DNA of 64,000 nt, from positions 25,872,001 through 25,936,000 of the forward strand of contig OX467086.1 of NCBI GenBank assembly GCA_950106755.1, read 5' to 3'. Made by a program: the position numbers and the translations under genes. This document shows positions 1 to 64,000 of this stretch, in pieces; position 1 is the first letter of the stretch, and the number at the start of each line of letters is the position of its first letter. The stretch is from Climacium dendroides. Its lineage: Eukaryota > Streptophyta > Bryopsida > Hypnales > Climaciaceae. The notes beneath the pieces are model-generated. The model did no database searches, was not told the DNA's origin, and was given only the letters and a program-made list of their open reading frames with translations.

Positions 1-1904
1 TAACCTTTAAATAACAAACTAGAAATCAACCATTTTGATATCGTGGGAATCATTGGTCTAAAAAAATTCTAAAATGACTCACTGGATGTCAAAGTATTAT
101 AAAAAGTCTCTCCTTTTCACACAAAATTCCAAAGATGAATAGTTGCATTTTTGTCCTACACTAAAAAAAATTTGTGATCTATTGAACACCAAATGCCCAC
201 CTTGATGTTTAAAAGTTAACGAGCTTGAAATCGAAGATTGTATATTGTATAAGAAGGTTAGGTTCAACAAGGTTGTATTGAAAATAAATTTCCTCATCAA
301 TTTTTAGAGGTTTATTTCAATCTAAACTAATTATAAGATAACATTTGACATTTTTTTGGACTAAAAGTATATAATTTACATTGAGTTTGACCCTTTTATA
401 AAGTACTCATTATTCTAATAAAATATTCATTCTAATAAAATATTCCCTCGATCAATGTATTCTATAAATACAGATATACAAATGTAATGATAAGAAATTT
501 AGCATGAAAAAAACGTTGAAACCACCTTCATAATTCTTACAATACTAAATATTCTTTTAACATTACTTTTGAAAGGAACAACATTTCTTTAATGCTAGTT
601 ATATATGCAATATAATATTCTCAAAATGTTGAAAATTTTCATATTATTACATGAATTTTAAATGATGGTTCTAATAGTAGTCCAAGTACAACATTATTTT
701 TATAAAAGTGTGGATTTTAAGCTCTAAGATGAGTTTGACTTTATCCTTTTATTAAAAAAATGTATTACACTTGGGCCTTTTCAAGCCTTTTATATTTGAC
801 CCTCTTTTCAATGGCATTATAGAAAATTTTATATACTCTTTGGCCTCTAATACAAATACAACTATCTTTCAAGCATTCAACTAAAAGGCATTAGAATATA
901 AGGTAGGTATACCATTTGGAGACAATTAAGCTATTATAGTGGTATTCAAAGTCAATCCAATGATCCAATGTTACCAAATTCTTTTCTTTAAAGTCCACAT
1001 TAGTTTTCAAAAGTAACCAATGGAAGGTGAATTATTTTTATTTTTATTTTTATTTTTAAAAATATGGCCTTCAAGGGCTATAGTTGGAATGACACAACTC
1101 AACCAAGGCAACTTTGTAGAGGAACAATCCCCCTCTTCATGCGCCAACACAAAGAGCCCCCCCCATGAGCAATATTAGCATGGGGAGTTGAATCGGGAAC
1201 CTTGTAAATTCCATCAAAAGTTCTTACCACTTAGTCATCACCTAGGGTAGTTTTAGGTCATTTTGAACTAGATGAAAAGTTTTTTGAAGCAACCAATGAG
1301 AGTACCTCTAATTAAAGGTAGTCTAATATCAATAACAGGTGTTCCATGACTTCTACTTTAAAAATTTGTAGTTTATTCCTAAGGACTTTAAGAATTTTCA
1401 AACCAATTGCATTTGCTTTCACTTTCATTTCCTAACATCTTGGTGTGATTTTTTTTTCCTAATTTGTGTTCAAAGATGTTGGATCTCAAAAAAAGTGTTT
1501 GTTTTAGAAAAAACATTTTATTAAGGACTATAAAGTATGCAATGTCATGACCCATTGTCACTATTTCATCCATTTGGATAGATGCATAATCATCCTTGTA
1601 AATATCCAACCCCACAATGGAAGCACTCTTCATATTGAAATTCTACCCCTATCACACTAAAAGAAAATAATAAGTTTCTAATAATTACAATGGGGTGGGA
1701 TTTGCAATGTTTGTAGTAGTAATGTAGGATCACCCCAATCATGCATGTTTCCAAAAAGAAGCCCTATAAAATCCAGAGGCTTATTGCATTGTCTTCCAGG
1801 TTAATTGCAATTTTTGTATCAATGTCAATGTGTCAATGTCATTTTCACAGACGTTTTCTTGGTTAAGGTGATTCCACCTTCTTATTTAGTAAGATGAAGG
1901 CACC
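1..1904. other. AT-rich intergenic DNA
   Basis: No coding exon or RNA gene is supported here apart from the SINE-like insertion at 1,024-1,289. Open frames are short and low in complexity. The sequence is AT-rich with homopolymer runs, typical of decayed plant intergenic DNA. Confidence 0.6.
1024..1289 (-). mobile_element. tRNA-derived SINE-like insertion
   Basis: Read on the minus strand, the head near 1,250 contains TGACTAAGTGG, a good match to a pol III box A. About 40 bases on comes GATTCAACTCC, which resembles box B. A GC-richer body follows. The element ends in a (TAAAA)-type A-rich tail at about 1,030-1,060. The word AACCAATG occurs on both sides (about 1,016 and 1,290) and could be a target-site duplication. 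Head, body, tail and duplication together fit a SINE. I do not recognise the family. Confidence 0.5.
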
Positions 1905-2290
1905 CATAACTAATCAAATAAGCAATTTTAGACATGATTTTGAGTATTGCAAGGCAAAGCAGAAAGAAAATATTTTCAAGCATTCATAGAAATGACAAGG
2001 ATTGCAAAAATTTTGGTAATTTTATTGCTTGCACTAATGTTACGCAAAATGTGGGTGTGACCCAGCCAATGTCAGACTCTTCTAATTCCAATCCAATCCA
2101 AGAACTATTTCTTATGCCTAAACTTCCTCATTCCAATTATTCAAGACATGTGTCATAAACTTACATTACATTTCCAAGCTTGGTTTGGAAATCTGTTCCA
2201 AACTTGGTTGGGTCATAAACTTACATTTCCAAGCTTGGTTTGGAAATCTGTTCCAAACTTGGTTGGGAATAGTGCACCCTATTTATTGCT
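1905..2290 (+). repeat. Diverged interspersed repeat, copy 1 (flanks Argonaute)
   Basis: This segment shares ordered words with 10,940-11,335: ATCAAATAAGCAA, GACATGATTTTG versus AACATGATTTTG, TTTGGTAATTTTAT, and CATTCAAGAAC-type and CCAAGCTT...GGAAATCT words. Both copies are in the same orientation. They lie on the two sides of the Argonaute gene. The family is not recognised and no coding potential is seen. Confidence 0.6.
2152..2266 (+). repeat. Two-copy tandem repeat (60 and 55 bp) with internal palindromes
   Basis: The segment starting GTCATAAACTTACAT at 2,152 is repeated at 2,212. The second copy lacks five bases (TTACA) near its start. Inside each unit CCAAGCTTGG is a perfect palindrome, and CCAAG...GGTTTGGAA pairs with TTCC...AAACTTGG, so each unit could form a small stem-loop. 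Confidence 0.9.
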
Positions 2291-2881
2291 GATGGAGCGC
2301 CGGTTAGTAATGGATGCCTCACCTTTAGTTGATGTATTAATTTCAACCCACGAATATAATGCTTTTAAGTGCAAAACACCCTAATCCAGTTCTTTAACCA
2401 AATATGCATGTTCTCTGACTGCGACAATTGTAAAGAATTTGTTCACTTCAGTTGTTCAGGTCATTACCATTTAGGAATAGAAAGTACAAAGCTCACAGCA
2501 CACAGCAAAGTTGTCACTTTACATATACAATCAGACATAGGCATATCATGCCTGTGTAGAGCACTCAGCGTACACAGATTTACAAAAAGCATGCTTCGAG
2601 GCTTGAGATTGGCAAAACAGAATATCAAATCCTTGAATTTCCGTTACAGAATTGTACTTGAGGAGCGTGTGACACCATGCCCCAGTCTTGGCAAAAGACA
2701 AAACAAAAAACAAAAGGTTTGTAAGAGATCTTTGTAGTGTACAGTCTGTACTCTGGGTACCAAAGTTCAATGGACTCAAAACCTTTGTCACATTTGTGTA
2801 AACACTAGTTGGAAAAAAGTCTGGATAATTACACAACTAGCATGTTCACAAATGGTGAGTCCCTTTCTGTGTGTAAGGGAC

Positions 2882-5800
2882 TCAGCAAAAGAACATGGAG
2901 TACTCTGGCTTCAGCTTCACTTCGGGAAGAGCCTGGATTGGTTTTACAGGACGCCCTTCTCCACTCCTCACAGAGGAGGAAGTATCTGATCCTCCCCAAG
3001 TGTCCACCAATTTCCTGTATCTTTGAGCTACAACATGGGCATAAGCTGCCGGTGCCGCTGCAGGCACAACAAATGATCTCGTATTAGAGAACAGGAAGTA
3101 AAAGAACCGAGATTTCATGTTTTTTCAGACGTCCAATTTCATTGATTATATTGTGAAAACATATTTCACATCGGGTGATTGCGAAGTGTTGATAAAAAAA
3201 AGTAGGTGAAAACTGAACAAGCCCATGTGATTAGCTTAAACGTATTGAAAAATCATGGAGCCCATTATGGGCCTCTTGGTCCTTCAGCTGTGTGTTTACT
3301 TTGATGAGTATATGTACTACTATATTAAAATCTAACTCAATAGAGCATTCAAACACTAACGTGTACGAAGAGCATGTTCTAGAAAACTCACCCATAGAAA
3401 TCGAGGTGGAACAGCGGCCAAACCTATGCGAGTCACCACCACATCCAATATAGTTAGTGAAAATCAAGGATACTTGCAGCAAGGGAAGAATGTAACACAC
3501 ACGCAGAGAACTTTGTCAATCCAATTGAGCAGTTTTAGTGATGAGAGACACTTACGTGTAGCAGAGATTGTTTGTTAAACCCTGAATATCATCAGGGCTT
3601 AACTTGTTCTCATTCACAAGCACATGGTAGTGCGTTGGGCGAGAAGTGCCCTGCACAGGACATCCAGTTTGAGTCATCCAGCAAACTGAAAAAGATACCT
3701 CAAATAAAAGAAAAATCAAACAATGCAGGGAAAGAGTTTTAATAACTGTCAAAGGAAAGGGAAAAGCTAGGGATTACAATTAGGCCAGCTTGGCTAACGA
3801 GGAAGAAGTCGTAGTTGTGTGGATGGCAGATGTCCTTGTCCACCACAGTACCTGCACACACCAGTACAGCATTTCAAATGTAACCCTAATTGTTATTGTT
3901 TAGGGTTTAGGGCTTAGTCTGGTTTGTAACCTAATTGTAACCCTCTCACTCTTCAATAATATTAGCATACACTTGCAACGATTTTCACACTTCAAATGCG
4001 AGTCTTATTTGAAGTTGTAAGGGATGTGACCAATACCCGGTATAACATTTCCATTGCGCAATTGGTTATTAGCGCCCTGTGGAAAGAAACGCGTGTTGTG
4101 TCGCTTCTGAGCAACTATGAACGTAATTCCAGGATTGTAATCCTCTTCAATATCTCGGCATGCCTGTCAGAACAAAAGAATGTCATATGAGACCTACCAA
4201 CATATGTTCTGAGAAACACAACATTCAACTCAAAACTTCAAGGATAAATTAAGAGAAGGGACTGAACAAACATACCCTCTTGAATGCAATCACTTCTTTC
4301 TCCAAGCATTCAGCAAATTGACTCTCACTCACGCCATCTCTGAATGAGCAACCACACTCAATCAAATACACTCCGCAGGTGCAGTTGGAATAGTTGTTAA
4401 ATAAGACCAGGTGATCATCTTAAAACATTTACAATTTCACTGTTTATCTGATGATTGTGTAGAACAGGATACATTTCAAAGACAAGCAACATCCAACTTC
4501 ACCGTTTCAAGTGACGAATGTACAACAAAACAGTTTTCAAAGACAAAGCAATATCAAATTCCATTACTAAAGAGGGGATGATAGTACCTATAAACAATAA
4601 TTTGGGTGGGCTTGCGTACAGGAGTTGTGCACGTTCTATGATACTCAAGAAGCAACTCCCTGCAAGTCTCGAAGTATTGCAGTATCGAAATTAGTCATAC
4701 CATTTTTTAAGGCTTGCAAGAAAACCAAAATAAAAACCAAAAATGTACAAACAACCTACTTGACCATCCCGCCCTGCCCTTCAACATGAAGCCCTTCGAT
4801 CATCTCCATCTTTGATGGCTGCGTTCTAGCCCGAGTGGCATAGTGAAACACATGAGGCCAATTCTTGGTTGCAACCACTGCTGCAATAGAAGGGGTGTCC
4901 TCTCCAGTCGAACCGTGCGAGACGTCCATCCCAAAGATGATGGTAGATGGACCAAGAAATGAGGTCATCCTGGCGGTCAATGGGGAGTTAAAACCTCCCA
5001 TCTGTGCACAAATCCCAACAACCAGAGCACAAGAAAAAAAAGTCAATACTACAGTAGTAAACATACTATATAAAGCTCAAGTTACAGTAAACATAAACAA
5101 AAGGGATCATGCTCCCGTTTTTGAGAGGATTCCCCTGCATTAAACTACATTTTAATTGGATGTTGTATGAACAAGTTATGAACTTGAGAGATTTGTTCAT
5201 AGGGTGAGTAGCATTGGGATAAGATTTAGTTACCTTCAGATTGATCTTCAATGCCAGGTTTCCGAAGTACTGCGCATTCAGCTGGCGTGGCTTAATCATG
5301 CACTGGGAAATGACTCCAATCTTCGTCTCACAAAACCTCTTGAATTGAACTGCGCCACAGCACACGAGGAAACATGTTAGAAGTCTCAAGAATCTAACCC
5401 CTAAAGGAACCAAAGGACTGCATTGAGCTTCATGATTTTGTATAACTTTAGAGTGGACCATATGAGGACTTTCTTTCCTTCAATTTTAACGTGCTCTCTG
5501 ACGAACTTATGCAATGCTCTTCACTGATTCTGGTGATATAAAAGGTGTCCAAATCTGAATTACAATTTTCACAATATGGTCAACCAAGTTTGGTCATTTT
5601 AAAACAATGAATTTACATGGATCCAAGATAGTCCAGTGGGAGAGGGAAGAGAGATGTGTACCGTAGAGAGCGGCGTTGGAATTGTCTGTTGGTAGAACAA
5701 CCAGGATGAACATGGGTCTGTACTTTTTCAGGGCCATGCACATCTGCTCTACACGTCGTTCAGGTGGGAGGTGTTGAGCATTCTGTGGCTCTTTCTCCAC

Positions 5801-8800
5801 CCCTGCTGGCTCCTTCATTCTCTGAAATAAAATGTGAAAGATTTGTGAGTACAAGCCCAAGCTGGAAGGATTTCATAATATAACAAAACAAACTGTGGGT
5901 GAAATGGAGGGCTGAAGGGTTTTTAGGGTTTACGGATACGGGTTCAGTACCAATCCTTGACGATTGCAGGAATCCGCCAATTGACTTCCAATGCGATCCC
6001 CGTCATGGACGCGACCATCGAAGACAGCCACAGCCCAGGAAGCAATGTCGACTCCCTTACTGACTGACTGCATACAGTGGCCAGCATGATTAGCTTCAGT
6101 TTCAGTTCTAGTTTTTGATTATTATGTTTTGTTATAAATTTCTTGAAAATAGGATTTGGAGTTTTCTGGGACTAGTTTTAGAAATAGGATTTTCATAGTA
6201 ATAAAACGAGAGAATTAGGCAAATCCAGCATACCTTGTTGCTATAGTTCCAACGACCGTCACGAGGTTCCTCAGTCCTCCCGTTTCCAAATTGAAGCTAT
6301 CCACAAAGAAAGTCATTGAAACATCAATCTAATTGTTTAAGTGCACCTGAATATTGGACAATTTCATACACAACTTCATACACAACTTTGTACACTTATA
6401 ACGAATTTGATAGACATTCTGATACAGAAGATCAAAACCGAGGGAGTAAAAATGACTACGTGGATACCTGGGGGGCAGGTAGCATTCTTCCTTGAATAGT
6501 AGCCAGATTATTGTCAAACGTCAGACCAAACTCTTTAATCAGTTTGTCGGAGTTGTAATTGCTGATCTTCATAGCCTGTAGATAAAAATCACAGTTGGTA
6601 TAGTTTCCTTTTCTAAGAGAAAAAACAAAGGTTTAACAAAACCACCAATTTGTTTCAGCAACTTACCTTTTCACAAATATCCTGCCTCTCTTTAGGACCC
6701 TGCTTGCAAGCACCAATCTGATTGGTCCTCTGCCTAGTGGACAGAGATTTTGTGTACCGCTGCCCTTCCATGATCTTGCACAGCTGCGGTCAAAGCAAAA
6801 AACAACAACTAAGTGAAATGAGAACACAACTAAAAGAGCCAAATGAAAATGAAAAAAAAAAAAAAAAATCCAAATCCAAATTCGGAGAACTGAGAATTAG
6901 ATATTACCTCAATAGGTATGAAAGTGGGCTTCTTCTTGTTTCCAACATCCAGTGCTGGAAGGTCTGGGTATTTCAAGTTGTACGAATACACTTCAAAATA
7001 GTAAGCCTCCACCGACACTTCCTCCTCTCGCACATTGCCTTCACCATCTTTGACCCTCTTCGTAAACCTGTGCCATCATCAGGAAGTTACAAACAAGTAA
7101 CAAAAGGCCATCAAAAGCAGGCTATTAAAAATTCCAGTCAAAATCAGGAAAAAAGAAACATGTTTTCAGGTTCTCAGTTGAGGAAAACAAACACAAGTTT
7201 TCAGGTTCTCACTTGAGATCTCGAATGGCTCGGTCGCTGAAGCCCCCAATTTTATGTGTTCGAGACACTTGCATGTGCGTGGTCTCAATCCGGACCCCTT
7301 TTAGAACACCTTTGGCTTTATGCCAATCTCTGTCTTGCAGGCCGTAAAGGTCTTTCACACCGAACCTGTCCTTGAGAAACTCCTCTACAAGGACAGGCTT
7401 CAGTACTGTCGTCAAGGTTATATCTGATACATTAAGACATCAATGTTAGTGCACAGGTTCTAGTGCTAATCTGGAAAAAGAACTATTACCAAGTCACAAC
7501 AATCAACAAAAGCAAAACTCCTGGAAATTATGACAACTGAACAGTGTGCTTATATCTCCAGAAATAAGAGTCCTGTATCACTGCTATAACCGAGTTCACA
7601 ACAACTGAAAGGATGAGTGGACTAACCCAGATTGAGCGTCATCCCCAATCCAGTTGGCCTCACGCTGGAGTGATACCCTCTCCAACCCTGAACTCCTTCG
7701 CCCAGTTCAACAACTTGGCCCAACTGAGGATGGAAAAAATTATCACGCACAAGGAGATAGCCTCTGCACAGAATTCAATCAAAATTAAATACAGGGGTCG
7801 GACGTTAAGCCCCATAGAAAAAACTCAATTGAAGTGTGTTTCATGAAGAAGCTAAAGGAACTAAAAGCTAAAAGAAGCCAAAATTGGCCCGGTCTTTTTT
7901 AAGCAGTTTTGAGTTGAGGCATATGGGGACTATCTATTGTCCCAGTTTAGTTCTCTTCCGACCAACATATGCAATGTTCTTCACTAATCCTGGTGCTGTG
8001 AAATTTGAGCCTGTCTGAATTCCATTTTTTACAGTATGATTAGTCAAAAATTAATCGATTATTTAACCATAAAAAATTTACATCAATGTACATACCTTTC
8101 GGAAGCACTTTCTCGAAGCACAATGTCCAAAACACGAAGGGCATCCAAGGCTCGTTTCTCCTGCTCTTCACTGCACTTGCCCATCACGCCCTTCATCATC
8201 TCTTCAATGGCCTTCATGCGGATCTTGGCCGCAAATTCAATGGTCACCTTGAAATCTCTCCCCCTGGACACCGTCTTCCTCCGCTTCATAACAGCTTCTT
8301 CGCCTGGACTGTCTGCATCACACAACACAACGAAGTTCAGTGTTAGATTAGCAAGTTATGATACAGTAGCAAGTTATGACATACATTGCTGGTTAGATTT
8401 GACAGTGAAATTGGTGTTTTTTCTCCTCCTTACCTGGAGGTGGGCTATTGTTGGTTGGACTGTCGCCAGGTCTGCTGCCCCGATCGCCAGGTCGGAATGA
8501 AGGCCCTTTGTGGTCATCCAGAAAGACAGGAAACTCTTTGGTGTTGAATGACAAGCTGCCGCTGGTGAACAACGACTTCTCTCCATCGTATGCTCCTTGT
8601 TTCCCACCGCACTCCGCTTGACCAAAAGTCTCACGAAGCTTCTTCATGATGTCCCGGCACACTTTTTTGTTCGTCACGGGGGGTTCAATCGTCACCTACA
8701 ATAGCAACAACAGGAACAACACAACAACCAAGCTCCATCAGTAAGGATACAAAAGCCGCAAGGTACGTGATCCCTGGTACTAACAACAACTCATCTCTTC

Positions 8801-9515
8801 CAAAGCTCCAATCAACGCTTCATTTAGCAACCATCGGGTGTCGGCACGAGTCCGCGAAGTGTCTAAGGCTGCCACTGATATTTGAATGGAAAATGGACTT
8901 CTATACTATCCTTTCAATAGTGGTATCCCTTCAACTTTGAACGATTCATAAGAAAATACATTAAAAAACGGTCTCAAGCTTCAGAGAGTTTGGTTCTTGC
9001 ACCAAAGTGATGCTCTCCAGCGAGCACTAGTTAGTGAAAGCACACTCCTACATTGATTGGTTTAAATGTTTACAAAAGAAGGAAAGAGTATCCTCTACCT
9101 GAAGAATGAATCAATCATGAAACAAAACATAAAACAATTGGGGGCTCACGTTGTATTGGTAAACGTCGTCCCACTTCACCAACTTGGCCTTGAAGTGGTT
9201 CACGCAGATTTGCACGGGTCTGCCAGTTTTCCCAAACCCAGGTCGAGTTGCTTTCGGAAGCGCAGGCACGTCTGCTCGTGCAACTAAGGCAGCGCTGTCA
9301 TGGCCTCCACTTGGACCCCCATTTGGGCCACTTCTGCCATTATTGCCTCCGTTGGGTCCAGCAGAAGTGCTCGCCACTGTTCCTCCGCCTTCTCCGTATC
9401 CGCCAATCTTGGTTGGCATGGCTCCGTGAGGAATTGGTGGCGGAGGAGGCAGAGCCGCTTCCGGAAGACCACTGTCCGACGTCGCCATAGCCTGGTCCTC
9501 CGAGCTTCCGTCCAT
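2882..9515 (-). CDS. AGO4: Argonaute protein, AGO4/6/9 clade (20 coding exons)
   Basis: Small-RNA-guided slicer, by clade expected to bind 24-nt siRNAs in nuclear RNA-directed DNA methylation. Joining exons 9150-9515, 8434-8695, 8096-8312, 7627-7763, 7213-7423, 6908-7067, 6667-6783, 6468-6575, 6234-6296, 5951-6067, 5662-5821, 5234-5349, 4760-5001, 4588-4659, 4276-4339, 4037-4163, 3778-3851, 3556-3650, 3392-3423 and 2882-3057 gives one frame of 971 residues. Every intron is GT-AG and phases agree. The N-terminus is Pro/Gly-rich; then come ArgoN (with AYDGEKSLFT), PAZ (LPALDVGNKKKP) and PIWI. Catalytic residues look intact: Asp704 (FGMDVSHG), the Glu-finger region, Asp784 (YRDGVSES) and His878 (RPTHYHVL). 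The end is ...MFFC, as in the clade. The Met at 9,515 is chosen because an upstream Met at 9,569 lies before a splice acceptor (TTTTGCAG). The gene appears intact. Confidence 0.93.
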
Positions 9516-10103
9516 TGTAGGGTGCGATGAGTGCCCACGAACTACACTAAACTGCAAAATCAACATCAATCCCCAAGGAGATCACTCCCAAGAACGCAAC
9601 TCGTGAAGAAACAAGCACAAGAACATCTTCACCATGGTCACCACCTCAAAGCAAGAATGGAAATGACAGCGAAAAATGAAGAAACGTCGGCAGAACTGCA
9701 AACACACGGGAGTCACCAGCAAATTCAAAAGGAAAGATTCGGGGACATCGTTCACAACGGTTGCCAATCTTGCGCTTACAGATTCGCTTGGAGTGATGCT
9801 CAGGTGACACTCCACCCAGTGTGTGTGTTCTACGGAGAATATTTCACGGGGTGGTGCCACCCGCGCAGCACTCAAAGCTGCAAACCAAACTTTCAACAGC
9901 AAATCAACAAACCAAACTACCACTAAATTGAACGCAAATGTGGCAACAATCAGACATGCGTGGACACGAAGCTTCACTCCACCAGCATTCACAAAACCAG
10001 AAATCGATCTCCCAGAAAGCACAAACAAATGCATCCCAAGCTCCGAAATCTCAGCATCAACACAACAACCAACAAAAACCAACCAGCAGCAACCAGCATA
10101 CAC

Positions 10104-10150
<47 letters not shown>

Positions 10151-10332
10151 CTTCACACTACACGGATCAATGGCAGCCGCAACAGTGTTCACGAAATCCA
10201 ACCAGGCGCATGCACAAATAAAGAAACATATAAAAACTGCAATTCTTCCCAAATCGTAGTAAATTAAACCCTGATGAAAACCCACTCCAAGCGCACATGA
10301 GAACGAAAAGGAAACGGAGGATTGCACATACC
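9516..10332 (-). other. Probable 5'UTR and 5'UTR intron of the Argonaute gene
   Basis: On the minus strand TTGATTTTGCAG ends at 9,552, giving an acceptor 36 bases before the ATG. A GTATGT donor sits at 10,326-10,331. An intron of about 780 bp is inferred, holding the CAA/GTT microsatellite. The region is richer in GC than its surroundings, as expected near a promoter. No transcript evidence is available, so the donor choice is a guess. Confidence 0.4.
10105..10149 (+). repeat. (AAC)15 microsatellite
   Basis: Fifteen uninterrupted AAC units, GTT on the Argonaute sense strand. It lies in the inferred 5'UTR intron. Poly-Q, poly-N or poly-T open frames across it are artefacts of the repeat. Confidence 0.95.
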
Positions 10333-10939
10333 CAACCAACCGAGAAGCCGCACAAACTGGCACCTTGGGGTGGGGTGGGGAAGTCAACCCGAAGTGCCAA
10401 GAGGGAGCTCGAGAACCAAGCACAGAAATTTGTAATGCAAGGAGCTTGAGAAGCAAGCGCAAAAGAAAAAAATGCAGATTGTGGGGGAGACTGGCTATGC
10501 TACTTGTAGTAGTTTGTTTTCCAGGGAAGTGTATCTTGGCATGAAAATGGAAACCATAAGCTAATTAGTCAGCTTAGATGGCGCAGACAAAGGATTGAAG
10601 TGAAGCTGCTGGAAGGCGGGCCATGCTTTCCTGTCTGGCTGCCGTGGCCACTTCATCATCAGGGTCTGTTATGGGAGGGCCTCTCTTTCACTCCCATCAG
10701 CCGCAACACCCTAAGTTAATTAAGTTTACACCTCGGGGGGTGGGGGTAATCACATGATTAGTCTTTCAGTCTGTCAGCTTCCCTCCTCACCCATCACACT
10801 AGGGGAGCTCGCAAATTTAATGGCTGGAATTGGGTACATTCCAAATTCATTCCTTTGTTTTAGGTACACTCTTGAAAGGGGGCTAAAATATGGTAACCCC
10901 TAAGTGCGCTAAATACATAACGAAAAGTAGACTATAGTG

Positions 10940-11335
10940 GAGCCACTCACAACCGATCAAATAAGCAAGTGTGAACATGATTTTGCGAAGCAAATATTTC
11001 CGGAGGTGCAAAGATAGAAATGATGATGATTGCCAAAAATTTGGTAATTTTATCGTTTGAATTGAAATTATTATGAATTTTGGAAGCCCAAAGTTGATCT
11101 CAACCCATATTTGAATACGTAGAGTCTTCCAATTCCAATCATTCAAGAACTACTTTTATGCTCATTACTTACTACTTTCTTACTCACTACTTTGGGACTT
11201 TGTGTATGACCTTACTAGTCCCAACCTTGAAAAAGAAAAAGAAAACACTCCAAGCTTCAATTGGAAATCTATTCGGAAATAACTACATCCTACAAATAGG
11301 GTATAGGGCTCTAGTCAGGAATAGGTGGTTCTACC
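10940..11335 (+). repeat. Diverged interspersed repeat, copy 2 (flanks Argonaute)
   Basis: Partner of 1,905-2,290 in the same orientation. The same words occur in the same order: GATCAAATAAGCAA, AACATGATTTTG, TTTGGTAATTTTAT, CATTCAAGAAC, CCAAGCTT...GGAAATCTATTC. Divergence is high, so the copies are old. Confidence 0.6.
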
Positions 11336-11477
11336 TTACTTTTGAAATTTTATTAAAAAAATAATTGAAACTCCTAAAAGATATCCATGTCATGGATTCA
11401 TGTATGATAACTACACCTAGATGAATCCAAATGATTTATGTAGAACATTTTTTTCCTTTTTTACATTTCTTTCTTTT

Positions 11478-12240
11478 TGTATTGACTAGTATATTGTGTC
11501 GTTGCTACAGTATAATAAAATCAAAAGAAAATTAATTTTTAATTTTTAATTCATAAAAAACTTTGAAATTCAATCATTTTCACACCATAGGTCCAAATGT
11601 CACAAAACAAAGCCTGTGCACCCCTCCTTGCAAAGAGCTTTTTGACAATACCAAAAACGCAACTAGGGGGATGTAGGGTTCTAGAGATCTTATACTAACA
11701 AAAAAAATAATACTAATTAACAAACTAATTTAATGTACAAACTAGTGTACTTTGTGTCGTTGCTACAACCAAAGTAAAAATTATTTCTAATTTTTTAATT
11801 CATAAAAAAATTGAAATTAAATATCTTTTGTTGTAGTCCAAATTCTATGAAATAAAGTCAATGCACCCCTTCTCAAAAAGGGCTTTCTAGTGGTATCCAA
11901 AAAGCAACCATAGAGGACAATCCAAAAGATCTCACTTTAAAAAAAAAATTAATTTAAAAATTTAAAAGCTTCATTTAAAGCATAGACTCATGCATAGACT
12001 ATTGTATCCTATGCCATTGCCACAATAATTGCCAAAGTAAAAGAAATTTCTAATTTTTCAATTCATAAGAACTTTGAAATTCAATCATTTTCACACTATA
12101 GGTCCAAATGCCAAGAAACAAAGTTAGTGCACCTTTCCTCACCAAAGGTTTTCCAATAGTACCAAGGATATGACTAGGGGCCACATGTTTTTAGGAGATC
12201 TCAATGTAACATACAAAACAAACAAACAACCTAACTTAAC
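11478..12240 (+). repeat. Diverged tandem array, three copies of about 250 bp
   Basis: Copies start near 11,478, 11,737 and 11,985. Each runs: ACTAGT-type word, TTGTGTCGTTGCTACA or a variant, AATTCATAA, TTGAAATTCAATCATTTTCA, GGTCCAAATG or a variant, AAACAAAG, TGCACCCCT or a variant, AGATCTCA/TTA. Spacings are about 259 and 248 bp. No frame is preserved, so this is an old satellite-like or transposon-internal array. Confidence 0.75.
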
Positions 12241-12289
12241 CTTTAAGCACCCCAAGTCTTCATATAGTTTAAGTCCAATTGAAAGTGTT

Positions 12290-12780
12290 GTAACTTTTGT
12301 ATCCGATTTTTGAATTCAATAAAAATTGTTGGAAAATATTCAATCTTTCTTCTAGTTTGTGTGGTAAAATTTTCAAATTGATTTAAGATGTATTGGTTTT
12401 TGTAAGCCAATCAAAGTTCAATGGTTCAATTTGAGTTCACCATACTACATTTGATGGTTGGAACTTTGGAGGATTGTATCTCCTTCATCTAATGTTAGTT
12501 TTCAATAAAGTTTGTTGAATTATGTTTTTTTGCAGTCTAGTTATTGTGGTAAAAGTTTCATGTCAATCCAAGTTGTTTTGAATGTTTAGGAGCAATTCAA
12601 AGTTCAAAACCCTAACAATTTTGAATTACAATGAACTTCAGCAGCTTGTTTCTTCTCTTACGGTATCTGTTTTCAATAATATTTTTGGTAAAAGTTGTGC
12701 ATGCTAGTCTAGTTTGTGTGGCTAAAATTTCATATCAATTCAAGAAGTTATGAGTGACTAAGAAGCATTTTAGTAGGAGT
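12290..12780 (+). repeat. Diverged tandem array, three copies of about 180 bp
   Basis: TCTAGTTTGTGTGGTAAAAT-like words recur near 12,350, 12,535 and 12,708, each followed by a TTTCA(T)RTCAATYCAAG-like word. Each is preceded by TTCAATAA(A)RTTT. Periods are about 183 and 174 bp. No coding potential seen. Confidence 0.65.
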
Positions 12781-13127
12781 TTCAGTCTCAAATTTGTGTT
12801 TTTTCTTACTATTTTTTGACATTTCAAAGCCATTTTGTAGACACAATAAGCCAATTGAATGATATTCACTTTCACCAATGTGTTTGTATGTTGGTTTTGA
12901 ATCACTTTTTAGTTTGAAGTTTTTTCATTTGAGTAGGTTTAGAAATCAAATTTCACTTCCAAATGTGTTGCTAGGAAAATTTCAGCATCCTTTTTCAACA
13001 CTAAAACATTATAATCTTGTATTCTATATGGCCAAATGACTCCAACTTTGATTCATGACATTTACAACACATACACTATAAGATTGTACCATTAGATGAA
13101 ATTTTGGATGTCTAGAAGGCTACAAAT

Positions 13128-13420
13128 TCCTATGAGTTCTAGACTATAGGAACTCTCCTACAGTAGCAATCTAACATGGCCAAGCAACTGCCGCGTTAGT
13201 TAATAATTTTTAAAATCAATTTTGAATTTTCTTTTGAAATTTGTTTAATTAGTTTTTTAATAATTTTAAATTTTGGACAATAGTGGTTGGTTTGCAACAT
13301 GGAAAATACACCTAAAACAACCCTCCACTACAACTAAAAAACATCTAATGACAATTGAGATTTTTATAGCTTAGTGACATTTAGATCTATAGCATTTCAA
13401 AAGCAATGATGTTTTTGAGC
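13128..13420 (+). repeat. Interspersed repeat, copy 1 (partner at 21,255-21,530)
   Basis: Shared order with the partner: GAGTTC-TAGACT-TAG-AACT, then AGTAGCAAT or ATAGCAATAG, GCAA-GCAA-TGCC, a run of A/T-rich TAATTTTAAATTTT, GACAATAGTGGTTGG or CAACAATGGTTAG, and CTAAAAAACATCT-ATGA. Same orientation as the partner. Confidence 0.65.
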
Positions 13421-13689
13421 CCAAAATGGCCTTGGGCTTTTAGGGGTTAATGGATGAATATTTTACAAGAATTTTTTTGAAGCTTCCTTAGTGAATATTA
13501 ATTAGATTTTTAAATGCACTTGTCACAACATTCATCATCAATTGCCTCCCCGATTGGATGGTAAAATGCTTGAGAATAAAGGACCAAGAAGTTGTATTTG
13601 ACCTTGAGTTTTCTTAGGAAGTTACAAGAAGTTCATACAAGGATTCATCTTTGTTTCAAAAAAAATTATATTAAGCATCAAATGCATTG

Positions 13690-13959
13690 ATGGAGAATTT
13701 CATTAAAATGGAAGTATTCCATGTGCCATTTTCAGATTGTTTGATTCAAACTATAAAAGTGCCATTTAGGACAAGTATAGATTTCAGAAATCATGGACTT
13801 ATATAGATTTTGGAAATCTAGGATTGATATAGATTTTAGACCAAGTGGTTTGAATAAAAAAAAGTGCCATCTAGACAAGTGTACATTTTAGACCACCTAG
13901 TCTAAACTGTAAAAACTGCCAAATTTGCAAAATGGCACCATTTTAAAGAAATTTTCCAT
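13690..13959. mobile_element. MITE with 22-bp terminal inverted repeats
   Basis: The left end at 13,690-13,711 starts ATGGAGAATTTCATTAAAAT. The reverse complement of the right end at 13,938-13,959 starts ATGGAAAATTTCTTTAAAAT, about 20 of 22 matching. The interior repeats AGTGCCAT and TATAGATTT words and has no coding frame. The same ends occur at 23,297-23,318 and 62,580-62,688. Confidence 0.75.
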
Positions 13960-15867
13960 GATCATATTCTTCACTCAAAGTAGTAGGAAAAATAATTTAA
14001 ATTATACTTCTACAATATGACCATCAAAATGGTCATTTTGAACCTATAATTCCTTGGTCCTTAAAGAATTAATATCTCAATCTTTTTTCATATTTATATG
14101 TAATTTTTCTTGTATCTTTGAACAAATATATTATAAATCTCAATTTGGTTACAAATTAAGGTTGTATTTTAGAGATTCATGTATTAATTTGAATGAATGT
14201 TAAATTATTTGGACAAAACAACACCAAGAAGTATTTTATCATCTTGAATATGGGCTTCAAAGTTCTCAAGGTGTTAAAAAATTGGAATTAATGAGGTCTT
14301 ATACCTTGAAGTATCAAAGTTTAAGTGTATGAGCTACCACAATGGCTCACAAACTAATTATAGGGATATTTAATTCCTAAAGTTCTTTCATGTTTAGAAG
14401 CTCAAAACTATTTCAAAATACTAGTCTTTAAAGCAAGGCTAAAACATTCCTCTCTCTCTATTTAAATTCATCCATAGGTTACTTTAATTAACTTGTTAGA
14501 GTACACTTTCCTAAAACTCTAAAAGAAAAAATCCTACCAATTTCAAGATCATAGTGCTAGGGGTCCAAAAAGTACTTTCAACCCTTCCCAAATGGTTAGA
14601 TTTCATCTTTCAAGTATTTTACCCAAAAATGTGTAGATCCTATAACTTGCAATTCTCCATAATATGTTGAAGAAATAATTTGGGAATACATATAAAAAAT
14701 TAATTAATTTCATATTCATGCAAAAAAAAAAGTAAGAAAAAAACTAGAAAATTATTTAAATACTAAATTGTTAAGAACTTAGTTATGAAATTGAAAAATA
14801 CCAATTCCAATGGTTGTAATGTTATAACAAACAATCGTGCAAACAATCTATATCATAATTTTTTTTTGAAAATTGAGTTCAATAAAGGACTTCTAAATTA
14901 ATTTTAGTAGAGATTCCATAACTACCTACAAACTAAAATCCCTCATAATTTTTTTATCTCATAAATCAAAATGGAATGATTTAAATCTTTTTACACACAC
15001 ATATATATATATAGCAAACCAATTTCAAATTTTGTTTCTTAAAAATGTGAATTTTTTTGAATTGCCCAAGTTGAGAAAGAAACTACATATTATGGAATAG
15101 CTTTTTAACCATGTAGTAAAAAATTAAAAAAATTGTTGCACCATAACACTATTCTTCAACCATATACTGTGTGATTTTTTTTTTTAAATAAAAATTCTAT
15201 TTTTGGTGAGCTACCCAAAATTCCTATGTTGCCAAAAAACATTGTTTAGTCCTTTGGGGGGTAAAACAAATTATAAGAGTTTGTGAGATAGCAATTAGTA
15301 ACATGAAGAATTAATTTATAACAATGAATTAGTGGATTTGGAGATAGTTAGTAGTGAGAATTTTAGGATATTGGCATGGAGTTAAATTAGGTTTTAATTA
15401 TAAATAAAAAAAGTGCTAAGTAAAAAAAGGGTAATTAGAAAAATTAGGCTAATGTGGAATTGAAAGAATTAAGGAACACAATATTAAGACTATAAATTAG
15501 CATTAGGAAGGTGAATTGAGAATGGATAGTGCAATTACAAAAACATGAAGACTATATGGATGAAGACAAGAAAGATGAAGATATGAGAAGGATGAAGACT
15601 AGTGTCTAGGGTTTGAGGGATTCTCTTTCTCTCTCTCCCTAGCCACTTGGTGTTAAGCCAAATTCTTTATGCAAAATCTTTGAGTAGGAAGGTATTTACA
15701 TGTTGAAAATTAGTAGAGTTCTAAATCTTGTTTTAAGCTTTCTAAAACAAAGATGGGGTTGTCGATTTAGTAAGAGGGGGTGGCAACAGAGACTCCAAAC
15801 TTTGAGGGACGAGATCTGACTAATCATGAAGATAATGAAGCTAAATTTGTGGGAGGTGATAGATCGT

Positions 15868-16117
15868 GAAGTTAGCCTTTCAAAAGCTTAGGTACATTAA
15901 TAGGCAAGCAATAATGAAGTCAGGGAGGTCATTGATTTCTTCTACTAATGATTGCCAAGTGCAATCAAGACTTTTAGTTTTGAAGGACCAAATTTTAAGA
16001 ATAGTAAATGAAATGTAGTTGAAATTTTTAAAAGATGTTAAATTTTGAAGTTTACTTTCCAAAAAGTCTAGGCGCATTAAAAGGCAAGTAAGAGTGAAGA
16101 TGGGGAGGTCATTTTAC
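15868..16117 (+). repeat. Diverged two-copy tandem repeat, period about 178 bp
   Basis: GAAGTTAGCCTTTCAAAAGC...GGGAGGTCATT at 15,868 is repeated with changes at 16,046. Both copies keep GCATTAA/ACATTAA, AGGCAAG and GGGAGGTCATT. Confidence 0.7.
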
Positions 16118-16439
16118 CACATGGGGGTCACTTATTCACTTGGTTTTGAGTTGAATGTGTTGCCCGGCTTGAAAAAAGCATTTTTGTGATAAAATGAAGG
16201 TTTAGGGCAAATCACCCATGATCCTTAACTATCTTAAACACTATTGTAAATAGATTTCTTGGATTATGTGATGTATATGACGTATGTTTGTAAATTCACT
16301 TGGTTAAGGCACTAGTTGTGAAACTAGATGATTTATGATCTTGCTTGCATAGAATTATATGTTCTTATCTTTTAAATGCATGGTGAGGCAAAGGTTACAA
16401 GTGACAATTAAATTAAATTTAAATATTTTTTTAAAATTC

Positions 16440-16480
16440 CCCCTATCCCCAACCCTAACCCCAATCCTAACCCTAACTAC
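16440..16480 (+). repeat. Degenerate telomere-like CCCTAA repeats
   Basis: CCCTATCCCCAACCCTAACC continues as CCAATCCTAACCCTAAC. These are imperfect CCCTAA-type units immediately beside the TIR element at 16,508. The array is too short and irregular to be a telomere. Confidence 0.55.
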
Positions 16481-16507
16481 CACCCCTATTGTAATTTTAG
16501 ATTGATA

Positions 16508-17315
16508 CTAGCAGTTGGTGCTTGCTATGCTACGCATTCACCATTAGAATTTCATAAGAATTTTTATGTATTAGATAGAATGCAGAGCAAGAATTTCAAA
16601 AAACCTTCAAATAAAAATTACTAAAATCTTCATATAATTTTTTAAATAAATAAGCATATATTGAAATAAACAATAGAAATTTAATGAATGATGAATGAAA
16701 TACATGCAATGATGAATATGGTAAAAGATACACATACATTAGAATAAATCTCAAAAGCTTCATGAACAATTTAATTATTGTAAAATTCAAAATCGGTTCA
16801 ATCTAATAAATTTCTCAAATCATTTGGTAGTAGCAATAGAAAATTGAAATGAGAAGCTCAAAGCTCACAAAAGCACAAAATCATAGAAATGCAAAAGAAG
16901 TATAAAGCCAAAAAAAGCAATGGAATTGCTACCTTTATAATATCACCATATTGATCCTCTTTAATATCACCTCAATTGCAACGACTATATTATTTCTATA
17001 ATATTACCCTTTGTATAAAGCGATATTATAGAGGTGATTGTGAATTGCTTCTCTATTTCAGTAATATCACATTGTGTGAAAATATGATTTCTATGTATGC
17101 ATGATTGGAAATATTTTTATAAAATAATTAAAATAATTATTTTAAAAACTAATAAAAATCATTATCATGCATTCTATTCAAATATATCAAATTTTTACTA
17201 ATATGTGATACAATGAATGCATAATATAGCAAGCATGAGCCTCTAGTATTAATGATAGCATTTGTGATATTACAGAGGGACATATGATTTTAGTAGTATG
17301 ATGGAAATTGCCACA
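16508..17315. mobile_element. Non-autonomous TIR element, copy A
   Basis: The left end is ACTAGCAGTTGGTGCTTGCT. The reverse complement of 17,219-17,254 begins ATACTAGAGGCTCATGCTTG, so the two ends are inverted relatives (shared ...GCTTGCTAT...GCATTCA). Homology with copy B (25,297-26,160, opposite orientation) runs another 60 bp past the right end. The interior holds repeated GTGATATTA/TAATATCAC words that could pair. No transposase is present. Confidence 0.75.
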
Positions 17316-18579
17316 TTGCCATATCCAAATTCGTATTATATTTGTATACATCTTCCATACCTATATTCATACTCACGTTCATATTCTTATCCATATTCCA
17401 AATCAACCACTTGGAGATTGGTTTTAGTTTTTTTTCCTTGTGAGTAGATCAATGGTCTACAATTTTTGAGAATCAAAAGTGAAGATATTAATAAAAAAAA
17501 CATGCCGTTTGCATCTTTTCATTAGATAGTCTATAGGATAACATCTAAAAATAATAATGTATAGTTGCTAATTAGGGAATTCATTACTTGAAGGCTTAGT
17601 TGGGTCACACTTTCTACCAGACCTTTCCTATGGGTTTTTTGGTCATTACAATAAAAAAAACTCATAGCCCCCCTCCAAAATAAATCTTCAAATTTTTTTT
17701 CTTGGTCCACATTAGATTTACAGGTATAGATATAGTATACAACGTATATATATAATTATGATTGTTAGATATATGGATACAAATACAATAGTTACAAATT
17801 TGGATATAAATATAGATGCATATCCAATATCCCTTGTTTTGGAGGTTAAGATATGAAAAATATAAGAAGGTTTGAGATATAAAAAATTTGGGATTTTAGG
17901 AAATTAGGTGGGTAGGAGGAGCATCTTCATATAAGGCCTTCTCTATCAATTTTATAAAAATTATAAACTTTATATGGCTCACAAATCATAAAATTTAATT
18001 GACAAAAATAAAAACCTCATATCAAGCCATCAAAACCATCTAGTTACTTCAACCCTTCTTAGTTAACTTTGTAAAGAAGTTTTTCTATAAACCAAATATT
18101 AATCAAATTAAGATCGATACATGATAAAATTCCTAAAAGAATAAAATGTCAAATGACTAAAGACTAAACAACAAAAGGTTCCGTGAGCTAAACCCTACAA
18201 GCATGATGATTTAGAATCCCAACAAAAGTAAGTTACTATAGACTTGGAATGAGCTATATTAATGACTTAACCAAAGAGGTTGTGGACCTCACTTGCGCCC
18301 ATGACATTCAACATCACAAATTAAGGTTAGTTGTTGCATGCAAGGTGACTTCAATCTATAACAACTTGTTATTGCAATCACAATATAAAAAAATTACAAA
18401 AGCTCAAAACATCATATAAAAGAATGAATAAAAAAACATATTCTAACAAATTGTGAATCATAGGGGACTTGTGAAGACACCATCTCTAATCTCTTCACTC
18501 CAAATACCCATAATCACTTCTAAACTACTTGTAGAACTAACCAATAAAACTATTTGAACATGTTGAAGAATCAATAGTA

Positions 18580-19060
18580 GGCATAGTTCAACCATGGCTA
18601 GGTTTTGAATATGCTTTAGAATCTAAAGAAAGAGAAGTAATTCTTTAAGTCAAACAACCGTGTGCTAGAGCAAAACTCAAGCTATTGATTCTAATTCAAA
18701 CTCCACCATCCAAGATTAAATTAGGTTCATTCATTCAAACTTCAAGTTGCCATCCATTAATATGGCATGGTTCAACCATGTAATGTCATTTAACATAGTT
18801 AGATATTGTATATGCATCCAGAAAGGGAAATAGAATTGGTCAATTCAAACAACTCTATACTAGAATTTGTTACAAGTGGTTGAGTTTAATTCAAATTAAA
18901 CCCGCTACATATAATTCAATTTGGTCCACTTATTCAAATTCTAAACTACTATTCATTAATATTGCATAGTTCAACTGACATGGTTGGATTTTAAAATATG
19001 TATTGGCATCCAATGAGGGAAATTAATGATATGGTCAAGTTATACAACTTGGTGCCATTA
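18580..19060 (+). repeat. Diverged tandem repeat, about three copies, period about 180-200 bp
   Basis: GGCATAGTTCAACCATG-like words at about 18,580, 18,763 and 18,964 are each followed by an AGGTTTTGAATATGC or TTTTAAAATATGT word, a CATCCA--GAGGGAAAT word and CAAACAAC-like words. The copies are strongly diverged and non-coding. Confidence 0.6.
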
Positions 19061-20536
19061 TCTATGGCCATGATGCCCATGATAAAGAAGGTATTGGATG
19101 GAAGGGAGGGTAGGAGGGGCCTACATAACAAGGATTTAAATGCTAAGTTTTTAAATCTTAAACTTATGTCATCTACATTGCTACATTAAATAGCTTCCAA
19201 AGACAAGCTACTAATTTTCTTAAATATATACTTATAAAGAATATAACTTTCTCATAAACAACATTAGAATATAATTATTTTGTCCAGAGAAAAGTAACTC
19301 TACATTAACCTTTGTAAAAACTATGAATAAAACATAACAAGAGCGAGGGTTTGAGGTTTAGAGTTTAATTAGGGTCTAGGATCCATTGAATGACTATCCA
19401 CTCAATAAGACAAGGCATGAATAGGTATTTGCTCCAACTAATCAATAGTTACACATTTTCACTACCCTTGAATTATTTTTTCTTATAATGATGTTTCATT
19501 GTTAGGCATTGAACATTCTTTGGAGTATTTAAGCTTGAAAAAGTATTTAGGATTGAGTTTTTGTCCACATTAAGAGTTTTTTTATTTATCAAATGACAAC
19601 TTGACAACTACATAGCAAGAGTTTTTTTTTTTTAAAGTTTATGTTTTATTGTCAAAGATGGGCAAATAAATGAAGAATAGTTGCTTTTGTATATAAAAGT
19701 TAAAGAATAGAAATATATTATTTTTTAAATATTTTTATCAAATCAATTATAGAATCCGGTTGAATTTATGGATTCAAGTATTGCTCCAAATGTATGAAAA
19801 TTTATTTGAACAAAGTATTATTTTAAAACACTCAATTCATCATCCCAATTGTTCTTACACTTTGACAATTGTCTCTTTAGCCATTAAATTTGAATACTTA
19901 GGTAGATCACATAGCTAGAGTATGGATACATTCTTATAATATCCTTTTATTTAAGTAAAATTTTCAATTTGTATTAACTATTCAAAACTTAAATCTTTTC
20001 AAGACATTTATAATTTTTTTAATGTAAATATATTGCTAATTATATATGTTACTAACAATTTCATTATGAAGAAAATTTTTATTTGCACGTTTAACCTTCA
20101 ATGAACTAAACAATGTTATTTAGCAACATAAGAAGCTCACTAAGAAGGGAAATATTTACTATATTTTTTTAATTTTCTTTAGATGTTGGGATGAAGAGTA
20201 TCTTGCCAATCTACCCAAAAAAAACTCAATTGAATTTGTCTATGAGGCATTAGGGGAGAAAATGCCATTTTTATGGAGGGGGAGAGGCAATATGAACAAA
20301 ATTATTTATATTAGAGCAAAATTTGCATTACAATGCTTAGAGGAGCTTGGGCATGGCCTGGAACAGGTTCTTGCCAAAGGTCCAAGATCAAGTACTTTTC
20401 TAATATTTTTTTGGAATCATAAAATCAACGATGTGCAAGGAGGTGGTGGTAGTTAGAAGTAACCACTTTGTTAGTTTTGAAAAAATTGACATTAAATTTT
20501 GAAAAATCAAAATATTTAGCAACTATTCTACTTAAT

Positions 20537-21197
20537 TTCAAAAGCCGCTTACTTTATATGCATAGAGATGAGAAGCTCTTTCTACAAGAGGTGTGATAGG
20601 AGGTAAAATTCCCCATATGGAATATATAAATTAGAATTATTAGTAGTAAGAGCTCAACCGCTCATAGTTAAGTGAAAAGTGAGAATTGTGTTCAAAGTAG
20701 ACTTCAAACCTCATTTTGGCCTAGTAGAATAATTTTTTTCAAAAAACTTTGAATAAAAAAAAGTTGGTAAATAAAGTTAAATTTCATATCCAAAAATCTG
20801 TTTGACATTTCAAGTCTTTAATCAAAAGTTATAAAGAAATTTAAGAAAAGATGTTTTTGCAAATGTCAAAAAAATGTTAATTCAAACCTATCTCTAAACT
20901 TTGTCCATTACAACTTTTGATTAGAGACTTGAAGTCTACAATAGGTGTTTAGAAATTAAATTTTCATTAAATTTTTAATTTTTCTTGTTCAAAGTTTTTT
21001 GAAAAAAATTATTCTACTATGCCAAAATGAGGTTTGAAATTCTAATTTGAACACAATTCCTACTTTTCACTATGAGCGGTTGAGCTCCTATCAATAATTC
21101 TAATTTACATATTCTATATGTTTTGCCTCCTACCACCCCTCTTATAGAAAGAGTTTCTCTTCTCATCTCTATATACACAAAATAAGTGGTTTTTGAA
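20537..21197. repeat. Long fold-back (inverted repeat, arms of about 300 bp)
   Basis: TTCAAAAGCCGCTTACTTTA at 20,537 matches the reverse complement of the sequence ending at 21,197. Pairing continues through AGAGATGAGAAG, CTCTTTCTA-AAGAGG, TTAGAATTATT, GAGCTCAACCGCTCATAGT, AATTGTGTTCAAA, CTCATTTTGGC-TAGTAGAAT and TTTCAAAAAACTTTGAA. Arms meet near 20,867 with little spacer. A transcript would fold into a very long hairpin. Confidence 0.85.
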
Positions 21198-21254
21198 GCG
21201 ATGTAAGCATTAGATGAGATTCAGCTGGTCTATAGGTTATAAGTTCTCTTGTGG

Positions 21255-21530
21255 TCTATAGGGTTATAAGTTCTCTTGAGTTCCTAGACTGTAGAAACTT
21301 GACTATAGCAATAGTTTAATGCAGCAAAGCAATTGCCACATCAGATAATAATAATAATAAATTTTAAATTTTAAATTTTTTAAATTTATTATGATTTTTA
21401 ATTTTGACCAACAATGGTTAGTTCCCAATATGGAGAATGGGCTTTAAATGGCCCTCCAATGCAGCTAAAAAACATCTGATGATAGTTGCCAAAGACTTTG
21501 ATTTCTTTAAATTTAATATTGGATTTTTTA
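21255..21530 (+). repeat. Interspersed repeat, copy 2 (partner at 13,128-13,420)
   Basis: Same block order as the partner, including AACAATGGTTAG and CTAAAAAACATCTGATGA. It lies directly after the long fold-back, so the fold-back may have inserted into, or be part of, this family. Confidence 0.6.
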
Positions 21531-22730
21531 AAACTATATTTCATAGGAAACATGACCTAGTGTTAGTGATCCATGATGAGTTGGGAAAAGCTAACCTTAG
21601 CCTAACCTCCTCCCATGTTAGGCCTGATATGCCCAACTGTCATTTACTTCAACTTAGCTTAAATTGATCAAGCTTGACAAAGCTTGATATTTGGGGCAAT
21701 TTTTTTTCCTCCTTCAGGACTAGCTAAAACCTATAACTCCACTATTCACATTGTAAAAAGATTATTGTATTTGCAAGCCATGAATTGTTAAAAAAAAAAG
21801 GATTTGTACAAGAATTTTCTTAAAACTAGTTCCATATTGGAATTTTTTAGTACATGTTCTCCAATTTAAAACATTATGAAATTTTTGAACATGTGATCAA
21901 CTTTGTTACAAAAAGAAAGCAAAAAAACTTCAAGGAAAAAAAAATATTTGTACAAAAGCCTCCCCAAATTAGAGTTGCCAAGAATTTGGATGCCTCTCAA
22001 AAATATTTTTCAACTTCAAAGACTATATCTCACAATTTGTACAATAAAAAACTTCCATTTTTATAATACAATGTAATGAAGTAGTCTACCACTAAATCTT
22101 ATGCTAAGATGCAACAAGATTTCATTTGTCATTTTTGAATGCCTTTACCATTAATACAACCCATTTTGAGTGTTTTTTTGGTGAAACATAGTCAAAGAAC
22201 TTTAGTACAATGTTAATTGTTGAGAATATGAACTTCATAGCACTTAGAGATTAAAAATGGTGTTAGTTAACCCTCTAGACCTCCAAGTTTTCTCTTAGAT
22301 TTTTGCATATTTTTCCTAAGGGATCAAATGTTCAAATTTCAAACAACAATTGAATGCAAACATTTCCCAAGCACATAGTTTTGTTTTTTCATCCATCTAC
22401 ATGTTTGTAGAAACTTGTTTTGGTTCCCTTATATTTTCATGGTGTCATGATGTAGGCTGTTTACTAATTGAAAATAAACATCTACTTATATTGTGTACGT
22501 TGTATTATTGACTTCATGTTAATTGTTGGTTGTAAAACAAGAGGTTAGTAGACTTAGTAATCTAGGTTAGGGGTTGTTAGATTTAGCCGGTGGCTAGCCA
22601 CCAAGAGCTAGAGTTGTGGGTTGGATACTTTGAGAATAAGGTTGGTCTTTTGCTTATCTTTTGGAGATAGGTGTGCATTGATTGTTTGGAGGATGTGGGT
22701 TGCACTTGGTGCAAGTTGTTCGGTGTTGTA

Positions 22731-22877
22731 ATTATTTAAAAAGAAGTTAGATTTGAGATCAAGGAATTTCACAATTGTAATTATTTAAAAAGAAGTTAGA
22801 TTTGAGATCAAGGAATTTCACAATTGTAATTATTTAAAAAGAAGTTAGATTTGAGATCAAGGAATTTCACAATTGTA
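22731..22877 (+). repeat. Perfect 3 x 49-bp tandem repeat
   Basis: Copies at 22,731-22,779, 22,780-22,828 and 22,829-22,877 are identical. Each starts ATTATTTAAAAAGAAGTTAG and ends TTTCACAATTGTA. Perfect identity in otherwise decayed DNA means recent expansion. Confidence 0.97.
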
Positions 22878-23039
22878 AAGGAATAAAGTATTAAATTAAG
22901 ACAAGATTTTAGATTCAAGTTTTTGATAAGATGATCCTTTATGATACTAAATTTTGAATTTAAGACATTTATGAAAATGGAGATATGATCATACAAGGGA
23001 TTGCAGCCCTAGATGACAAGCATTTGACAAAATTTTGCT

Positions 23040-23318
23040 CGACCTAGATTTAGACCGAAATTAGGAGTCGGGCGGTCTAAAATCTATTAGTGTCCTAGAT
23101 TTGTGAACTCTATACTACTATGAGATGTATTAAATCTAGGAAAGATGTAGATTTCAAACCAATCAGTTTAAAAAAATTACATATTTCATAGATTTCAGAT
23201 ATCTAATAATGGTATAGATTTCAAAAATCTAGGATGCTAGTAGATTTTAGACCACCCAGTCTGAACTATGAGAATGCCAAAGTCACAGAATAATCACCAT
23301 TTTAATGAAATTCCCCAT
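23040..23318. mobile_element. Partial MITE of the 13,690 family
   Basis: The right end (23,297-23,318), reverse-complemented, begins ATGGGGAATTTCATTAAAAT. The interior shares the TATAGATTT, TAGATTTTAGACCACC and GTCTGAACT words with the 13,690 element. The left terminal repeat was not found, so it is truncated or badly decayed. Confidence 0.5.
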
Positions 23319-23584
23319 ATCTATAACTTATGTTCACAAATGCAAATGGGATTTGAGGTCTTTATTGGGATAGGAAGTCAATAGTGGTTATGGGTTGTTT
23401 ATAGGATGTTCATAACTCCATTCTATGGGCATTTTTATAATTTCAAAGTTGACCACTTCAAGAAATTCACAAAAATTACAATTTTATTTGGAAAATTCTA
23501 ATTTCATTTGAATTTGATTTGTGAAGTAAGTGTACACCATGACTGCATAAAGACATGTTTCCCTCTTGGAGTTGGCTTCGACAT

Positions 23585-23622
23585 GCCAATATGAATAAAA
23601 ATAGGCTTTTATTCATATTGGC
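23585..23622. repeat. Perfect 16-bp stem hairpin
   Basis: GCCAATATGAATAAAA and TTTTATTCATATTGGC pair perfectly around the 6-base loop ATAGGC. No adjacent U-run or gene gives it an obvious role. Confidence 0.85.
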
Positions 23623-25296
23623 TATTTATTCATGTAATAAGCTTGTGTAAGTTATATGCTCCTACCTATCAAGCCCTTGACCACAAACACACCTATGGGA
23701 TTTTTTTCTTTGGGATGGCCTTTGATTGGCTTGATTTCTCTCCTAAGACAATTTGCAATGAGCATTTATAAGAATGTTTGACTTTGAAAAATCACTTGAA
23801 GTGGAGTTAGTGCCCAAATCAAAGGTTTATTTGACCATGGAATGATAACTTGATTAACTATATGAAAAAAAATTTAATTAAAAAAATATTATTTGGGATC
23901 TAGATAGCCCATGAATTTAAACAACAACCATAAAATGGTTAATTGAGTATTTAGGGATCAAGGTCCCATAAATGACTACAAAAAAACATTACCAATGCCA
24001 CTTAATGGTTAGATATACAAAGTGCACAACCAATATTTTCTAATAATTAAAATGAAAAATGAAAATTTTAAAAATTCCTTCTAAGATTGATTGGAAATAG
24101 AATATTTATAATTTTTATGATATTTTTTTCTCAGGCATAAAATGTTAAGGTCTAATTATGTTGGTTTATTTTATTTTATTTATTCACATTTTATTTGAAC
24201 TAAAAAAATTAATCCGTACTTTTAAAAGTCAAACATACTTGTGCCCCTTGAACTATAGAATAATTATAAAAGAAGGTTTTGAAAACATATATCGTTGTCT
24301 CAATATTTTGGAACCATGTCCAAAATAGCACAAGGCCTTTATTATAAAATATCTTATTTATAAGTCCCTTATATTCTTAATCCCTAAATAATCTTAACCC
24401 TATCTCAAAATTCTCTAATTTCCAAATTCCAAACCTATAATTCTCAAAATAACTTTATAAATTAACATAGTCAACTTTGACCTAGCATAATTCATGGAAC
24501 AATTATTTTAAATTGTTTAAAACTTTGTCACTGTGTTATGTAACTTGTCAAAAGCCCACATTGCCAAATTTCAATCTTATTTAAGATATTTTCCAACTAT
24601 GGTGAATGTTTTACCACTTTTTTATGTATCTAATGGTATTTAAGTGTTCACAATTAAAGGTTTGACAAATTATCCTTTGTTGGCATTAATGTAGTGATTT
24701 TGTCCAAAAATGAATAAATTTGGAATTTTGGATGAATTTTTAGATAAGATTGGGACCAAACGTAGGGTGATGGAATTAAACATTGAAGAAATGTGGGTTG
24801 GCTTATCCTAGTGAGTAGGAACAATCAAGTGAAATTTTTGCTTTTCCAATATACATCATTAGATTGCAAGGCTTTGAAAATAACCTTTCATTGTTCTAGT
24901 CCATGTGAAAATTGACTTGAATGTTCATAACTATTTATAATTGCATTTGGTTAAAAATGGAAAACTTTTCTTTTGTAAAATTTTGAGATATAGGCCCCTA
25001 AAATCATTCTACCAAAGAAGAAAAACCATATTTTTTTTCCAAAAAGTAAACTTTGATTGATGATATCTAAATATTCCTATGGTGAAAGTCCTTGAAAATT
25101 TGTGGGTAGATAGTTTGATGGTGATGAATAAGATCTTATAGTTAGATTTTTCAATAAATGAATCTTAAGAAATATGCTTTCATTTTAGAGTTTAAGAAAA
25201 TAATATTCTCATTTGAAATTTAATCTCAAATCGATTTCTTAGAAATATAATTTTTTTATGAGTTAGAGAGGAAAAGTATTGCCACCAAGTCTAAAA

Positions 25297-26160
25297 ATAT
25301 TCAGATACATCATACTACTAAAATCATAACTCCCTCTGTAATATCACAAATGCTACCATTAATACTAGGGGCTCATACTTACTATGCTACGCATTCATTG
25401 TATCACATATTAGTAAAATTTTGATATATTTGAATAGAATGCATGATAATGATTTTGATAAGTCTTTAAAATAATTATTTTAAATACTTTGTAAAAATAT
25501 TTTCAATCATGCATATATAGAAATCGCATTTTTACACAATGTGATATTACAGAAATAGAGTAGCAGTTTGCAATCACTTTTATAATATCACTTTTTACAA
25601 AAGAGTGATATTATAGAAATAATATAAATGTTGCAATTAAGGTGATATTAAAGAGGATCCATAGGATGATATTACAGAGGTAGCAAATCCATTACTTCTC
25701 TTGGCTTTACACGGCTTCTTTGCACTTCTATGATTTTGTGAGCTTTGAGCTTTCATGATTTCAATTTTCTATTGCTGTAACCAAATGATTTTGAGAAATT
25801 TATTTAATTGAAGTGATCATTTGGTCCACAACAATTAAGTTGTTCATAAAGTTTTTGAGATTTATAATTTTTTCTTTTCAATTCTTCAATTTGGGTTGTC
25901 ATTTTTTGTAACAATGAAGTCAAATTTCTAATGTATGTGTCTCTTTTATAGTATTTACCATTGCATATGTTTCATTCATCATTCAATAAATTTCTATTGT
26001 ACATTTCAATATATGCTTACTTATAAAAAAAATTATACAAAGATTTTAGTCATTTTTATTTGAAGATTATTGGAATTTTTGTTCTGCACTCTATCTAATA
26101 CATAAAAATTCTTATAAAATTCTAATGATGAATGTATAGCATAGCAAGCGCCAACCGCTA
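25297..26160. mobile_element. Non-autonomous TIR element, copy B (inverted relative to copy A)
   Basis: The reverse complement aligns with 16,508-17,315 along its length. It shares the outer ACTACTAAAATCAT and TCTGTAATATCACAAATGCT words, the ACTAGGGGCTCAT end, the CACATATTAGTAAAA interior, and the AGCATAGCAAGCGCCAACCG end. Two independent copies make this a real transposon family, not a chance similarity. Confidence 0.75.
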
Positions 26161-28709
26161 GTGTAGCACAAAAATATCATAAAACTTGAATTAAATTTTT
26201 TTTCTCATTGAATATTTAGATTCTATCTAGAAAATTTTGATTCATTCCATTTAAATGAGTGACAAGAAAACTATAGAACATTCTGTTTTGCAAGCATGTA
26301 GAGCATCATTATTTATTTGTGAATAAAAAATGTATTGGCTTAGTTTTTGAAATCAATTTTCACAACTTTTCAAATAAGAAAAATGTCTAAAAGATTAAAT
26401 TTCCTTCCTAAAACAATCTCACCATTAGAATTCGCATATTTTAATTCCATCTTAAAACTTTTAACAATTTTGTTTTTTATTCAATTTGTATCCTAGTTCT
26501 ACTTAACAATTTTTTGAAGTTGATTTAAGGTTTTTAAATTTTTATTGAGGACTCTTAACTTAGTTTTGAATATTAAAAAAATTTAAATAAAAATCCAAAG
26601 TACAAAAAATTGAAGTTAAGAGTATTCAAAGTCTTATAATCTAAGGTGACAATGTCCATCCAAAAGTTTTTGTTTACTAAATGCTAGTATCTTCTAATCT
26701 ATTGTCAAACCACATAGATTTTTATATCATATATTCATATACAAATTTATTATAAGAACCTATAGTTCAATACTCAAAATTTTCATTTTGGTTTTGCCTT
26801 AGTGCAATAGAACTAGCAATTTTGAGTATTCATTAACAAACTAGAGGCCTTGGAAGTTGAAATTTGGGAATTAATTTCTCTCTTTTTTTGGATCTAACCA
26901 AATGGATATGATCTTTGAATTATATTTTACAACTTTTGTTTGAAAGTCATCATTAAATTATATGCCAAAATTCAATTTTATAATACATCTTCATAATTTG
27001 GAAATTTGAACAACACCCTAGCTCTTAAGGGTTAATTAATTTAACTTTATTACTTTGTCTATAAAAATACTAATTTATGGATTTAAATATCATTTTGGTA
27101 TATGAGAAGTGATTTGGAGAAAAAACATCCAAAAGCACTTAAGTCTTTATCCAAAAATATTTTAGCACTTTCATAATTCTTTTTTAGTTATCATTGTTGA
27201 ATAGGTATTCAATAGTCAATAGTGATAAATAAGAGTACATTCAAAATTATGGTATGTAGGTATATTTAGGTAAATTGATTGTACACTCTACCTAAATTTA
27301 GAATGTGAGTAAATTTAAAATTTATTCCGTTATTCGAATAACATTCTCCCTAAGAATTAAAAGTTATGCTAGCTAGATTTTTAATTAGTTCTTCAAAACT
27401 TATTCAATCTTGAATTTTTGCATAATTTTTTAATATTTTTAAATGAATATATTAGTAATTGCAATTTCAACAAAGTGGTAATTAAAAATGATTCTTTGTG
27501 TGGATAATGAGCAATAATGAATAAGAAATAAGATAAAATATAACCATGAAGGAACATAAACATAATATGGAATTTATGGTGTATTTGGCCAAGGATAAAT
27601 ATGGATTTTGTTGCACCTTTAGATTATATTCAATTTGGTAAAACAACTCTTAATACCTCATGCAAATATGTTGTAGATTTATCCTAGGATTTTTATTTCA
27701 TATTTTTAGTGTATAGCATATTGCAAAAGACTAGTTTTGTCATAATTTCTTAAATTCAATAGTCTTTTACACGAAGACATGTCAAGAAAAAAATACTTAT
27801 GAATGCCAATTAATTTTTTAAAATTATAAAAGAATAATTCTTTGTAAAAATAATAATCTAATAATAATATCCAAACAAAAGATATACTACAATATTTAGA
27901 TTTTGTCTATAGACATTTTCTAAGCATCTATTGAAGATCATATCAATAATTGATGTCTATTGAAGATTGTGTGTATAATTCATAAGTAGACAAAAAATTT
28001 TGTTGGATGTAACAATGTCCACAAATGGTTGTCTACATCTCTTTAGAAGATTGCATCCATAGACTTTGTAAGTTGTAGCTAACAACTTTCAAAATGAGTG
28101 ACATGATGATGTTTGTACACAATCTTCATATTTTTAGAATATCATTTATGAGTGATTTGGATTTTGACATTGAAAAGAATTGACTACATTCTAGAATCTT
28201 TTTTTGAATTAATCCTAGTATCTTTTCAAAGATACTTGTGTAACTTTATGTACAGCCAATTGAGATAGTTGCAATTCCTCTCTTAGCTAACAATGATCAA
28301 TTGATTTGATCAAGAGATTATTCCATTTTTCCATCACTCATGCATGTTCCATTAGTTGACTCAAAAAAATCTTAAAATCTATTTCATAGTAAGATTATTT
28401 TTAGAAAACTTAAATGTATAACTTCTATAGTGTAATTGTCTATTCAAGATCCAAATGTAGCTATGAAAAGATAGACAAAAATGACTCCAAAGCAATCATA
28501 AGCTTCAACTTTGACACTTAAGAAATTTGAAGCCATGATTGTTTTGATATCATTTTTGTGTGTTCAATGAATTTGGATTTCTTACCACAATTTATTTGAT
28601 CCCTATATATAGTGTTAAGTTTCATGGATAGATCAATTGGTATTGGCTATTGTAAGTGGTGGGGCAAATAAGTTGCATTGTTAAGTCTCCAAAGAGGTTA
28701 TAAAATTAG

Positions 28710-28757
28710 CGGGGATGCTAGTTTGTGAGTGTGAGCCTATGAGCCTATGAGCCTCCA
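28710..28757 (+). repeat. Left terminal repeat of the Mutator-like element
   Basis: GCTAG, then TGTGAG units, then TGAGCCTATGAGCCTATGAG. The inner words are the same as in the right end, in inverted orientation. The outer border is set by the 10-bp duplication. Confidence 0.8.
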
Positions 28758-29640
28758 TTTTTTTTTATCCATTTAGGATTCCTAATCTGTTCAAGTCCTA
28801 TGACCGTGGATTTAAATGCAAGGATCTATAGTCCAAATAAACAACAAATGAATTTGTTCCTATTTGGTTTTGTCCCCCCAAAATTGAACCAATATATTTT
28901 ATTAAATTGAAATATTATAAAATAGGAAATTTTTGTAAGTAACACATAATGAAAATAGGTCTATATATAGTGGTTTAGGATATTTCATTACAAGACATAT
29001 ATGAGAAAAATACAATGCATTGTAATACCATTATTTAAAGGGCACATTTATCAAGTAAAAATAGAAGGGGCAATAAACATGGATTGTAGATCTTGAATAT
29101 AAATTTGATGATAGGCAAAATATTACAAGCATTAGATCATAAAAATGGTCTTGAGTTTATGATTAAGTGATAAATGAAGTCTTAATTATTGGCCTTCATG
29201 TAAATTTAAAGAATGAAAATGGTTCATTTATTTTAAATTTTTTTTAAATGATTTAAAATAAAAACAAAAAATCTTGAATTTTGAATATTTTAAATGTACA
29301 AAATATTCATTTATTATACTAGGTATATGTATTAACCTAGAATGAATTAAGCAATTATTTTTCTAGTCAATACCTCTATTTTTGGACTATCTTAATCAAA
29401 CTTTTTTTTTGAAACAAATCCAATGCTAATAGTTTAATTTAATTCCAAATTAAAGTGAATTATGTAGAATTTTATAAAGTCCAATGGTGTAGTGTAATTC
29501 AAGACTTGCAATTTATTATTCAATTTGAGCAGAGAGTGAAGTTTAAGGCCATCAAATGGAATTGTTGCCATATCATGCATAGTTAGATTCAAAATAGAAT
29601 AAAGTAAATAGAAATCAAATATAAAAGTATGAAATCAAAC
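28758..29640. other. Left-end non-coding DNA of the Mutator-like element
   Basis: AT-rich sequence between the left end and the 3' end of the methyltransferase-like gene. No gene is seen. It should contain that gene's 3'UTR and the subterminal region. Confidence 0.6.
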
Positions 29641-32494
29641 TCAAATATTGTCTGACTCAGATGCATTGAGTTCAAAATAAGAACATACTCTAGGATCATA
29701 AGATCTATGAGGTGATAGAGAGATCGAAGACGAATTAGATGAAACATTAGCATAAGCTAATGCTAAATCTTCAGCATAAATAGGTAGGCCACGAGGACTC
29801 AGAGAAAGACTTCTAAAAAATCCAGAGTGTCGGCAAAAAGGCAAGGTTTGTCTTGGTGATGGACTCATCCAACTGCAAACAACAAACCATATGTTTGAGT
29901 ATGTAATAACAAATTAAAATTCAAAGTATTGAATTTTGAATTGCAATTGTTGAAAAAAAAACAAAAAAACTTACTCACATAAGTCAAGTAATTCGACATC
30001 TTCAATTGGAGAGTCGTCATCAATCTCCATACCATCACCCATGGTAGTAGAATCAAGAGTCTTGGAGATGATAGTAGGTGTTTGTAATGGCTTCAGTACC
30101 TCATCAAAAAGCTTGGCATCACTTTCTAATGCTAGAATATGACGATTAGATGAATGAGCTGCTCTGATGGAAGAACCTGTATAAGACACAATATTGACAT
30201 TATAAGAACATCAAAATTTGAAGGTAGAGAAAAAAATCAAATCAGAATATACAACAATAATGATTCAATGTTGTAGATTACAATATCTGTAGAGGCAGTC
30301 ATGTCTGCCACAATACCATTTGTAGGGCTTAAGCCATGAACAAAAAGCTTCATGAGAACCTCAGATTTTTCCTTAGTACCCCTCCATGGCTTGCCATCTT
30401 CCTTTCTACATGATTGAGTTGTTGTCGTAATAGTGTTGAAAAGGACATCATTTGTGGTTAAATCAACCTCAGGAATTGAGGGATCAATAGAAATTTGAAG
30501 CTCTCGAGGTTGTCTAGCAATGGCAGAGGCAAATGATCGAATCAATAGCAAAGCCTTGAACTTCAAAGTCTGCAAATCAAAATCAAAATCAAATTAGAAT
30601 GTACACTTAAAATGAAAATAACTGCAATAACAAGTGAATCAAAATAAAAAGTGAAAGATTGAAATTACTACTTACAAATTTGGATGGGTTCATGGCATTT
30701 GCCAAATGTAAGCAATTTATGATAGTCCACTCATCCTTGATCTTCATTTTGTAGTTCTTGAAGAATCCGGACACTTCTCTCTTCACCGTAGAAGTATCAG
30801 GATAAAATAGAAGAAATGCTCCATCATCATGAAGATAGGTGAGAGAGAATGCCATCATTACATGGAGAAAACTTGGAATGCTAGCATTCCAATGAGGGAT
30901 TTCAGATGATGGATTTGAAGCCCCTGGAACTGGAAGACCATCTGGATACTCTGCAACGATGAGGTCCACAACTAGTTTCTTTTGAATTTTGCCATCAAAA
31001 AAGAACTCTCTACCTTCACAGACCTACAAAGATAAATTTCAAAAATGTCAATTCATAACAGAAGATGTCAAAGTCATAAAAGAACAAAATGAGAAGATGT
31101 AAATTGGGTAGAATATGTATGATTTTATAATAATAAAAATGAGATGAAAATAAAAAAAATAAAAAAAATGAACTGACCTTTGAGAGAAAAGCCATAATGT
31201 TGTCATATGATGTACCAAATGTAGCATTTTTCTTCTTCTCTTCAACGATTCTAACAAAAGAATCATTCAAGATTAGATCAAGAGATGTAGGATTGGTAGA
31301 CAAAGGATCCAATGTACTCATCATACCTTTAAGCTTGGGAGCTAGTTCAAAGGTAGGAGAGGAGGTTGGTACCAAAACAACGGAAGTAGAAGATGTCTTC
31401 TAGCGCTTTGAAGCAGAGAGTTTTGCTTCAACATCGAAAGAAGAAGGTATAGTAACAACAAGATTCTTCAAAGTATCTTGAATTGGTACATCTTCATTGG
31501 AATCATCATGTTCAACCACCAACTTCTTAGACTTGGTCTTTTTGGTCTTCTTGGCTGCATCCTTACCGACCTTCTTGAGAACATCTATAGCTGTACCTTT
31601 GAGGGCAGGCTCAATAGAATCTCGGAAGACAACATCAAAAGTTGGTGGTCTTTTAAGGGGACAATCCAAATACTACCCACATTTTTCCCAATGCATGGGA
31701 TCCCAAGATTCCATGATCCCCTCTATGAACATGCACTGTTCACTTTCTTTGTCCAAATAATTGACAAAGAAAGTGGGAGTTTTGGAAATGGCTTTGGCAG
31801 GGAAGAGAACATACTTAAAATATCTATAAAACACCCTTTGCATGGCTGATTTGAAGTTGAGTTGCTTGTCTATCTTGTTGTTTTTGTGAACTCCCTTATC
31901 GACAGCAAATTCACGAAAGAATGCAGTATCCCACAACAATATGCGTATAGTCTCCACATAATCAAAAATAGTAGGCAAGGGATCCATACCATCGGAAAGA
32001 TAGTTAATAGATACGTCCAAATCTGCCACTGTAGCATTGAAGAGTTTTTCTGTCTCAATAGCCAACTACCATACACATAAATTGTAAATTAGAAGAATGT
32101 TTTGAATTTTTGATTGATCCAAAAGGTTCAAGGAATCAAAACTAAAACAATAGGAAAGAAAGATAAGTACTCACTTGAGCCCACCACGTAGCTTTATGAA
32201 GCCACTCAGGAAATTCGAGATCACTGAATTTCGGTTTAGGGAATTTGAGAGCCTTACGAAGAGAAGAAGACTTATTCCATCTCTCAAGCCAATTGATCTT
32301 CATAGAAGTATCTATCGCTGAAGTTGCCAACATCCAAAGTTTTTCTTGGGTCATCTCCAGATTGTCATCATCAGTTTCATAGTGAAACTTTATTTGCTCC
32401 AAAAATGCACTCGTATGTTTTGGATCTGCAATGGGAAGTCGCTTCTTCAATTCTGAATGAGAAGCTACCTTGACCTTGTCAACAACTTTTGAAA

Positions 32495-32499
32495 CCCAC
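32495..32499. repeat. Target-site duplication CCCAC, left copy
   Basis: CCCAC precedes the 5' LTR; the same five bases follow the 3' LTR at 42,946-42,950. On the minus strand GTGGG is coding sequence of the interrupted exon. Confidence 0.95.
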
Positions 32500-33572
32500 T
32501 GTGGACTGAATTCCAATTTTTAGTTTGTCCGATTGGTAGTTTTTCATGTTATAATTGTAGTTTTACCAATCGGGAGGGTAGTTAGGAGGGGTATACTGGG
32601 TATGTACGCTGTATTTGCCGATAGAGCACGCTGAGGAGATTCGGGGAGGTGTTTCCCATTGGCGGTTTTGAACTGTGGCCGGCTGGCCGGTATGTATTGG
32701 GTTTTTCCCGATTGTTATTCTGAGTTGACTTCGAGAGAGAGAAGCGCTCCTTCCAGAGTTTGGAAGTAAAAACGATTGTGTGTTTGTGTTGTTTTGTTTG
32801 AGTAATATGAAGTTGTGTTTTGCCAATGGTGAGTGATTCTAGAGTCTGTGTTTGTCTTTGTGTGCGATTGTGTGTGACTGTGTATGTGTGAGTTTGAAAC
32901 CGATTGGAAATTGTGGGTTATGGATGCTGTGGAATGTTAATGGTCGATTGTAATTGTATTGAATATCTGTATGAGTTACATACCGATTGGGAGTTGTGCT
33001 GGTCGATCAAGAAATACCAATTGGGATTGTTTGAGTAACTGAGTGAAGAACCACCGATTGGGATTAAATGGTTTATTGATGAATAAAATACCGATTGGGA
33101 GAGGTATATGAATTAAATGTGTAAATCAAGAAATGAGAAAATTGATACGATTGGAGAAATTGGAGAGCTTAACCGATTGAGGGAGAATTAATAATATTAT
33201 TTACAATTGAGTTAATTTAGAGAATTCATTTTAAGAGAGAATACCGATTGGTGTTATGCGGGAGTCTGAATACTGATGGGAGATGTTGGAGTGTTGTGAA
33301 AGATAACCAATTGGGAGTGGACTGGGAGCGAGACAACAATTGGAGAAAAGACCATCGGCTAAAATAAAGATGCAAGCCCAATTGATATGATAAGTGGGAC
33401 TGACCAATTGGCTGTTGGGATAACGATAGGAAAATTTGTACAAACATAAACTTGCAATTGGTGATTTCTTTTGGGGAATAAATTTTACAATTCAATCGGG
33501 ATATTTTACCTCCTAGTGTTCGAATCCTACAATAGGGTTTATTTTTATAGAAGAAATAAAAATCCTTCTACA
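32500..33572 (+). repeat. 5' LTR (1,073 bp)
   Basis: Starts TGTGGACTGAATT, ends TCCTTCTACA. It holds ten exact CCRATYGG octamers (starts 32529, 32566, 32900, 32983, 33018, 33054, 33091, 33244, 33307, 33403) plus several one-mismatch forms. The run 32983-33091 is spaced 35, 36 and 37 bp. Confidence 0.97.
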
Positions 33573-33676
33573 TTTTGGCGACGGAGGTAATTTTCATATT
33601 TCAATTGGAAGAATAAAATTTATTCAACCTAAATTGTCAATTGGAATGGTTGTGTATGGGATAATGATGATAGCTC
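33573..33676 (+). promoter_or_regulatory. Primer-binding site and gag leader
   Basis: TGGCGACGGAGG at 33,576-33,587 lies three bases after the LTR, the place for a tRNA primer site. The first seven bases match the complement of an arginine tRNA 3' end; the rest does not clearly match, so the primer tRNA is unassigned. Confidence 0.6.
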
Positions 33677-36600
33677 ATGAGTTATAATGGGGAATCTGAG
33701 TCTAGTGTAAGTGCTCGAGAGACAAGGGCTCGTAGACGTTCACGTTCTCAATATCAATGGTATATCAATCAATTTGAACACAATCAGACTGTTTCATTAC
33801 CTAATAGTCCCAATTGGGAAAATTATAACGTAGAGTCTGACACCACCTCTGACGAGGAGCCAGATAATCATTGGTTTCCACCAATTGGTCCAGTGGATAT
33901 AACTGGATCGGCACATTCCAATAGTCCTGAGCGGGACAGTGAACCAATTGGAAGTGGGGATAATTTTGAAACTGAACATCACTTGAATAGTGATTTAAAT
34001 CCATTAGATCCTGAACCAGAAGTAGAAATCAATTGGTTTGAGAGTGATTGTTCAGATATGGAGGGTGAAGTAGAACCTAGACGACAAGTCTTACCTGTGG
34101 CCATGAGGGCTGGGGAAGAAGCCGATCGGCCATATTCCTTAGTGCAATTTCCAAATTTTTATGGACAAATTGGTAGTGATCCCGATAGGCATATTCATGA
34201 ATTTTTAATCGTATGTAATGCTAATAATGCTAGAACGGAAGCCCATTGGCTTAGTATTTTTCCGGTTACGTTGCAAGCCCATGCTAAACAATGGTTTCAA
34301 CGCCAAGCACCCGATCATTTTGCCAATTGGACTGCTTTAAAAGATGAGTTCTTAGCTCAATTTAGACCAATAGCTTATGAAGAAAGGTTGAGTGAACAAT
34401 TACAAGATATTACAATGTCTTTAGGGGAATCTATTGATTCTTACTATGGCCGATTGGAAGATTTGGTTTTAAGACTTCCAGCCGGTCATGGTTATAATGA
34501 TCAAATGCAAACGAGGTTTTTTATAAGGGGATTAGTTCCACATAGATTAAAAACGTATGTGAAAGAAATTGTTCCGGGAACCTTAAACGATGCATATAGA
34601 AGAGCAAAATTATGGGAGGAGGTGAATTTTGAGGATAACTATGGGATAGCTATACAATCTCAACCTCAATTGAGACCTAATATTAATGATAGGATGGTAC
34701 CGGTAGTTCCCTACCAAACTCCATATCCACCTACTACCTATGTTCCTCCAAATTCTACCGTACAAGTGTCAATACCACCAATAGTGCCAGTCAATGTGGG
34801 ACCAGTACAAACTTTGCCTATTGGTACAATGGTGGTTAAACCAATACCAATAGAGACCAATAAAATGGAATCCCAATTGTTAGACTTAACTCATAAATTT
34901 GAGGATTTGGCCGTTCATTTAAATAATGCAATAGAAAAGAAAGGTCAACCCCCAAATGATAGAGCCAATATTTGGTGTAACAATTGTAGAGGTCAGGGCC
35001 ATATGTTGAACGATTGTCCCTCGCCACCTAATTTATCTTCCAAGTGTAGATTTTGTAATGGGAAACATGAGACAGAATCTTGTCGCAACTTGCAAAAGAG
35101 TCTAATTAATGATGCAAATTTACGTGCCCAAATGGGTCAAGTATATGTAGTGGATAATAATAATAACAATTATGATAACAGTAATAATCCCAATAGGTTT
35201 ACTCGACAAATCAATTATAAAGGAAATAATTTTAATCCCAATTTTGTGCCCAAGAATAGGATTTTTAATTCTAACTTTAACCCAAATTTCAACCCAAAGA
35301 ATTTTAACAATGATGGGTTTAATGCAAATCCCAATAGGTATATTCCTCAAAATCCTACGAGTCAAAACCAAGGGTGGAATCAAATGCCTTATGGCAATCC
35401 TAGTCAAGAAAATCCTACCTATGGGGGAAATAATCCAAGTTGGCAAGAAAATCCTAATGTGCAATGTTATAATTGTAGAGAAATGGGACATTACGCTAGG
35501 AATTGCCCAAATCCTAAGGCTAGCATTCCATATGTTCCATTGTGTGGCAATTGCAACCAAGCAGGCCACACTGCAAAGGAATGTAATGGGCCCAAAAGGG
35601 AAAATCCACGTAATAATGATGGGATGGTGTGGGAAAATAATACCGGTTCAAAATTAGTAGTGCCCGCTGAAGATAGAGTAGTTCACCATGTTTCAATAAA
35701 TGAAGTGGGGTCATCGAGTGATTGTGATAATTCAGACTTAGAAGAACAATTGAAATCTAATGATAGTATGAAAAATGTCAAACAAGTTACTACTAGAGCA
35801 AGGGCTAATAAACAATTACCGATGGGGGGTCAGTCTATAATTAATGCAGATGTGAGCTTACCAATAGGGAATAAAAGTTCCAATGGGAATGTAGAAACTC
35901 AAATACAAGAGGTGGCACCACTGATTCAATCAGGGACCACTACCTTACCAATTGTTAATAATGAACATAAATTGTTAGGAAATCAAAACAATGGAGTTAT
36001 AGTGCAGAAAGAAACCCATTGGGTACCTCAAAATATTCCATTGAGTCAACCAGTCCCATTGGTAGACCCTGTGATGTCAAATTTGAGGACTTTAAATCCT
36101 GTGGCCAATGGAAAATTTCAAGAGTATCAACCAGCTCTTGAAATTTTTAAACATCCCATCAAAGAAAATCCATCTTTAGATCCGGGTTTAATAAATATGG
36201 CTAAACCAATTGGTGATGCATTGGATATAGCACCAGATCATCCCAATTGGAAAAAGCAAACAGTACCAATAGGTCAGCAATCAGTACCGATCGGAAGTCA
36301 AGTACTACCAAATAAGACCAATCGGTTTAGGCGGAATAGAAATGCAAAATCAATTGGTATTATGCATGGAACAATTGGTTATGACATTTTAGAAGATCTA
36401 GGGAATTTAAAAGCTGACATATCCATAAAACAATTGTTGGGAGTAGCACCTCAATGTAGGGCTACACTTCGGGAAAATTTAATTAGAAAAAGACCTAGAA
36501 AAATGGTAAATGAAGTTGCTATTAGTCCAGATCCTGGCGCTCCTATGATTGATGTAACAATTGATGGGGTTCTAATAAGTGGTGTACAAGTTGATGGAGG

Positions 36601-36946
36601 GTCGAGTGTAAATTTAATGAATTGGGATACTATGACTAGTTTACAATTAAATGGGTTACAAGAGACTAAATTAGTCCTACGTATGGTTGACCAGAGTAGG
36701 GTAATTCCAAAAGGTATTTTACCTAAATTAAAAACCATGATATCCGGTATCATTTATTATATAGATTATATTGTGTTCCAACAATTGTCTCTTAATACGT
36801 CATATCCTATATTACTGGGTCGGCCTTGGCTATATCAAGCCAAAGCTAAAGACAATTGGGGTAGGGGTTTATTGACAATTGGTTCTGGTTCATCTAAGGT
36901 TAAATTACAAATGTATTCAAAAAAATATCATGGGGAAACACAATAG
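33677..36946 (+). CDS. Gag-protease polyprotein of the Gypsy element
   Basis: 1,089 residues. The retrotransposon gag core is near residues 190-260 (around WFQRQAPDHFANW). It is followed by four zinc knuckles: CNNCRGQGHMLNDC (about 434), CRFCNGKHETESC (about 456), CYNCREMGHYARNC (about 596) and CGNCNQAGHTAKEC (about 622). An Asn-rich linker lies between knuckles two and three. Near residue 973, VDGGSSVNLM is a retropepsin active-site motif with DGG in place of DSG/DTG, as in some plant Gypsy lineages. The frame ends at a single TAG (36,944-36,946), after which the same frame stays open into pol. Roles by family: capsid formation, RNA packaging and polyprotein cleavage. Confidence 0.93.
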   Translation: MSYNGESESSVSARETRARRRSRSQYQWYINQFEHNQTVSLPNSPNWENYNVESDTTSDEEPDNHWFPPIGPVDITGSAHSNSPERDSEPIGSGDNFETEHHLNSDLNPLDPEPEVEINWFESDCSDMEGEVEPRRQVLPVAMRAGEEADRPYSLVQFPNFYGQIGSDPDRHIHEFLIVCNANNARTEAHWLSIFPVTLQAHAKQWFQRQAPDHFANWTALKDEFLAQFRPIAYEERLSEQLQDITMSLGESIDSYYGRLEDLVLRLPAGHGYNDQMQTRFFIRGLVPHRLKTYVKEIVPGTLNDAYRRAKLWEEVNFEDNYGIAIQSQPQLRPNINDRMVPVVPYQTPYPPTTYVPPNSTVQVSIPPIVPVNVGPVQTLPIGTMVVKPIPIETNKMESQLLDLTHKFEDLAVHLNNAIEKKGQPPNDRANIWCNNCRGQGHMLNDCPSPPNLSSKCRFCNGKHETESCRNLQKSLINDANLRAQMGQVYVVDNNNNNYDNSNNPNRFTRQINYKGNNFNPNFVPKNRIFNSNFNPNFNPKNFNNDGFNANPNRYIPQNPTSQNQGWNQMPYGNPSQENPTYGGNNPSWQENPNVQCYNCREMGHYARNCPNPKASIPYVPLCGNCNQAGHTAKECNGPKRENPRNNDGMVWENNTGSKLVVPAEDRVVHHVSINEVGSSSDCDNSDLEEQLKSNDSMKNVKQVTTRARANKQLPMGGQSIINADVSLPIGNKSSNGNVETQIQEVAPLIQSGTTTLPIVNNEHKLLGNQNNGVIVQKETHWVPQNIPLSQPVPLVDPVMSNLRTLNPVANGKFQEYQPALEIFKHPIKENPSLDPGLINMAKPIGDALDIAPDHPNWKKQTVPIGQQSVPIGSQVLPNKTNRFRRNRNAKSIGIMHGTIGYDILEDLGNLKADISIKQLLGVAPQCRATLRENLIRKRPRKMVNEVAISPDPGAPMIDVTIDGVLISGVQVDGGSSVNLMNWDTMTSLQLNGLQETKLVLRMVDQSRVIPKGILPKLKTMISGIIYYIDYIVFQQLSLNTSYPILLGRPWLYQAKAKDNWGRGLLTIGSGSSKVKLQMYSKKYHGETQ

Positions 36947-39900
36947 GAATCTTTTGAACATACTAGTGATTTTGATTATAGTTCAGGAGATGAGGAAAAT
37001 ATAGATGCCAATCGGGTACAATTTCATAGGGTAATAAAACCAACCAAATCACCAATTGGTAGAACCTTTAAAGAAATTGGGCTTGGGGAATACTTACTGC
37101 CTTGTAAAGACAGTGAGGATTCCGATCGGGCCATTGCCTATTGGTTAATGGATAAGGCTGTCTATGGGATATTTGATAACCAATCGGAGTTAGAACCTAC
37201 TTGGGAAACAGAAGATCAATGGGATTATTCTTCTGAGTCTATCCCAATTGAAAAACATGTTCCTAAAGATTTATGTATGGATTTAAATATTGGTACCGAA
37301 GATGATCCAAAAATAATACAAATAAGTCGGGAATTAAAAGTAGAGGAATTAAATCAATGGTTAAATTTCTTTAAGGCTTATTTAGGGACTTTTGCTTTTT
37401 CCTATAAGGATTTAAAGGGTGTACCCCCCGAGGTGTGTGAACACCACATAACCTTAGAGGAAAACGCTAAGCCGGTTCGCCAAAGGCAACATCGATTAAA
37501 TCCTAAGTATTCACTATTGGTGAAGGAAGAGATAGATAAACTTCTGGAAATAGGATTTATCTATCCCGTTCCATTTAGCGAATGGGTGAGTCCAATTGTT
37601 GTGGTTCCTAAGAAAAATGGGAAAATTCGTATATGTCAGGATTATCGGAAATTAAACGCAGCCACTAAAAAAGATTATTTTCCATTGCCATTTACCGATA
37701 GTGTTTTGGATTCGGTAGCAGGTCATGAAATGTATTCATTTTTAGAAGGTTTCTCCAGATACAATCAAATTAGTATAGCATTAAAAGACCAATTGTTGAC
37801 TACTTTTACTACCGATTGGGGTACGTATGCTCATAGAAGAATGCCATTTGGGGTTTGTAATGGACCGGCCACTTTTCAAAGAATAGTCACGGTAGCCTTC
37901 CAAGAATTTCTCCGCAAATTCATGGAGATTTTCTTGGATGACTTCTGTGTTTTTGGTTCTAAAGAGGACCATTCGGCCCAATTAGCTCTTTGTTTTAGTC
38001 AATGTAATAAATATGGCATTTCTCTTAATGCGGCCAAATGTCAATTTGCGGTGCCATATGGTAAACTATTGGGACATATTGTGAGTAAAGAGGGAATAAG
38101 TACTGACCCTGATAAAATTGATTTAATTGTAAATACTCCACAACCTAAAACTATAACGGATGTTAGAAGTTTTGTTAGTCTTGGGAGTTATTATAGGAGA
38201 GCGGTTAAGGATTTTGCTACCCATGCAGCTCCTTTAACAAATTTATTAAAAAAATTAGAAAAAGGTGCTAGTCCTATATGGACACCAGAGTGTACCAAAG
38301 CATTTATTACTCTAAAAGAACGTTTAAGTACTGCTCCGGTATTAATTCCTCCCAATTGGGATGAACCATTCCATGTTTATGTGGATGCTTCCAACATAGC
38401 ATTGGGTTGTGTCCTAAGTCAAAAGGATAAAAAGAATATGGACCACCCAATTTATTTTGCAAGTAGACAATTGATAGCGGCAGAGAAAAATTATACTACT
38501 ACCGAACGTGAGGCACTAGGAATGATTTTCGCTGTTAAAAAGTTTCGTCATTACCTATTGGGATATCCATTTACATTTTATGTTGATCACGATACATTAA
38601 AATATTTAATTAATAAGCCAGATTTAAGTGGCCGATTGGCTCATTGGGTATTACTCTTACAAGAGTTTAAATTTTCAATTGTGGTTAGGCCTGGCAAAAC
38701 ACATGCCAATGCCGATCATTTATCCCGATTGGAACCAACACCTCACTCTAACATTGTACCAATTGATGATGAATTACCTGATGGTCAATTGTTTGTGGTT
38801 GAGGTAGTCCAATCGGAATATAAAAATATATTAGAATATTTAAAAACAAACCAAATTCCAAGTCAATTAAGTGATAAACAAATTAAACATCTTTTACATC
38901 AATGTGCTCCTTATACTTTAATTGATGATGTTTTATATAAAAAAGGCACCGATGGGATATTAAGACGTTGTATATTTTCTAATGAAATACCTTTAATTTT
39001 AGAGGGATGTCATACCGATGGGTGTGGGGGACATTTTGCGGGAGAACTTACCGCCCGTAAAGTTTTAATGGCTGGCTATTGGTGGCCAACACTTTTTAAA
39101 GACGCACACCGTTTTGCCCGGACTTGTGATCCGTGCCAACGTGTGGGCCGTTCTACACCCACTAAAGCCATGCCATTACATCCCCTATTGGCTTTAGCAC
39201 CATTTGAGAAGTGGAGGATCGACTTTGTTGGTCCAATAGCTCCACCTAGTAAACGTGGTAGAAAGCGTTATATTTTAGTTGCAACGGACTACGCCACTAA
39301 ATGGGCAGAGGCCATGGCCACTAAAAATAATGATGCTCAATCGGTAGCTAGGTTTTTATACGAAAATATAATTTCAAGATTTGGTTGTCCAATTGAGTTA
39401 ATAAGTGATAGGGGTACTCACTTTTTGAATGAAACAATTGAAACATTAACCAATAAATTCATGATTAAACATCGTAAAACTAGCCCTTACCATCCTCGAG
39501 CCAATGGGCAGACAGAAAAAACAAATGGTTTATTATGTAATATTTTAACTAAAACAATTTCGGGATCTGGAACCGATTGGGATGAAAAATTATGGGGAGC
39601 TCTTTGGGCTTATCGTACTGCCTATAAAGTCACTACTAAGTTTACACCATTCCAATTGGTATATGGGCAAGAAGCTATTCTTCCAATTAAATTTGAGATA
39701 CCTTCCTTGAGAATAGCAATTGCCAATAGGTTAGGAGAAGTTCCTAGTTTAGAAGCTAGGCTTAGCCAATTGGAACATTTGGATGAGGAGAGACGAGAGG
39801 CTGTGTATAATACTTTTGTGGCTCAACAAAAACGTAAATCATTTTATGATAGTAAGCTCCATCCTAAGCAATTTAAAGAGGGCGATTTAGTATTATTATA

Positions 39901-40105
39901 TGATAGTAGATTTCTTAAATTCCCTGGGAAATTTCAAATCCATTGGTTGGGGCCCTATGTTATTGTAAATATGAATCCCAATGGATCTGCCCAATTGTAA
40001 GATTTTGAAGGTAAACTTCTTCCTACTCGTATCAATGGCTATCGGTTGCGCCTATATCATAGTTCAGCCGGGGCCGGCTTCAATGATGGCGTGGAGGAGG
40101 TGTAA
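36947..40105 (+). CDS. Pol polyprotein: reverse transcriptase, RNase H, integrase
   Basis: The frame is continuous with gag after the TAG; the first Met is at 37,148. From that Met, RT carries the FLDD active site near residue 259, and RNase H begins around YVDASN (about 412). The integrase HHCC zinc finger (about 621-666) has CDPC as its second half. The integrase core has Asp in RIDFVGP (about 692), Asp in SDRGTHF (about 754) and Glu in QTEKTN (about 790), the DD35E layout. A TAA at 39,998-40,000 stops the frame; 34 more sense codons follow to a TAA at 40,103-40,105 and read like the usual integrase tail. The product would copy the RNA into DNA and insert it. Confidence 0.93.
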
Positions 40106-40269
40106 ATTCAATCGGTGGTTGGGGGGGGAGAATGATATTAATCTATGGCATTAATAATAGTATAGGTGAAACTAAAAAAATAAATAAAAATAAAAATAAA
40201 AAATAAAAAAAGATAAAAGATAAAATAATAATAATAATGTTTCATACAAAAGAAAAAGAAAGAGAAAAA

Positions 40270-40302
<33 letters not shown>

Positions 40303-40823
40303 TAAAAATAAAATTAGATATCTAAAATAATTATAATTGTCAGGAGAGTGAATTTAACATAATAGGCATAAATAGATTTTCATTTTGTAGTATTAATTAG
40401 AAAATTTTGGTAATTCTCGGAGTAATTAAGAGGGTTAAACTAATGAGTGAGAAAATATATATTAAAAATAAATAAATAAATAAATAAAACATGATAATAA
40501 TTAGTATAAAGAGTGATAAAGACTTGTAGCCAATAGGATAAAATGAAACAACATGATAACAATTGGCAATAAGGATAAGAATAATTGGGAGTGTTTTAAG
40601 AGAGTATCTACGTAGTATTTATGATAGATATAATAATAAGTAAGGAACCGATGGGACGAAGAGAATAGGGAGTGAGAATCAGTATTTAAAAATAATAATA
40701 ATAATAATATTTTTTTTTTAAAAATGATTGAAATTAAAATTAAATAACAATAAATGTGTCTTTTAAACAAAATTAAAATCTTAGTGTTAAAAATAAAAAC
40801 AAAAACATGATAAAATACTTTAA
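40106..40823 (+). other. Non-coding spacer between pol and the third ORF
   Basis: Very A/T-rich, with AAATAAA-type runs, a (TA)n run near 40,279-40,300 and (TAA)n near 40,690. No coding frame is seen. It may hold an intron or leader for the downstream ORF. Confidence 0.6.
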
Positions 40824-41834
40824 TTGAAAAATAATATTAAAAATAAGATAAAATTATATAAAACAAAAAAAACAAAAAACAAAAAACAAAATTATATAAA
40901 TAAATTTGGCGAATACTTTTCCAATACAAACACAAAATTATGCCAATTGGGTAATGATGTGGAAGTGGGATTGAGGGGGAGTTATGAGCCCGATTGGTAC
41001 GCGCGCCGTCAGGGTATCTGTCAACCGATTGGGAAGGACTATAACCATGAGCAGCCGCCGTTGAGTAAGCCGATTGAGGCTCTAATTGCAAACGAGGCAA
41101 ATTTCCGATTGGATATTGGTGAGGTGCTGGAGAATGTGAAGGAGAATCCCAATTGGTGTCCAGTCGATCGCCGCTACAAATGGCGTATGGATGCCCAATT
41201 GGATACTGTTTGGTACAATTGGCCAATTGTGGCAGGATCGTGGGGAAGCTGGCAGGATTGTGTTACCTCCTATCTTCGGTTTTGGCAGGAACACAAGACC
41301 CATCGGGATCCAGTATGTTTTTGGGCGGCCATCTTTTGCAAGGCATTGGCGGAGTGGTGCCAATTTTTTCAGATCATCATTGATCCCCGATTGGGAGGTC
41401 GTATGTTGCAGGATGGGGAGTTGTATGCGCGACTGAATTATAATTGTAGCAGGAAGATGCGCCTATTGGAGTTAATGTTTATGATGCAGTTCTTGCAGGG
41501 GGCGCACCACAACCTTATTGGCGATAAAAATTCCAATAGGAAGGGGCCAATGGAGGTTTTCTTGAACAGGGATCGGGATGGTTCATTGAAGCAAGAGCGA
41601 GCCAATTGGAGAGCTTTATCGGTGGATTGTGACAGGGCCAATCAAGCAGAACGGCGAAAGGGAGCAGGGAGGCCAATTTACCAGATGCCGTTGCAGTGGG
41701 TGCCGGGGGTTTCTTTCCAATTGATTCCTTACGGTGTCTCGGCGAAGAGCGCAAGACCAGAGAAGCAGGAGGTGGCTACTTCTACCAAGCCCAAGCCCAA
41801 GGAGAAGACCAAGACAATTGTTAAGAAGAAATGA
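40824..41834 (+). CDS. Third ORF of the Gypsy element, unknown function (up to 336 aa)
   Basis: It lies in sense orientation between pol and the polypurine tract, where Athila-type elements carry an envelope-like frame. The first 30 or so residues are Lys/Asn-rich and probably read from A-rich spacer; the real start is unclear and could be spliced. The body is rich in Trp, Arg and short PIG, NW and DW words. It ends in a Lys-rich tail (KPKPKEKTKTIVKKK). I see no convincing signal peptide or membrane helix, so calling it an envelope protein is not justified. It resembles no family I recognise. Many CCRATYGG octamers lie within it. Confidence 0.6.
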   Translation: MKNNIKNKIKLYKTKKTKNKKQNYINKFGEYFSNTNTKLCQLGNDVEVGLRGSYEPDWYARRQGICQPIGKDYNHEQPPLSKPIEALIANEANFRLDIGEVLENVKENPNWCPVDRRYKWRMDAQLDTVWYNWPIVAGSWGSWQDCVTSYLRFWQEHKTHRDPVCFWAAIFCKALAEWCQFFQIIIDPRLGGRMLQDGELYARLNYNCSRKMRLLELMFMMQFLQGAHHNLIGDKNSNRKGPMEVFLNRDRDGSLKQERANWRALSVDCDRANQAERRKGAGRPIYQMPLQWVPGVSFQLIPYGVSAKSARPEKQEVATSTKPKPKEKTKTIVKKK

Positions 41835-41854
41835 TGTTTGTGGGGACACAAACA

Positions 41855-41870
41855 GATGAGGTGGGGGCCA
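41855..41870 (+). promoter_or_regulatory. Polypurine tract
   Basis: GATGAGGTGGGGG, then CCA, directly before the 3' LTR. Position and purine content fit the plus-strand priming site. Confidence 0.7.
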
Positions 41871-42945
41871 TGTGGACTGAATTCCAATTTTTAGTTTGTC
41901 CGATTGGTAGTTTTTCATGTTATAATTGTAGTTTTACCAATCGGGAGGGTAGTTAGGAGGGATATACTAGGTATGTACGCTGTATTTGCCGATAGAGCAC
42001 GCTGAGGAGATTCGGGGAGGTGTTTCCCATTGGCGGTTTTGAACTGTGGCCGGCTGGCCGGTATGTATTGGGTTTTTCCCGATTGTTATTCTGAGTTGAC
42101 TTCGAGAGAGAGAGAAGCGCTCCTTCCAGAGTTTGGAAGTAAAAACGATTGTGTGTTTGTGTTGTTTTGTTTGAGTAATATGAAGTTGTGTTTTGCCAAT
42201 GGTGAGTGATTCTAGAGTCTGTGTTTGTCTTTGTGTGCGATTGTGTGTGACTGTGTATGTGTGAGTTTGAAACCGATTGGAAATTGTGGGTTATGGATGC
42301 TGTGGAATGTTAATGGTCGATTGTAATTGTATTGAATATCTGTATGAGTTACATACCGATTGGGAGTTGTGCTGGTCGATCAAGAAATACCAATTGGGAT
42401 TGTTTGAGTAACTGAGTGAAGAACCACCGATTGGGATTAAATGGTTTATTGATGAATAAAATACCGATTGGGAGAGGTATATGAATTAAATGTGTAAATC
42501 AAGAAATGAGAAAATTGATACGATTGGAGAAATTGGAGAGCTTAACCGATTGAGGGAGAATTAATAATATTATTTACAATTGAGTTAATTTAGAGAATTC
42601 ATTTTAAGAGAGAATACCGATTGGTGTTATGCGGGAGTCTGAATACTGATGGGAGATGTTGGAGTGTTGTGAAAGATAACCAATTGGGAGTGGACTGGGA
42701 GCGAGACAACAATTGGAGAAAAGACCATCGGCTAAAATAAAGATGCAAGCCCAATTGATATGATAAGTGGGACTGACCGATTGGCTGTTGGGATAACGAT
42801 AGGAAAATTTGTATAAACATAAACTTGCAATTGGTGATTTCTTTTGGGGAATAAATTTTACAATTCAATCGGGATATTTTACCTCCTAGTGTTCAAATCC
42901 TACAATAGGGTTTATTTTTATAGAAAAAATAAAAATCCTTCTACA
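41871..42945 (+). repeat. 3' LTR (1,075 bp)
   Basis: Matches the 5' LTR except about six single-base changes, mostly transitions, and one extra GA in a GA run. It ends TCCTTCTACA and is followed by CCCAC. Confidence 0.97.
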
Positions 42946-44279
42946 CCCACTCAGAAACTGCACTTGAAGTCCAATCCACTGGATTGGGATACTTCTCATA
43001 GAATTTTTTTTGAGCAGCAGCAGCAGCAGCATCCCCCAATTCTTGCTACAAAAAGTGAAGAATATGTAAGAATAAACATAAATGCAAATGATAACAAATG
43101 TTTTGAATAGTGGAGGAAGAGATATGAAATGCAATTGAAAAAAAGAGCTAATATCAAGAAACCTAAACATTCAAAGAAATTTGAAAACTAGAAAAGAAAA
43201 TGAAGAAATGAACCTGGTATAAGACTCCATTTAGAGCCTCAAGAGTTAAAGTGAACCAAGTTCTCTGTTTCGATTTTTACTTGGCTTCAGCTACAACAAG
43301 ATCCTCCTTAGAAACAAGTTTTTCAAAATACGAGAGTGGTTGTCCGGCAATATTTTGAATGCGATAGAGCTTGTGAACAAGATTTATGGAGACATGGGAC
43401 TTCTGATTTCGCCTGCCAAAATAAAATTTATTATATTAGAACATATAAAAAAAACTTTGAAATAAAAGAATGCAGAATAGCAGTATAGATAATGATTCAA
43501 GTGAAAGAAACTTGGAAAACAAAAGAAATGAATAAAATAAAAAGGGATCAAGAAATATAATGGTTTACCAATTGACTTCATGTAATGCTGTCAGCATAGT
43601 TGCAACATCCCCTTTGACCTCCAAAATGATACTTTCAACAGCACAATGCCATTGAAAGTCGTCCGCATGATCTCGGTTGATAAGAGGCATCCATGCTTGC
43701 AAACGATGGTTGCCATCCCATCCCATAAACATCTTGCCAGAAAAAACTTTGAGATCCTCATCATTTTACAATTCTCTCTCAAATGCAGCATTTGCTCTCA
43801 CCCAGTTTTGATTCCATGTTTTGATGATTTCATCCGTAACATCTATTGTCTTCCCTTCATTGTTCTCCAAGGCAACATAGAAAACTCCATTTCCTTCCAT
43901 GTAACCACAAGTAACAAAGTGTGCAGCTAAATTCATGACATCATTCTTTAAGAAAGGCCTCACCACCGGTAGAGATATCATACGACATAAAGGAATATTT
44001 ATTTTCGATTTAGCTCGTGGTTGATACCTCAACTGCTCAAGACGAGAAGAAGTATTCACAGTCTTCTTCTTCAAGAATCCATGCAATTGTAACTCAAGTT
44101 CATCTTGAGAAAGAGGTTGAAGTGCGGCATCAGCTTCTTATGCTTGTGGATCTCCTTCTGTCAACATCTCAAGAAAAATGTGCACATGAAGATTAGAACA
44201 AGTTTTAGTCTACATGTATGTACAATAATATATATCATTTCGTATAGAAATCATTAATGAATATGGTCTAAGGAGGCCT

Positions 44280-45420
44280 AAAAATTTCAGCATAAAATAA
44301 GCAATGTAGCATACATTGGGAAGAAAATCGAAGTCTCGAAAAGCATGGCCATCAACGGCTAGGGTCTATCAAGCCTTGAAAAATTTCAGAAATTGGCTAC
44401 TGTTGAGCAATGTAGCATACATTGGGGAAAAAAATAGAAGTCTCTAAAAGCATGGCCGTCAACGGCTAAGGTCTATCAAGTCTTGAAAAATTTCAACATT
44501 TGGCAAATGTTGAGTAATGTAGCATACATTGGGAAAAAAATAAAAGTCTCTAAAAGCATGGCCGTCAATAGTTGGGGTCTATGAAGTCCTGAAAAATTTC
44601 AGCATTTGGCAATTGTTGAAATAAATAGCATACATTGGGAAAAAAATTGAAGTCTCTAAAAGCATGGCCGTCAATGGCTGGGGTCTATGAAGTCCTGAAA
44701 ATTTTCAGAATTTGCCAATTGTTGAAATAGATAGCATACATTGGGAAAAAAATTGAAGTCTCTAAAAGCATGGCCGTCAATGGCTGGAATCTATGAAGTC
44801 CTGAAAATTTTCAGAATTTGCCAATTCGGCAAGTATTGAGCAATGTAGCATATATAGACATGAAATTCATGTCTCTGGAAGCATGGCCGTTAACGGCTGG
44901 GGTCTAAAGTCACAAAGATTTCAGCATCTGATGAGATCCTTAATGTTCTATAGAAGCCAAAAATTTCAACATTTGCCTAAATTCCTAATGTTTCCTAGAA
45001 GCAAATGTGTATCTCAAAACTATAGCCGTCAACGGCTAGGGTGTAGGAAGGCTCAAGAAATTGTAGTGCTCTACAAAATTGTAACACCCTAATTCTTAAA
45101 TTTGAGTTTAGAAAAGCGTAGCCGTTAACGGCTGGGGTTTAAGAAGGCTCAAAAAATTATAATACTCTACAAAATTGTAGCATCCTAATTCCTAAATTAC
45201 AGTTCAGAAAAGCGGAGCCGTTAACGGCAGGGATTTAAGAAGGCTCAAAAAATTGTAGGGCTCTACGAAATTGTAGCACCCTAAACCCTAAATTGGAATT
45301 CAGAAAAGCGTGACCATCAACGGCTGTCCATTGGAGAGACAAACATGAAGGCAATTCCAAGCAATTTTGAAAACAAAATAGAATTGGAAAAAGCGTAGCC
45401 GTCAACGGCTGGGGTCTAGA
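44280..45420. repeat. Intronic array of about eleven palindrome-cored units
   Basis: The core is GCCGTTAACGGC or a near form, at 44348, 44455, 44561, 44667, 44773, 44886, 45025, 45121, 45217, 45313 and 45398. Spacings are 107, 106, 106, 106, 113, 139, 96, 96, 96 and 85. Units share AGCATGGCCGTCAA...GGGGTCTA and GTAGCATACATTGGGAAAA in the first half, and AAGGCTCAAAAAATT...CTCTACAAAATTGTAG in the second half. The array lies in the intron between exons 2 and 3 of the methyltransferase-like gene. Confidence 0.9.
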
Positions 45421-46503
45421 GAGGCGGAAAAAAATGAGCCATGCACCTGGATTTGACTCACTCGGCGCACTTGCTGTCCCTTCTTTTTCTTGAATCATCA
45501 TTTCTCCACACTCAAATCGTCGCGATGATTCCGTTGTAGCCTCCTCTATAGCCTCTCCTTCATCTATGGGGAAAGCTTCTTCTTCCTCCGATACCTTCAA
45601 AATTTGAAAGACAATGTGCGAAGAAACCACAAGGTTTAGGTTGAAGCAAGTCTCCAAAAAAAAAGTATAAAATTGGTAGATGTACCTCAAAAGAATCTTC
45701 TGAATAACTTATTCAGTTTTCAAGATTTTAAGCCAAAAAATTTTGTACTCATAGATTCTACGGGTCAAATTTCCCCTAATTTTTTTCAAAATTTTTGGAC
45801 ACTCGAGCAATTTTACAAAAATCGCCAAAAATTGCTGAAAATCAAAAGGCTGGATTTGGCCTTAAAATCTGCGGTTTCTAAAGATTTCAGGCAAGATTTC
45901 AAGATGCTGTTTTAGTTTTTAGGCCATAAAACACTCAATATGCATCCGTTTTTTACGTGCTATGTATCGTTGGAATCATACTTCTGACACGCACAAAATG
46001 ATATAAAGTTCCTACAAATGTGTCTCAAAAAAAATTTCACATACTTTCTAATTTACCATTGCTTGAACAAATTATTTACATACCTCTATGTTTGTACCTT
46101 CAAGTTCTATCTCCAACTCCAATGTTGGTAGTGCTAATTGTTGATGCTTTTGTTGATGTTCTTCCTCTTCTTCTTCTGTGTCTTCATCTACTTCATCTTT
46201 TTCTTCTTCGTTAGTGTGTTGATTACAATCGCTATAGATAGAAGCTATCTCTGGTTGACCTTCACAAGAAATTCGCCCAACCTCTACAATATCCTATTTT
46301 ATTACTTCACATGGAACTATATCTCCATATGTTAAATTCCTCATTGAGCTTGACAAATCACCTACACTAATTCGAGACAACCGTCTAATCATTCTAGCCC
46401 TTAACAATTGTCTTCTACTTGAATAACAAAAGCTACTTTTCTTCCTCTTCTTCCTGTGTGTAACTAGAGTGTCAAGCACTAACGATGGTGAAAGCAAATC
46501 CTC

Positions 46504-47185
46504 TTGTATTTGAAATAATCAACTATCAAGGCATTACAATATCAACGTCTGTCATACTACATCACACCCTCTTTCAAACTTACATTTCTATCTACTACTT
46601 CCTCATGTCTTGCAACCTTCCATATTCTATAAGGCAACCCTAATTCCTCTTTATAAGGATATATTTTCATTTCATGATTAAATAACGGCTAGTTTTTTTT
46701 CCTATTCATATTGTCATCAACCACTACTTTTTAAATCTTATCAAACTGTCACTAGATATATAATTATAATTATAAATATGTCCTACGTCATCATCAACTA
46801 TTATATTTGACGGCTTATCTTCTATTGTCAGTGACAGTTGTAACACTGTCAATTTGGTCTAATACATATTGATATCCTTCATACTATAATCCATTTATTA
46901 TTGGTAATGCGTTAATTGATGCCATACAGTACGGCGTCTTACCCAACTTCATTTCATCTACTATTAATATACCTTCTTCTATATCAAATCTCCATATAAT
47001 ATTTATTCATGACTATTCAAATTATCAATCGAATTTCAAATTCTAGTACATCCATGAAAAAAATTTCATTCATTTCGAACAACCCCTATAATTTTCTCCT
47101 TTATATTCACACCTCTTGCACTTACAAACTTCATTACTTGCTTCTTCAAACTACGTCTTGTCCCCCATTTTCTTAATGCTTCACT
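46504..47185. promoter_or_regulatory. Inferred shared promoter region of two divergent transposon genes
   Basis: About 680 bp separate the first exon of the minus-strand gene from the ATG of the plus-strand gene. No coding frame is seen. That both promoters lie here is inferred from gene order only; no TATA box is called. Confidence 0.4.
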
Positions 47186-50100
47186 ATGGCTAGTATTGTT
47201 GCTAAAGGTCATGATGTTCCATTTCTTTTACCACTAGATAATCAAGGTTTCGTTCGTGTACTTGCCCATCTCCTTCATGTCCAGTTTGGATTCACCCCTT
47301 CTTCTATTATTGTGGAAGAAGAAGTCCAAGGAGATCACGACGTTGTTAAGGAGTCTATCTTGCAGTCAAGATGTAGTGATCATAAAGGATTCTACTGGCT
47401 TCTTCCTGTAGAGCGCTATAGAGTTTATGGTCTCTTGTCAGAGCTCTTGCCACCTTCAATTGAAATATTGAAACTTACTTTTGATAAGTCCAAGGATGAA
47501 CACCCATTACCATGTCCTGTAAAAGTGGAGTCCTTAAGTAGTGGATGCTTTGAGAATACAATTGTGTTCAATATCAAACGCGAGTCTCTAGAACCTGTAA
47601 TTGAGTTGTTTAGCGATTCTGAAGGCGAAGTGCCACTGAAAGTCTGCCAACCTTCTTCTTCGAATGTTGTTTTTTCATGTATGGTAGATTCATCCATTCC
47701 TACTATCTTCCGTAGTACACTTAGTAGTCCAACATCATCCGTGTTTTCTCGCCTCCCTCTCCCTCCCAATCAAGGCGATTCCTTAACTATGTTAGAATGC
47801 CTTCGCAAATTGTCTTTAGTGCTTGGATCACGAAATGAACTTGCCCAAATTGATTTTGATGCCATTGACTATCAGAAGGTTTAGTTCCTCCCATCTAGAT
47901 TTGATGGGGATGTTCTTTTCGAGCTGCCACCTTGTCGTGGATCTACATGTGGAGCTAGAGGCATAGAAGGTATGGACAAGTGATACAATGGTCATGCATG
48001 GTGTCGCACTATGACATCAAACATCCATAATGACTTAGGTTTGAAGTTCAGAAAATCGCATTGTATTGGACACTTGATTTGTGAAAATACGAAATGTGAC
48101 TATTGCACACGAGCTTTGAAAAGCAATAAAACTAAGTGGATTGGAACCACCAAACATCCTTTTAGTGTAGGTCAGATTCCTCCTCCTAACTCTACTCTGC
48201 TCTGTAAAGTCTACAAACAACCTCCTACTTGTCTTAGTCTATGTAACTCGCGAATTTATTATGTACTCAGAAGTGGAGATTTGTCACATGCATGCATCCA
48301 TTTGGGTGTCCATTCACATCCAGTTACTGATGGTTAATGTAGAAAGTCTCTTGAAGCAATTACTGGCTAATTGCTAACGAAGTAGCTAAGACTCTAACAG
48401 CCAAAACTTCTGCCATCACCTTGGCGGCAAGTAAGGAATTCCTTGACACGTTTCTTATTCACGATGGGCTTGGAGCAAAGGAGATGCTTCACGGTGATGC
48501 ATTAGAAAATGTCATGGATAAATTCAAGCTCCTTAGCTTGCCCAATGTGCGCAACATCATTTCCTCTTTTCGGAGCAACAACAAAGGAGGAGGCGAGATT
48601 GATCGAATTCTAGACATGAAGGAACGTACCAAAATGGAGTATATCCACGATAGTATATTTCCAGGACAAGGGTAAGACAAGGTCTATTTATTCAAGATGC
48701 TCGTGGATGGACCTGGAAGTGGAGTGGATCTTATACGACAGATGCAACTAGGCGGCAACCTTGGAAATTGTTTTATCATGTTCGATCATGTCAAGAGAGT
48801 GAAATTATGAACGACTATTGCTTGCCACGTCTATGATTCTTCTTATTGCAAAGTCATGACCATTGCTATATGTGATATGCAGACTAAAGGGCACTGAAGG
48901 CCAGATCATTTTTTGGCGTTGTTTGAATAAGGTCATGATAAAAAATGGAGTGTCAAATCCTAACTTCAAGGGATTTATGTGCGATAGTGCTCAAGCCAAC
49001 TTTAATGCAGTTCGCACTATGTATGGGTCGGGGGACCCATCTATTCCAATGGTGGACCGTGAAAGGACTTATTTGTTCCATTGGGCGACAAGCATGCACA
49101 AGCACACGGAGAAACTAATCAACAAAGAGTTTCAGAAACAACATATCCGACTTTGCAGGTAGTATAAGGATGCAATATCAATATTTGAGGCAGATAAGAT
49201 GTATCTAGAAATCAAAGCTTGGTGGTATTCTTCTGGAGCTGCATCAGAACCAGCTATTCGCGAACTCGAGGATTGGTTGGCATTTTGGCACTTTTGCTAT
49301 CGTCAATGGGGTGCAATCATGGATACGGCATGATCTCTACTTTCATTGTTTTTTTTTCTATTTTTTATCCTATATCCTCAATGTTTCAAAGACTGACTTC
49401 ATTTAATATATTTGCAGAATTTGACAGTAGAAGAATTAGCAAATATTCCAACATGCAATTTGTCTGAAACAATGTACAACAAATAGATGCAAGCTTCAAG
49501 AAAGCATAGATCTGATTTGTTCGTTGTCACGTGTGATCACTGGGTTCAAGCCTTCATGCAAATGACCAATTATAGGATTTATCTTTGTGGGGGCCCTTCT
49601 GGAAAAGGCCCCTCTAAAGAAGATTTGAAATTGAAGAGGGCTATGGCATCTGGAGATGGAAAAAAAATTGCAGATGCACTTAGTGAGATGCCTGGAGCGG
49701 AAGACATCTACACTTGAATTTCGCATTTGAAGGGGGAAGAAATATTTGGATCCAGCAAAAGGAAATTAGATCTTCCAATTGGTTCTGAAGGTGATTCTCA
49801 TCGCCCTGACAAAGTAAACTTCTCTCATCCTCGGGTTCAAATCAGATCAGCTGTTGGTAGAGTGCAACTTGGGGCTGTAGTTGTCGAAACTAATACAGTT
49901 TTACCCCATATCCAATCTATTATAGAAACCGATTGTGATACATCAAAATGGCATATAGCGAGAATTTTACATAAGTCAAGGAAACAATGTCATGCCATTC
50001 AGAAGTACACACAAGCCAAATGCAAGCTATTGATTGTCAAGCATGGAATATCCATTGTTGCCCCTACTTATAGAGGGCAAAAGCGTGAGTATAAGGGGAC

Positions 50101-50800
50101 AATAGTTCAAACTGAGGATTTTTTATTTTGTGCTGACCAAATTGCACGATGTGTCATGGGACCTAAGCGTTCCCATGTTCTTACTCGACCTGAGATCTCT
50201 GAGATTTGACCTGTTCTTATTGGTACCAATCTTACTCGTACCGAAATTATAGAGTTTGAAGAAGCTGAATTTCGCTTGCAATCTAGCATTCCAATGTCAC
50301 CTCGACGGCTATTCACCTCATCAAGGATATTTGAGCCTATGTTGTGGACTCATCCTCGACCGGCACATGCTGAAAGAATTCCTTCTATTCGGAATGGTAA
50401 GCAAGTTCAACGGAGTAGTAAAGCCCCCACCGAAAATCACCGCAATCAATGGGAGAGTGCAAGGAATGTTACATCAAGTATCACTGGAGTGAACTTCCTT
50501 CCTTACCCTGGACTTGGTGCTATTATTACACTTTTGTTTGGTACTGAACCTAACCAAAAGGTTTATAATATCACGCTTTCTAATTTTTCATCTTGTACTT
50601 GTCCCCATTATGGAGGTATGAATGGAACTTCAATTAGAAAGCGTGGTATGTACATAAACTGCAAACATCTTTATTACATCTTCCGTTACTTCTGCAAATT
50701 GGATTACAAGATAGACACATTCATCCACGCCCCTACCCTCAATTTGGATGAAGTTAAGCAAGTGCTTGTTGCTGCCGGAATCATCAAGACGTGCAATTGA
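47186..50800 (+). pseudogene. DDE transposase-like gene with SWIM zinc finger (Mutator-like), decayed
   Basis: It starts MASIVAKGHDVPF in a good context (ACTATGGCT). In order it shows an acidic N-terminal region; a Cys/His module (CENTKCDYC ... HLGVHSHPV, around 48,060-48,330); a catalytic core with IMFDHVKR (near 48,780), MCDSAQANFNAVR (near 48,985) and WWYSSGAASEPAIRELEDW (near 49,225); and a C-terminal SWIM-like finger CTCPHYGG...CKHLYYIF (near 50,600-50,670). Such layouts occur in Mutator-type transposases. A probable intron ends in TTTGCAG at 49,417. In-frame stops include 47882, 47981, 48335, 48673, about 48810, 49160, 49484, 49715 and 50207; frameshifts occur near 48,365 and 48,890. 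The product would cut and join the element's ends. Confidence 0.75.
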
Positions 50801-51295
50801 AGTTAGTGAACAAGTTAATTGACGAGTATTAGCATGATATGAAGTAAATCTATAGTACCAATATATTATCTTTAAAATTTGCACATATTGCAAAGTATTA
50901 TATTTATATTTCAATATGTATTTCTTGTTGCAATGAAAAGATATTTTATTGTTTGTAAGATATAGAATTTTTTTTGATATTTTCATTGCATTTGTCTTTC
51001 TGTCAATTTTAGAATTTCCTTTGGATTAATTATTTGTACTTTCACTTTATAAGCCTACTCTAATACTGACTTTGAAAACGTGATTTAAACCAATAAACCT
51101 AGATATAAAATTTGAACTTGCAATAGCGCCAACTTTCTAGGCTTTTAAATCCATGGTCATGGGTCCTGTGGCAATAGGTCATATTTTTCCAAAAAACAAA
51201 CTTTGCTAAAAAAAATTAATCTTTTTAATTTTTTAACTAAAAAAATTAGAAATTATATCATGATTCAAATTTGTAGTCTTCAAGCTCATACAATT
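50801..51295. other. Right-end non-coding DNA of the Mutator-like element
   Basis: AT-rich sequence after the transposase-like frame with no gene seen. It should include that gene's 3'UTR and subterminal DNA. Confidence 0.6.
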
Positions 51296-51385
51296 CCTGC
51301 TCACCGCTCTTAGGCTCATGCTCACCGCTCATAGGCTCATAGGCTCATGCTCACATGCTCACATGCTCACATGCTAGCGTCGTTG
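51296..51385 (-). repeat. Right terminal repeat of the Mutator-like element
   Basis: GCTCAC, GCTCATAGGCTCATAGGCTC and three CTCACATG units in tandem, ending GCTAGCGTCGTTG. It is the inverted relative of the left end, with more repeat units. Confidence 0.85.
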
Positions 51386-51395
51386 ATAAAATTAG

Positions 51396-53592
51396 ACCCA
51401 AAGAAGCATGTGGTTTAAAGTTGCACAAACTAAAGAAAGGATGACCAACTTGTAGGAGAATAATATAATGCTTTTTATCACCTAAAAATTTCAAAGTTGT
51501 TGTACGAGCCTAAATTTGGGCTTCATTTAGAAAATAGTGTTTTTATTTATTAGAGTTAGTCATTTTGGTGTTTTGATTAAAAAAACCATGGTTGTCATTT
51601 AGGTTAAAAAGAACAATTCCGCAAAGATAAAACTATTCATACTTTTAGCCTTCTGGATTTTTTATCCTTCTTTCAAGTACTCAAATAACTTAGGCATGAC
51701 GTTAGTACTAGGATAGGAGAAGATAAACATGCTCAAATAATGGGATATGCAAGATGAAGAATGGAAAATAGACCTTGAAGAACAATCACACAAAATGCAA
51801 TTTGGTGCTTTGGTGATGCAATACAATAGAGAATGATAAAGACAAATGATATTACACTTCAAATGAATTGAAAATGTTCACCATTTATAATCCCAAAGTT
51901 GCAATTTATTGGTTGGTATGCCATCATCCATCCATTAAGCCAAGTGGTACTTAATTCATGTCCTTTAGGAAAAAGGCAACAAGGTTGCTTTGGGGGGATT
52001 CCCTTTTAGAAAAAGTTGCTTATTAAAACTTGAGTTGTCAAATCATACTTCAGATTTGATTTTAGAGTTAAAATAGGGTTTTGTAGGCCCTATCTTTTTA
52101 CATGACAGCTAGGGTTTAAAGCTCATTCTTCTTATTTCTATTGAGATTTTGGTTTACTTTGCTTCAAGCTCTTTTTGCTTTCTCTCTCTTTAGTCACTTT
52201 AGTGTTGTCATATGCACAACTAACAATTCAATAGCATTGATAGGATTTTCCTTCATGGTTGTTAGAGTTATTAGAGTGCTTCAATATAAGCAGCCTTGTT
52301 GACTCCTTGGGGAGTCACTTAGAGTGTCCATTAAAAACCATGTGCAAACAAAATTTTGGACCCCCTATATACTTTTTGAATTTTAAATAAAATTAAATTA
52401 AAAAATATGAATAGATTTTTCTACTTTGAAAGTTTATGTTTTGAATTATTAATATTTTTATTTATTAATAATAATTAGTTACAAATTTTTTGAAGTAAAA
52501 AGATACACTATAGAACTTGAAAATAACTTTCACATTCCTATATTATATAAGAAAAAATTGTCTAAAAAATGAACAAAAAATTCCTAAAAATAACTCTCTA
52601 TTGAAAGCTCATTTTGAGTTTAATATTGATGCAATGGTCATCTAAATGTGTTCTCTAAAAATATTTGAGTTAAAAAAACATGCCATTTTAGTGCATTTTT
52701 AACCTCTTTTAGAAATCATTTTATATTTTATTTGAGTTTGAAATTTTGGGAGTAGAATCCTATAGTCATTAGTAAACAATGCTCAAAATTTGAAGTTAAA
52801 ATTATAGTATATTACAAACCACTTGTTCGCACATGGTTTGTTGTAGTAGAACTAAGTGCACCCCCTGAGGTTGACTCCATCCAAAAGAGTAAAAAAAGTT
52901 CACCCTAATTGTTTCTTTGTCTACTTTGTTCTCTTATTTGGTTGGGTCAAAGTAAGAGAATAAAATCTTAAACAACTAAATAAAAAACCATACACCAAAT
53001 TTAGACCAAGACTTGGTGGCAATAATTAATCAACAAACAAAAATCAATACACATTTTGTTGTGACTAAAGGGAGACTTTTGGGCTCATACATTATTGCTT
53101 CCAATGCAACACTTAAATCTTATTGCCCTAAGATTACAAACAAGTCATGGCTTTGTCAATTATGATGCTTGAGTTTTATTGTCTCAAGATCCTTAACAAG
53201 TAAAGCTTTAGTTATGATGTTTTAGTTGCATCTCCTCAATATTTCATGGTTTTATGCTATAAACCTCAAAATTGAACCCTAAATTTATCAATACAAAAAA
53301 TATTTGTTAATACTATAAGAATTTAAACTATACAATTCTAATCTAAGGGCCATTGCTAGAATAATATACAACTTTTCTATCAAGATCTATCAATTTGAAA
53401 ATATACAATCCTTCAAAATCCAAAAGAAAAGTAAAACAAAATTTATCTTTTATTTCAATAATTTAATCAAGATTAAATAAAATACAAAACTATCTAAAAG
53501 AAAGAAAGAAAATATGGAAATGGGACTACATAGTTAACAAATGAAGGTGATTAAAGCCTCATGAAAGCAAAATCAATAGTCAAGTCTTAGAT
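51396..53592. other. AT-rich intergenic DNA
   Basis: No gene, RNA or well-supported repeat is seen. Open frames are short and low in complexity. Confidence 0.55.
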
Positions 53593-53660
53593 TTGGTTGA
53601 TTGGTTAAATCTCTTGCACTTCATTTAGTGCAGATTTGAATCCTGCTAGAATTGTTGAGC
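53593..53660 (+). repeat. tRNA-like relic (possible SINE head or tRNA pseudogene)
   Basis: GGTTGATTGGTTAAATC resembles box A. GATTTGAATCC about 40 bases on resembles box B (GGTTCGAATCC with two transitions). The halves do not fold into a convincing cloverleaf by eye, so a decayed SINE head is as likely as a tRNA pseudogene. Confidence 0.3.
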
Positions 53661-53848
53661 AATATAGGCAGTTTGCATTACTAGAAAGATAGTGAAAGAA
53701 AATTTACAATCAAAGCACTACCTATCTTATGATCTCTAAGAAGATGCAAGACACTCGAGATAGGTTCACAAGCCCCATCATTAAATTAAATTGTATTTCT
53801 AAAAATGATCCCCTCCTTTTTATTCCTATTTTTTTTCAAATGAGTTTA

Positions 53849-57051
<3,203 letters not shown>

Positions 57052-59714
57052 TTAGAAGGCAGTGGATACAACAGCATCTATATTCACGTCTATTAGCCCT
57101 CCTGATTTTCTTCTATCTTGACGAGGAATCTTGATTTCCAGAGGCCGTGGACCTACTAATTCATGGTTAACAGGTGCATAACAAGCTTTACATACTCTTA
57201 AAACTTCATCGTAGACAGAGCATGGTATTTGTAATCCTAAGTCCCGCATTTTGATGTAATATGAAGTGGCAAGTTGCCATTGACCACTATTTGCCAGCGC
57301 TCTAATTACCTACAAAAATAAAACAGCATAAAAATGGTCAATAGCCAATGGTCGTACAGAATGCACGAATTGTTAGAACTGAGCGCAGGATGAGTTGCTT
57401 TCTGTTCCAAATTACTTCAACGCGAAAGATGATAACATTTCTGATTTGCGTCTCTTCCATTTCCAGCACGCATGCTTAGATAGTCCGAAGCTTAACTCGG
57501 CTTTAATTAACCTCACCATCCTGAATCCAGTGAAGCACATGAACAGAACCGGATGTCAACACTCAAAATGCCAGATGACGAGGTTAAGTATATATATGTT
57601 ACATACCTGGGAATAAGTGATAATATCTGGTTCGACGCAAGAAGCCTCCATCTGCTGCAACCACTTTACGGCACTTTGTCCATCACTAACCCGTGCACAA
57701 GCTGTAATCATGGCGTTGTAGGTCACAACAGTAGGCCCCATACCGTTGCGTTGCATCTCCTCGAACAAGTCTACTGCCTCGCTGTAATTTCCTGCTTTCC
57801 CCCGCACCGTAATCATGGTCGTGTAAGCATATTCATTTGGTTTCATACCTACCTTGAGCATGTGTTCCCAAACCTGGCAAAAATGTAAGAGAACGGCCAT
57901 CAGATAGCTGTCAAACTGGCTTGCTTTCATACTCCTTATTAAAATTTTAAGCATTCTGCTATGTAGGATGCAGACATGCAGATATGCACTGACAGGAATG
58001 AGTCGACTTCACAGGTGAACCAGGCAATGCTCACTAGTGCTAATACCAAGTCAACATACATTGACTTGTTCTTAGCACTAGAGAGCACTGATACATTGTG
58101 CGTTCTCATGTCACTCATGCACAATTCACAATTGATAATGCCCTCTAAGACATAGTGGCGAAGATAACATACCTGCTCCGCTTTGTCCGTCAAGTCCCCT
58201 TTCTCAAGAGCGCTTAGCAAGGCGCCATATGACAGTACTCCTGGTTTCTGTCCATGGGCTGTCATCTTCTGGAAGACTTCAATAGCAGAAGCAGGTTCAT
58301 GCGCTCTCCCGCATGCGATCAGAGCTGCATTCCACGCGAATGAATCCGGTTCAATCCCCTTTTCTTGCATCTTGTTCAGCAGCTGCAACGCCCACTTCCA
58401 TATCCCGCGCTTGCTAGCCGAATTTAGCAAAATCTGGAAATGCGATAGAAGCAATCGATGCGTAGTCTCGTCTGGAGGCGGTCCCACACTCATCATGTTT
58501 TCATAAACCTCAAGAGCAGCCCACCATCTCTTCCCTTTTCCTAAAACCCTAATGATATGATTACAAAGCGAAGCATTCAAGTAAAACCCTTGCGTCCGCA
58601 TGCTGAAGTAGAGCCACTTCACAGGGTAGTAATCCATCTCCCGCTGCCCGCACGCACGAATCAAGTCTTTACACATCTTCTCGGGCAAGTGGATTTCTGC
58701 CGCTTGCATTCTAGCGAACAGAGGCCCTAACTCTTTAATAGAGCTTGCATCACTACCCAGCCAACCCCATATCCGACGATAACACAACTGCACTACAAAG
58801 ACAGCAAGCTCCTGTCGCTGCTTCTTCTCTCGTTTCAGCTCCGGACGCTCACGCGCGATGCCACTTCGTTCCTGTTGCAATAAATCTCTATACAAATCCA
58901 GCACACGCTCGTACTTCCCACTCCGGGCTAGAGCCTGGATCGTCGTCCTATACGTAAACAGGTCAGGAACCATCCCTGACGCTTTTATATTCTCGTAAAC
59001 TTCCAGAGCTTCGTCGTACCGCCCTTGCAGATCGTACATACTAATCACCGTGTTGCAAGTCACGATATCGCAGGAAACGCCATTCTCTCGCATTTCTTCT
59101 AATATGGTGACCGCCAGGTCGTAGCACCGATTCGCTTTCAACACTCCTAACAATGAATTATAGGTGTACACATTTGGCCGCTCATCTCGTCGCTGCAGCC
59201 AGCGAAGCAGGGCCACCGCAGCTTGCGGTTTCTTTTCCATACCTAATTTTTGCATGACAGTAGTGAAAATCGAGCTTGGAAATTCTAAATCCCCTAGAAT
59301 AATCCCCACAGCTTCAGGACTCCGCACGCGGCGAAGGGCCCAAGTGAGAGCCCTCACAACTGGCGTGAATTCCCTGTCTGTCTCTATCCGACTCTGCGTT
59401 TCCTGCTGTATACGCCGCAACAAGGCCTCTTTGCTCTTCGTACTCATCTGATGACCAAATTTCTTCTCAGGCACCTCACTCTCGTCAGATACGATGCTCC
59501 CGAGCACTTCAGGAGCGTCCACTGGCTGTGAACGCAACGATTTGATTACGAAGCTTGTGGAATGCAATCCGCAGCTGTAAAAACACTTCGACTGGAGCAA
59601 CTTCGGTCCAAATTGGCAATCAAACATGGAATTTTTCAATGAAGAGGAGGCAGGGGCACAGAAATGCACGCTGTGGTAGACCGATGAAGTCATAATTCCT
59701 CGTCGTTTCAGCAA
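57052..59714 (-). CDS. P-class pentatricopeptide repeat protein (three exons), probably organellar
   Basis: Exons 58173-59714, 57607-57873 and 57052-57309 join in phase 0 (GTATGT donors, CAG or TAG acceptors) to 688 residues. The N-terminus is rich in Ser, Arg and Lys with few acids, consistent with an organelle transit peptide. PPR motifs begin near residue 178 (NVYTYNSLLGVLKANRCYDL), then IVTCNTVISMYDLQGRYDEA and LFTYRTTIQALARSGKYERV. After a basic helical stretch (near 285-305) more follow, including SFAWNAALIACGRAHEPASA, VLSYGALLSALEKGDLTDKA, EYAYTTMITVRGKAGNYSEA and VVTYNAMITACARVSDGQSA. The short 35-residue repeats with no E/DYW tail make it P-class, a sequence-specific RNA binder acting in plastid or mitochondrial RNA processing, stability or translation. 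The first Met is used; Met8 at 59,693 is an alternative. The frame is intact. Confidence 0.92.
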
Positions 59715-62579
59715 ATAAGGAAATGCACAAATGTACCCAAGCTCTGTGAAATTCCCACACCCTCAAAGATCAACCCTCGAAACGAGAACCTCCGATGAAA
59801 CCCATTCACTTCTAAATGGCTGTTTCCCCAATTCCCAACGCGTGCCCCTCGTCACCATCCATTCTCTGCAAAAACCCGCACTGCCTATTGATCGCAAGGA
59901 GAATAGAGAATCAAAGGAAACCCTATAGGAATCATGGTCAACGTGCATCTGCAAATCACTCTCAGCGAAGGAGAAAAGCATCCTGCCTGTCTGCAACTCC
60001 TTATCCACCGAGTCACTCCAGGGTTGGTGGCCAACAAAGCATGTGAGTATGTGGAATCCACACCTTAAATTTAGCTGTTTGTTTTGTTTGTTAGTCTAAA
60101 TCTTCTGGACTGTGCATCCCCTAGTCACGTGCTTGGTACCATTGGAAAGCCCTCAGCAAGGAGGGTTGCACAGGCTTTGTTTCGTGGTGTTTGGACGTAC
60201 GGTGTGAAAGTTATTGAATTTTGAAGTTTTTATGAACTAAAAAATAAAAAAAATATTTTTACTTTTGTTTTGACTATGGCAATGGCACAAGGCACACTAG
60301 TACAAATGAAGGAAGTAGGTATCCCCTTGTACTAAATTTTTTTTGGCTAATGTAAAAATTGGCACCTTCATTTTTTTTGTCATGTGAGAAAAGAGGACTT
60401 GGGATTCACCATTGTTATATTGACATCAATGTTATTTGCAATAGAAAACAGTCTCATATATCAATCTAAAAATCATTATTATTTTTCTAGTAAAAATTAA
60501 TTTAAAAAAACTCATCATAGCGAAAAGATTGATCACATTGATGAAAATTCTTCACCTTCATTGGAAATTCAAAATTGATCAAAATGATGAAATTGATAAT
60601 TGCAATAATATATAACACTTTAGCTTTTATGACAATGATCTATTGGAGTAGAAAACTAAGCTCATTAGTGTTATACATAAAAAAGGCAATTACACCAATA
60701 CCATCATCATAGAAAACATCCAAGTTTAACTTATAATCTCTTCACCATTGTAAGGTTTCCTAAACTCAAAAACAAAGAAATAGTTTATGTATCAATACAT
60801 TATGAATAGTTTCTTTATCACCATTAAAGCCACATAGCAATTTGCAACTATAGCATTCTACAATCAACTCAAATAAAAACCTTCAAAATATAAAATAGTT
60901 GGAACTAAATCAATTGAAAATAGTTTGAACATCTCAAGTATAATCCTTAAGTTAGTATTTTCAAAAATTTCAGTAACTTACAAGTGAATGCATAGGATAT
61001 TCCATAAAAAGCATAAAATTTGATTGGTTGCATGTGGTTTGCTAATATTGTCCAATTAATGCTTGATCTACAATTTTATATTTGGTACACATTGTCCAAA
61101 CTCTTTGTCAACTAAATCAACCGATCGTTTCTAGGAACTTGAATTATAAAAACCACTTTTATACACCAAAATTGATAAACTTTTTGTCTTATTTTAAACA
61201 TTTACAATTTTTGCTAAATGGAAGTCTAGCCTAATTCCACCATCATGTACTATAGAGAGGGTACATTCCAAAACAAAAAAGATGTGTTGATGATAGAATT
61301 AGAAACATAGTGTATGTAGATTGGTCAACCTTAGTGCTTTATCATTGAGTCAGGGAGATTGAAATAGAAAATTGATCCCTCATTCATTATTTGTCTCGAA
61401 CATTGATAAACATTAAAAATTTCATTGCAAATTAACCACTACAAAATACAAGTTATTAAGGGACAATTCTTCTTGGCCTTATAAGTATTTCATCCTTGAA
61501 GGGGAAAAATTTGAAGCATAGTTCCATATTTTATACCTTGTAGAAAATGCTAAAACTTGTTACTTATTTCAACCTAGATGATCAAATTGGAAAATTTGAA
61601 TTTGTATCTGGAATCTAAGACCTTGAATTATTAAGGAGTTAGGTCACAAAATAGAAATCAATTACTACAAAAAATAGAAAGCATGTTTTCTTAGTCATCT
61701 CTATGGAATAGACCTCTTCTACCTTCTATAGAATGCACTACTTTAAATAAATCCTTCCAACTCTAAGGATGACCATAACAATTTATCAAAAAAATAACAA
61801 GGATAGGAGAATAGGGAAGGGACATAGGCAAAAGTAGTATCACCTAAAATCAAGGAAATTTGTATAATAACCATTATTGTGTATTGAAAAGATTCTATCT
61901 TCTAACCTAGGATTTAGTCCAAAGGCCATTTTTTCATCAAAAAACACTCAAAATTGCCATTTCTATTACAAAGAGAAAAAAATATTATAAATTATTTAAA
62001 AAAATATTTAATATAGGATCTTGCACTAAAATAGTATAAGAATATATAGAAGAGATTTTAGAAACTTTAACTGCATAAATTATTAGATAATTGCACTTCT
62101 CAAGGATAAAACACTTGTAAAGCCAATAAGGTTATCAAGAAGCAAGCCAAGTATAAAAGCATCTATAATTTTGCACTAGTCCTAACTAATAGGAAAATCT
62201 CAACATTTTTTTGTTGCTTCTAAGTTTAAAACACATATTATTTTTGGTTGCTTCCAAGCTTTGAATCCATATCTTGGTTTTAGCAAAATTCTTCTCAATG
62301 TTCTATTCTATAAATATTTTTTTATAGTATTGACATGGAATATCAAAAACCCTTTATTTTACAGTTTTATTTATGGGCAATGTTTATCCTCATATATCTT
62401 AAAAAGACTCACTTGAAGGATACTTAGAGTATTAGGTTCTAGGCAATTAACTATTTTTGAAGGCATATTCTATGTATACTTATGCAAGGACAATTGATGA
62501 CACAAATATGTCAATAAACACAATAATTTTGAACATGCAAGATTGAATCTAAAAAACACAAGCAAATTAATTAGTAGAT
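59715..62579. other. PPR upstream region, then AT-rich intergenic DNA
   Basis: The first few hundred bases should hold the PPR promoter and 5'UTR, but no specific motif is called. From about 60,200 the sequence is AT-rich with no gene or clear repeat seen. Confidence 0.5.
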
Positions 62580-62688
62580 ATGGAGAACTTTCGTAAATTG
62601 GCACCATTTTATGACTTTTTCACTTTACGGTTTAGACTGCATGGTTTGAAAATGGCGTACGGAGTATGCCATTTTAATTAAATTCATG
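62580..62688. mobile_element. Short MITE related to the 13,690 family
   Basis: The left end ATGGAGAACTTTCGTAAATT pairs loosely with the right end, which reverse-complemented reads ATCATGAATTTAATTAAAAT. The interior keeps GGCACCATTTT and GGTTTAGACT, also found in the other family members. Confidence 0.5.
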
Positions 62689-62850
62689 ATAGATATATCA
62701 ATGTACAAACAAAACAAAATGGATGAGAAAATAACTTCCTAAATTGAATTCCAATAAGTTGGACTAACTAATAGTAGTCTATTGCCCCACTAGTGTCACA
62801 AAATTTATAGTATAAAAGGTGACTACACTAACAAAAGTTGTCAAGCGGTT

Positions 62851-62938
62851 ATTATCACTATAAGAAATATTGCGTTGGACATTATTGTTGACCTATTATC
62901 ACTATAAGAAATGTTGCATTGGACATTATTGTTGACCT
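62851..62938 (+). repeat. 44-bp tandem duplication
   Basis: Copies 62,851-62,894 and 62,895-62,938 differ at two bases. Each starts ATTATCACTATAAGAAAT and ends ATTGTTGACCT. Confidence 0.95.
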
Positions 62939-62992
62939 AAAAGCACAAGTTGTTGTAGTGGATGTCACTTAAAACATGGATTTCTTATAGTA
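62855..62992. mobile_element. CACTA-like miniature element with duplicated left end
   Basis: CACTATAAGAAAT on the left (62,856 and again near 62,900) faces ATTTCTTATAGTA on the right (about 62,980-62,992). CACTA-family ends commonly read CACTAYAAGAAA. About 140 bp with no coding capacity; the right end has lost the exact CACTA border. Confidence 0.5.
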
Positions 62993-63223
62993 ATATTTCA
63001 CATATAATTGTCGCTAAAGTGCTAATGGATGTGATCAATCCAAACTGTAACATGACACAAAAATCCAAAATCTTTTGTATGGTATGATTGTATTGCCATT
63101 CATTCCTCATAGGGCTACTCAAGTTGCATCTCAAACAAAAGAAGAAACAAATGCTAATTAATGAGATTTATATGATCAAAAGAAGGACCTTTCAATTGGA
63201 GGAGGGAAAATTCTTTATTTTAG

Positions 63224-63619
63224 TTGAATGTGAAGCCACTTTCTTCTAGAGCCCAATATGTTATTAGGGGTGATAGGGGTAGTCACATCTTCTCCAAGAA
63301 ACAAAATTGTATGAAGTCGGAGAAATTGGCAAGAGAAAAGAGGAGACAATGGCAAGCCATTCCTCACAAAGGTGTAACATCCCTTTTTGTTGTTTGGAGT
63401 AATTCTCAGAGTTGCATTACCTTCAAAGCTAAATGGGAGCTTTGCAAGCTACACATAGCCAACAAAATTGAAAATTTCCTCGAGAAATTTTCTTCCAGGT
63501 CGATTCTTCACCTCTGGAAGAAAAGAAAGGCCCTTCAAAATCCTTGGAGAATGAGTGCTATGCAAAACATGGACAACCACACAGAGAGCGCTATGCATCT
63601 AATCTCTGAAATCATCTAA
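63224..63619 (+). CDS. Unrecognised open reading frame (131 aa), doubtful
   Basis: The longest open frame of the last 4 kb. It is rich in Lys, Ser and Trp, without a motif I recognise, and no splice or promoter context supports it. It may be an exon of a gene running off the window, a transposon relic, or chance. Confidence 0.2.
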   Translation: MNVKPLSSRAQYVIRGDRGSHIFSKKQNCMKSEKLAREKRRQWQAIPHKGVTSLFVVWSNSQSCITFKAKWELCKLHIANKIENFLEKFSSRSILHLWKKRKALQNPWRMSAMQNMDNHTESAMHLISEII

Positions 63620-64000
63620 AGGTTGGAGGAGGTGTGACTACCCATAATATGACAGAGTTCTTTGATTGTTTGGAATTTGATGTCTAGAAAAAAGCTTTTT
63701 TGGGTTTACAATGTCAATCAAGTTTCCAAAATCCAAAATTGCCTTCTTTTATTGTGAATAAAGCCAAGTACATCTTTGAGTATGTCAAACTTTCTTTGAT
63801 ATTGATTGATTTTCCTTTTGATTTTAACCCTTAAACATCGATTAGGACGTTTGGCATCCAATGGATAATACAAAAGTCCTTCTAGTAGGACAAAAGTGCA
63901 ACTATTCATCTTCAGAATTTTGTTGTGGAAAGGGAAGGTCTTCTACAATAGTTTAATTTCAATGAGTACTTTTGCAATTTTATAAATGAATGATGATTTT

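Follow-up and report, generated by a model that had tools for sequence, protein, structure and literature searches.

The available text of PMC5735166 describes two Arabidopsis proteins, VANC21 and VANC6, that recognize short motifs in the transposons that carry their genes and lead to a loss of methylation there. Together with the available text of PMC10398659, it gives the words as YAGTATTAY for VANC21 and AGTTGTCC/AGTTGTAC for VANC6, and has the element-encoded protein bind and methylation disappear across the whole element. A palindrome of the kind treated below is read by Insensitive, a Drosophila BEN-domain factor acting at chromatin boundaries, whose full-length protein contains a coiled coil and which sits on CCAATTGG as a dimer (PMC6317261, available text). 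Additional ORFs of LTR retrotransposons are reviewed in PMC7264820 (available text), and in the Retand Gypsy elements of plants an antisense TRP28 ORF lies between pol and the 3′ LTR, according to the available text of PMC11963269.

We describe a Gypsy-type LTR retrotransposon in which the palindromic octamer CCRATYGG occurs throughout, coding sequence included. It is like VANDAL, the VANC-bearing transposon, in that a short word is concentrated in one transposon lineage, alongside an additional gene whose fold is unclear; a further likeness, here only hinted at by amino-acid fit, is that distant relatives seem to have lost the word. VANDAL, however, is a Mutator-like DNA transposon with its words in non-coding tandem repeats, whereas the present sites form a palindrome scattered without arrays within gag and pol. 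By its anatomy the element thus resembles VANC/VANDAL but is not a member of that system, being of another class, lacking tandem repeats and carrying its sites in coding sequence.

The element and its octamers

The window (the whole stretch of DNA analysed, 64 kb) contains an element with LTRs of 1073 and 1075 bp, ending in TG...CA and bordered on either side by the 5-bp CCCAC (Table 1). The LTRs differ by only 6 substitutions and one 2-bp indel, so the insertion looks young. A Pfam scan found Retrotrans_gag and zf-CCHC in ORF1, and in ORF2 RVT_1 (153-311), RT_RNaseH (405-507), Integrase_H2C2 (613-666) and rve (684-783). Ty3/Gypsy features are thus present in the LTRs with their target-site duplication, the gag zinc knuckle and the order RT - RNase H - integrase. 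ORF1 and ORF2 share a frame and are separated by one TAG, with the ORF2 frame open from 36947.

Table 1. Features of the retrotransposon, with the start positions of CCRATYGG in each
Feature	Position in window	Strand	Octamer starts or basis
Target-site duplication CCCAC, left	32495..32499	.	LTR/TSD analysis
5′ LTR	32500..33572	+	32529, 32566, 32900, 32983, 33017, 33054, 33091, 33244, 33307, 33404
ORF1: gag with CCHC zinc knuckles	33677..36946	+	33810, 33881, 33944, 34122, 34323, 34450, 36206, 36243, 36287, 36318
Open stretch, ORF1 terminal TAG to first ATG of ORF2	36947..37147	+	37008, 37052, 37122
ORF2: reverse transcriptase, RNase H, integrase	37148..40000	+	37180, 37812, 38352, 38632, 38725, 38809, 39573, 39652, 39766
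A+T-rich stretch, ORF2-ORF3 interval	40001..40823	+	0 octamers, 2 CRATYG cores
ORF3, without Pfam family	40824..41834	+	40943, 40990, 41025, 41105, 41149, 41195, 41387, 41602
3′ LTR	41871..42945	+	41900, 41937, 42273, 42356, 42390, 42427, 42464, 42617, 42680, 42777
Target-site duplication CCCAC, right	42946..42950	.	LTR/TSD analysis

Counts, shuffles and spacings all refer to one copy of one element. By machine count the 64 kb hold 53 octamers, 50 of them between 32529 and 42784 (10 per LTR, 30 internal), in agreement with the preliminary description, which had counted by hand about 50 in 10.4 kb, ten per LTR and about thirty inside. Checked against shuffled sequence, the number is far from expectation: the element taken with one LTR (9371 bp) has 40 octamers, where 300 dinucleotide shuffles gave a mean of 0.67 and a maximum of 4, and the earlier estimate of a chance expectation well below one holds. 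The core hexamer CRATYG occurs 88 times in the same sequence, against 8.1 expected from shuffles. Of the 384 palindromic octamers examined that have a single two-fold position in each half, CC[AG]A..T[CT]GG is the most copious (40); the runner-up, overlapping versions excluded, has 15 copies and is purely A+T. Counts for nine control palindromes range from 0 to 6 within the element, the 6 belonging to ACRATYGT, which has the same core. The word had also been called scarce in the rest of the window, with about two copies; the scarcity is real, the number is 3 (at 13550, 49775 and 55524), against a mean of 2.0 in 50 shuffles of the remaining 53,544 bp.

Octamer density reaches 9.3 per kb in the LTR and 7.9 in ORF3, is about 3 in each of ORF1 and ORF2, peaks at 14.9 (3 sites) in the short stretch between those two, and falls to 0 in the A+T-rich 823 bp that precede ORF3. 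The LTR value would suit promoter use, and the octamer might be read by a host protein (a transcription factor, insulator or architectural factor) recruited along the element to serve transcription, set up boundaries or open chromatin, with ORF3 doing something else. Readers of such palindromes do exist, since the boundary factor Insensitive binds one as a dimer. The coding body, however, also carries sites (27 of the 40 octamers in the one-LTR set fall in ORFs), which is unusual for a promoter site, and the near-chance count in the rest of the window is a further point against a host reader, which we consider rather unlikely. BEN proteins are known from animals and viruses, and no plant case turned up among the matches listed, which likewise speaks against a host reader.

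All of the 39 spacings between octamers measure at least 31 bp (uniform placement would put 4.6 below that, p = 0.006), and the 31-47 bp range holds 12, where 2.4 are expected and 0 of 5000 uniform draws reached that number; a local-jitter null gave p < 0.001 for both the gap and the excess, all of these p-values being optimistic since the limits 31 and 47 were picked after looking at the spacings. CRATYG cores follow suit, with 25 spacings at 31-47 bp against 9.8 expected and 13 under 31 bp against 21.5. The simplest reading of the minimum spacing is the steric limit of a putative, sizeable bound protein. Helical phasing was tried and dropped; vector lengths at five periods were 0.08-0.27 for spacings <150 bp, and no significance is attached to them.

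The octamers could have been spread, without selection for the word, by copying of some kind, whether decayed tandem duplication, gene conversion or targeted insertion, and the 34-37 bp spacing of the LTR octamers at 32983, 33017, 33054 and 33091 could hint at old decayed repeats. The flanks of the 40 sites, however, have nothing in common, with <=0.17 bits in every column. A tandem-repeat check of the element found no array overlapping an octamer, on which ground a tandem-repeat origin was rejected, and the coding sites are spread over three frames of intact ORFs. We regard copying as very improbable.

Constraint on the DNA and shape of the motif

Octamers in the three ORFs were compared with 2000 synonymous-codon shuffles per ORF. 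ORF1 has 10 (shuffle mean 2.97, maximum 8), ORF2 has 9 (mean 0.67, maximum 4) and ORF3 has 8 (mean 1.46, maximum 5), and the 27 sites use all three reading frames, 5 in f0 and 11 each in f1 and f2. The constraint acts at the DNA level. The preliminary description had claimed as much, from the use of all three frames, but in setting DNA against protein it understated the case. Shuffling codon order lowers the means to 0.30 for ORF1, 0.17 for ORF2 and 0.14 for the part of ORF3 with homologues (from 41028); amino-acid order and synonymous choice therefore both favour the octamer (in ORF1, from 0.30 through 2.92, the synonymous mean of the same comparison, to 10). The homologous part of ORF3 has 5 octamers against a synonymous-shuffle mean of 0.46. 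For the core CRATYG in that part the count is 11 against a mean of 4.2, and the largest of 1000 synonymous shuffles also had 11; this is the weakest case for selection on DNA. Selection so dense that a DNA word bends gag and pol at the amino-acid level would be a striking case of overlapping codes.

Within the octamer, CC, AT and GG are almost invariant, while positions 3 and 6 favour R and Y with other bases occurring. The octamers had earlier been seen as carriers of CCAAT boxes, with NF-Y as a possible binder. Outside motif words, CCAAT/ATTGG occurs 41 times against 36.2 expected (sd 5.8, maximum 52), so CCAAT without the other half of the palindrome is unenriched. CRATYG words with neither the flanking C nor the flanking G contain no CCAAT and are nevertheless in excess (19 against 4.2 expected), which also argues against CCAAT. 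On these counts the NF-Y reading is unsupported and is set aside.

Self-complementary words could instead work in RNA, pairing with one another in genomic RNA for dimerization, packaging or compaction. CCGATTGG, for which G.U pairing would be tolerated, has 15 copies and CCAATCGG, with an A.C mismatch, has 5, in the direction expected from pairing (p = 0.077 against a composition-based expectation). CCRGTYGG and CCRACYGG would still pair, yet have 0 copies in the element, whereas CCAATAGG or CCTATTGG, not fully self-pairing, occurs 12 times; at position 1, T (wobble) and A (mismatch) are equally frequent, at 7 each. Short hairpin distances are avoided. Predicted accessibility (median 0.0016 for octamers, 0.0117 for controls) speaks against display in loops, although mutual complementarity would also give low values. 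With wobble-compatible words absent and words that do not self-pair tolerated, RNA pairing is not favoured, and we think it improbable.

Selection for a double-stranded-DNA binding site is very probably what placed the octamers. The putative site would be a palindrome with the core CRATYG and a preference for flanking C and G, and from its symmetry the reader would probably be a homodimer.

ORF3 and its relatives

A Pfam scan of ORF3 gave no match at E <= 0.1, with no recognized DNA-binding domain among the results, and structure models were weak, none of them usable. Among 650 candidates, seven database proteins (P0001-P0007) matched ORF3 at E <= 0.001, and an eighth relative, P0008, was added through the family profile. 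Homology starts at 41028, or at 41136 for P0007. From 41028 on, the 580-aa P0001 is 77% identical to ORF3; the most distant relatives are P0004 (46%) and P0007 (38%). The N-terminal half of P0001 has no counterpart within the 64-kb window, from which it appears that ORF3 is shortened in this copy and has a non-homologous start.

The relatives were judged at the protein level, by asking whether their amino-acid words can encode the octamer and ranking CCRATYGG among the 64 R/Y palindromic octamers. In the window it ranks first in ORF1 (17 places against 6.8) and ORF2 (14 against 4.3), and second in the homologous part of ORF3 (6 against 1.6). It also ranks first in P0001 (13 against 4.6), P0002 (11 against 2.2), P0005 (8 against 1.8), P0006 (7 against 2.6) and P0008 (16 against 6.2), and is thus the best fit in five of the six closer relatives, all but P0003 (rank 9; 3 against 1.5). 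In the distant P0004 and P0007 it ranks 36 and 34, and in a host PPR protein, taken as comparison, 34. Across an alignment of 7 close rows, 34 distinct places are compatible, where column shuffles gave 17.9 (at most 31 in 200 shuffles), and for places compatible in a single close row only, CCRATYGG ranks 3 of 64. Residues 1-320 of P0001, which have no counterpart in this element, give rank 1. The footprint is uneven across relatives and pieces: ranks are 7 for P0006 1-330, 9 for P0008 1-320 and 2 for P0008 470-762. QL or RL words are frequent in coiled coils and the rows share descent, so the footprint is a strong hint, rather than proof, that relatives of ORF3 carry the octamer in their DNA. 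That it tracks relatedness to ORF3 counts further against a host reader.

The best-fitting word in P0004 is CGRGCYCG (9 places, z 4.0, uncorrected for 64 tests), possibly a switched word.

The same palindrome CCAATTGG is read by the Insensitive dimer, and to its coiled coil corresponds a coiled-coil-like stretch in P0008, with an ATG16 match below cut-off; Insensitive, however, is an animal protein, and the available text of PMC6317261 does not name CCGATTGG as its site. A BEN profile had no match in ORF3 (E <= 0.1), in P0001, P0002, P0004, P0006 and P0007 (E <= 1) or in P0008 (E <= 10), P0003 and P0005 being outside the scan. BEN-domain papers were prominent among the matches listed for literature on the octamer words. 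LEAFY has moss and hornwort forms with altered sites. Like ORF3, the extra gene of Retand occupies the space between pol and the 3′ LTR and has a suggested DNA-binding, regulatory role, but it runs antisense and has a Transposase_28 domain, while ORF3 lies in sense and lacks a Pfam family. The available text on Retand reports tandem arrays in half of the elements and no saturation by a short word.

A possible self-recognition tag

We propose that the octamer is a lineage-wide binding site, which selection wrote across the whole retrotransposon as a tag for self-recognition. The likeliest reader would be a protein encoded by the element; the leading candidate is the ORF3 family, to which its conservation and the octamer-rich stretch of ORF3 point. 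Counting against ORF3 are the want of a recognized DNA-binding domain and the missing N-terminal half of this copy. Bound to LTRs and body, the reader would label copies of the element as its own and preserve their capacity for expression, possibly by clearing silent chromatin or keeping it from forming, in the way VANC acts on VANDAL. The statement as a whole, combining a DNA binding site, an element-encoded reader and anti-silencing, we judge evenly balanced between right and wrong.

A wider version falls somewhat short of that balance, and we offer it tentatively: the lineage may have turned its entire genome, down to the protein genes, into a series of sites bound by a protein of its own, with word and ORF3 co-evolving, close relatives sharing CCRATYGG and distant ones having moved to other words. 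Self-tagging of the VANC kind would then have arisen independently in LTR retrotransposons, acting along the element body and not confined to non-coding repeats. With an element-encoded reader, sequence-specific self-recognition would be a property of LTR retrotransposons as well as of DNA transposons, and ORF3 and its relatives would form a new family of sequence-specific DNA-binding proteins. No comparable system in LTR retrotransposons was found among the matches listed, which covered open-access titles and abstract openings.

The host is very probably a land plant, to judge by a PPR gene that the window carries elsewhere: its best matches are designed PPR proteins and, of the natural ones with names, chloroplast PPR10 and PAP2/pTAC2.

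Start of ORF3 homology and a possible different word in P0004

Six database proteins related to ORF3 of the retrotransposon (P0001-P0006) can be aligned to it from 41028 on. The copy of the palindromic octamer CCRATYGG at 41025-41032 encodes PIG in ORF3, and the aligned residues are WIG in P0001, P0002, P0003, P0005 and P0006. P0008, another related protein, ends just short of the start of homology (~41028), an end that could mark an exon boundary. When the 64 R/Y palindromic octamers were ranked by amino-acid fit, with the PPR-repeat protein (listed in the table) as host control, CGRGCYCG was the best-fitting palindrome for P0004 (9 places, z 4.0, rank 1 of 64), and it is possibly a switched word in this distant relative of ORF3.

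LTR difference and gag-pol junction

One octamer differs between the LTRs, CCAATTGG at 33404 in the 5′ LTR versus CCGATTGG at 42777 in the 3′ LTR; this change, one of the six substitutions separating them, has the pattern that CpG deamination would give. The sole stop between ORF1 (gag-protease) and ORF2 (pol) is an in-frame TAG at 36944-36946, with the pol frame open from 36947 onward, a possible stop read-through arrangement.

Neighboring features

The second ORF of the pair at 49727-50800 contains a C.C...C.H pattern that may resemble the SWIM fingers of Mutator-like transposases.

Features of the window outside the retrotransposon
Feature	Coordinates	Strand	Remarks
Tandem repeat	44318-44826		Right of element; unit 106-107 bp, ~4 copies
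Two ORFs	49727-50800		No Pfam match
PPR-repeat protein gene	57939-59714	minus
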